A stretch of 30,526 bases of DNA, from IMG/VR virus record IMGVR_UViG_3300050821_008453, positions 1 through 30,526 of that record. One strand, written 5' to 3'. Of the stretch, positions 1 through 30,526 are shown in pieces. Position 1 is the stretch's first letter, and every line of letters starts with the position of its first letter. The notes beneath the pieces are model-generated. The model saw only the letters and a program-made list of their open reading frames with translations. It was not told where the DNA came from and did not search any database. Position numbers and translations under genes: made by a program. This DNA is from a virus.

Positions 1-1
1 A

Positions 2-1360
2 CCGGGAAATGCAAGAACACCGTGGGATGTGATCGGCCAATCTATTGGACAGAATGTTTCCCAAAATCTTCCTGGAGCGGTTCAGCAAGGCTTTCAGAGA
101 CAGACTGGGCTTAATGCTATTGATCAATTGCAAAGCGAATTGGCTAATGCTAATGGAGACATTACTAAAATACTTCCCGCGCTTGCAAGAGCTTATACGC
201 TAAATCCAAATCTTGAACGTTCAGGACTAGGACAACAATATCTTACTTTAGGTCAAAGAGGAAGAGGAGCTGAAGAATTTCCCGCGGGCAAGCCCAGAGG
301 GCCTACAAGACAAGAAGAAGGACAAGAGGTTCCCTTTTCTGTAAGAGATTTAATTCCTCCTAGACAACAAGGGATGATTCAAGATCCTTCTGGAGTGAAT
401 AGCTATCAATTGCCATATGGCCCCGAGGAAATTGCAGGTATTAGACAGGCCGCGAGACAGAAAGGATATGTTCCAGAAATGGAAGAACGTTTTGTAAATG
501 ACGCTCTAGAGTATAATAAAATTGCTCAAAATAAAAGAGATGTAGATCTACAAAACTATCAACAAGCTCAACAGCAAAGACAAGATACTCTTCAAAATCA
601 GGCTCTATTTACCAAATATCTCAATGACAATGCTCCCGAATTTGCTCAAAATCCAGACGAAAGAGAATTAGCTTTAAAAGCCTCTGAGAATTATCAAGGG
701 GAGACTTCTTTCGCTAATCGATTAGCGAAAGTGAAAGAAGAGCTTAGGCCTTATCAAGCAGCTAAAAAGGCATTAACAAAAACATTAAATCGCCCTCTTC
801 TCGGTCAAACAAAAGAACAAAGAGCGTTGGCAAGACCAAGGGCTCAAATGATGGTTGAGATGGGTCAGAAGCCACAGTTGCAGTTAATGATTGCTAATGG
901 AGGCAGCGGCGAAGTGGAGGAAGCAGATCTTTTAAATCCACTTCCAGAGTCATTTGAGGGTAACTTAAATAAGTTTAAGCGATTCATAACACCTCTTGAG
1001 GCTGTGTCAAACATAGATCCGGATTCTCCTGCTTATCAAAAACAACTTGAGGACGGCATAAGAAGAAGAGAATCGCAGAAAACTCATATGGGGGATTTTT
1101 TAGCAGATCAAATTTCTCCAGGCACCTACAAAAAGCCAGGAACGAATTTACTTTTAACAAGGTATCATCTTATGCAAAAAGGATTAGATTATACCGAAGC
1201 TGGGAAATTGATTGATGAGGCAATAGCAAAAGGAAAGATCAAGCTCGACCCTCAACAGCAAATCGACTCTCAAAAGTTAGCGTATCCTCCACTGACTGGA
1301 GATACATATTCAGATACCGTATTGAATAATCTACTATTCCCAATCACAGGAAGACAATAA
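2..1360 (+). CDS. Gln-rich virion-associated protein, 5' partial
   Basis: The frame is open to the left window edge. A GTG at 29 could start it, but in-frame codons run upstream (…TPWDVIGQSIGQ), so the gene is probably cut by the edge. The visible part is about 450 residues, soluble, rich in Gln, Arg and Glu, with no membrane segment. The N-terminal stretch rich in small residues and the pattern VQQGFQRQTGLNAI resemble internal or ejection-type phage virion proteins. That comparison is from composition and position beside other structural genes, not from a recognised domain. The stop overlaps the next start by one base (TAATG), so the two are probably translationally coupled. Exact function is unknown. 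Confidence 0.7.
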   Translation, partial: PGNARTPWDVIGQSIGQNVSQNLPGAVQQGFQRQTGLNAIDQLQSELANANGDITKILPALARAYTLNPNLERSGLGQQYLTLGQRGRGAEEFPAGKPRGPTRQEEGQEVPFSVRDLIPPRQQGMIQDPSGVNSYQLPYGPEEIAGIRQAARQKGYVPEMEERFVNDALEYNKIAQNKRDVDLQNYQQAQQQRQDTLQNQALFTKYLNDNAPEFAQNPDERELALKASENYQGETSFANRLAKVKEELRPYQAAKKALTKTLNRPLLGQTKEQRALARPRAQMMVEMGQKPQLQLMIANGGSGEVEEADLLNPLPESFEGNLNKFKRFITPLEAVSNIDPDSPAYQKQLEDGIRRRESQKTHMGDFLADQISPGTYKKPGTNLLLTRYHLMQKGLDYTEAGKLIDEAIAKGKIKLDPQQQIDSQKLAYPPLTGDTYSDTVLNNLLFPITGRQ

Positions 1361-2676
1361 TGACCGCATTATTGACAGCACTTGGATCGGGAATGTCAGC
1401 TAAAAAGATACTTGAATATCTTATGCGAAAGTCTCCTGAATTATCTCCTAAAATATCTACTGCCTTAGCTTCTGGAATATCAGCGGAAAAGCTTCTGAAA
1501 TTCTTTTCAAATAGTAAAAACTTTGAAAGGCTGAAAACATCTATGGAAGATGCATATCCAATGGAAACTAATGCGAATCCATTAGTTCAGGCAGAGAATA
1601 TTAGAGGACAGAATCTGGGAACAGATATGGCTTCTGGGTTACAACGTGCCACTCCTAGTATATTGGGAACTGTGGGAACAGTAGGATCTAGCATGGCTTT
1701 AGCACATGCATTACCTAATCTTCTAAAAGGTTCCATATCAGAAAGAATAGAAAAAAACCCAGAAACACCACCACCATCTCCTATTAATGATACAGGTATT
1801 ATACCACAGCCTATAACATCTCTGCAACCTGAAGAAAAAACTATAACTGATATTAAAGCGCCTCAGGATGTGTTATGGAACTCTTTACTTGAAAATTCCA
1901 AAAAGAAAATAAACCCGGAAATCGACGGATTCTTGAAGATTGCTAGGACAATGAAAACTACCGGAGAGATTACATCAAAAGAGGATTTTGATAAGCTTTA
2001 CAGTCTTTTCGAGCAAAAAAAATCAGAAGGAATGAGTCTTCCTAAAGCACTGAAAGAAGCCTCTAATGAGTTTGATAAACAGAAAACACAAACCGAAAAC
2101 AAGCCTATCTCCAAAAACGAGACTGTAGCCACTCCTCATGGCATAGGCGACGTTAAAGAGGTTAGAGGTGATAAAGCTATTGTCGACGTCGACGGAAAAC
2201 TTCACAAGGTCTCTTTGGATGAATTAGAGGCGTCGCCATTACCAGAGAAAGATTTAGCGGATCTATACGATGAACTTAAATCAGGAATAGAAAAAGCAAC
2301 AGATGAAGAAATGTCAAGGATGGTTGATTATGCTGGCTACGATCCAACAAAAAACACACTGGCGTTTTTGCCTTATACTGGTGGATTATATGTCTATGAG
2401 GATATTTCTCCAGAGGATGCTAACCTTCTTAGAAATGTCTTAAATGTACGAAAAACGAGTGGTGAAAATTTCATTGGTGTCTGGAAAAAAGATTCAAAAT
2501 CACCTATCGGATCGGCAATGTCTGCATTGATTAAAAAATTACAGGAAGAGCGAGGCGGAAAAGGAAAAGAATACTCTCATAAATTTGAGACTGTCTATAA
2601 ATCTCATGAGCCTGCTATTCTAGCTTCCAAAAAGAAAAAGACGAGGAAGAAAAATGAATCGACCTACCATCGCTAA
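1360..2676 (+). CDS. virion-associated protein with KTSC-like C-terminal domain
   Basis: 438 residues, coupled to the upstream gene by TAATG. The N-terminal part has two similar helical stretches around 'SGMSAKKILEYL' and 'SGISAEKLLKFF' (about residues 9-50). A small-residue hydrophobic stretch follows at about 100-125. The middle is Pro/Lys-rich and probably flexible. Residues about 325-395 ('TLAFLPYTGGLYVYEDIS', then 'RKTSGENFIGVW') follow the pattern of KTSC domains: a beta strand, Y-x-Y, a helix and K-T-S near the end. KTSC domains occur in many phage and bacterial small proteins and their role is poorly known. The Lys-rich tail overlaps a small ORF. A minor virion or ejection role is inferred from context. 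Confidence 0.65.
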   Translation: MTALLTALGSGMSAKKILEYLMRKSPELSPKISTALASGISAEKLLKFFSNSKNFERLKTSMEDAYPMETNANPLVQAENIRGQNLGTDMASGLQRATPSILGTVGTVGSSMALAHALPNLLKGSISERIEKNPETPPPSPINDTGIIPQPITSLQPEEKTITDIKAPQDVLWNSLLENSKKKINPEIDGFLKIARTMKTTGEITSKEDFDKLYSLFEQKKSEGMSLPKALKEASNEFDKQKTQTENKPISKNETVATPHGIGDVKEVRGDKAIVDVDGKLHKVSLDELEASPLPEKDLADLYDELKSGIEKATDEEMSRMVDYAGYDPTKNTLAFLPYTGGLYVYEDISPEDANLLRNVLNVRKTSGENFIGVWKKDSKSPIGSAMSALIKKLQEERGGKGKEYSHKFETVYKSHEPAILASKKKKTRKKNESTYHR

Positions 2677-2731
2677 AATTCTTCAATTTCTACAGAAAAT
2701 TGCAAAGAAAAAATCCAAGAAGAGGCCCTAG
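2654..2731 (+). CDS. 25-residue basic peptide (candidate)
   Basis: An ATG at 2654 lies 5-8 bases after GAGGAAG and opens a 25-codon frame (MNRPTIAKILQFLQKIAKKK…) in a different frame from the end of the upstream gene, which it overlaps by 23 bases. The product would be an amphipathic, strongly basic helix. The Shine-Dalgarno and coupling support translation; the short length does not. It ends where the convergent minus-strand gene ends. No function assigned. Confidence 0.35.
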   Translation: MNRPTIAKILQFLQKIAKKKSKKRP

Positions 2732-2916
2732 CGCTCGTAGATTATTTTCGCATATCCATCGGTTGCGCTATCTAATTCTATGTCTATAATTTTTGCTTTA
2801 TATTCTCTCTTTATTAATGCTAAATGGTCGTTGACGTATTGTTTCTTGCATACATCAAATTCCTTGGAAAATAAACTTACCGAACAAAAAATTAAAACGA
2901 TTGCATATTTTATCAT
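2728..2916 (-). CDS. small secreted or periplasmic protein
   Basis: 62 residues. The N-terminus MIKYAIVLIFCSVSLFSKEF is a typical signal peptide: Lys, then about 13 hydrophobic residues, then a cleavable-looking SLFS-K. The mature part is a short charged domain with one Cys. Start supported by AAGGAG 6 bases upstream. It is the last gene of a three-gene minus-strand group (DNA-binding protein, membrane coiled-coil protein, this one). No family recognised. A lysis or surface-exclusion role is possible but not shown. Confidence 0.6.
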   Translation of the reverse strand: MIKYAIVLIFCSVSLFSKEFDVCKKQYVNDHLALIKREYKAKIIDIELDSATDGYAKIIYER

Positions 2917-2919
2917 TTC

Positions 2920-3132
2920 TTACTCCTTGTGATGATTCATTAAATGTGCTTTAAATTCAGCATCCTGCCTTTCTAGCCGTCCATGGAAGTCTTTTATTTC
3001 CTGTCTAATGGCTTCTATCTGAGCGTTTACCATGGCTTCGAGATGCCTGTGATCTGCTCGTGATTCGGAGCGATTCCAAAAGAACATTCCGAAAACACCA
3101 CCACAAAATAAAATGAATTGTATCCAGTCCAT
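2920..3132 (-). CDS. small membrane-anchored coiled-coil protein ('KDFHGRL' family, copy 1)
   Basis: 70 residues: MDWIQ, one transmembrane helix (about 5-19), then a charged coiled coil ending in EIKDFHGRLERQDAEF. The same plan and the KDFHGRL motif occur in the products at 11002-11178 and 28615-28824, so this is a diverged member of a dispersed family. Start supported by GGGGAG about 6 bases upstream. It sits between a DNA-binding protein gene and a signal-peptide protein gene with gaps of 2-3 bases, so it is probably co-transcribed. Small anchored coiled-coil proteins can act in lysis (holin or spanin-like) or superinfection exclusion; neither is demonstrated here. Confidence 0.7.
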   Translation of the reverse strand: MDWIQFILFCGGVFGMFFWNRSESRADHRHLEAMVNAQIEAIRQEIKDFHGRLERQDAEFKAHLMNHHKE

Positions 3133-3134
3133 GT

Positions 3135-3383
3135 CTATCTCCCCGCTTTCGCTTCTAAATTCCTTATAATTGACGTGTGAATAGCCTCTATTTCCTTTTT
3201 AGATATTCTATAAGGACTTCTTTTGCCGCTACCTATCCGTATCGCTATGAGAAAACCCTTCTTCACTGCGCGCCTTATGGTGTTTTGGTGTACCCCGAAG
3301 ACAACGGCCGTTTCTTTGATCGTATAAAACTCTGAATTCACAGTCAACCTATCGATACTACTACAATAGTCATTATAAGGCAA
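3135..3383 (-). CDS. excisionase/MerR-like helix-turn-helix DNA-binding protein
   Basis: The core 'YTIKETAVVFGVHQNTIRRA' followed by 'GKRSPYRISKKEIEAI' is the winged-helix pattern of small excisionase-like DNA-binding proteins: the first helix-turn-helix, then R/K-rich wing residues placing a final helix. The longest frame begins with TTG at 3383 (82 residues). A GTG at 3341, preceded by AGG with 6-base spacing, gives 68 residues and starts just before the domain; I favour this as the real start. It is divergent from the tail-fibre gene across an AT-rich gap and could regulate that promoter. It could instead be an excisionase, but no integrase is visible. Confidence 0.7.
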   Translation of the reverse strand: MPYNDYCSSIDRLTVNSEFYTIKETAVVFGVHQNTIRRAVKKGFLIAIRIGSGKRSPYRISKKEIEAIHTSIIRNLEAKAGR

Positions 3384-3456
3384 TCATTGTTAATCGGGAA
3401 TATTTAAATTTTTAAATTTATATGCCATGGTGAGCTTTTCTAACAAGAGGTTTCAC
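3384..3456. promoter_or_regulatory. AT-rich divergent intergenic region
   Basis: Short gap between the minus-strand DNA-binding gene and the plus-strand tail-fibre gene. It holds the symmetric run ATTTAAATTTTTAAAT at about 3403-3418 and a TTGTTA upstream that could serve as a -35. The Shine-Dalgarno leader TAACAAGAGG (3441-3450) decides the tail-fibre start. Promoter boxes are not clear. Confidence 0.35.
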
Positions 3457-6183
3457 ATGACAAGCCCATTCATTCCTTCAAGTTTCACTTACGGCGATGC
3501 CCCACAAGGGGGATCAGTAATGCCAATGATTATAGCCGGAAGAAATCCAAGTAATACAATAGATAAACAGTATTTGTCCGGTTATTTTTGGCTTTCTGAT
3601 TTATTCCAAGGTGGTTCAGGTAATCTTTATGTTCAGTCGGGCAATAGCGCCGGACTTCCTAATTGGACTGCGGTAACTGCTGGTGCAGCTGGCGCGCTAA
3701 ATACATTATCAGATGGCGCGATCACTGTTTCTCCTACGGGCGGTAATATTGCCATTGTGGGCACCGCAAATCAATTGATGGTGACAGGTAACGCAGCCAC
3801 CCATCAGCTTGTTCTTGCACTACCTGCCGCGATTACCACTCCTGGATCATTGACAACCACATCCACTCTTACCGTAGGAACAAACCTAACAGTCAATGGG
3901 ACAATTACCGTAACAGGAGCGGAAACATTCTCTGGTAACGTAACAATTGGCGGCACTCTTGGTGTTACAGGATTAAGTACTTTTAATGGTGGTGAAACTG
4001 TCGTCGGAACGAGTCAAATTAACGTGACAGGAAATTCCAATACCACAATTGGCAATACATCTGGTTCAGGCGCTGTCACAATCAATACACCCTCCGGAAA
4101 CTTCTCCTTAACAGGTAATGGTAATACAGTCGGAATCGCCAATGATTCGGCAGCAAATATTGTGACCCTAGGCTCAACAACTACAAACGCTTCATTGACC
4201 CTACAATCAGGATCGGGAGGCAATACGGTAATTTCTGGTAATGTAGCAGCTTCTATATTAATTGGTGCAACAGCACAGACAGGAACGATCACTTTAGGAA
4301 GTAGCACAGCTGCCAATAGCGTCCTCATTCAAAACGGCATAAATACAGGCACACAAACGACAAGCATTGCCAATGGTGCAACAGCAGCAAATAGCACTGT
4401 AAACATATTGTCAGGAGTTGGAACGGCTGGGGTTGGAGTGTTGGCTTTGGGAAATAACCAACGCGTAACGACAATAGGATTAGGAAACGTGGCTCCAGCA
4501 GCTGCAAGAGTAACAACAATTGCCGGTGGTAATTCTGCACAAAATGATACGGTGAGCATATTAAATGGCGCTCCAAGTGCGAATACTCAAACATTAAACT
4601 TGATTAATGGCGCATCTTCTGGCGGAACTCAAGTAGTCAGCGTTCTTTCAGCAGCAGCGGCATCAACGGCCCAAACATTCAATCTATTCAATGGGGCCAA
4701 CACCAACACTACAAATACTATTAATATTGCTGGGTCTGGTGCGACAGGCACTTTAGTAACAACAAATATTAATACAGGTGCCGCAGCTCATGTGCTTAAT
4801 CTAGGCTCGACTTCAGGTGGAAATATTACAGCCACTCTAGCCGCAGGTAGTGCCTTTGCGGTTGCAGGGGGCACAACAACGACATTTAGCATTGGGGGAT
4901 CTTCTGTTACTACTGGCACATTGCTTTTGGGGGGGTCAGCACAGACCGGGGCCATCACCTTGGGGTCATCTTCTGGGGCAGCTAATAGCGTTCTAATAGC
5001 CAATGGCTCGGGCTCTACAACTGTTTCGATAGCCAACGTGACCACTACAGGAGCTACAGTCAACATTGCAGCGGCAGCGTCTATAGGAACAGCGCAAGCA
5101 GTTCACCTAATGGATGGTGCAACGCCTGGGGCAAGTCAAACGCTTACAATAATGAGCGGTGTCGCCTCAGCAGGAACACAATCAATCCAATTATTAGGCG
5201 GTGCAAATACAACAGGAAGTCAAAACTTCCAAGTATTTAACGGGGTTATTGCTGGTGCAACTGACACTATAAGTATGTTTAACGGTGCTATCGCATCAGG
5301 AACATGCACTTTAAATTTATTTAATGGTAATGCAACAGGTGGAACTTTAGTAGCAAACCTATTTGGCTCCGTAGCAGCGACAACAGCAGGGACAGTCAAT
5401 ATTAATACCGGAGCTGCTGCCCACGTTCTTAATGTCGGAAGTTCAAGTGGTGGAAACATCACATTCACACAGGCTTCAGGAAGTACATTTTCTATTGTTG
5501 GCTCTGGTGGAACTGTAAGTCTTGCCTCAGATGTTGCCAACAATACCGTCACTCTGGCAAATGGCCAAACAGGCGGTTCGTTAAATATTGCTACAGCAAT
5601 GACCACAGGTAATATTGCGATTGGATCAGCACAAATAGGCGGAACATTCTCTTTAGGCTCAACAGGGGCAAACACAGGCCTTGTAACCCTATTCGGTGGA
5701 ACAGGAGCGCAAACTTTGAATTTCGCTAATTCTACAGGGGTAAAAACTCTGTCGATAGCCACTGGAGCAGCCGCGAACCAAGTCGTATTAGGTTCAACTA
5801 ATACCACAGCAAAACTAACTCTACAAGCAGGGACAGGGGGATTGCTATTAACCGGCGGTCAAGTTGTTCCTGTAACAAACGTTAATAATGCCGCATCGCC
5901 TTATACAGTGTTAGGGTCTGATCAGTTTATCGCGGTTGACCCAACGGCTGGCGCAGTAACCATAAATCTTCCGAATACTCCTGCTGTAGGTCGGTATTTG
6001 GTTATTTATGACCAAACTGGCCAAGCTGGTGCACATACCATCACAATAACAACACCAGGAGCTAGTACAACAATTACTTCAGGTGGAACTTCAGCCACAT
6101 CCAAGACATTAACAACAGCGTTTCAATCAATGAATATATGGGCGACAGCATCTACAAGATATTCAGCTCAGATAATTACTTAA
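3457..6183 (+). CDS. long repetitive tail-fibre protein
   Basis: 908 residues from the ATG at 3457, chosen because TAACAAGAGG ends 6 bases upstream; an earlier ATG at 3427 has no such site. The N-terminal ~70 residues are non-repetitive and probably attach to the virion. The rest is dominated by Gly, Thr, Asn, Ser and Ala, with beta-strand-like repeats such as 'TINLFNG', 'TQ.V.I', 'GNTVGIAN' and 'LGS', typical of trimeric beta-structured phage fibres. Two well-conserved units (NINTGAAAHVLN…GGNI) occur about 633 bases apart. The C-terminal ~90 residues (from 'PYTVLGSDQF…AVTINLP') are a distinct domain common at the ends of phage tail proteins. Likely role: receptor binding. Several long antisense frames here are composition artefacts. 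Confidence 0.85.
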   Translation: MTSPFIPSSFTYGDAPQGGSVMPMIIAGRNPSNTIDKQYLSGYFWLSDLFQGGSGNLYVQSGNSAGLPNWTAVTAGAAGALNTLSDGAITVSPTGGNIAIVGTANQLMVTGNAATHQLVLALPAAITTPGSLTTTSTLTVGTNLTVNGTITVTGAETFSGNVTIGGTLGVTGLSTFNGGETVVGTSQINVTGNSNTTIGNTSGSGAVTINTPSGNFSLTGNGNTVGIANDSAANIVTLGSTTTNASLTLQSGSGGNTVISGNVAASILIGATAQTGTITLGSSTAANSVLIQNGINTGTQTTSIANGATAANSTVNILSGVGTAGVGVLALGNNQRVTTIGLGNVAPAAARVTTIAGGNSAQNDTVSILNGAPSANTQTLNLINGASSGGTQVVSVLSAAAASTAQTFNLFNGANTNTTNTINIAGSGATGTLVTTNINTGAAAHVLNLGSTSGGNITATLAAGSAFAVAGGTTTTFSIGGSSVTTGTLLLGGSAQTGAITLGSSSGAANSVLIANGSGSTTVSIANVTTTGATVNIAAAASIGTAQAVHLMDGATPGASQTLTIMSGVASAGTQSIQLLGGANTTGSQNFQVFNGVIAGATDTISMFNGAIASGTCTLNLFNGNATGGTLVANLFGSVAATTAGTVNINTGAAAHVLNVGSSSGGNITFTQASGSTFSIVGSGGTVSLASDVANNTVTLANGQTGGSLNIATAMTTGNIAIGSAQIGGTFSLGSTGANTGLVTLFGGTGAQTLNFANSTGVKTLSIATGAAANQVVLGSTNTTAKLTLQAGTGGLLLTGGQVVPVTNVNNAASPYTVLGSDQFIAVDPTAGAVTINLPNTPAVGRYLVIYDQTGQAGAHTITITTPGASTTITSGGTSATSKTLTTAFQSMNIWATASTRYSAQIIT
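4765..5505 (+). repeat. two long protein-level repeats in the tail fibre
   Basis: One unit starts near 4765 and a second near 5398. Both encode NINTGAAAHVLN(L/V)GS(T/S)SGGNI followed by Thr/Ala/Ser-rich sequence. The DNA of the two copies differs at many third positions, so the repeat is old and kept at protein level. Shorter units (LFNG, IxNGA, TGS) recur through 3880-5860. Confidence 0.7.
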
Positions 6184-6215
6184 TCTACACTCAAAACATA
6201 AACAGGAGGCATTTA

Positions 6216-6437
6216 ATGCTAAAGCAGTACGTTGCAATCACCGAAAAACAAGATGAGCATGAGGTTTCTATTTTCATTTCTTCAAATTGTCCATTAGGGA
6301 TGATTCACGATTCATTATTCAAAATGAGATCTCTCATTGTTGAAAAAATCAACGAGGCTCAGAAAGTAGATGAAGAAAATAGAAAAACATTTCAGCAATC
6401 ACAAGAGAATGTTCCAGAACAAGAAAAAGCTGTTTAG
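6216..6437 (+). CDS. small hypothetical protein in the tail-fibre operon
   Basis: 73 residues from the ATG at 6216, which has a perfect AGGAGG 6 bases upstream (6204-6209). A longer in-frame start at 6138 lies inside the fibre gene and has no ribosome site. The product starts MLKQYVAITEKQDEHEVSIF. It has a beta-like N-terminal half and a charged helical C-terminal half (KINEAQKVDEENRKTFQQSQ) that could form a coiled coil. Between a tail fibre and another virion gene, it may be a fibre chaperone or assembly factor; this is inference only. Confidence 0.65.
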   Translation: MLKQYVAITEKQDEHEVSIFISSNCPLGMIHDSLFKMRSLIVEKINEAQKVDEENRKTFQQSQENVPEQEKAV

Positions 6438-6445
6438 AGGTATAT

Positions 6446-6781
6446 GTGGGATCAAACATAGTCAGATTTGATGCCGTTAGGTCCGTTGCAAATGCGAGTA
6501 TAACGGCCTCTTATACGAAATTGGGTGTGCCTTTTGCGCATGCCATGCGTGTGCTTAATTTCAAAAACAATACTGATGCAGATATGATGATCAGTTTTGA
6601 TGGGGTCACAGATAATCTCCCAATAATTGCGGATTCATTTGATCTTTACGATCTATCAAGTGATGAGGACTCAACGGAATCATTTCGCTATGAGAAGGGC
6701 ACTCAACTTTGGATAAAATATCTTACACCCCCTACCACAGGTACTGTTTATGTAGTTGCTATCTATGGTAAGGGGGAATAA
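6446..6781 (+). CDS. small phage virion-type protein
   Basis: 111 residues from GTG at 6446, with AGAGG 5 bases upstream. The sequence is beta-rich: '[20 protein letters not shown]', then '[14 protein letters not shown]', ending '[20 protein letters not shown]'. This layout resembles small beta-sandwich phage proteins found beside tail-fibre genes. No catalytic residues are evident. It overlaps the next gene by one base (TAATG), so the two are coupled. Probably structural or attachment-related. Confidence 0.65.
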
Positions 6782-7707
6782 TGAGCCAGTCGGGTTTATT
6801 AAAAATTCGTCCAGCAGTTTTGCCGCCAAGTGTTCCGACGAGTTTTGTTACCAATTCCGGAACAGCCGTCCCTATCGCGAATGTTTTAAATATCCTTGCC
6901 ACAAACGGAATTACGGACTCTGGGTCTGGAAACACTGTAACCATTACAGGCCTCAATGCAACCACAACAACAGTGGGAGTCGCATCTTTTAACTCTACTA
7001 ATTTTGCTGTTTCCGGTAGCGGTGCTGTCACATCCAATAACTTCACCATTAATACAAGTGGTGGACTTACTGGTGGTGGATCAATAACCTTAGGTGGCAC
7101 TCTAAACCTTTCTCTATCTCCTAGTGGATCTGCAATTGAATCTATCATTGTGCAGAATGGGATTAGTCCAGTTGTTCCATCAGGAGGCCAAATTACATTC
7201 AATGGTCTTACCGTTGCAGCAGGAAGTAATCCTGTTCGCACCGACGGTACATCAGCAAATAATATGGCTTTAGAGGTTCAATTATCTCAAGCTATTGCCT
7301 CTACAAATATTCAGAATGTGGGATTAGCGGCATTTAATTCCGGAGATTTTTCGGTTGATGCCAATGGTTTTGTTTCGATTATTGGCGGTGGTTTTAATTG
7401 GTCTGATACATCAGGAACAGTTAACGCATTAGTTGAGAATGGTTATTTTATCACAAATACCTGTACCTCTACTCTTCCGGCCTCTCCTGTAGAAGGAAAT
7501 ATTGTCAGGTATGTTGTTGACACAACTAATCTATTAACAATAACTGCCAATACAGGACAAAAAATAAGAATAGGCACCACGCTATCAGCAGCAGCAGGAA
7601 CAGCAGTTAATACACAGCGTGGAGATGCTATCGAACTTGTCTATAGAGCAGTTGGCACAACTTGGTTTGCTGCAAATAATCCGGTCGGTGGATGGAACGT
7701 AACATAA
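6781..7707 (+). CDS. second tail-fibre-like protein
   Basis: 308 residues, start at the TAATG junction with GGGGG in front. The N-terminus '[20 protein letters not shown]' is followed by Gly/Thr/Asn-rich beta repeats like those of the 908-residue fibre, with units such as '[13 protein letters not shown]' and '[13 protein letters not shown]'. The C-terminal part ('[20 protein letters not shown]…GQKIRIG…[20 protein letters not shown]') is a non-repetitive domain with the V-Y-R-x-V-G-x-x-W-x-A signature of many phage tail C-termini. Likely another receptor-contacting fibre or a fibre segment. Confidence 0.75.
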
Positions 7708-7716
7708 GGATAAAAT

Positions 7717-9015
7717 ATGCCCTTCACAACAGGTGACAATAATTTCGGTGTAGCAAAATGGATTGTCAATAGCACAGCAGGCTTAGGAACACATACAACT
7801 TTAGCCACTGCGATGACAGCGGCATCTTCTGGTGATACCATATTTTTAATGACTTCTGTTACTGAAAACGTGACTATTACTCCTGGGGTTAATATTACAG
7901 CATGGGCTGGAGGAACATTAAACACTCCTTCCATTACTGGAACTTTGACGATGACTGGAGCTGGAACAAGTACTTTATCAGGGCTTGAATTAATTACAAA
8001 TAGTGCAGCAGTCATTGCAGTAACAGGATCTGCCGCTTCCATTTTAAATGTAAATAACTGCTATCTAAATTTCTCTAATAATAGTGGTATAACCTTTTCA
8101 TCTTCTAGCGGTTCCTCTGTAATAAATATAAATAATTGTACCGGAAATATTGGCACAACAGGAATTAAGATATTTGCTCACACCAGCGCTGGGACTTTAG
8201 CTTTCTATAGTAGCGTCATAAATAATACCGGCGCCTCAACCACAGCCTCAACAGCGACGGCAGGAACACTTAATGCGTATTTTTCTCAGCTTGCTAGCCC
8301 TATCACCACTTCAAGCACCAGCACATTAAATATTTATTATTCCACAATAAACACAGCTTCGCAAAACGCTATAGCCGCAACAATTGGCGGAAGCGGTACA
8401 AATGGTCTTGCTTATTCTTACTTTTTTGCTGGAACAGCCTCCGCTATATCTATTGGAGCAACAGTAAATATGTATATGTGCACCGTTGATAGCACAAATA
8501 CAAATGCGATAACAGGAGCGGGCACATGTAATCAATTCGGCATTAATTACAGCAATACTTCTCACCTAAATAACACTACCACCCTAGCAGGAGGGGCTAT
8601 AGCTGGACTTTCTGGTGTTGCCCCTAATTCTGGATTTATTGGGGAAAGAATAACTTCCACTGTGACGGGTGTCTCTGTTCCCAACGGAACAGCAACAAAT
8701 ATAACAAGCATAAATTTAACTATTGGTGTTTGGGATATAAGTGGAATTATCGATTTGAATAACTCAGGTACTTCAACAGCATGGCAATCGTCATTAAGTT
8801 CTACTAGCGCAACAATTCAAGGGACTATTGGAGATCAGGCGACTCAGTTTAGTGTAGGAACTGCTTTATTAGGTGGAACTAGAGTTTCTATGACTGTTCC
8901 ATCGTATAGAGTTCTTCTTACTTCTTCTGCAACATATTATCTTGTTGGACTTTCAAACTTTTCAACTGGTACATGTACTGGAGCTGGAAGAATTTCTGCG
9001 GTTCGCGTTGGCTAA
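7717..9015 (+). CDS. third tail-fibre/spike-like protein, probable beta-helix
   Basis: 432 residues; start ATG 7717 with AAGGA upstream. Residues about 28-70 ('TTLATAMTAASSGDTIFLMT…VTENVTITPGVNI') match the start of right-handed beta-helix proteins of the pectate-lyase-like type, where periodic short strands carry 'SGDTI' and 'NVTI'. The body keeps a rung-like pattern with Asn ladders ('NVNNCYLNFSNNSG', 'ININNCTGNIG'). The C-terminal ~110 residues are a separate domain ('GERITSTVTGVSVPNGTATN') of the type that ends many fibres. No catalytic carboxylates can be assigned. It is the last plus-strand gene before the convergent minus-strand run. Confidence 0.75.
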   Translation: MPFTTGDNNFGVAKWIVNSTAGLGTHTTLATAMTAASSGDTIFLMTSVTENVTITPGVNITAWAGGTLNTPSITGTLTMTGAGTSTLSGLELITNSAAVIAVTGSAASILNVNNCYLNFSNNSGITFSSSSGSSVININNCTGNIGTTGIKIFAHTSAGTLAFYSSVINNTGASTTASTATAGTLNAYFSQLASPITTSSTSTLNIYYSTINTASQNAIAATIGGSGTNGLAYSYFFAGTASAISIGATVNMYMCTVDSTNTNAITGAGTCNQFGINYSNTSHLNNTTTLAGGAIAGLSGVAPNSGFIGERITSTVTGVSVPNGTATNITSINLTIGVWDISGIIDLNNSGTSTAWQSSLSSTSATIQGTIGDQATQFSVGTALLGGTRVSMTVPSYRVLLTSSATYYLVGLSNFSTGTCTGAGRISAVRVG

Positions 9016-9018
9016 ATT

Positions 9019-9192
9019 CTATTCAGGGTATAACGATTTATGTCTGCCCACTTCCTTTAGTTTGTCGATGGGTTTTTTCTCTAAGGGCTTTGTTGGGCTT
9101 TTCAGTACTCGCCTAATGATCGCCGAAAAAATAATCATTAACGCAATACTTGCCAATATAAGACAGGTTATCACAATGATAGTCTCACTCAT
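9019..9192 (-). CDS. 57-residue single-pass membrane protein
   Basis: Starts ATG at 9192, overlapping the upstream stop by four bases (ATGA). The product begins MSETIIVITCLILASIALMI, one transmembrane helix at about 4-25, followed by a basic cytoplasmic tail (RRVLKSPTKPLEKKP). It is the last gene of the long minus-strand run and lies just after the convergent fibre gene. Its length and plan fit a small phage membrane protein (lysis, exclusion or scaffold for a partner). No family recognised. Confidence 0.6.
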   Translation of the reverse strand: MSETIIVITCLILASIALMIIFSAIIRRVLKSPTKPLEKKPIDKLKEVGRHKSLYPE

Positions 9193-9416
9193 TTTTTTCT
9201 TTCCTTCGAATGTATTTTAAAGTCTTCTCTCATAAATTCAATCAACTCCTCAAAGGCCTTCTCAGTAAGTTTTATGTGCACCATTAGATGGGTGGCGCTT
9301 GTGGTTAAAAAACACGCGGTTTCAGATGGCTTCATATCATTTTCAATGGCATAGTTTGTTATAATATCGAACAATTCTATATATTTTTTTCTATTATTCA
9401 TATTCCCTTTAGTCAT
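9189..9416 (-). CDS. small hypothetical helical protein
   Basis: 75 residues, alpha-helical and charged, no membrane segment. Start overlaps the end of the upstream gene by 8 bases. It contains 'YIELFDIITNYAIENDMKPS' and 'LTEKAFEELIEFMREDFKIH'. The stop overlaps the next start (ATGA). The tight coupling supports translation. Function unknown. Confidence 0.55.
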   Translation of the reverse strand: MTKGNMNNRKKYIELFDIITNYAIENDMKPSETACFLTTSATHLMVHIKLTEKAFEELIEFMREDFKIHSKERKK

Positions 9417-9552
9417 AGTCAGGGGCGTTTATTTTTGCTATCTGGTCTTGTAGCTTTTCGATTTCCTTTTCGCATAGGGCTATCCTTTTCATTAGTACTA
9501 GGAGCAAGTTTTCGCTTCCTGGTGGTGGCTTGGGGTCGGTTTCTTCGGTCAT
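9409..9552 (-). CDS. 47-residue coiled-coil protein
   Basis: The longest frame starts at 9603, inside the upstream gene. The ATG at 9552, just after the upstream stop (9555-9557), is the more sensible start and gives MTEETDPKPPPGSENLL…, a Pro-rich head followed by a heptad-like helix (LMKRIALCEKEIEKLQDQIA). It overlaps the next gene by 8 bases. Probably part of the same polycistron. Function unknown. Confidence 0.5.
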   Translation of the reverse strand: MTEETDPKPPPGSENLLLVLMKRIALCEKEIEKLQDQIAKINAPDYD

Positions 9553-9554
9553 AT

Positions 9555-9794
9555 CTATTCCATAACTATAAATGAGCCATCTTCGGGTTGTGTAATTATA
9601 CAACCATCGATCATGACCTGTTCCTGTTTTTTTCTCTTACATATAGTGATATTACTCTTGTTGTAGATTCCATTCTTAAGATGAAGGGTATGTTGTGTCT
9701 CGTTTTCTTCCACAATTGTAATATGTATCGGCGGAAAACCTTCTTGTATCGCTTCTTTGATGAGATTTCTGATCCATTTTTTTATAAATTTCAT
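9555..9794 (-). CDS. small hypothetical protein
   Basis: 79 residues from the ATG at 9794, supported by AAGGAAG and by a 4-base ATGA overlap with the DUF551 gene. The first ~20 residues form a basic amphipathic helix (MKFIKKWIRNLIKEAIQEGF). The rest looks beta-rich ('IHITIVEENETQHTLHLKNG', then 'QVMIDGCIITQPEDG'). No family recognised. Confidence 0.55.
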   Translation of the reverse strand: MKFIKKWIRNLIKEAIQEGFPPIHITIVEENETQHTLHLKNGIYNKSNITICKRKKQEQVMIDGCIITQPEDGSFIVME

Positions 9795-10024
9795 TTTTCT
9801 TCCTTTGGCGGTTCTGGAAGCGGCATCCAATGCGTTGGGGCGAATCTAGCATAATGACTATCATTAGGATAGGTATCGTTTTGTATATGCCAATCATTGA
9901 TGTCGTCGAAATATCTTGCTACAAAACAAGGACCAAGGTCTTTAAACTCTTGTGAGGAGTCAAAAACAAGTACACAGTCGCTTGTGTCAGGCGTTCGATT
10001 TTTGAGACTTATCCACTCACTCAT
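9791..10024 (-). CDS. DUF551-family protein
   Basis: 77 residues. It begins 'MSEWISLKNRTPD…CVLVFDS' and ends 'THWMPLPEPPKEE'. These are the two hallmark blocks of DUF551 proteins, short proteins frequent in phages and prophages: W-I-S near the start, P then V-L-V, and the terminal T-H-W-M-P-L-P. Middle Trp and Tyr residues (ARYFDDINDWHI) also fit. Biochemical role unknown in the family. Coupled by 8 bases to the upstream gene and 4 to the downstream one. Confidence 0.8.
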   Translation of the reverse strand: MSEWISLKNRTPDTSDCVLVFDSSQEFKDLGPCFVARYFDDINDWHIQNDTYPNDSHYARFAPTHWMPLPEPPKEEK

Positions 10025-10283
10025 CTTTCGCCATGAGGTTTATGTTTCTGAGTATTTGTTCTGTAACGACGAAGCAAATTCCGTCACAATATTCCTGTGG
10101 CTCTTTATCTGTCGTGTCTTCGTATGCGTAGGACATTATAGAACAAAAAACATGTATGACAGCATTGTAAGCACATTCGTGATTATGTCCGTCTAATGTT
10201 TCGCTGATTTGTCGATTCAATTCACTATAGAGTTGATGAAATTCTTCGCCAATCTCATCATGTTTTTTTGTAATGATTTTCAT
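10017..10283 (-). CDS. small hypothetical helical protein, Cys-containing
   Basis: 88 residues from the ATG at 10283, chosen because GAGGAG sits 5 bases upstream; a TTG four codons earlier would put that site inside the gene. Mostly helical, with scattered His and Cys (GHNHECAYNAVIHVF…EYCDGICFV). The pattern resembles the Cys/His-bearing helical domain of the 202-residue product at 11193-11801 ('VCVHECLKWAY'), so a distant relationship is possible. Function unknown. Confidence 0.55.
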   Translation of the reverse strand: MKIITKKHDEIGEEFHQLYSELNRQISETLDGHNHECAYNAVIHVFCSIMSYAYEDTTDKEPQEYCDGICFVVTEQILRNINLMAKDE

Positions 10284-10346
10284 TTTTCTCCTCAACGTCT
10301 GATAACGTCTGTTCTGTATGGTTAAATAATTTCTATTCCGAATCCC

Positions 10347-10784
10347 TCACACATCATTGTCCAACACTTTTTCGTTTTCTTGAATCTGCTTATATAGCTC
10401 CTCGATCGCCCACTTCATTTTTCTGTAAATACCCTCCTGTGTCTGCTCTCCCATGACATAAGGGTTTGATCCTAGGTCCACAGATTTTACGTGTTCGGAG
10501 TCGGAAGTAAGTGAAATTAAGTTCCCACAGATGAGGGCACACACATATTTAACTTCGTTGGGTGGTGGAGTTTGATTTTTTGAGGCAGTTGTCATGAGGT
10601 AATCTACTAAAATGCCAGCTGCTCCAAGCATGGTTACGAGTAATAATATCCTATCCTCTTCCTTTGGAACCTTTCTTGCTATCTTATTTACAAATTGGTC
10701 ATATTCCCTATCCTTTGGCTTGGGCTGATCGCTTCCATAATGCTTACGCGGGCTATCACTAGGTTTCTTGTCTTTCCATTCCAT
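10347..10784 (-). CDS. hypothetical protein with a hydrophobic helix
   Basis: 145 residues from the ATG at 10784, which overlaps the upstream stop by one base (TGATG) and has GAGGAG upstream. The N-terminal 35 residues are Lys/Asp/Pro-rich and probably disordered. A hydrophobic helix at about 45-65 (RILLLVTMLGAAGILVDYLM) could be membrane-associated or buried. The C-terminal third is helical and charged. A 60-base gap with a tandem AACGTCTG pair (10298-10315) separates it from the next gene. No family recognised. Confidence 0.55.
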   Translation of the reverse strand: MEWKDKKPSDSPRKHYGSDQPKPKDREYDQFVNKIARKVPKEEDRILLLVTMLGAAGILVDYLMTTASKNQTPPPNEVKYVCALICGNLISLTSDSEHVKSVDLGSNPYVMGEQTQEGIYRKMKWAIEELYKQIQENEKVLDNDV

Positions 10785-11005
10785 CACTTAAGCTCCTCAG
10801 GAATATTTTTCCCATATGTCCTATCCAACAATACCTTGTAGAGGCCATCTAGTCTGTGATGCGTGTATCTCATCTCCTGTTTAAATTCCTTCTGCTCTTG
10901 TTTTAGCACTTCAAGCTCTTTGTGAACGTCCTTAAGCATGAATTTGAGCATTCCATACATAGACGCGATAATGGTTACCACTCCCGCTATAAATTCGATT
11001 GTCAT
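10784..11005 (-). CDS. small membrane-anchored coiled-coil protein
   Basis: 73 residues: one N-terminal transmembrane helix (about 3-22, IEFIAGVVTIIASMYGMLKF), then a long charged coiled coil (KDVHKELEVLKQEQKEFKQE) and a basic tail. Same architecture as the KDFHGRL family next to it at 11002, but the motif is replaced by 'RYTHHRLDGL'. Start overlaps the upstream stop by four bases (ATGA). Likely membrane-bound and oligomeric; role unknown. Confidence 0.65.
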   Translation of the reverse strand: MTIEFIAGVVTIIASMYGMLKFMLKDVHKELEVLKQEQKEFKQEMRYTHHRLDGLYKVLLDRTYGKNIPEELK

Positions 11006-11178
11006 TTCTTATTCCTCTCCTCAATAGCGCACAAGCGCCCATGAAAGTCTTTCATCTCGTCTTGAATAGCTTTCAAAAAGCTGGTGATTTTATTGTCTTG
11101 GTGACAATATAGAATGATTACAGTTGTTAGATTTGTGGCAACAACCATCAAAACTGTGAGTACTTGAGCCCAGTCCAT
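11002..11178 (-). CDS. small membrane-anchored coiled-coil protein ('KDFHGRL' family, copy 2)
   Basis: 58 residues: MDWAQVLTVLMVVATNLTTV (transmembrane), then 'YCHQDNK' and a coiled coil ending DEMKDFHGRLCAIEERNKK. The N- and C-terminal parts are nearly identical to the product at 28615-28824, including a 50-base run of identical DNA (11006-11055 = 28619-28668) and a 27-base run (11116-11142 = 28762-28788). The start is preceded by GGAGAG. It overlaps the following gene by four bases. The two copies probably arose by recent duplication or exchange within this phage lineage. Confidence 0.7.
   Translation of the reverse strand: MDWAQVLTVLMVVATNLTTVIILYCHQDNKITSFLKAIQDEMKDFHGRLCAIEERNKK
11006..11055. 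repeat. dispersed 50-bp direct repeat, copy A
   Basis: Identical base for base to 28619-28668. Encodes the C-terminal KDFHGRLCAIEERNKK part of two paralogous membrane coiled-coil genes. A second identical block (11116-11142 and 28762-28788) encodes part of the transmembrane helix. Confidence 0.85.
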
Positions 11179-11192
11179 TATTTCTCTCCTTG

Positions 11193-11801
11193 CTATTTAA
11201 ACTTCCAATTCTGTTGAGGCCTTTTATCTGGCATGTCATCTTCAATAAAATGCCTATGGTGTTCGTCGTGTTCTTCGCATGTTGTCACTTCTCTACCTTG
11301 TAAAATCGAGTCGTAAAACTCTGCCATCTCGTAACAGAATTCAGCATATTTTAGATAATGTCTACATTCCTTTGAACTTTCATACGCCCATTTAAGGCAC
11401 TCATGGACGCATACTAAGCATAATCCCACAAGCCTTGCGCGGTTATCTGCGTTACCGATTGTAACGATTAACGAATTTATCGCTATCTCAACCATGGTTC
11501 TTTCTTCCGGGACGCTGATATATGCTGTTTTTTCTTGGGCATCCTTTAAAGATCTATCTCCCGCTTTCTTAAAAAAGTCTCTCTGCCTGGTGAATTCTCG
11601 AATATACTCGTCTGTAAGCTCGATGACATAGCATTCTCTTTCTTCATTATCTTCATCGGCTATAAGATAGTTGTAACCCGCGAAGATCATGAAAAAGATA
11701 AGATAGCGGATGATGCTTGGTTTCGTTTTGATAATCATGCTCTCAAAGAGGTACATTATAGAAAACAGCATTAAAGAATAGATGAGAGGTTCGAAGTTCA
11801 T
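11193..11801 (-). CDS. membrane protein with Cys/His-bearing helical domain
   Basis: 202 residues from the ATG at 11801, 7 bases after GAGGG; longer in-frame starts reach into the upstream gene. Two transmembrane helices (about 3-20 and 30-46) are followed by a soluble helical domain of about 155 residues with several Cys and His (CVHECLKWAYESSKECRHYL, then TTCEEHDEHHRHF). The His cluster near the end could bind metal, but that is a guess. It belongs to the long minus-strand operon, 10 bases after the preceding stop. No family recognised. Confidence 0.6.
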   Translation of the reverse strand: MNFEPLIYSLMLFSIMYLFESMIIKTKPSIIRYLIFFMIFAGYNYLIADEDNEERECYVIELTDEYIREFTRQRDFFKKAGDRSLKDAQEKTAYISVPEERTMVEIAINSLIVTIGNADNRARLVGLCLVCVHECLKWAYESSKECRHYLKYAEFCYEMAEFYDSILQGREVTTCEEHDEHHRHFIEDDMPDKRPQQNWKFK

Positions 11802-11811
11802 AAAACTACCC

Positions 11812-12315
11812 TCACTGCTGTCTATGCTGTTTAATGTCAGCTGCAATTATTTGCTTAGCTAGGGATATACATTCCTTTGTGACATATTCCATATTCCGGT
11901 ATTCGTCTTTCCAGGGAGATGGAAGTTTAGGAAATTGATCTTGAAATTCTTGCATAAGAGAGTCCTTTATCTTTGTCATTGATGGGACTATATCTCCGAA
12001 ATGGGCGCAATCAAATCCTATCTGATGGATATCTCCATTAAAGCTGTTATAGGTTATACCTCCATGCACTTCCAGATCATTAACACAATCTTCTTTGCCA
12101 AAATATGGGTGATCTTTAGGGATAAAAACGTATCCGCATAAATGACCGCCAAATATATGATTTTTTTCTATACACGGTTCTTGAATCGCTTGCCGAATGA
12201 TTTTACATTCAATCCCATTATGTGAGAATTCTACTAAATCGGGTTCGTTAACCCATTCACCATCGCCCCACCACTCAGCTTTTTTTTCTGCAGTATATAT
12301 ATATTGTAATTCCAT
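11812..12315 (-). CDS. conserved phage hypothetical protein
   Basis: 167 residues from the ATG at 12315, overlapping the upstream stop by one base. It has well-spaced conserved-looking blocks: 'GGHLCGYVFIPKDHPYFGK', 'LEVHGGITY', 'IGFDCAHFGD' and, near the end, 'YRNMEYVTKECISLAKQI'. The pattern H-G-G-I-T-Y … G-F-D-C-A-H-x-G-D suggests a small folded domain kept across phages and plasmids. I recognise the type but know no function. The His, Cys and Asp in the central block are candidate metal ligands. Confidence 0.65.
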   Translation of the reverse strand: MELQYIYTAEKKAEWWGDGEWVNEPDLVEFSHNGIECKIIRQAIQEPCIEKNHIFGGHLCGYVFIPKDHPYFGKEDCVNDLEVHGGITYNSFNGDIHQIGFDCAHFGDIVPSMTKIKDSLMQEFQDQFPKLPSPWKDEYRNMEYVTKECISLAKQIIAADIKQHRQQ

Positions 12316-12971
12316 CACAAAATCACTCTTACAGGCTTGTTTACAGGGTTATATTCCTCATTCACGATGCTAGCGTTAACGCATTTAGTCGTTACCAAAT
12401 CTATCATCTTTCCCCCATGCTCGTGGATATGGCCGCAGACATGCAAACGTGGTTTCACTCTATCCAAGACATGTTTTCTTAGATATGGACAGCCACAGGA
12501 TAGCGATAGTTTTGGTTTTCTGCCAATCTTGTTATATCTATCTGCGACGGTATCAAAAATACCGTACATTGGGCTGTGGGTCACAACAATGTCAATATCA
12601 TTAGGAATAAGCGACCACTTCTCGTTGAGCTCTTGCTCTGTCTTCAGCATAAACGCCGTACAGTGAGGGTTAACGCCCTCAAACCACTTTGTCCACGGGC
12701 TTCCCCATATCTTGAGGCCTTCGAATTCTATGCCGTCATCGCAAAGGTATTCAGCATCAGCTATACCGACATTTTCGCGCTGTAGAAGGCCGTCATGATT
12801 GCCAGCGACAATAACCTTGATTTTGTAGTTTTGCTTTAATAGCCAACGCCCAAAGAGGTCATATTGTGTTTCGGTGTTATTCGTCGTCAAGTCCCCTGCC
12901 ACAATAAGCAGATCTCCGCCTTCTAGTTCGGGATATTCTCCATGTGTGTCCGCTATGCAGTCTATAATCAT
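12315..12971 (-). CDS. calcineurin-like metallophosphoesterase
   Basis: 218 residues with the complete binuclear-metal signature: 'IADTHG' (D-x-H, about residues 7-9), 'VAGDLT' (G-D, about 25-27), 'VAGNHDG' (G-N-H-D, about 56-60), 'VVTHSPMYG' (His about 130) and 'VCGHIHEHG' (G-H-x-H, about 178-182). These are the ligands for two metal ions in calcineurin-like phosphoesterases; the domain order resembles the MPPED-like subgroup. It would hydrolyse a phosphodiester or phosphomonoester in the cytoplasm; the substrate cannot be read from sequence. The flanking genes overlap by 1-4 bases, so it is translated within the operon. Confidence 0.9.
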   Translation of the reverse strand: MIIDCIADTHGEYPELEGGDLLIVAGDLTTNNTETQYDLFGRWLLKQNYKIKVIVAGNHDGLLQRENVGIADAEYLCDDGIEFEGLKIWGSPWTKWFEGVNPHCTAFMLKTEQELNEKWSLIPNDIDIVVTHSPMYGIFDTVADRYNKIGRKPKLSLSCGCPYLRKHVLDRVKPRLHVCGHIHEHGGKMIDLVTTKCVNASIVNEEYNPVNKPVRVIL

Positions 12972-13159
12972 TTCATCTGCTCGAAAAACTGTTCCTGTGT
13001 CATCCCGAAAATCCTAAAGTAGAAGGCATCGTGGGCCTGCTTATTCCATATCCTGAAACATGTTTTCTCAGCTTCTTCTTTTGTGAGATGATATTTCCTC
13101 ATGAGATAAGCAGGAGTGATTTTAACTTCTTTGGTTATTTCCTCGAGTCTAGCTGTCAT
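12968..13159 (-). CDS. small helical protein, possible DNA-binding
   Basis: 63 residues with an excellent ribosome site (AGGAGG, 5 bases before ATG). 'EVKITPAYLMRKYHLTKEEA' has the length and residue spacing of a helix-turn-helix, but the following segment ('HDAFYFRIFGMTQEQFFEQM') is aromatic-rich and unusual. Overlaps the phosphoesterase start by four bases (ATGA). It could be a regulator or a partner of the neighbouring partition genes. Assignment uncertain. Confidence 0.55.
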   Translation of the reverse strand: MTARLEEITKEVKITPAYLMRKYHLTKEEAEKTCFRIWNKQAHDAFYFRIFGMTQEQFFEQMK

Positions 13160-13168
13160 TACGTCCTC

Positions 13169-13420
13169 CTAATAGTCTTGCTTGATCTGTTTAATCTTTT
13201 CGTGGATCACTTGCGATATCCACCCCGTTTTAGACATCCCGTAGGTGGTTTTTTCTAAAACTTCGTCAATTTCATTCATCAACTTTACTGGAATTCTTAA
13301 AGGAAATACAACAAATTTTTTCGCTTCTTTTCTTTTGTCACTTGCCACTTCGCCGCCTTTTGCTATTATAGCGTAGGTGTCAGAGGGTTTTTTCTTTGCG
13401 ACGGCTGTTTTTATAACCAT
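13169..13420 (-). CDS. ribbon-helix-helix DNA-binding protein, putative ParA partner
   Basis: 83 residues. A flexible basic N-terminus (MVIKTAVAKKKPSD) is followed by 'KFVVFPLRIPVKLMNEIDEV' and 'KTGWISQVIHEKIKQI'. This is a strand then two helices, the ribbon-helix-helix plan of ParG/Arc/CopG-type proteins, with the N-terminal tail seen in ParG-like centromere-binding proteins. It lies 57 bases downstream of a ParA ATPase gene, the usual order of type Ib partition cassettes. I infer that it binds a centromere near parA and stimulates ParA. A 15-bp palindrome lies between the two genes. An antitoxin is the alternative, but no toxin gene follows. Confidence 0.7.
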   Translation of the reverse strand: MVIKTAVAKKKPSDTYAIIAKGGEVASDKRKEAKKFVVFPLRIPVKLMNEIDEVLEKTTYGMSKTGWISQVIHEKIKQIKQDY

Positions 13421-13450
13421 AAGATTGATCCTTATTTATCTATCATTTTC

Positions 13451-13465
13451 ATATCATAATGATAT
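13451..13465. promoter_or_regulatory. palindrome between parA and its ribbon-helix-helix partner
   Basis: ATATCAT-A-ATGATAT is a perfect 7-bp-arm inverted repeat in a very AT-rich spacer, with another TATCAT copy just upstream (13441-13446). Its position makes it a candidate operator or centromere site for the ribbon-helix-helix protein. Confidence 0.4.
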
Positions 13466-13477
13466 ATTTTTGGCATA

Positions 13478-14128
13478 TTATTTATATATATATTTGTACA
13501 CTGCTTTTATTTCATCAGAGGCTTTCACGTCCGCCGATCTTTTGTCTAGTTCAACAACTCCAAGGCCGAGAGAAGCGGCGTTGGCAAAGGCTTTTCTATG
13601 CCCCACGGTTGTGGGGATGCACTCAAATCGATTTGAAAGAAACTCGGCGGCATCGTCATTGTCATTGCCTTTACTATCTGCTTGATTAAGCAGAGTGTAT
13701 ACTTTCATGTCTGGATTGATGACTTGCATTTCATCCACTAATGATCTTAGATCTCCTAATGTCCATATATCCAAAGATCGCGGCCTAAAAGGAACAAGGA
13801 AGACATCAGCGATACTCATTGCAGAACGCTGAGAGGTAGTATCTCTTCCCCCCACATCAATGATGACGTCATCATAATCATGACTCACTCGCTTGACAGT
13901 GGCGTGTAGATTCTTTCCTGATAGTTCTATTGTTGGAAATTCTGTTGGTGTAACTTTTTCCTCGCGCTGTGACGACCATTGTGTAGCTGACTTCTGTTCA
14001 TCTGCGTCTATAAGTAGCACCCTTCCCTCGCTACACGATCTCATTACAGCTAGGTTGGTGGCGATCGTCGTCTTTCCACTTCCGCCCTTGATTCCTCCTA
14101 CTACTAGTATCATATCAATTTGCCTCAT
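13478..14128 (-). CDS. parA: ParA-family partition ATPase
   Basis: 216 residues. The deviant Walker A motif 'GGIKGGSGKTTIATNLA' (K-G-G-x-x-G-K-T, about residues 11-19) marks the ParA/MinD family. 'VLLIDADEQKSATQWSSQR' is the A' motif, 'DDVIIDVGGRD' is Walker B, and 'VPFRPRSLDIWT' with 'TLLNQAD' complete the fold. The short length, with no N-terminal DNA-binding domain, fits type Ib ParA proteins. An internal ATG at 14113 follows GAGG by 9 bases and could be the true start. ParA ATPases move or anchor low-copy replicons on the nucleoid. With the downstream ribbon-helix-helix gene this forms a partition cassette, and it heads the minus-strand operon. Confidence 0.92.
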   Translation of the reverse strand: MRQIDMILVVGGIKGGSGKTTIATNLAVMRSCSEGRVLLIDADEQKSATQWSSQREEKVTPTEFPTIELSGKNLHATVKRVSHDYDDVIIDVGGRDTTSQRSAMSIADVFLVPFRPRSLDIWTLGDLRSLVDEMQVINPDMKVYTLLNQADSKGNDNDDAAEFLSNRFECIPTTVGHRKAFANAASLGLGVVELDKRSADVKASDEIKAVYKYIYK

Positions 14129-14156
14129 TTTTGGTGTATTTCTGATATCGCTTTTG

Positions 14157-14200
14157 TGTCATTGTGACATCATTTTGGTATAATTGTGACACATATTATA
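14157..14200 (-). promoter_or_regulatory. parA promoter region with TTGTGACA repeats
   Basis: On the minus strand a perfect TATAAT lies at 14200-14195, with a weak TTGCTT 15 bases upstream. Just downstream are two direct copies of ATTGTGACA on the plus strand (14161-14169 and 14183-14191, 22 bp apart); the first is part of an inverted repeat TGTCA-TTG-TGACA (14157-14169). This placement over the transcription start fits autorepression by a partition protein or an XRE regulator. Confidence 0.5.
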
Positions 14201-14233
14201 TACCTCCCGAAAACAAAGCAAGGACAATCGAAC

Positions 14234-14272
14234 TTGATAAATTTAAATTTAAAGTATAGACTATGAGTAAAG
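14234..14272 (+). promoter_or_regulatory. candidate plus-strand promoter with GACT-N3-AGT operator
   Basis: TTGATA (14234-14239) is followed by an AT-rich spacer and TATAGACT; no spacing is ideal. The sequence TAGACTATGAGTAA around 14257-14270 is the reverse complement of CTCATAGTCTA at the promoter upstream of 21490, so both may bind one regulator. It would drive the three small genes at 14290-14801. Confidence 0.4.
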
Positions 14273-14289
14273 TAACACTACGAGGGAAT

Positions 14290-14442
14290 ATGCCATTATC
14301 CAAGGGCAAAAGCAAAAAAATCATCAGTAAAAATATCTCAGAAATGCGCCATTCGGGTCATCCAGAGAAACAAAGTGTCGCGGCGGCTCTCACTATGGCC
14401 AGAAGATCAGGAGCCAAGATACCAAAGAAAGGAAAAAGATAA
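14290..14442 (+). CDS. small basic conserved protein (MPL-K-G type)
   Basis: 50 residues from the ATG at 14290, preceded by GAGGG; an ATG at 14263 would add nine residues but has no ribosome site. The product begins MPLSKGKSKKIISKNISEMR and continues with G-H-P-E-K-Q-S-V-A-A-A-L. This is the pattern of a small family found in phages and bacteria (MPLKKGxSxKxISxNI…G…QAVAIAL). The family's role is unknown to me. It is strongly basic, which suggests nucleic-acid contact. Overlaps the next start by one base. Confidence 0.65.
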   Translation: MPLSKGKSKKIISKNISEMRHSGHPEKQSVAAALTMARRSGAKIPKKGKR

Positions 14443-14582
14443 TGGATAAGCAAATAAGAAAGCTTGAGAAAGTGGCTCAGAATGAAGTTAAGGGGCTGAA
14501 ATCACTTGAGAAGGCGGATAAGAAACGAGACAAATTTGTTGAAGCCGGGAAAAAAGTGATGAAAAAAAAAACAAGATCTTAA
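14442..14582 (+). CDS. 46-residue Lys-rich protein
   Basis: Begins at the TAATG junction with the previous gene. The product (MDKQIRKLEKVAQNEVKGLK…) is almost entirely a charged helix with many Lys and Glu, ending KKKTRS. It is short but coupled to a plausible gene and followed by another, so translation is likely. Such Lys-rich helices are common next to the MPL-K-G type proteins. Function unknown. Confidence 0.55.
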   Translation: MDKQIRKLEKVAQNEVKGLKSLEKADKKRDKFVEAGKKVMKKKTRS

Positions 14583-14606
14583 AAAGCTGGTTAGGAGATT
14601 GCCAAA

Positions 14607-14801
14607 ATGCATAGATTTATTACCATACCTGCATTTTTTATGCTCACTTGTTGTGCTGCTCTTATTCCTGTTGCAGAAGAGATAGGAGAAGAAATAGTGG
14701 CTGAGGCTCTCACTGAGAAGGTGAATGAAGTTCCTCGAGAAATTAAAACTACGATGCCGGCGTTTGTTCTTGTACCTATAGCTGCCGAGCACGCAAAATA
14801 A
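14607..14801 (+). CDS. small lipoprotein-like or membrane protein
   Basis: 64 residues. 'MHRFITIPAFFMLTCCAALI' is a short hydrophobic signal with L-T-C-C, which fits a lipobox loosely (L-x-x-C). The remaining 45 residues are acidic, then neutral. AGGAG lies about 10 bases before the ATG. It is the last gene before a strong terminator. It might be an outer-surface lipoprotein that blocks superinfection, a role known for some prophage lipoproteins; this is inference. Confidence 0.5.
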   Translation: MHRFITIPAFFMLTCCAALIPVAEEIGEEIVAEALTEKVNEVPREIKTTMPAFVLVPIAAEHAK

Positions 14802-14836
14802 CTTCCTTTGTTTACCATTTTTTTTTGGGGAAGGAC

Positions 14837-14872
14837 GCGAACACTCCTTAAAAAAGAGTGTTCGCTTTTTTT
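14837..14872 (+). terminator. intrinsic terminator
   Basis: A perfect 10-bp stem GCGAACACTC / GAGTGTTCGC (14837-14846 with 14856-14865), a 9-base loop, then seven T. It ends the plus-strand unit 14290-14801. The minus strand has no T run, so it works in one direction. The minus-strand XRE gene ends inside it. Confidence 0.9.
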
Positions 14873-15125
14873 ATAGTTCACAATTCTCCAAAAGGTCCCC
14901 CGCAGTACACTTGAGAGCCTTAGCGAGCTTACCAATATTCACCATAGAGATATTTCTTTCTCCTCTCTCTACAGAACTAATATAGGTCCAGTGCAAGTTA
15001 GCATCTCTTGCAAGACCAGTTTGCGAAATTTTAACCTCTTTTCTTCTTGCTCGTAGATTATTCCCGAACATCATTTGCATTTTTTCGTGTGCTTTGGATT
15101 CGGGATTTTTATTAAGTGAGCGCAT
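14871..15125 (-). CDS. XRE-family helix-turn-helix regulator
   Basis: 84 residues. 'FGNNLRARRKEVKISQTGLA' and 'RDANLHWTYISSVERGERNI' give the classic XRE pattern R-x-R-R-x-x-x-x-S-Q-x-x-L-A … Y-I-S-x-x-E-R-G-x-R, followed by 'MVNIGKLAKALKCTAGDLL'. The start has AAGGAGGAG 4 bases upstream. It lies downstream of bet on the same strand, and its stop lies inside the plus-strand terminator. Probable phage repressor or Cro-like regulator. Candidate operators are the TGACA/TGTCA inverted repeats at 14157-14191 and 16195-16240. Confidence 0.85.
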   Translation of the reverse strand: MRSLNKNPESKAHEKMQMMFGNNLRARRKEVKISQTGLARDANLHWTYISSVERGERNISMVNIGKLAKALKCTAGDLLENCEL

Positions 15126-15203
15126 TTCTCCTCCTTGTCTCTGGGGTGTTGAGTAATAAAATTCGAACAGTATTGAAAAATGAGAAAAAAAGCAAAAAGT
15201 ACG

Positions 15204-16073
15204 CTACAACAACTTTTTGCACTGGTATTCTGAAAACACTTTCTTTGTATGTGCCGCATGTTTAGAAAAATTTTCTATTGTTTTTCTGTAATTCCATTTC
15301 TTTTCTTGCCGAAGTTCTTCCATCCATTCCGTGAACATCTCTTTTTGTTCCGGGAAGGTCCCTTCTATATATTCAGAAACTTCTTCAGGCGTCATATCGG
15401 GCTGTTCTTCGATCTTTTCTGAAATAGCCTTCTCTTGCTCTACAAATGGAATCTCTTCAATCTGTATAGGATTGCTTGCTTGTGCCATTTCTTCAAATGA
15501 ATAAAGACTTGTATATTCAAAAGGAAACGCTTTTCGCAATGCCAAGGCCTCAGCACATTTTGCTAATTGTCCATGGGGCATTTGTTGCCAAAAACTAGAC
15601 ACAACTGTACTGCCAGTGTTATAATCTTTATGTGTTTGCACATATTCTTTCCAAAAGGCTGTAGCGGAAATTTCGTGCCATGTTCCATCTTTTGTTAATT
15701 TCTTTATATATGCTGTAGCAGAGTATAGATTTCCTGCAGAATCATAAGTGAAGGAAGGTTCTTTTCCTGGGCAATACATACTTGTACGTTCAGCGATTGC
15801 CCTAAACCCATCTATTCCTGTTTGAATAGTCATTTTGGTTTCATATTTTCCGTTTTTTTGTTTTTGTCTACGCTTAACCGGATGAATCTGTTTTAAAAAT
15901 GGATCTAATCGTGTTCTTTGACATACATATAGAAATAACTCACATTCAGCATCCAAGCATTCTTCTGAGTCGCTAAAAAAGGTTTTTTTTAGAAGTCTTA
16001 TTCGCTCTTCTGTCCATACGGGAATTATTTCCGTCGATGGCGAATGCTGAGAATTTTTCAAAACTAAACTCAT
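15204..16073 (-). CDS. bet: Bet/RecT-type single-strand annealing protein
   Basis: 289 residues. The N-terminal two thirds follow the phage Bet family: 'RTRLDPFLKQIHPVKRRQKQ', 'QTGIDGFRAIAERTSMYCPG', 'SATAYIKKLTKDGTWHEISA', and the strongly conserved 'LAKCAEALALRKAFPFEYTS' with Y-x-x-E-E-M after it. These proteins coat single-stranded DNA and anneal complementary strands, usually beside an exonuclease, here the PD-(D/E)XK nuclease just upstream. The C-terminal ~90 residues are acidic and variable, as expected for a partner-binding tail. AAGGAA precedes the start by 9 bases. The 163-base gap to the nuclease holds a terminator and palindromes. Confidence 0.93.
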   Translation of the reverse strand: MSLVLKNSQHSPSTEIIPVWTEERIRLLKKTFFSDSEECLDAECELFLYVCQRTRLDPFLKQIHPVKRRQKQKNGKYETKMTIQTGIDGFRAIAERTSMYCPGKEPSFTYDSAGNLYSATAYIKKLTKDGTWHEISATAFWKEYVQTHKDYNTGSTVVSSFWQQMPHGQLAKCAEALALRKAFPFEYTSLYSFEEMAQASNPIQIEEIPFVEQEKAISEKIEEQPDMTPEEVSEYIEGTFPEQKEMFTEWMEELRQEKKWNYRKTIENFSKHAAHTKKVFSEYQCKKLL

Positions 16074-16115
16074 AATCTAAATTTCCTTGTTGTTAAAACA
16101 TTTTTTCGTTAACAT

Positions 16116-16195
16116 AAGGGTGTTGTTTTTTTCATGGACAACCCTTTATTATTGCATGTCTGAGGGGCGCCTCGCCACGGCGCCCCTTTTTTTTT
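16116..16195 (+). ncRNA. candidate plus-strand small RNA with terminator, antisense side of the bet leader
   Basis: A hairpin with 9 paired bases and a 2-base bulge (16116-16126 with 16138-16146) is followed by a short linker and a strong hairpin GGGGCGCC / GGCGCCCC (16164-16171 with 16179-16186) plus nine T. The T run is on the plus strand, but both flanking genes are on the minus strand. A TTGTTG / TAACAT pair with a 17-base spacer (16087-16092, 16110-16115) lies upstream, though the predicted start would clip the first hairpin. The two-hairpin-plus-U-tail layout is that of many small RNAs. Confidence 0.4.
16164..16195 (+). terminator. intrinsic terminator on the plus strand
   Basis: An 8-bp all-G/C stem GGGGCGCC / GGCGCCCC with a 7-base loop, then nine T. 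It is one of the strongest terminator shapes in the window, yet no plus-strand gene lies immediately upstream. On the minus strand the stem is preceded by A and followed by mixed sequence, so it should not terminate minus-strand transcripts. Confidence 0.8.
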
Positions 16196-16240
16196 GACAT
16201 AACTTTATGTCATGATTGATTTGACAAAAACTTGTGTCAA
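16195..16240. promoter_or_regulatory. two inverted repeats with TGACA/TGTCA arms
   Basis: TGACATAA-CT-TTATGTCA (16195-16212) is a perfect 18-bp palindrome. TTGACA-N8-TGTCAA (16221-16240) follows 8 bases later and overlaps the end of the nuclease gene. Both use the same TGACA half-site as the parA promoter repeats. They sit upstream of bet on the minus strand, so they are candidate operators for bet or for the small RNA. Confidence 0.55.
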
Positions 16241-16848
16241 AGATATTCAAGCTCATTTGGCAGATCTATGTCTTTGTACCAATAGCGATAAGCTGCCAGA
16301 GTCATTTTAAATAGATCGAAGTCCTCCTGAAAAACATGACTTACCGGCGCTATTCCTGTTCTAGAAAGGTGCACGAATTCAATTTCAGAGATTGGAATTC
16401 CTTCTTTTTTTGCCATCCAGGAATAAGCAGAGCCCTGAACTTGCCAGCTCTTAGATTTCGACTGAGAAGTTTTCAGATCAACTAAGATAAGATTTCCCCA
16501 TTGATCTTGATAAAGCATGTCACAGTCTCCTGTGATCATGTATTCGTCATTGAAAAAGCGGTTGGGTTTTTTTATGAAAACTTTTCCTGCTGCCCATGCC
16601 TCAAAGCTTGCAACAAGATTGGTAACAAGCTTAATTTCCTTTTCTGCTTGATCTGGAGTTTTCGCATAGACGCAAACAGCATCTTCAAGACCAAAGGAGC
16701 CAAAACCTCTTATGATTGAATCGCATATCTTGTGAACGACAGAACCTCTATCTGCGGCGTTTTGTAAAACCGCCTTGTCGATCTTATCGAGTCCAAGAAA
16801 TGGCGCTATACAATCAGTAACGCGTGTATATTCTTTGATTTCTTTCAT
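16237..16848 (-). CDS. PD-(D/E)XK (RecB/Cas4-like) exonuclease
   Basis: 203 residues. The motifs of RecB-type nucleases are in order: 'DRGSVVHKICDSIIRG' (R-G-x-x-V-H, about residues 33-39), 'YMITGDCDMLY' (G-D-x-D, about 105-113), 'LILVDLKTSQS' (D-x-K core, about 121-129) and 'WQVQGSAYSWMAKKEG' (Q-x-x-x-Y, about 134-148). Such nucleases resect double-stranded DNA to feed a Bet/RecT annealing protein, encoded next on the same strand. The start overlaps the upstream stop by four bases (ATGA). I infer a two-component phage recombination system. Confidence 0.88.
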   Translation of the reverse strand: MKEIKEYTRVTDCIAPFLGLDKIDKAVLQNAADRGSVVHKICDSIIRGFGSFGLEDAVCVYAKTPDQAEKEIKLVTNLVASFEAWAAGKVFIKKPNRFFNDEYMITGDCDMLYQDQWGNLILVDLKTSQSKSKSWQVQGSAYSWMAKKEGIPISEIEFVHLSRTGIAPVSHVFQEDFDLFKMTLAAYRYWYKDIDLPNELEYL

Positions 16849-17120
16849 ATGTACTGATTGATCCTTTCTTCTTCGACGATTCTTTCTAATGTCTCGTAGT
16901 TGCCCTCAAGAGCACACAAATCTTCTTCGTTTAAATTAAGAAGCTCTGCTATCTTTTCAGCGTGAAGGTCTTCTTCTCTAAATGCCCAAGCAAGAATAAG
17001 GCCAAAGCTTTCTACTATTTGTGGATGCGAGATGACGGATTCAAGCTTTGCGACAGCAATATCATGTCTTCTTAGCATCCTTTTTTCTAAATAATCCTCG
17101 TAGCTATGCTGTAAGTTCAT
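16845..17120 (-). CDS. small early hypothetical protein
   Basis: 91 residues, helical, acidic at the end ('ALEGNYETLERIVEEERINQ'). A central 'VESFGLILAWAFREEDLHAE' followed by 'KIAELLNLNEEDL' could be a helix-turn-helix-like or adaptor fold. AGGAGG precedes the ATG. Overlaps the nuclease start by four bases and the upstream gene by four. It may be an accessory factor for the nuclease. No family recognised. Confidence 0.6.
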   Translation of the reverse strand: MNLQHSYEDYLEKRMLRRHDIAVAKLESVISHPQIVESFGLILAWAFREEDLHAEKIAELLNLNEEDLCALEGNYETLERIVEEERINQYI

Positions 17121-17299
17121 TTTCCTCCTGCATATTCTTTAATGTGTTTGAGATCATTTGCCATTCGAAGTGTTTCCCATGACATTCTTTCAAGTTCGTG
17201 CAGAACCTGATTGCAGAATCTTTTTTCATCTTGAGCGGCTTTATCAAGAGAGGCACAGAGGTGATCTGCACTTTCAATAAGTTCCTGAATGTTGGTCAT
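17117..17299 (-). CDS. small early helical protein
   Basis: 60 residues, one long amphipathic helix with heptad spacing (MTNIQELIESADHLCASLDK… HELERMSWETLRMANDLKHI). AAAGGAG lies 5 bases before the ATG, and the start overlaps the upstream stop by four bases. Sits between a zinc-ribbon gene and the 91-residue gene. Function unknown. Confidence 0.55.
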   Translation of the reverse strand: MTNIQELIESADHLCASLDKAAQDEKRFCNQVLHELERMSWETLRMANDLKHIKEYAGGK

Positions 17300-17499
17300 A
17301 TTGTCTCCTTTACATATCTTTGTCCTTTTCCTGTTCCTAATCCTACCCCATGCTTTTTAAAACATGTCTCACACATATTTGCCCACGGACCATTTTTTGT
17401 TTTGCCATCAACGGCAGCTTCTTTTTTAACTCCCCATACAATCTCACACATGTCACATTGTGGAATTGCCTCTACAACCACTTTTGAATGGTCTTTCAT
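17296..17499 (-). CDS. small zinc-ribbon protein
   Basis: 67 residues from the ATG at 17499, with AAGGAG 4 bases upstream; an earlier in-frame ATG (17514) places that site inside the gene. Two Cys pairs (C-D-M-C about 15-18 and C-E-T-C about 43-46) and 'NGPWANMCETCFKKHGVGLG' then 'GKGQRY' form a pattern common in small phage zinc-ribbon proteins. It is the first gene of the early minus-strand operon that leads to the nuclease and bet. Probably binds nucleic acid or a host protein; not known. Confidence 0.7.
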   Translation of the reverse strand: MKDHSKVVVEAIPQCDMCEIVWGVKKEAAVDGKTKNGPWANMCETCFKKHGVGLGTGKGQRYVKETI

Positions 17500-17507
17500 A
17501 TTACTCC

Positions 17508-17574
17508 TTGACATTTTTCAGTGTTCTCCTTATTCTAACACAATCATATTACAATATGACGACATTTGTCGCAA
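17508..17574. promoter_or_regulatory. divergent promoters with CGACA-TT-TGTCG operator
   Basis: Plus strand: TTGACA (17508-17513), 17-base spacer, TATTCT (17531-17536), reading to the XRE gene. Minus strand: TTGCGA (17574-17569), 17-base spacer, TAATAT (17551-17546), reading to the early operon. The perfect palindrome CGACATTTGTCG (17560-17571) covers the minus-strand -35 and lies downstream of the plus-strand start, which suits a regulator that controls both directions. Confidence 0.6.
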
Positions 17575-17598
17575 TAACAAACCATAAAGAAGGTAAAA

Positions 17599-17796
17599 AT
17601 GAAACTTTCGAAGTTTTTAGAAAATACAGGAATGCCAGTCCTGGAGTTAGCTAGAAGGGCAAAAGTTAGCAGATCAACTCTTGACAACCTAATGAAACGA
17701 AGACGGAGGATATCCTTGACTGTGGCTGTGAAGATTTCCGAAGCGACAACGTATAAGGTTAGTCCCGAAGAAATATACGAAGAATACATCGAATGA
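17599..17796 (+). CDS. small XRE-family regulator
   Basis: 65 residues, single helix-turn-helix: 'KFLENTGMPVLELARRAKVS' then 'RSTLDNLMKRRRRISLTVAV' and 'KISEATTYKVSPEEI'. AGAAGG lies 6 bases upstream of the ATG. It is divergent from the early recombination operon and shares its control region, the typical place of a CI- or Cro-type switch protein. The other XRE protein (14871-15125) would be its opposite number. Which one is the lysogeny repressor cannot be told from sequence. Confidence 0.85.
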   Translation: MKLSKFLENTGMPVLELARRAKVSRSTLDNLMKRRRRISLTVAVKISEATTYKVSPEEIYEEYIE

Positions 17797-17801
17797 GCCA
17801 T

Positions 17802-17969
17802 CTATATGGCGCATAAGAGATCTTCGAGGAAGGCGATTTCTTTTTTAATCGCTTCTTTGGAGTAACCCATTTCCCTGAGGATGCTTCGATATATCTTTAG
17901 GTCAAGATCTTCCCACGAGTAATTATATTCTTCGAAAATCGCTTCGTACAACGGTTTGTATGTAGCCAT
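17802..17969 (-). CDS. 55-residue hypothetical protein
   Basis: Starts ATG 17969 with AAAGGAG about 8 bases upstream (MATYKPLYEAIFEEYNYSWE…). Helical and acidic, with 'ILREMGYSKEAIKKEIAFLE' near the end. It is convergent to the small XRE gene, with a 5-base gap between the stops. A possible minus-strand promoter (TTGACT, 17-base spacer, TAAGAA) lies just upstream at about 18015-17985. No family recognised. Confidence 0.55.
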   Translation of the reverse strand: MATYKPLYEAIFEEYNYSWEDLDLKIYRSILREMGYSKEAIKKEIAFLEDLLCAI

Positions 17970-18230
17970 ATATAGACTCCTTTTTCTTAGTTTGTAAAAA
18001 ACAGTGAGTCAACAAGATAAGAAGAAAATGCCCAAAAACCAAAAGGTATTTCTTGAACATTTCTAGCAAAAACTTTATAGACTCTAAGATGTGAGACGAT
18101 AAGTATAGGAAGGGGCTAAGGCGCCTAGAACGCACCTTAGCCAAATGAAGGGGGCTTGACGCTCCTCATTATAGCAAAAGACGAATTTTTTGCCAGCTCC
18201 CTTCCGATATTTTTAACAAAAGGGGTCGTT
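17970..18230. promoter_or_regulatory. 260-base intergenic region with hairpins
   Basis: No gene seen. It holds the candidate minus-strand promoter of the 55-residue gene, an inverted repeat GGCTAAGG / CCTTAGCC (18114-18121 with 18135-18142), and a smaller one GCAAAA / TTTTGC near 18174-18192 followed by sequence leading to the plus-strand gene at 18231. The hairpins could fold in the leader of the plus-strand transcript. Confidence 0.4.
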
Positions 18231-18554
18231 ATGCTGGAGATTTTGTTTTGCGAATCATGTGAAAGAAGAATAAGAAGCTATGGCGACATAGCGTTTATCA
18301 TCTTTGAGAATATCTGCAAACACTATCTTTTCGATGGGTTGCCTTTAGAGATATCCACCGACCCGTGTTTAGATACGTTAGATTCGGGAGCGCTAGTCAC
18401 GGTGATAGCCTTTTTGGAGAGCAAAGGGTTTGTCCTTACAACGGACTCGGGAGCGGATTTGATACAGGTGAAGCCATTAAGTATCGCGTGGCATTGTAAC
18501 GATGATATATGCCATGTGTGCACAATCCACAACAAACACGAGGAAGTTTACTAG
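18231..18554 (+). CDS. Cys-pair protein at the head of the replication region
   Basis: 107 residues from the ATG at 18231, 5 bases after AAAAGGGG; a start 75 bases earlier has no ribosome site. 'MLEILFCESCERR' gives one Cys pair and 'DDICHVCTIHNKHE' the other, so the two ends may form one zinc site. The middle ('GALVTVIAFLESKGFVLTTD') looks like a small winged-helix with a final beta hairpin. A DNA-binding regulator is plausible. First gene of the plus-strand replication segment. No named family recognised. Confidence 0.6.
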   Translation: MLEILFCESCERRIRSYGDIAFIIFENICKHYLFDGLPLEISTDPCLDTLDSGALVTVIAFLESKGFVLTTDSGADLIQVKPLSIAWHCNDDICHVCTIHNKHEEVY

Positions 18555-18571
18555 ACTTCTAAGTGGGAGAT

Positions 18572-18712
18572 ATGTATGTTTTTAAAACGAAAGGCCCGGA
18601 TTATCGTTATCCGGGCCCTTCAAAAGACTATGGTCCAGTCCAGAAACATCAACTAACTGGAACCAAGAAGCATTTTCCTTTCTGGATCATAGTCAAATCA
18701 CCAACTTTTTAA
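18572..18712 (+). CDS. candidate 46-residue ORF in a structured leader
   Basis: An ATG at 18572 opens 46 codons (MYVFKTKGPDYRYPGPSKDY…) that stop inside the ribosome site of the next gene (TTTTTAACAAGAGG). GGGAG lies only 2 bases before the ATG, which is too close. The same DNA forms long hairpins, so the region may act as RNA and not be translated. I give it as an alternative reading. Confidence 0.3.
   Translation: MYVFKTKGPDYRYPGPSKDYGPVQKHQLTGTKKHFPFWIIVKSPTF
18593..18694 (+). promoter_or_regulatory. structured RNA leader upstream of the replication genes
   Basis: Two elements: a perfect 9-bp stem GGCCCGGAT / ATCCGGGCC (18593-18601 with 18609-18617, 7-base loop), and a 13-bp stem GACTATGGTCCAG / CTGGATCATAGTC (18626-18638 with 18682-18694, one G-U pair) closing a 43-base loop. 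No T run follows, so neither looks like a plain terminator. The next ribosome site starts 17 bases after the second stem. It may control expression of the replication genes. Confidence 0.5.
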
Positions 18713-18729
18713 CAAGAGGTATTTTTTCT

Positions 18730-18999
18730 ATGACCCCGCGTCACTATATAAAAAATTTATCAACCATCGATCCCGATATCTGTAAAGACTCGAGACTTTC
18801 ATGGACGGCCAAAGGTATATGGTTATATGCGTTCAGCGTTGAAGAAGGCAGTGCGTTTCAAATCAAACATCTAATCAAAGCGAGCACCGATGACAAAGCT
18901 TCGGTTATAGCAGGATTGCTTGAACTAGAAGCTTGCGGCTATCTTTTAAGAAAAGGCGACACACTTCATTTTCGTTCAAATCCTGAAGGAGGTGTGTAA
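18730..18999 (+). CDS. winged-helix replication-associated protein
   Basis: 89 residues; AACAAGAGG lies upstream of the ATG. 'RLSWTAKGIWLYAFSVEEGS' followed by 'FQIKHLIKASTDDKASVIAG' and 'LLELEACGYLLRKGD' is the winged-helix seen at the front of phage replication proteins (R-L-S-x-x-A-K-G … L-x-E-L-E-x-x-G-Y-L). It ends at a TAATG junction with the next, longer winged-helix gene and shares its strong AAGGAGG site. The pair may act together at the origin. A transcriptional regulator is the alternative. Confidence 0.65.
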   Translation: MTPRHYIKNLSTIDPDICKDSRLSWTAKGIWLYAFSVEEGSAFQIKHLIKASTDDKASVIAGLLELEACGYLLRKGDTLHFRSNPEGGV

Positions 19000-19847
19000 T
19001 GGTATACGCACCTAACACATTTCAAACACCAAATGATCTTGTCGATCATTGGTTACCTCAACTTGGCGAAGCAGAGGTCAAAGTGCTACTTGTTGTCTTT
19101 CGGAAGACTTTTGGTTGGAATAAAACTCGCGATCGAATCTCCCTTTCTCAGCTTAAAAAACTCACGGGATTGACCACAACGAACGCTATTAAAGCCGCTC
19201 GATCCCTATCCGAAAAAGGGATAATCCAAAGAGAGGTGACCGGAAAAAAGGGAACGCAAGAGACTTATTATGAACTGGTTGTCTTGGAACAATCAAATAA
19301 TTCTTACCAGTCCTGCAAAGAGACCCCCCCCAGTCCTGCAAAGAGACCCCCCCCAGTCCTGCAAGAGGACTCACAAAACACACTTATACAAAACACACTT
19401 AAACAAAAAACAACGACAACCCCTACCCCTTCGCAGTCCAAGTCCGAGCCAGTCGTCGTCGTTTCTTCTTCGAAGAAAGAGAAGAGCACTGAAGAGCAGA
19501 TCGCGGTAGACGCCATCTCCCTCAAAGAGCAGCTCAATATGCGCATCGCAGCTTATACGCCTAGGAGGGTGAGAGTTGGCAGGGAACTCGTTGAGGAAGA
19601 GTGGCCTAAGGAATGGGATATACCCGTACATGTATTTTATACTTTGGTTGAATTATACGGAATGGCTTACGTCTGTGAGCAGTTGACCTACATGTGGAAG
19701 CAGCAACGCGCTCACGACACAGGAAAAAGCAAGAACCCCGTCAAGAATCCATCCTCTTATATCGCTTTGGCCTGCAAACACAATTACGCCAACCACAAGC
19801 CAGTTAATGATAAGTATAGTGGGGATATACCAACCAACAAGAGATAG
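18999..19847 (+). CDS. phage replication initiator (O-like), carries iterons
   Basis: 282 residues. Residues about 6-90 ('TFQTPNDLVDHWLPQLGEAE', 'VFRKTFGWNKTRDRISLSQL', 'LTGLTTTNAIKAARSLSEKG') form the winged-helix N-terminal domain of phage O-type replication proteins. Residues about 103-165 are Pro/Gln/Thr/Ser-rich, low-complexity sequence encoded over DNA direct repeats. The C-terminal ~90 residues ('EEWPKEWDIPVHVFYTLVEL … MWKQQRAHDTGKSKNPVKNP') are folded and may recruit a host helicase, by analogy with lambda O. AAGGAGG precedes the start, which overlaps the upstream stop by one base. No helicase loader is seen. Confidence 0.78.
   Translation: MVYAPNTFQTPNDLVDHWLPQLGEAEVKVLLVVFRKTFGWNKTRDRISLSQLKKLTGLTTTNAIKAARSLSEKGIIQREVTGKKGTQETYYELVVLEQSNNSYQSCKETPPSPAKRPPPVLQEDSQNTLIQNTLKQKTTTTPTPSQSKSEPVVVVSSSKKEKSTEEQIAVDAISLKEQLNMRIAAYTPRRVRVGRELVEEEWPKEWDIPVHVFYTLVELYGMAYVCEQLTYMWKQQRAHDTGKSKNPVKNPSSYIALACKHNYANHKPVNDKYSGDIPTNKR
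19307..19412. repeat. candidate replication origin: 23-bp iterons plus AT-rich direct repeats
   Basis: Copies of CCAGTCCTGCAAAGAGACCC start at 19307, 19330 and 19353, exactly 23 bp apart; the third diverges after CCAGTCCTGCAA. Because 23 is not a multiple of three, the copies are read in three frames (QSCKETPP, SPAKRPPP, VLQED). This indicates selection on DNA, not protein. Immediately after come two copies of CAAAACACACTTA (from about 19374) and an A-rich run. Iterons inside an initiator gene next to an AT-rich stretch is the layout of lambdoid origins. Confidence 0.65.
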
Positions 19848-19867
19848 CGTAAAGAAGGGGCTTTATA

Positions 19868-20296
19868 ATGCGAAATAAAGGGTGTGGCGAATATCATAAT
19901 AGATACGTAATAGTCATGGACATGCCCCAATATCTTCTCTCTGAGGGTAATAAATCAGATCATTGGTCCAAGAAACATAGAAGAAATAAAAAAAGAGACC
20001 TATGGATGCTTGCCTATTGGAGATATAGTCGCATTGAGGTAACATTCCCCTATACCATCCATCTTACTCGAATAGCCCCGAGACAACTAGATGATGACAA
20101 CTGGATAGCCACAGCCAAACACTTTCGTGACTGGATAGCAGATAAGTTAATCCCAGGGTTAGCGCCAGGACGAGCAGATGGGGACAAGAGAATCACTTGG
20201 AAATACTCGCAAAGGAAGGGGGAGCCTAACGAATTCAGCTTCTATTATGGGATAGTGATCGCGATTGAGGCCGATAAGATTACACTTGCGGAGTAA
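19868..20296 (+). CDS. RusA-like Holliday-junction resolvase
   Basis: 142 residues. The block 'HLTRIAPRQLDDDNWIATAK' and 'HFRDWIADKLIPGLAPGRAD' then 'GDKRITWKYSQRKG' is the RusA family core: L-D-x-D-N with acidic residues, K-x-x-x-D, then G-R-A-D-G-D-x-R and Q-R. These acids bind Mg and cut four-way DNA junctions. The N-terminal part, with 'HWSKKHRRNKKR', is basic and suited to DNA. A ribosome site (AAGGGG) precedes the ATG. It lies directly after the replication protein gene, where phages often place RusA, and complements the Bet and nuclease genes. Confidence 0.85.
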   Translation: MRNKGCGEYHNRYVIVMDMPQYLLSEGNKSDHWSKKHRRNKKRDLWMLAYWRYSRIEVTFPYTIHLTRIAPRQLDDDNWIATAKHFRDWIADKLIPGLAPGRADGDKRITWKYSQRKGEPNEFSFYYGIVIAIEADKITLAE

Positions 20297-20297
20297 G

Positions 20298-20453
20298 ATG
20301 ATGGATGCTCTATATGATTGGTACAACACTCGATGTGTCAAATGTAATTCTACTTTTGAGCTCGAAAGATGGCCTTGGTGTTATTCGGATTTCTTTTGTG
20401 TCGAGTGCAATAAAAACAAGTGTAAAGACGGGCATGAGTGGATATCAGCTTAA
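20298..20453 (+). CDS. small zinc-ribbon protein
   Basis: 51 residues from the ATG at 20298 (a second ATG at 20301 is equally possible; GGAG lies 4 or 7 bases before). Pattern C-V-K-C … C-Y-S-D-F-F-C-V-E-C … C-K-D-G-H: two Cys pairs form a zinc ribbon. A longer frame from 20265 overlaps RusA and has no ribosome site. Convergent with, and overlapping by 9 bases, another small Cys-rich gene on the minus strand. Function unknown. Confidence 0.6.
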   Translation: MMDALYDWYNTRCVKCNSTFELERWPWCYSDFFCVECNKNKCKDGHEWISA

Positions 20454-20615
20454 ATACATAATGTCGTCTTCTGGCTTGCTACGTTCAGGCTGTAAATTTT
20501 CACCACAAATAGGACAATAATTTATTTCAAATGAAAACCACTCTGCATATTCACTATCGAATATTTCTAAATGTTCACCATTTATTCTAAATTCTTTGTT
20601 TTCGCAGTTACACAT
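20445..20615 (-). CDS. small zinc-ribbon protein, minus strand
   Basis: 56 residues (MCNCENKEFRINGEHLEIFD…), with 'CNC' at the start and 'YCPICGENLQPE' near the end, giving four Cys for one zinc. The ATG at 20615 is preceded by AACAAGAGG, the same leader used by three other genes in the window. The C-x-x-C-G-x-x-L ending is the form of many small phage zinc-binding proteins. It overlaps the end of the convergent gene by 9 bases. Confidence 0.6.
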   Translation of the reverse strand: MCNCENKEFRINGEHLEIFDSEYAEWFSFEINYCPICGENLQPERSKPEDDIMYLS

Positions 20616-20707
20616 AAACTTGCCTCTTGTTATCCTTTCTCTGCATTATGCAGCGATATCGATCAGCTGTTTGATGATAAAGGAAATCTGAATGAAATCT
20701 AGACAAT

Positions 20708-20914
20708 TTAAGGCTTCCAATCCTTAATACCTTCCAGTTGGCCAGGGTCGCCATTAGCTTCTAAGTATTGCTTGCGTAAGTGTTCTCTGTTTTGCAGCAC
20801 TATACAATCGGTACAGGTGAAGTATCGATGGGTTTGTGGGATCTCAAAGCGTGGTTTTATCACGATGAATCTATTTCCACAACCTTTGTTACAAGTAACG
20901 GAGATTTCTTCCAA
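20708..20914 (-). CDS. small Cys-rich zinc-binding protein
   Basis: 68 residues from TTG at 20914, two bases after the stop of the upstream gene. 'CNKGCGNRFIVIKPRFEIPQ' and 'FTCTDCIVLQNREHLRKQY' supply two Cys pairs, the shape of a one-zinc ribbon. TTG start and a distant AAGG make the start uncertain, but the domain is clear. Part of the three-gene minus-strand group ending here. Confidence 0.6.
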   Translation of the reverse strand: MEEISVTCNKGCGNRFIVIKPRFEIPQTHRYFTCTDCIVLQNREHLRKQYLEANGDPGQLEGIKDWKP

Positions 20915-20916
20915 GT

Positions 20917-21171
20917 CTATTCAGCCTTCTTCTTTTGCTGGTCGTCTTTCAATACGCAGCAATCCTTACTATAAAATGCCCCTTCCATGCGGTTGATGCT
21001 TGTGCGGAGTTCCTGTACTTCACGCTCAATGCGGTCAAATCTTTGGTCGACTTTGTCAAACCTTTTATTGAAGTGCCACCACATCCCGCTTATTACTGCG
21101 GTGAGAATACCTGTCTGTATTCCAAAAATACACATCATCACTTGGGCTAATTTCCATATACTTTCATCCAT
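20917..21171 (-). CDS. membrane-anchored coiled-coil protein
   Basis: 84 residues: one transmembrane helix (about 8-30, AQVMMCIFGIQTGILTAVIS), then 'KRFDKVDQRFDRIEREVQEL', a clear heptad coiled coil, and a charged tail. Same architecture as the KDFHGRL family members, with the 'V-x-x-R-F-D' repeat instead of the motif. Start at ATG 21171 with GAGAGG upstream; overlaps the preceding gene by 8 bases. Likely trimeric membrane protein; role unknown. Confidence 0.65.
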   Translation of the reverse strand: MDESIWKLAQVMMCIFGIQTGILTAVISGMWWHFNKRFDKVDQRFDRIEREVQELRTSINRMEGAFYSKDCCVLKDDQQKKKAE

Positions 21172-21370
21172 GACATATATTCCTCTCTAAAATCTCAAGC
21201 CTTGATTCCAGCTCCACTATTCTTTTCCTCGCCTCGTTAATCGATGCATACGTGCCTCTTCTAACTTTGTCAAGCGTTTTGCAAGCCGAATCAACCTTGC
21301 ATTCTACTAAATCAATTTTATCAGGTTTTGCTTCAAATATATCGTATTGGTAATGAACTGGTAAAGCCAT
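21164..21370 (-). CDS. small coiled-coil protein
   Basis: 68 residues. GGAGG lies 5 bases before the ATG. A non-helical head (MALPVHYQYDIFEAKPDKID) is followed by a coiled coil ('INEARKRIVELESRLEILER'). It is the first gene of a minus-strand trio and is divergent from the ParB-domain gene across a 119-base promoter region. Function unknown. Confidence 0.6.
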   Translation of the reverse strand: MALPVHYQYDIFEAKPDKIDLVECKVDSACKTLDKVRRGTYASINEARKRIVELESRLEILERNICHG

Positions 21371-21433
21371 AATTGCCTCCGTTTAACCAACGACTATAAA
21401 GACATGACTAATAAAAAGCAACGAAGAAAATAC

Positions 21434-21484
21434 TTGACTCATAGTCTAAATAATTTTAAAAGGGGTTTAACCTTAAGGGTAAAC
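21434..21484 (+). promoter_or_regulatory. promoter with GACTCATAGTC operator upstream of the ParB-domain gene
   Basis: TTGACT (21434-21439) is followed 17 bases later by TAAAAG (21457-21462). The first bases of the spacer complete the inverted repeat GACT-CAT-AGTC. Further on, GTTTAACCTTAAGGGTAAAC (21465-21484) is a near-perfect inverted repeat next to the ribosome site, and GTTTAACC also occurs at 21381-21388. The upstream part matches the promoter at 28892 (TTGACT-N3-AGTCTAAAT). Confidence 0.55.
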
Positions 21485-21489
21485 GTGCC

Positions 21490-21945
21490 ATGAAATGGTC
21501 TCTACAGTCGCGCAAGATTAAAGATCTCAAGGCGCATCCAAAAAACCCCCGCAAGCTCACCAAGGAGCAATATAAGCAATTGGGTGAATCGATTGCTAAA
21601 TTCGATCTAATAGACAAGCCCATTGTCAACCACGACAATACCATCATAGGCGGACACCAACGCATCGAAGTCCTTAAGAAAAATAAGGTATGTCATGTGG
21701 ACTGCTGGGTACCAGATGAACCAATACAAGAAAAAGATGTCGAAGAACTCATGTTACGCCTCAACCGCAACCATGGTGAGTTCGACTACGATATACTCGC
21801 TAACTCATTCGAAGTACCTGATCTAATCGATTACGGCTTCACCGTCACAGAGATGGACCTATTATTAGAACACGTCGAGACAGAAGAACAAGAACCAACA
21901 AAAAAGAAAAAGAAGGAATGCCCTAATTGTGGATACGCAGCTTGA
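21490..21945 (+). CDS. ParB/Srx-domain protein with C-terminal zinc ribbon
   Basis: 151 residues. The N-terminal ~110 residues hold the ParB N-terminal fold: 'KIKDLKAHPKNPRKLTKEQY', then 'FDLIDKPIVNHDNTIIGGHQ' with the G-G-H-Q-R motif, then 'VEELMLRLNRNHGEFDY'. It lacks the helix-turn-helix and dimer domains of true ParB and ends in 'KKKECPNCGYAA', half of a zinc ribbon. Such short phage proteins usually lie beside terminase or methylase genes and may be nucleases or CTP-dependent DNA clamps. It starts the packaging-side gene run and is far from parA, so it is probably not its partner. Confidence 0.8.
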   Translation: MKWSLQSRKIKDLKAHPKNPRKLTKEQYKQLGESIAKFDLIDKPIVNHDNTIIGGHQRIEVLKKNKVCHVDCWVPDEPIQEKDVEELMLRLNRNHGEFDYDILANSFEVPDLIDYGFTVTEMDLLLEHVETEEQEPTKKKKKECPNCGYAA

Positions 21946-22111
21946 CCTATTCCCTAGCTATCAGCCTCGGCCGAAGCAAGAACAGTATCAGAATATCTGT
22001 AGCTCTTGCCCACACTGGCTCAAATGTTGCTGGCAACCTGCCTGCATTACCCAAAGAGATGAAGAAGAAGAACTAAAGGAGCCACATGAAAGACCGCAAA
22101 AATCTACTTAA
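21929..22111 (+). CDS. small Cys-rich hypothetical protein
   Basis: 60 residues from a GTG at 21929, overlapping the ParB-domain gene by 17 bases. Starts MDTQLDLFPSYQPRPKQEQY, where L-D-L-F-P is a motif seen at the N-terminus of many small phage proteins. 'CSSCPHWLKCCWQPAC' follows, with Cys spacing suited to a metal site. No family named. Confidence 0.5.
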   Translation: MDTQLDLFPSYQPRPKQEQYQNICSSCPHWLKCCWQPACITQRDEEEELKEPHERPQKST

Positions 22112-22298
22112 AGTCGCCAAACGCGAGAAGACATTCAGCACATTAGCCCGAAAGGAAGGAGCAGGAGCTAAGCAACGCGCTGCCCACAGCTCAGGAGCTA
22201 ACAAAAAAGACAACCAAATGGAAGCTAGGATCGACATCGCTTTCGCCAATAAACGAAAAAAAATCTCACAAAGAGCAAAAAGGAAAGCAGGAAAATGA
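22086..22298 (+). CDS. small basic protein
   Basis: 70 residues with about a third Lys and Arg (KNLLKVAKREKTFSTLARKE, then KRKKISQRAKRKAGK). AAAGGAG is 5 bases upstream of the ATG. Probably binds nucleic acid. It overlaps the previous gene by 26 bases and the next by four (ATGA). Confidence 0.6.
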   Translation: MKDRKNLLKVAKREKTFSTLARKEGAGAKQRAAHSSGANKKDNQMEARIDIAFANKRKKISQRAKRKAGK

Positions 22299-22462
22299 AG
22301 TGTTCTTACTGTAAGGCGGAAGATAGCAGGTATTGCAATTGCGGCGAATATGTGAGATTCAACGCGATAGAAAAGAAGATCAAGTCGATAGAGGAATTCA
22401 TGATCGCCCTTGCAATGCGGATAGATAAAATCGAAAGGAAGAAAGAGGAAAGGAATGTTTAA
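22295..22462 (+). CDS. small zinc-ribbon/coiled-coil protein
   Basis: 55 residues starting MKCSYCKAEDSRYCNCGEYV, four Cys in C-x-x-C … C-x-C form, followed by a charged helix (IEKKIKSIEEFMIALAMRID). The start overlaps the upstream stop as ATGA and the end overlaps the next start by 8 bases. The overlap on both sides supports translation. Unknown role. Confidence 0.6.
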   Translation: MKCSYCKAEDSRYCNCGEYVRFNAIEKKIKSIEEFMIALAMRIDKIERKKEERNV

Positions 22463-22736
22463 GTGGCTAAAACGAGCATACCAAAGCTTTGTCGAAAGAG
22501 AGCTGCTCCATGCCAACCTCGATATAGAGCCGCAGAGACAAGAGATATTTGACCAACAACCACCAGAGTTTTTGCGTTGGGCCTTTGGTGAGCATCACGC
22601 TCGTTTGATGTCTATTGAGAAAATGGAGGTATGGAATGAGCTTCACGGTCACCTTCACATATTTAGTGGCGATGACAAGATAGTGCCATCCCTTCAAATC
22701 ATGCAATCTTATTGGAGACAGGAGAAAAAGATATGA
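22455..22736 (+). CDS. small hypothetical protein before terminase
   Basis: 93 residues, AAAGAGG and AAAGGA upstream of the ATG. Contains 'QQPPEFLRWAFGEHHARLMS' and 'ELHGHLHIFSGDDKIVP', rich in His and aromatic residues. No known motif. Coupled to the 31-residue membrane peptide downstream (ATGA). Confidence 0.55.
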   Translation: MFKWLKRAYQSFVERELLHANLDIEPQRQEIFDQQPPEFLRWAFGEHHARLMSIEKMEVWNELHGHLHIFSGDDKIVPSLQIMQSYWRQEKKI

Positions 22737-22828
22737 ATGACATCATAATGTTACTATCTACTGTAATAGCAGGAGTCACCTTGCTGGCGTTTGTTTTGGT
22801 ATGTGTCATCAAATCCTTAGAGAAATGA
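22733..22828 (+). CDS. 31-residue single-pass membrane peptide
   Basis: Starts ATG 22733 inside the upstream stop (ATGA), with CAGGAG 11 bases in front. The product is essentially one transmembrane helix (LLSTVIAGVTLLAFVLVCVI) with a Lys tail. It ends one base before the terminase small-subunit start. It could be a tiny holin-like or regulatory peptide; the length alone makes this uncertain. Confidence 0.45.
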   Translation: MNDIIMLLSTVIAGVTLLAFVLVCVIKSLEK

Positions 22829-22829
22829 T

Positions 22830-23222
22830 ATGCCGGCAGGAAGACCTCCAAAACCCGTTGATTGGGAACTCGTCGATAAGCTTATCGAAAGCCAAAATAC
22901 GGCCGGAGAAATAGCTGCTCATTTCGATATAAATCCAAGCACATTATACCGACAATTTGTTGATAAATATGGGACAAATTTTGAGAACTACGCACGAACT
23001 AAATACAGTAGAGGAAAAAGCTTATTACGCACAAAGCAATTTCAATTGGCATTAAGCGGTAATGTTAGAATGCTTGAAAGACTTGGGGACATATACTTAG
23101 ATCAAAAAGATAAATCAGAGCAAAAACCAAATATAAGCATCAATATAAATGGCAACCTTGCAAGTGGAATTGGAATTTCAGCCGAGAAACTACCAAGTAC
23201 CGATAATAACGGCGTTGAATAG
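22830..23222 (+). CDS. terminase small subunit
   Basis: 130 residues. 'MPAGRPPKPVDWELVDKLIE' and 'NTAGEIAAHFDINPSTLYRQ' give the N-terminal helix-turn-helix of phage terminase small subunits, with the common start A-G-R-P-x-K. The middle 'SLLRTKQFQLALSGNVRMLE' is the helical oligomer region, as in small subunits that read M-L-x-x-L. It binds the packaging site and hands DNA to the large subunit, which overlaps its end by 74 bases. The start has only weak ribosome support. Confidence 0.8.
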   Translation: MPAGRPPKPVDWELVDKLIESQNTAGEIAAHFDINPSTLYRQFVDKYGTNFENYARTKYSRGKSLLRTKQFQLALSGNVRMLERLGDIYLDQKDKSEQKPNISININGNLASGIGISAEKLPSTDNNGVE

Positions 23223-24507
23223 TGGAACAAAGCGCGCTGTGTGGGTTGTTCATCGACGCGGGGGAAAAGACGTCACTGCATTCAATTGGTGCATCCTTCA
23301 GCTAATACTCAATCCCGGATGGACAGCATTTCATATTCTCCCTACCTATAGTCAAGCCAAGAAAGTTATTTGGGACTCAAGTACCAATGATGGCAAGCGT
23401 ATTCTAGACTATATCCCCTCTTGCCTCATTGAGTCCAAAAATGGCCATGAGATGAAAATCCGTCTTATTAATGGCTCTCTCTATCAGCTTATTGGCTCAG
23501 ATAACATTGACAGCCTTGTTGGCTCTAATCCTAAGATAATCATCTTTTCGGAATATGCCATCCAATCTCCTGCGGCTTGGGATTATCTTCGCCCTATCCT
23601 AGATGTCAACAAAGGCTATGCTATCTTCATTTCTACACCAAGAGGTAAAAATCACTTCTATGACCTCCTTAACATGGCTAAAGGTCAAAAAGATTGGTTT
23701 ACAGAGGTACTTCCTATCTCATCGACAGGTGTTCTCAATGATACAGATATTGAAAAGATGCGCAAAGAAGGTGTATCAGAGGAGCACATACAACAAGAAT
23801 TTTATTGTTCATTTAATCGCGGTGTAGAGGGTTCATACTATGGAAGACTTATTGAGAAAGCACGCAGCGAAGGGCGCATATGCAATGTTCCCTATGACAC
23901 ACGATCACCAGTCCATACAGCATGGGATATTGGCTATGGAGATAGTACCAGTATCGTATTTTGGCAAGAGGTGGGAGGAGAGTTGCGCATCATCGACTTT
24001 TATGAAGCCCAAGGAGAAGGAATAGCCCACTATGCCAAAATTTTACAGAATAAACCATATGTATACGGCGTACACTATCTGCCGCATGATGCTGGCTCGG
24101 GTTCTATTCAAACGGGACGTACCCTACAAGATGTGGCGTACGAACAAGGCCTCAAGACAACGGTTTTGGAAAGAGAAACAGATATCAGCATTGGAATTGA
24201 AGCAGTTCGATCGTTACTCAGCATTAGTTTTTTCGACGAAAGCAAATGCAAGCACCTCATCAAGTGTCTTGAGAACTATCACAAGAAATATAATGACAAA
24301 ACTCAGTCGTATTCTGAAGCTCCTTTGCATGATTGGAGCTCTCATGCTGCTGATAGTATTCGTTATCTGGCTAATGCACGTACTCAGTTCGGTCGTGGCC
24401 CTGGTAGTCTCACGCCTGATAGATTGAATCAGCTCAAATCAAATGCAGGATATGGGCCTAAGATAACACCGAGACTTGGTCCACATGTACCATTCATAGG
24501 AAGATAG
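23149..24507 (+). CDS. terminase large subunit (packaging ATPase-nuclease)
   Basis: 452 residues. ATPase part: 'WVVHRRGGKDVTAFNWCI' (Walker A-like R-R-G-G-K-D, about residues 32-43), 'PTYSQAKKVIW', 'NPKIIIFSEYAIQSP' (Walker B region with S-E-Y-A, about 126-140) and 'IFISTPRGKNHFYDL' (motif III). Nuclease part: 'TAWDIGYGDSTSIVFWQ' (first Asp, about 258), 'LPHDAGSGS' and 'HDWSSHAADSIRYLA'. This order is that of phage large terminases, which translocate DNA into the procapsid and cut it. The length is typical. The start overlaps the small-subunit gene and has no strong ribosome site, so it may be reached by coupling. Confidence 0.93.
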   Translation: MATLQVELEFQPRNYQVPIITALNSGTKRAVWVVHRRGGKDVTAFNWCILQLILNPGWTAFHILPTYSQAKKVIWDSSTNDGKRILDYIPSCLIESKNGHEMKIRLINGSLYQLIGSDNIDSLVGSNPKIIIFSEYAIQSPAAWDYLRPILDVNKGYAIFISTPRGKNHFYDLLNMAKGQKDWFTEVLPISSTGVLNDTDIEKMRKEGVSEEHIQQEFYCSFNRGVEGSYYGRLIEKARSEGRICNVPYDTRSPVHTAWDIGYGDSTSIVFWQEVGGELRIIDFYEAQGEGIAHYAKILQNKPYVYGVHYLPHDAGSGSIQTGRTLQDVAYEQGLKTTVLERETDISIGIEAVRSLLSISFFDESKCKHLIKCLENYHKKYNDKTQSYSEAPLHDWSSHAADSIRYLANARTQFGRGPGSLTPDRLNQLKSNAGYGPKITPRLGPHVPFIGR

Positions 24508-24558
24508 TGATATAAATAAAGCCAATACTATATAATAAAGTTTTTATGAGGTGGTTTT
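24508..24558 (+). promoter_or_regulatory. possible weak promoter before portal
   Basis: A perfect TATAAT at 24531-24536 lies 23 bases before the portal GTG, but the 17-base-upstream hexamer (TGATAT) is poor. Could be a weak internal promoter or chance in AT-rich DNA. Confidence 0.3.
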
Positions 24559-26601
24559 GTGACGGGTGGAATGTTAGAGCGCAATCAAATAGTGCCAAAC
24601 GTATATCAGTCATTCTACCAAGATGGAAAGAAAGACATCGTTGCAGAAGCAGACTCAAGATACCAACAAAACCTTTCCGCGTGGCAGTTGTTCTACTGGG
24701 AACAGTTGATTGACCGTAAAGTATATTTAGGCGATCAACGTTACCTCAATAACTATACTGGGCTTAATTACGAAAATCAAAAGTTTGTCTTCAATAATAG
24801 CATGCCCATTGTAAATATGGTATGCGGAAGACAGCGCCAGCATCGCAAAGCCACTCAAATGCTACCAGTTCATGGCTCTTCTAATCAGACAGCGTCCCAA
24901 GCCACCAAGGCCCTTCAGTCAGCTTATCATTTTGATGACACTTATAACACCATTAGCAACTGCTTTAAAGAGGGCGCAGGGATTACAGGCTTATCCTTAA
25001 TGCATTCATGGATAGATTATCGAAGAGACCCAATATGCGGTGACCTTCGGACTGAGATGTTGTCAGCAGATATGATAATGATGGATGCATTCTGGCGAGA
25101 GATGGATCTCAGCGATTGTCAGTTTATCCGTAGCCGCAAATACCTCCATAAGGAACAAGTCAAGAGGCTAATGCCAGAGCGTGCGGCTGATATCGATATG
25201 CTCAACGACCAGGCATATTTCGACACAAAGTTTACTTTCATGCCCCAGCAATACAACATTAGGCGTAAAGGTTTTCTTGCTTATGATGAATATTGGTATC
25301 TTACCGAAAGGATGGGGACATTCATTGTTGATCCTGACACCTACGAATCGACTGAGGTTGACTTCGATAAAGAAGAAATAGCTCAGCTTAAGTCTCAGTT
25401 TCCTCATATCGTCGTAGTGAAAGAGAAAGTTCCTACAGTTCATCTTGCGATTATTGTCAACAATGTATGTTTTTACGATGGTCCCAATCCTCTTGGCATC
25501 GACATGTATCCATTTACTCCATTCGTTGGATATCACGATCTTGCCAACAACAATTATAGTTTCAGATACCAAGGAATTATTCGTAATATCCGGGATCCGC
25601 AGTATCTTTATTCGTATCGTAAGCAATTAGAGCTCGATCTATTAGCCGCTCAATTCTCTGGAGTAGATGTCGAAGAAGATGCGTTGGTTGACGACCAAGA
25701 TGCTTTCAAGGTTGGACCTGGTAAGGTGCGCTTCTTTAAAAAAGGGCGCCTTCAATCTCTTGCAGATAAGCCAGGGGCTAACATCAACCCAGCCAACTAT
25801 CAAGCAACTCAATTTCTTAAAGAGGATATACAATCAAATGCGGGAGTTACCCCAGAACTTTTGGGTCAGGCCGAGGATAGTGATGTCGGAATCACAGAGC
25901 AGCTCCGTCAAGGGGCGGCTCTCACCACTCTCCAAGAGTTATTCGACAACCTTGATCTTAGTCAGAGTAATGCGGGCCGTCTCCATTGGGCTCTTATTCA
26001 AAAAAACTATACCCTTGGTAAAATCCGACGTATGATAGGCGAAGAGCCAACAAATGAGTTTAGAGATAAATCTTTCCAGAAGTATGACGCCGTTGTCACT
26101 AATGCCCCACTCACCGCAACTACGAAGCAGCTGAGTTTTCTACAGAAATTTACCCTCTGGAAAGAAGGTTTACCTATTCCTGTCGAGCAGTTGCTTGAAG
26201 ATCTCACGATCCAAGACAAAGATAAGCTCATTGAAGCTATCAAACAGAAGCAACAACAACAGCAGCAAATGCAAGAGCAGCACTTCAAGTTACAAATGCA
26301 GAATCAAGCTATCGTCAACGAAAGCTTGGAGTCCAAAGCTGAATCTGATCGCAGCCTAGCTCATGAAAGAGAGTCTAAGATCAATTTAGAAAAATACCAA
26401 GTGGGTGAGAGCTTAGCCAAGTCACAGGCCGAGCGTGCCCGAGCAGCACTAGATGAAGTCAAAGCAACGAAAGAGCTCGAGACGATGAGTGTTGGCAATT
26501 TCGAGAAACTTGTCAGGCTTATCCACGAAATGCAAAATAGCGAGAGAGAACACGAGCTAGCTACACAGCAAGCTCAACAAACCAAAACGTCCAAACCTTA
26601 A
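24559..26601 (+). CDS. phage portal protein, P22-like
   Basis: 680 residues from a GTG preceded by GAGGTGG; a nearby ATG at 24571 is an alternative. The N-terminal region ('YQSFYQDGKKDIVAEADSRY', 'NNSMPIVNMVCGRQRQHRKA') and the long middle ('TEYWY' type blocks, 'FTPFVGYHDLANNNYSFRYQ', 'GIIRNIRDPQYLYSYRKQLE') match P22-type portals. Residues about 560-680 are Gln-rich and form a long coiled coil (the barrel end). It makes the 12-fold ring through which DNA enters the head. The length is close to that of P22 gp1. It lies directly after terminase, the usual order. Confidence 0.9.
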   Translation: MTGGMLERNQIVPNVYQSFYQDGKKDIVAEADSRYQQNLSAWQLFYWEQLIDRKVYLGDQRYLNNYTGLNYENQKFVFNNSMPIVNMVCGRQRQHRKATQMLPVHGSSNQTASQATKALQSAYHFDDTYNTISNCFKEGAGITGLSLMHSWIDYRRDPICGDLRTEMLSADMIMMDAFWREMDLSDCQFIRSRKYLHKEQVKRLMPERAADIDMLNDQAYFDTKFTFMPQQYNIRRKGFLAYDEYWYLTERMGTFIVDPDTYESTEVDFDKEEIAQLKSQFPHIVVVKEKVPTVHLAIIVNNVCFYDGPNPLGIDMYPFTPFVGYHDLANNNYSFRYQGIIRNIRDPQYLYSYRKQLELDLLAAQFSGVDVEEDALVDDQDAFKVGPGKVRFFKKGRLQSLADKPGANINPANYQATQFLKEDIQSNAGVTPELLGQAEDSDVGITEQLRQGAALTTLQELFDNLDLSQSNAGRLHWALIQKNYTLGKIRRMIGEEPTNEFRDKSFQKYDAVVTNAPLTATTKQLSFLQKFTLWKEGLPIPVEQLLEDLTIQDKDKLIEAIKQKQQQQQQMQEQHFKLQMQNQAIVNESLESKAESDRSLAHERESKINLEKYQVGESLAKSQAERARAALDEVKATKELETMSVGNFEKLVRLIHEMQNSEREHELATQQAQQTKTSKP

Positions 26602-26610
26602 GGGGGAATT

Positions 26611-26823
26611 ATGGGACACAGTCATAAAAACACATCTATGGGTGGTCGTGAAGGTCATGGCAACTCAGGAGCAGATTATTGTAAGATTAAAGAGAATGTA
26701 GATCCAAAGCCACCAGCAGGAGCATCTAATAGCTATGAGCAAGTGCGTAGAAAGATTGATCGTCATGATGACGCATCACTTGCTAAAAGGCCATACACTC
26801 GCGAAAAGATGATGAATAAGTAA
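26611..26823 (+). CDS. small hypothetical protein
   Basis: 70 residues, polar, Gly/His/Lys-rich (MGHSHKNTSMGGREGHGNSG…), no hydrophobic core. AAGGGGG lies 6 bases before the ATG. It is in the portal-scaffold interval where phages often carry tiny head-related genes. No family recognised. Confidence 0.5.
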   Translation: MGHSHKNTSMGGREGHGNSGADYCKIKENVDPKPPAGASNSYEQVRRKIDRHDDASLAKRPYTREKMMNK

Positions 26824-26852
26824 TTTTCACCCGCTTCTAATCCTTTCGGGTC

Positions 26853-26875
26853 AGCGGAGAGATGAAAGCTCCGCT
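26853..26875. other. short hairpin between small genes
   Basis: AGCGGAG / CTCCGCT (26853-26859 with 26869-26875), 9-base loop, no T run after. It lies between two small genes, 20 bases before the next ATG. It may protect or slow mRNA, or be part of a ribosome-site structure with the following TTTAACAAGAGG. Confidence 0.45.
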
Positions 26876-26894
26876 ATTTAACAAGAGGAAAACT

Positions 26895-27074
26895 ATGTCA
26901 AGAATTAAGATCATACCAGAGGCTAAAAAGCCCTTTGTTCCAAAGAATGAAAATCTAAGTGATACAAGACCTAGATTTACACCTCCAGGTGGAGAGCCTC
27001 CATTGCCTTTACAAGAATCGTATAATCGGCAAGGAACAGATGGGGCTAAAGCTAATAAGAGAAATGTAGGATAA
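26895..27074 (+). CDS. small hypothetical protein
   Basis: 59 residues from the ATG at 26895, 6 bases after AACAAGAGG; the earlier in-frame ATG at 26862 precedes that site. The product begins MSRIKIIPEAKKPFVPKNEN and is basic and Pro-rich, apparently disordered. Function unknown. Confidence 0.5.
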   Translation: MSRIKIIPEAKKPFVPKNENLSDTRPRFTPPGGEPPLPLQESYNRQGTDGAKANKRNVG

Positions 27075-27078
27075 CAAT

Positions 27079-27170
27079 ATGAGTGATAGAAACAATGGTT
27101 GGTAAATGAATATTGCTATCGTCACAAATTTAAAGTGGACAGAAAACTTAAAAAGGACGCTACGTCATGA
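27079..27170 (+). pseudogene. tiny gene with a frame break (candidate)
   Basis: An ATG at 27079, 6 bases after AGGA, reads MSDRNNGW and stops at 27103-27105. A one-base backward shift just before the stop continues VNEYCYRHKFKVDRKLKK… to a TGA at 27168-27170 that overlaps the next gene's ATG as ATGA. The second part is well-formed, basic and ends in the exact coupling position used elsewhere in this genome. So either one base was inserted (mutation or sequencing error) or the ribosome shifts frame. Confidence 0.4.
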
Positions 27171-27304
27171 CAATGATACCACCAAAGATCAAGAAACTTC
27201 CCAAGCTGCGCAAGATGCAGACAGGATACATCAAGAACCCCAAGGCAAGCTCGAAGCACAGTAGTAGAGATTTGTACGTGGGCGGCAGCAAGATGGTAAG
27301 ATAA
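27167..27304 (+). CDS. 45-residue basic protein
   Basis: ATG at 27167, AAGGA 9 bases upstream. The product (MTMIPPKIKKLPKLRKMQTG… RDLYVGGSKMVR) is very basic. Another frame over the same DNA (from 27106) is open but less well supported. The stop overlaps the next ATG by one base (TAATG). Probably a small head- or DNA-associated protein; function unknown. Confidence 0.5.
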   Translation: MTMIPPKIKKLPKLRKMQTGYIKNPKASSKHSSRDLYVGGSKMVR

Positions 27305-27516
27305 TGAATGAAAAAAATATTGATTATTTCCATGTGTCATTGTTAGCAATGAAGGCAATGGATTTTATCCAGTTCGGTCTTAAGAGAGAGTTTCTAGATG
27401 AGGATATGATTTTAGCAGACGAATGGGCGATAAACGAGTTTAAGCGAGCTCCTAATGAATGGAAAAAAATAGCCTTAATCCTAGAAAACTTACCACAGGG
27501 TTCATTTAATGGATGA
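27304..27516 (+). CDS. small helical hypothetical protein
   Basis: 70 residues, coupled at TAATG. Contains 'HVSLLAMKAMDFIQFGLKRE' and 'EWAINEFKRAPNEWKKIALI'; helical with a mixed charge. The stop lies 5 bases after the next start. No family recognised. Confidence 0.55.
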   Translation: MNEKNIDYFHVSLLAMKAMDFIQFGLKREFLDEDMILADEWAINEFKRAPNEWKKIALILENLPQGSFNG

Positions 27517-27664
27517 TAATAAAACTTTAAAAGAATTGGTTTTAATTGGAAGAAATTTACCCGATTCAGAAGCAAACTTGAGAAGTGTTTTGGTATTATT
27601 GTTGCATGAATTATTTCCGGAAAGAATATCAGATGTGATAAAGGAATTGGATGGTAAAGAATAG
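27509..27664 (+). CDS. 51-residue helical hypothetical protein
   Basis: Starts ATG 27509, overlapping the previous stop, with AGGG 8 bases upstream. The product MDDNKTLKELVLIGRNLPDS… is helical and acidic, ending 'SDVIKELDGKE'. The stop overlaps the next gene by 14 bases. Function unknown. Confidence 0.5.
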   Translation: MDDNKTLKELVLIGRNLPDSEANLRSVLVLLLHELFPERISDVIKELDGKE

Positions 27665-28112
27665 CGATAAAACCTACGGCCAGCTAATGCTTGAGGCCCG
27701 CGCCTTAACAGATAGGCAAGAGGTTGGTGAGACTTCAGAAGCGCTTATGGGTCAGTTTCAGCGCATCATAGAAGATGCAGTACAAAAGAACTATGAGAAA
27801 GGCATCACAGGTAAATACTATATCCACATATGGCTTCAGAAAGAACCTTATGCCCAAAACACCTTACATATTTACCCGCAGTGTCGTCGTACTAGACCAA
27901 GTCCATATCAAGGCGATGACCATTATCTTTGGTCTGTCGAGGACGGAGGCAAAGTTACTTTTGAATGGTGTATACCAAAGAAAGAGGTGCTTACGTACAT
28001 CCTCGCGAATCCTAATGAATTTGACGCGAACTATGTGAACATGCTTCGTCGGTATTGCCAGGACAAGATAGAGAAGCTTGATGACTATCTTGTTGACGGA
28101 AAGATTAAATAA
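27651..28112 (+). CDS. conserved phage hypothetical protein
   Basis: 153 residues; AAAGGA 5-8 bases before the ATG. The middle 'KYYIHIWLQKEPYAQNTLHI' followed by 'YPQCRRTRPSPYQGDDHYLW' and 'VTFEWCIPKKEVLTYILANP' is a characteristic aromatic-rich block found in similar phage genomes. No catalytic motif. N-terminal 40 residues are helical. It ends one base before the tRNA-Asn gene on the other strand. Role unknown; probably a head-region accessory protein. Confidence 0.65.
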   Translation: MVKNSDKTYGQLMLEARALTDRQEVGETSEALMGQFQRIIEDAVQKNYEKGITGKYYIHIWLQKEPYAQNTLHIYPQCRRTRPSPYQGDDHYLWSVEDGGKVTFEWCIPKKEVLTYILANPNEFDANYVNMLRRYCQDKIEKLDDYLVDGKIK

Positions 28113-28113
28113 T

Positions 28114-28185
28114 CTCCGGATGCATGATTCGAACATGCGACCAATGGATTAACAGTCCACTGCTCTACCACTGAGCTAATCCGGA
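28114..28185 (-). tRNA. tRNA-Asn (anticodon GTT)
   Basis: Folds as a full cloverleaf on the minus strand: a 7-bp acceptor TCCGGAT / ATCCGGA (28185-28179 with 28121-28115), D stem GCTC / GAGC, anticodon loop CTGTTAA giving GTT, and T arm GCATG-TTCGAAT-CATGC. The discriminator is G (28114) and no CCA is encoded. All stems are paired, so it should be functional. Confidence 0.95.
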
Positions 28186-28219
28186 ATATGACATGTTTTT
28201 ATTTCTTCTGTTAATAGGA

Positions 28220-28618
28220 TTAACCTAGATAAAAATCACACTTCGAAAAAGGTGACAGGTATTTTTTATAGAAGGTTAATAAATTTAATCTGTTAAATGG
28301 CAAACATACACAATTCTTTATATCATCAAAATCGGTTATCTCTCCATAACATATTAAATGAAACTCCTTCTCTGTTTTGCAACACAAAACATCATAAACA
28401 TATATATAAAATGTTCCTTCTGAATATTCGTCTTTTTTATCTTCGTCTTCAGTCCATACCCCTATAGATGCCCAAAGTCTCACATATTCAGATTGTGAGG
28501 CTCTTTTTAAAAAGATGTCTACCGATTCTTCTTCTTTCCATATGAAAAAACAAAAATTATCACTATTTAAAACGGGAATAGCAATCTGTTCGTCTTGTAT
28601 AATTACAGAAGGAATCAC
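28220..28618 (-). CDS. hypothetical protein
   Basis: 132 residues from a GTG at 28618 that overlaps the upstream stop (GTGA), with GAGG further upstream. Aromatic and acidic ('FCFFIWKEEESVDIFLKRAS', 'YEGTFYIYVYDVLCCKTEKE'-type beta-rich middle). No family recognised. It is coupled to the small membrane protein before it and faces the tRNA. Confidence 0.5.
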   Translation of the reverse strand: MIPSVIIQDEQIAIPVLNSDNFCFFIWKEEESVDIFLKRASQSEYVRLWASIGVWTEDEDKKDEYSEGTFYIYVYDVLCCKTEKEFHLICYGEITDFDDIKNCVCLPFNRLNLLTFYKKYLSPFSKCDFYLG

Positions 28619-28824
28619 TTCTTATTCCTCTCCTCAATAGCGCACAAGCGCCCATGAAAGTCTTTCATTTCTTGTCTAATGCCATCGCTAAAAACCTTTA
28701 TTTCATCTCGTATAGAACTTAAGGTTTTGTCTGTTTTGTTATCCAAATGACAATGAAGAACGATTACAGTTGTTAGATTTGTGGCAACCACCATCAATAC
28801 GGTTAATACTTCTGTCCAGTCCAT
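28615..28824 (-). CDS. small membrane-anchored coiled-coil protein ('KDFHGRL' family, copy 3)
   Basis: 69 residues from the ATG at 28824, with AAGGAG 6 bases upstream; seven extra residues upstream lack a site. MDWTEVLTVLMVVATNLTTV (transmembrane) and the tail QEMKDFHGRLCAIEERNKK are almost the same as the product at 11002-11178; the middle is longer (SSIRDEIKVFSDGI). DNA identity is exact over 50 and 27 bases. It lies between the capsid operon promoter and a hypothetical gene. Confidence 0.7.
   Translation of the reverse strand: MDWTEVLTVLMVVATNLTTVIVLHCHLDNKTDKTLSSIRDEIKVFSDGIRQEMKDFHGRLCAIEERNKK
28619..28668. repeat. dispersed 50-bp direct repeat, copy B
   Basis: Identical to 11006-11055. 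See the paralogous coiled-coil genes. The shared DNA could support recombination between the two parts of the genome. Confidence 0.85.
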
Positions 28825-28891
28825 AAACATCTCCTTTTCGATCAAATATGCCTTATTTTCAGTATATAAGGAAAGTACATTTTCTTCATAC

Positions 28892-28920
28892 TTGACTTAA
28901 AGTCTAAATTTTAATATGTC
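28892..28920 (+). promoter_or_regulatory. promoter of the scaffold-capsid unit with GACT-N3-AGTC operator
   Basis: TTGACT (28892-28897) is followed by TAAAGTCTAAATTTTAATATG. A -10 could be TAATAT (28912) or TATGTC (28915). The inverted repeat GACT-TAA-AGTC lies over the -35 and the segment TTGACT-N3-AGTCTAAAT is shared with the promoter at 21434. The scaffold ATG is about 70 bases downstream. Confidence 0.55.
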
Positions 28921-28986
28921 ATAAGCAAGAGTCATTACGATTCTTTCTCGGCGCAAAAGAGATCTCGCCAATCTCAAAGGAAACAC

Positions 28987-29700
28987 ATGAGTTTAACAGA
29001 ACAGACCCAAACACCTGAAATGGTCGCCCAGGCTGAAGAAACCCATGAAAAGAAGTCTCCGCAAGAGAGTTTTGCGGAACTTCGAAAGGCCAAAGAAGAC
29101 CTAGAGAGGCAACTATGGCAAGCAAAAAAAGAGCGCGAAATTGAGCAACAAATGCTGTTGCAACAGCACGCGAAAGCTCAGCCCGCGCAGGAAGATGATT
29201 TCGATTACAAACAGCTAGAGCAAGAAGAATTCCCTGACGGGAAGAAACTTGTTAAAGCTTTTGGTGCGATAAACAAGAAAATGTCGGACTACGAGCAGAA
29301 GCTGGTTGATAAGGAAGTTAAAATCCAGTCTTTAGAGTTTGTTGTAGATAACCCTGACTTTAAACAGGTCGTCACGGCTGAAAATATTGAAAAATATATT
29401 AAAAACGACGAAGACAATCGCGAAGCTGTAGAGAAATCGTCGAATCCTTTGAGAAAGGTTTATAATCTTATCAAGAAAAGCGCCGCCTATCAAGCTGATA
29501 TTTCAGCTAGTGCCGCGAAAAGTAAATCATCTTCTCAAGAGCAACAAAGAGTCGATGAAAAGGAACAGAAGCCAAAGACTGGAAGCTTAGGAGTCAGATC
29601 CGAAGCGGTAACAGTTGCGGCTAAACTATCCAATTCAAAGATGACTAAAGAGCAGAAATCAGCTCTTTGGAAAGAAACGATGACCGCAGCCCGTCGATGA
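28987..29700 (+). CDS. head scaffolding protein
   Basis: 237 residues, charged and helical, with AAAGGA 6-9 bases before the ATG. Coiled coil at about 25-60 ('FAELRKAKEDLERQLWQAKK') and 95-115, and a short helical C-terminus ('MTKEQKSALWKETMTAARR') of the kind that binds coat protein in P22-like scaffolds. It lies directly before the capsid gene, as scaffolds do. It would guide capsid assembly and leave the procapsid. Sequence similarity to a named family cannot be checked here. Confidence 0.75.
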   Translation: MSLTEQTQTPEMVAQAEETHEKKSPQESFAELRKAKEDLERQLWQAKKEREIEQQMLLQQHAKAQPAQEDDFDYKQLEQEEFPDGKKLVKAFGAINKKMSDYEQKLVDKEVKIQSLEFVVDNPDFKQVVTAENIEKYIKNDEDNREAVEKSSNPLRKVYNLIKKSAAYQADISASAAKSKSSSQEQQRVDEKEQKPKTGSLGVRSEAVTVAAKLSNSKMTKEQKSALWKETMTAARR

Positions 29701-29705
29701 CCTTC

Positions 29706-29726
29706 GTCTTAACATGAGGTTAAGAC
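29706..29726 (+). promoter_or_regulatory. hairpin carrying the capsid ribosome site
   Basis: GTCTTAAC / GTTAAGAC (29706-29713 with 29719-29726) is a perfect 8-bp stem with a 5-base loop; the GAGG ribosome site straddles the loop and first stem pair, and the ATG follows two bases after the stem. It could modulate capsid translation. Confidence 0.5.
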
Positions 29727-29727
29727 A

Positions 29728-29835
29728 ATGTCAGGCCCGACAACAACCAATATTCTGCCACCTGCTGTACAACAGCAATTGAGCATGAAACTATTGGCTC
29801 GTCCTATGCCAGACTTGATTCATACTACGATGGGT
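29728..29835 (+). CDS. major capsid protein, exon 1 (interrupted by intron)
   Basis: The ATG at 29728 follows the scaffold gene and encodes MSGPTTTNILPPAVQQQLSM…, then KLLARPMPDLIHTTMG. This matches the N-terminus expected of P22-like coat proteins, where a T/N-rich start leads into L-L-x-R-P-x-P-x-L-I-H. Read straight on, the frame meets TAG at 29842. I place the exon end after T29835 because that T can form the conserved U-G pair of group I P1. Only about 36 residues are visible; the rest of the gene lies past the window. A truncated pseudogene is the alternative if splicing does not occur. Confidence 0.75.
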
Positions 29836-30510
29836 AAACAATAGGGATTGCTCATCTAAAATTTGACTATATGCTGGAAACTCCTAAAGCTTTCTGGTAC
29901 ACTGATTTGTTGTGCATATTATCAGTGTGAAAATCCAGGAGATATTACAATGGACTATCAGCAGGAAAGGCTCGATTTAGATAAGGCATGGTTTGCAGGA
30001 GTTTTTGAAGGAGAAGGATCATTTTCCTTAAGTGTTAATCGACGAATTGAAAGAGGAAAGGATAAAATTAGATTTTTTCCTTTTTGTTGTTTAACAAATT
30101 CCGATGTGACCATGATTAATGAGATTGAAAGAATTCTTATGTTACACGAAATCAAATATTATAAAGCATTTCGGGGAAAAAGACATGAGCATTATAAAAA
30201 TCTTTGGCATATCCAAATAGGTGGAATGACTCGATGTATTGAATTTATCACTTGGATTTTACCTTTCATTAGAGGTGAAAAAAAACTTAAAGCCGAAAAA
30301 CTTTTAAATTTATGCAAAATTAGAATGGCAAAAATGACAAAGTTTTGGGGAGTTCCATATAGTGATGATGATATACAATTGATAAATGAAATCAGAGGAA
30401 TGCAAAAATCGGGAATCCTCAACGACTTTACGTCAAACACTGAAAAGTGAAGATAAAGTCTGAACATACGTGAGAGCGTATGAGGAGGGAATAACAAGAC
30501 CTCCCGCCAG
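29836..30510 (+). ncRNA. group I intron with endonuclease ORF
   Basis: By eye the core pairs are: P1 GATGGGT (29829-29835, exon end) with GCTCATC (29850-29856), including the U-G splice-site pair; P3 TTTGAC (29862-29867) with GTCAAA (30432-30437); P4 CTGGA (29874-29878) with TCCAG (29934-29938); P5 ACACTGAT (29899-29906) with ATCAGTGT (29921-29928); P7 GACTTT (30424-30429) with AAAGTC (30455-30460); P8 CACT-GAAA-AGTG (30438-30449); P9 CATACG / CGTATG (30465-30470 with 30477-30482). A GGAGG / CCTCC stem follows. The 3' end is provisionally after G30510, giving an open frame Y-N-H-E-F; this end is uncertain. Confidence 0.85.
29950..30450 (+). CDS. LAGLIDADG homing endonuclease (intron-encoded)
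   Basis: 166 residues from the ATG at 29950, 8 bases after GGAG; a longer frame from 29863 runs through the P3-P5 RNA core and is less likely. 'WFAGVFEGEGSFSLSVNRRI' is the LAGLIDADG helix and active acid (about residues 15-30: G-V-F-E-G-E-G). Only one such motif is clear, so it would act as a dimer, or a second motif is degenerate. Other blocks: 'FFPFCCLTNSDVTMINEIER', 'FRGKRHEHYKNLWHIQIGGM', 'KAEKLLNLCKIRMAKM'. Single-motif enzymes cut intronless alleles and spread the intron; some also aid splicing. The stop lies inside P8 of the ribozyme. Confidence 0.92.
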   Translation: MDYQQERLDLDKAWFAGVFEGEGSFSLSVNRRIERGKDKIRFFPFCCLTNSDVTMINEIERILMLHEIKYYKAFRGKRHEHYKNLWHIQIGGMTRCIEFITWILPFIRGEKKLKAEKLLNLCKIRMAKMTKFWGVPYSDDDIQLINEIRGMQKSGILNDFTSNTEK

Positions 30511-30526
30511 TATAACCATGAATTTC

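Follow-up and report, generated by a model that had tools for sequence, protein, structure and literature searches.

Group I introns within phage capsid genes have been described before. In mycobacteriophage LittleE, the major capsid gene contains a probable group I intron that carries an open reading frame (ORF) related to LAGLIDADG, and splicing was established by RT-PCR and protein sequencing (PMC3706429). In the Delta and Zeta groups of crAss-like phages, the major capsid protein gene is split by several group I introns, with five ORF fragments in one genome (PMC7886860). The lactococcal phage Tuc2009 carries a group I intron in its major head gene. Two or three group I introns per gene are reported for the DNA polymerase and terminase genes of Bastillevirinae (PMC11878797) and for Twort, cited in the same paper, and engineered trans-excision-splicing ribozymes use a group I core to excise a short segment by means of P1, P9.0, and P10 (PMC4094466). 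The original prediction for the locus described here considered capsid insertions to be less commonly reported, a remark to be tempered by the reports on LittleE, Tuc2009, and crAss-like phages. Since multi-intron capsid genes (crAss-like phages) and singly interrupted ones (LittleE, Tuc2009) are known, the hotspot presented below extends a known phenomenon. Indeed, a capsid intron by itself is of a known kind; what is not ordinary is the infestation of multiple sites, the tails encoded by unspliced introns and a coreless insert, all of which were found in relatives of the phage under study.

The stretch of DNA analyzed, hereafter the window, is a virus record of 30,526 bases. Direct reading from position 29,728 on the plus strand confirms that the capsid frame stops after 38 codons, of which codons 1–36 (29728–29835) constitute exon 1. 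The corresponding 36-residue peptide, MSGPTTTNILPPAVQQQLSMKLLARPMPDLIHTTMG, is conserved at 92–100% identity in about 43 related phage contigs, which were fetched by similarity to the portal gene of the window (best segments 74–86% identical). In uninterrupted relatives, the frame runs on after HTTMG as YPITMDQQAGDILRRRRYQNL... (MG/YPITMDQQ, the slash marking the junction) to a total of 320 amino acids, the nucleotide junction with exon 2 being GGT/TATCCC. Because intact and interrupted alleles coexist within one phage group of 75–86% identity, the junctions are known exactly, and the relatives fix the 5′ splice site after GGT, in phase 0, precisely where it had been placed from the window alone. 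An intact homolog matches PHROG 1357 (major head protein; E = 2e-28) and, below the cut-off, Pfam Phage_capsid_4 (E = 9e-4), with no other family found. The PHROG match and the continuation of the frame in relatives therefore identify the gene as a major capsid gene and not a P22 coat gene, and the initial label “P22-like coat” is incorrect: the portal, which matches P22_portal with E = 3.5e-58, is the only P22-like part.

The ORF that immediately precedes the capsid gene (28987–29700, plus strand) has no family match and probably codes for the scaffold protein, given its position between the portal and capsid genes. A tRNA-Asn gene (anticodon GTT; 28113–28186, minus strand) lies between the same two genes on the opposite strand. 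Elsewhere, the window codes for ParA-like (13481–14128, minus strand) and ParB-like (21490–21942, plus strand) proteins and for an O-like replication initiator (18999–19844); in view of the partition proteins and of this initiator, the phage possibly persists as a plasmid. For the large ORFs of 443, 438, and 918 amino acids located at 29–6180, PHROG yielded nothing at E below 0.001. None of 84,980 scanned prokaryote genomes yielded a relative of the capsid, hence neither a prophage nor a host was found.

From 29836 to the end of the contig at 30526 (plus strand), the window very probably contains a group I intron with a LAGLIDADG ORF that splits the major capsid gene and whose 3′ end is cut off, a reading that draws on a covarying core and on introns inserted at the same site in relatives. 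The roughly 700 bases following the junction align with introns located at the identical position in seven contigs (L015, L023, L048, L007, L077, L029, and L044), with 67–79% nucleotide identity over the aligned parts. P1 pairs exon bases AUGGGU (29830–29835) with the guide GCUCAU (29850–29855); the U·G pair predicted at T29835 is retained, and P1 forms in all ten introns compared at this site (site 108, numbered on the capsid coding sequence). The 5′ strand of P3 (29862–29867) pairs with 30432–30437, with three double-changed pairs across the ten introns; P7 (30424–30428 with 30456–30460), the 3′ strand of P3 and P8 (30438–30441 with 30446–30449) are supported by covariation and occupy 30424–30460, followed by the P9 hairpin (30465–30482; five double-changed pairs) and a P9.1-like hairpin (30484–30504) deduced from folding and from alignment to relatives. 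Across the ten introns, 97.9% of the cells of P1, P3, P7, P8, and P9 are paired, vs. 28–44% in slid controls, and double-sided changes affect 12 of the 28 core pairs, compared with 2.8 ± 1.3 in shuffles (none of 500 reaching this value); they occur in P3, P7, P8, and P9, not in P1. The claim that every core helix can be paired, P4 included, is borne out for these five, with P5 (CUCCU, 29882–29886, with AGGAG, 29937–29941; read directly) as a tentative candidate.

The Rfam group I model (RF00028), suggested as a check alongside the original prediction, matches 30334–30482 with E = 2e-4, at a score of 26.1 bits that stands below the gathering score of 50, a curation threshold and not a structural feature. 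The long ORF splits the core. The introns of relatives also match this model below the cut-off. A hidden Markov model (HMM) of the 3′ core built from introns of the group matches the window at 30417–30494 (E = 2e-5).

In relatives that reach the junction, site-108 introns extend 20–70 bases further than the window does before a terminal G and exon 2 (TATCCC...). The window breaks off in a variable 3′ hairpin of the intron, so that the terminal G, the 3′ splice site and one more hairpin would be located past its right end; a coat frame had been expected after 30510, and none is present there. The length of the intron, initially estimated at about 675 bases, is revised from relatives to about 700–740 nucleotides. 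Three other placements were discarded. MAFFT paired ATAACCATGAATTTC with exon 2, which was taken as chance, and a 3′ splice site near 30488 (yielding TRPPASITMNF) was dropped, as relatives have 40–70 more intron bases before the junction in both cases; a 5′ splice site after T29842 would leave P1 without its U·G pair and disagrees with the GGT junction of relatives. An exact scan with the last 23 bases of the window found no overlapping contig.

The intron contains a putative LAGLIDADG homing-endonuclease ORF of 166 amino acids (29950–30450, plus strand) bearing the motif WFAGVFEGEGSF. This ORF matches Pfam LAGLIDADG_1 weakly and below the cut-off (E = 0.01) and PHROG 5046, annotated “HNH endonuclease” (E = 8e-10), and shares 42–50% identity with the ORFs of site-108 introns in relatives, including that of L015 (46%), which passes the Pfam cut-off. 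Searched alone, it found no relative in viral contigs and a single weak phage match. It had been assigned to the P6/P8 part of the intron; more exactly, it begins at ATG 29950, past the P5/P6 region, and ends with a stop codon that overlaps P8. The AGGAG of the P5 candidate is also the Shine-Dalgarno sequence of the ORF, and its pairing with CUCCU in a P5-like helix may limit translation of the endonuclease from the folded intron RNA. When the intron, with its ORF deleted, is folded to minimum energy, AGGAG pairs with another strand and not with CUCCU.

Exons and core covariation are read from the sequence; splicing and homing are inferred. The intron RNA would fold and, with guanosine, cut after U29835 at the U·G pair of P1, and GGU would then be joined to the UAUCCC of exon 2 beyond the contig. 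The LAGLIDADG protein would cut intronless capsid genes, into which the intron would be copied. It is plausible, as originally proposed, that splicing efficiency limits virion production. An insertion that had simply broken the gene, or an assembly artifact at the end of a contig, would also yield a window that breaks off within the intron and lacks exon 2. Yet 31 other contigs have the same junction, and those long enough to reach the downstream exon contain it with its frame open; the ribozyme core also covaries and exon 1 is conserved, all of which makes a dead or artifactual insertion extremely unlikely and favors a spliced group I intron.

In relatives, spliced alignment of distinct capsid genes located introns at at least 11 sites of the 960-nucleotide coding sequence (108, 235, 262, 293, 312, 315, 353, 399, 435, 546, and 645), the region of the mini-insert (codons 87–98, see below) being set by pattern; the capsid gene would therefore appear as a recurrent target of these elements. 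Large introns are present in 42 of 54 full capsid genes, with one in 19 genes, two in 12, three in nine and four in two, the 12 remaining genes having none. Additional sites lie near codons 8 and 177 in more distant relatives. On a tree of 53 genes, intron presence changes 14 times at site 108, seven times at 315, nine times at 399 and seven times at 435, a scattered distribution that fits a mobile element spreading by homing, and nine of ten scanned intron ORFs resemble LAGLIDADG families, in some cases with scores under the cut-off. The 3′-core HMM, whose first round was seeded with nine introns and found 69 of 92 and whose later rounds include its own matches, recovers all 88 introns uncut by a contig end and has one match outside capsid genes, itself adjoining a capsid-gene fragment; because it was trained on capsid introns, unlike introns located elsewhere could be missed. 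In L069 (3447–3847), a group I core located about 5 kb upstream of the portal gene borders a piece of another capsid gene and looks like a relic of capsid-gene transfer.

Translation that continues from an exon into an unspliced intron up to the first in-frame stop generates what is called here a read-in tail. In the window, reading stops at once (MG/KQ-stop, TAG at 29842–29844), without an Ala-Ala tail, as in most introns at the same site: 30 of 31 stop within two codons, and none of the 31 ends in Ala-Ala-stop. By contrast with site 108, 53 of the 58 distinct introns located at codon 78 or beyond, leaving aside site 293, encode a tail ending in Ala-Ala-stop and all 58 a tail ending in Ala-stop, although these introns share ancestry and the 58 tails are thus not 58 independent events. 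The residue at position −3 is L in 36 tails, I in nine, K in seven, M in five and Q in one (e.g., LLAA, LIAA, AMAA, EHYALAA; L125:1178–1380 and the site-315 intron of L013 are examples of introns with such tails). In controls, Ala-Ala-stop was found in 1 of 93 tails read in other frames, at 1 of 195 later stops of the same frame and in 0.33% of shuffles. The pattern is strong within the clade and patchy beyond. On the one hand, more distant capsid genes of L144 (two sites) and L205/L239 follow it, and the experimentally spliced introns of the LittleE capsid gene (L171) and of the Baka tail gene (L172), homologous to each other with retargeted guides, read into -TAAA-stop and -LAAAAA-stop. On the other hand, it fails in a distant capsid clade (L215, L219, and L222), and read-in of the T4 td and nrdB introns yields no such tail. 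In L127, from the same contig as L178, an intron at about codon 8, upstream of a capsid match at 6001, stops at once, yet an unused CTCCTCGCGGCATAG (LLAA-stop) persists in its P5 loop, probably as a leftover of relocation from a late site.

One could argue that GCNGCNTAR is a motif needed by the ribozyme, its in-frame reading being a by-product of RNA structure. The tails of L125 at site 235 and of L021 and L069 at site 435, together with the single site-293 tail, coincide with the conserved 3′ strand of P6, an RNA core motif, so that these three late-site tails may themselves be incidental, and many other tails sit in the P5 loop of the common core. However, the same core is present at sites 108 and 293, and GCNGCN-stop occurs in the first 150 nucleotides of 55 of 60 late introns vs. 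1 of 31 introns at site 108 and 1 of 20 at site 293, where it is too scarce to be an RNA motif common to these introns. Moreover, it is in frame in 55 late introns and out of frame in one, its position varies among introns (P1 loop, P5 loop, P6 or mini-insert), and the tails use 20 different strings of penultimate, last and stop codons. A structural by-product is therefore unlikely, and the data point with high probability to selection for Ala-Ala-stop in the introns of relatives.

The SsrA (tmRNA) tag places a C-terminal -LAA on truncated proteins, which is a signal for ClpXP and ClpAP. We consider it likely that the read-in tails act as an SsrA-like degron on truncated capsid protein, and the simplest interpretation of the pattern is that such a C-terminal degron is selected where the truncated product reaches a harmful length. 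Translation of unspliced RNA would terminate at in-frame stops just inside the introns: a stub of 36–38 amino acids would be released at early sites, including that of the window, and a read-in peptide from codon 78 or beyond, ending in -(L/I/M/K)AA, would most likely cause removal of half-made capsid protein. A literature search, with most subscription papers outside its reach, found no work linking group I introns with a degron, SsrA or ClpXP.

In 21 relatives, an insert of only 36–51 nucleotides at coding position 262 (codon 87; GATTGGT/AYGG) has the ends of a group I intron and a length into which no catalytic core fits (L074, at 14033–14459, and L007, L020, L025, L031, L041, L050, L051, L055, L056, L070, L077, L079, L105, L107, L109, L113, L116, L117, L137, and L167). 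When retained, this mini-insert always brings an in-frame stop. Its guide GCCAATC pairs with exon GATTGGT, U·G included, in 20 of 20 aligned copies, its terminal G is present in 21 of 21, and a P10 of 4–6 base pairs covaries with the exon (ATGG/CCAT in seven, ACGG/YCGT in 14). The 3′ part of the insert and the 31-nucleotide mini-exon that follows form a covarying hairpin; the structure contains 23 double-changed cells vs. 6.1 in shuffles, and sequences folded individually reach z = −2.8 to −3.7. In all 21 contigs, a complete group I intron follows 31 nucleotides downstream, at coding position 293; it can be as short as 198 nucleotides and has a P1 and in most cases a P10 of its own. The most compact arrangements are those of L113 and L116, with a mini-insert of 39–40 nucleotides and an intron of about 200. 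Neither element was found in the capsid genes examined beyond these 21. On the gene tree, the two elements change state together 16 times and are never separated, which tight linkage over 31 nucleotides could alone explain. Beyond capsid genes, the mini-insert pattern mostly gave chance matches.

We regard it as quite likely, based on these sequence patterns, that one ribozyme core, that of the downstream 293 intron, removes the mini-intron too. This core would excise it via the second guide, in the manner of engineered excision-splicing ribozymes. Introns at site 293 are always preceded by a mini-insert that carries the tail, and 19 of 20 have none of their own; a tail contained in the mini-insert and not by the 293 intron suggests that the former is not removed well before the latter. 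Alternatively, ribosomes might skip the insert as in the bypassing of T4 gene 60, which would agree with its stable hairpin and with the presence in 21 of 21 contigs of one Asp codon for take-off (GAT) and another for landing (GAY). This is improbable, as a GAT-to-GAY bypass would remove a conserved Trp-Tyr, and the P1 with U·G, the covarying P10, the terminal G and the neighboring group I intron also speak against it. The insert could also be a decaying intron remnant in phages that produce no working capsid. A full intron at 262 exists in L012 only, where it carries an endonuclease akin to those of the 293 introns, and the insert could derive from it; however, the persistence of the insert in 21 contigs with covarying pairs and the constraint on third positions of the mini-exon (0.81 vs. 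1.48 bits) speak against decay, which we deem very improbable. Excision by the neighboring core is the reading retained here.

The site census and tail statistics also come from the sequence, degradation and mini-intron excision being inferred. Taken as a whole, we lean toward a built-in quality control, in which late-site introns would encode an SsrA-like degron that destroys truncated, potentially assembly-poisoning capsid protein, with one core in some phages also excising a coreless mini-intron. If introns do tag for degradation what is made when they are retained, they would be more than neutral passengers, as this device would limit the harm done to the host gene and would help explain how selfish introns survive where a partial product should poison capsid assembly. 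To our knowledge, the mini-intron would be the first natural case of a group I ribozyme removing a second intron without a core of its own, which would bear on how introns could become dependent on outside machinery.

Compared with known systems, the tails of relatives resemble the SsrA tag by their hydrophobic-Ala-Ala C-terminus; the SsrA tag is added by trans-translation, whereas here the tag would be intron-encoded and translated from the message itself. LittleE shares an intron in the major capsid gene and has a read-in tail ending in three alanines, on which the accessible part of the report makes no remark; it differs by another capsid family, a single intron and an endonuclease encoded on the opposite strand (PMC3706429). 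Tuc2009 has an intron at an early codon of its capsid gene, where translation soon stops without an Ala-Ala-stop tail, in an unrelated capsid with one intron. The crAss-like phages are different phages in which introns and inteins are spread over many genes, and the available text describes neither a read-in tag nor a coreless insert (PMC7886860). The introns of Bastillevirinae and Twort lie in other gene classes, with no coreless partner described in the accessible portion of the source (PMC11878797). Finally, trans-excision-splicing is engineered, acts in trans and removes up to 28 nucleotides (PMC4094466), whereas the mini-intron would be natural, 36–51 nucleotides long and would carry its guide within the excised piece.
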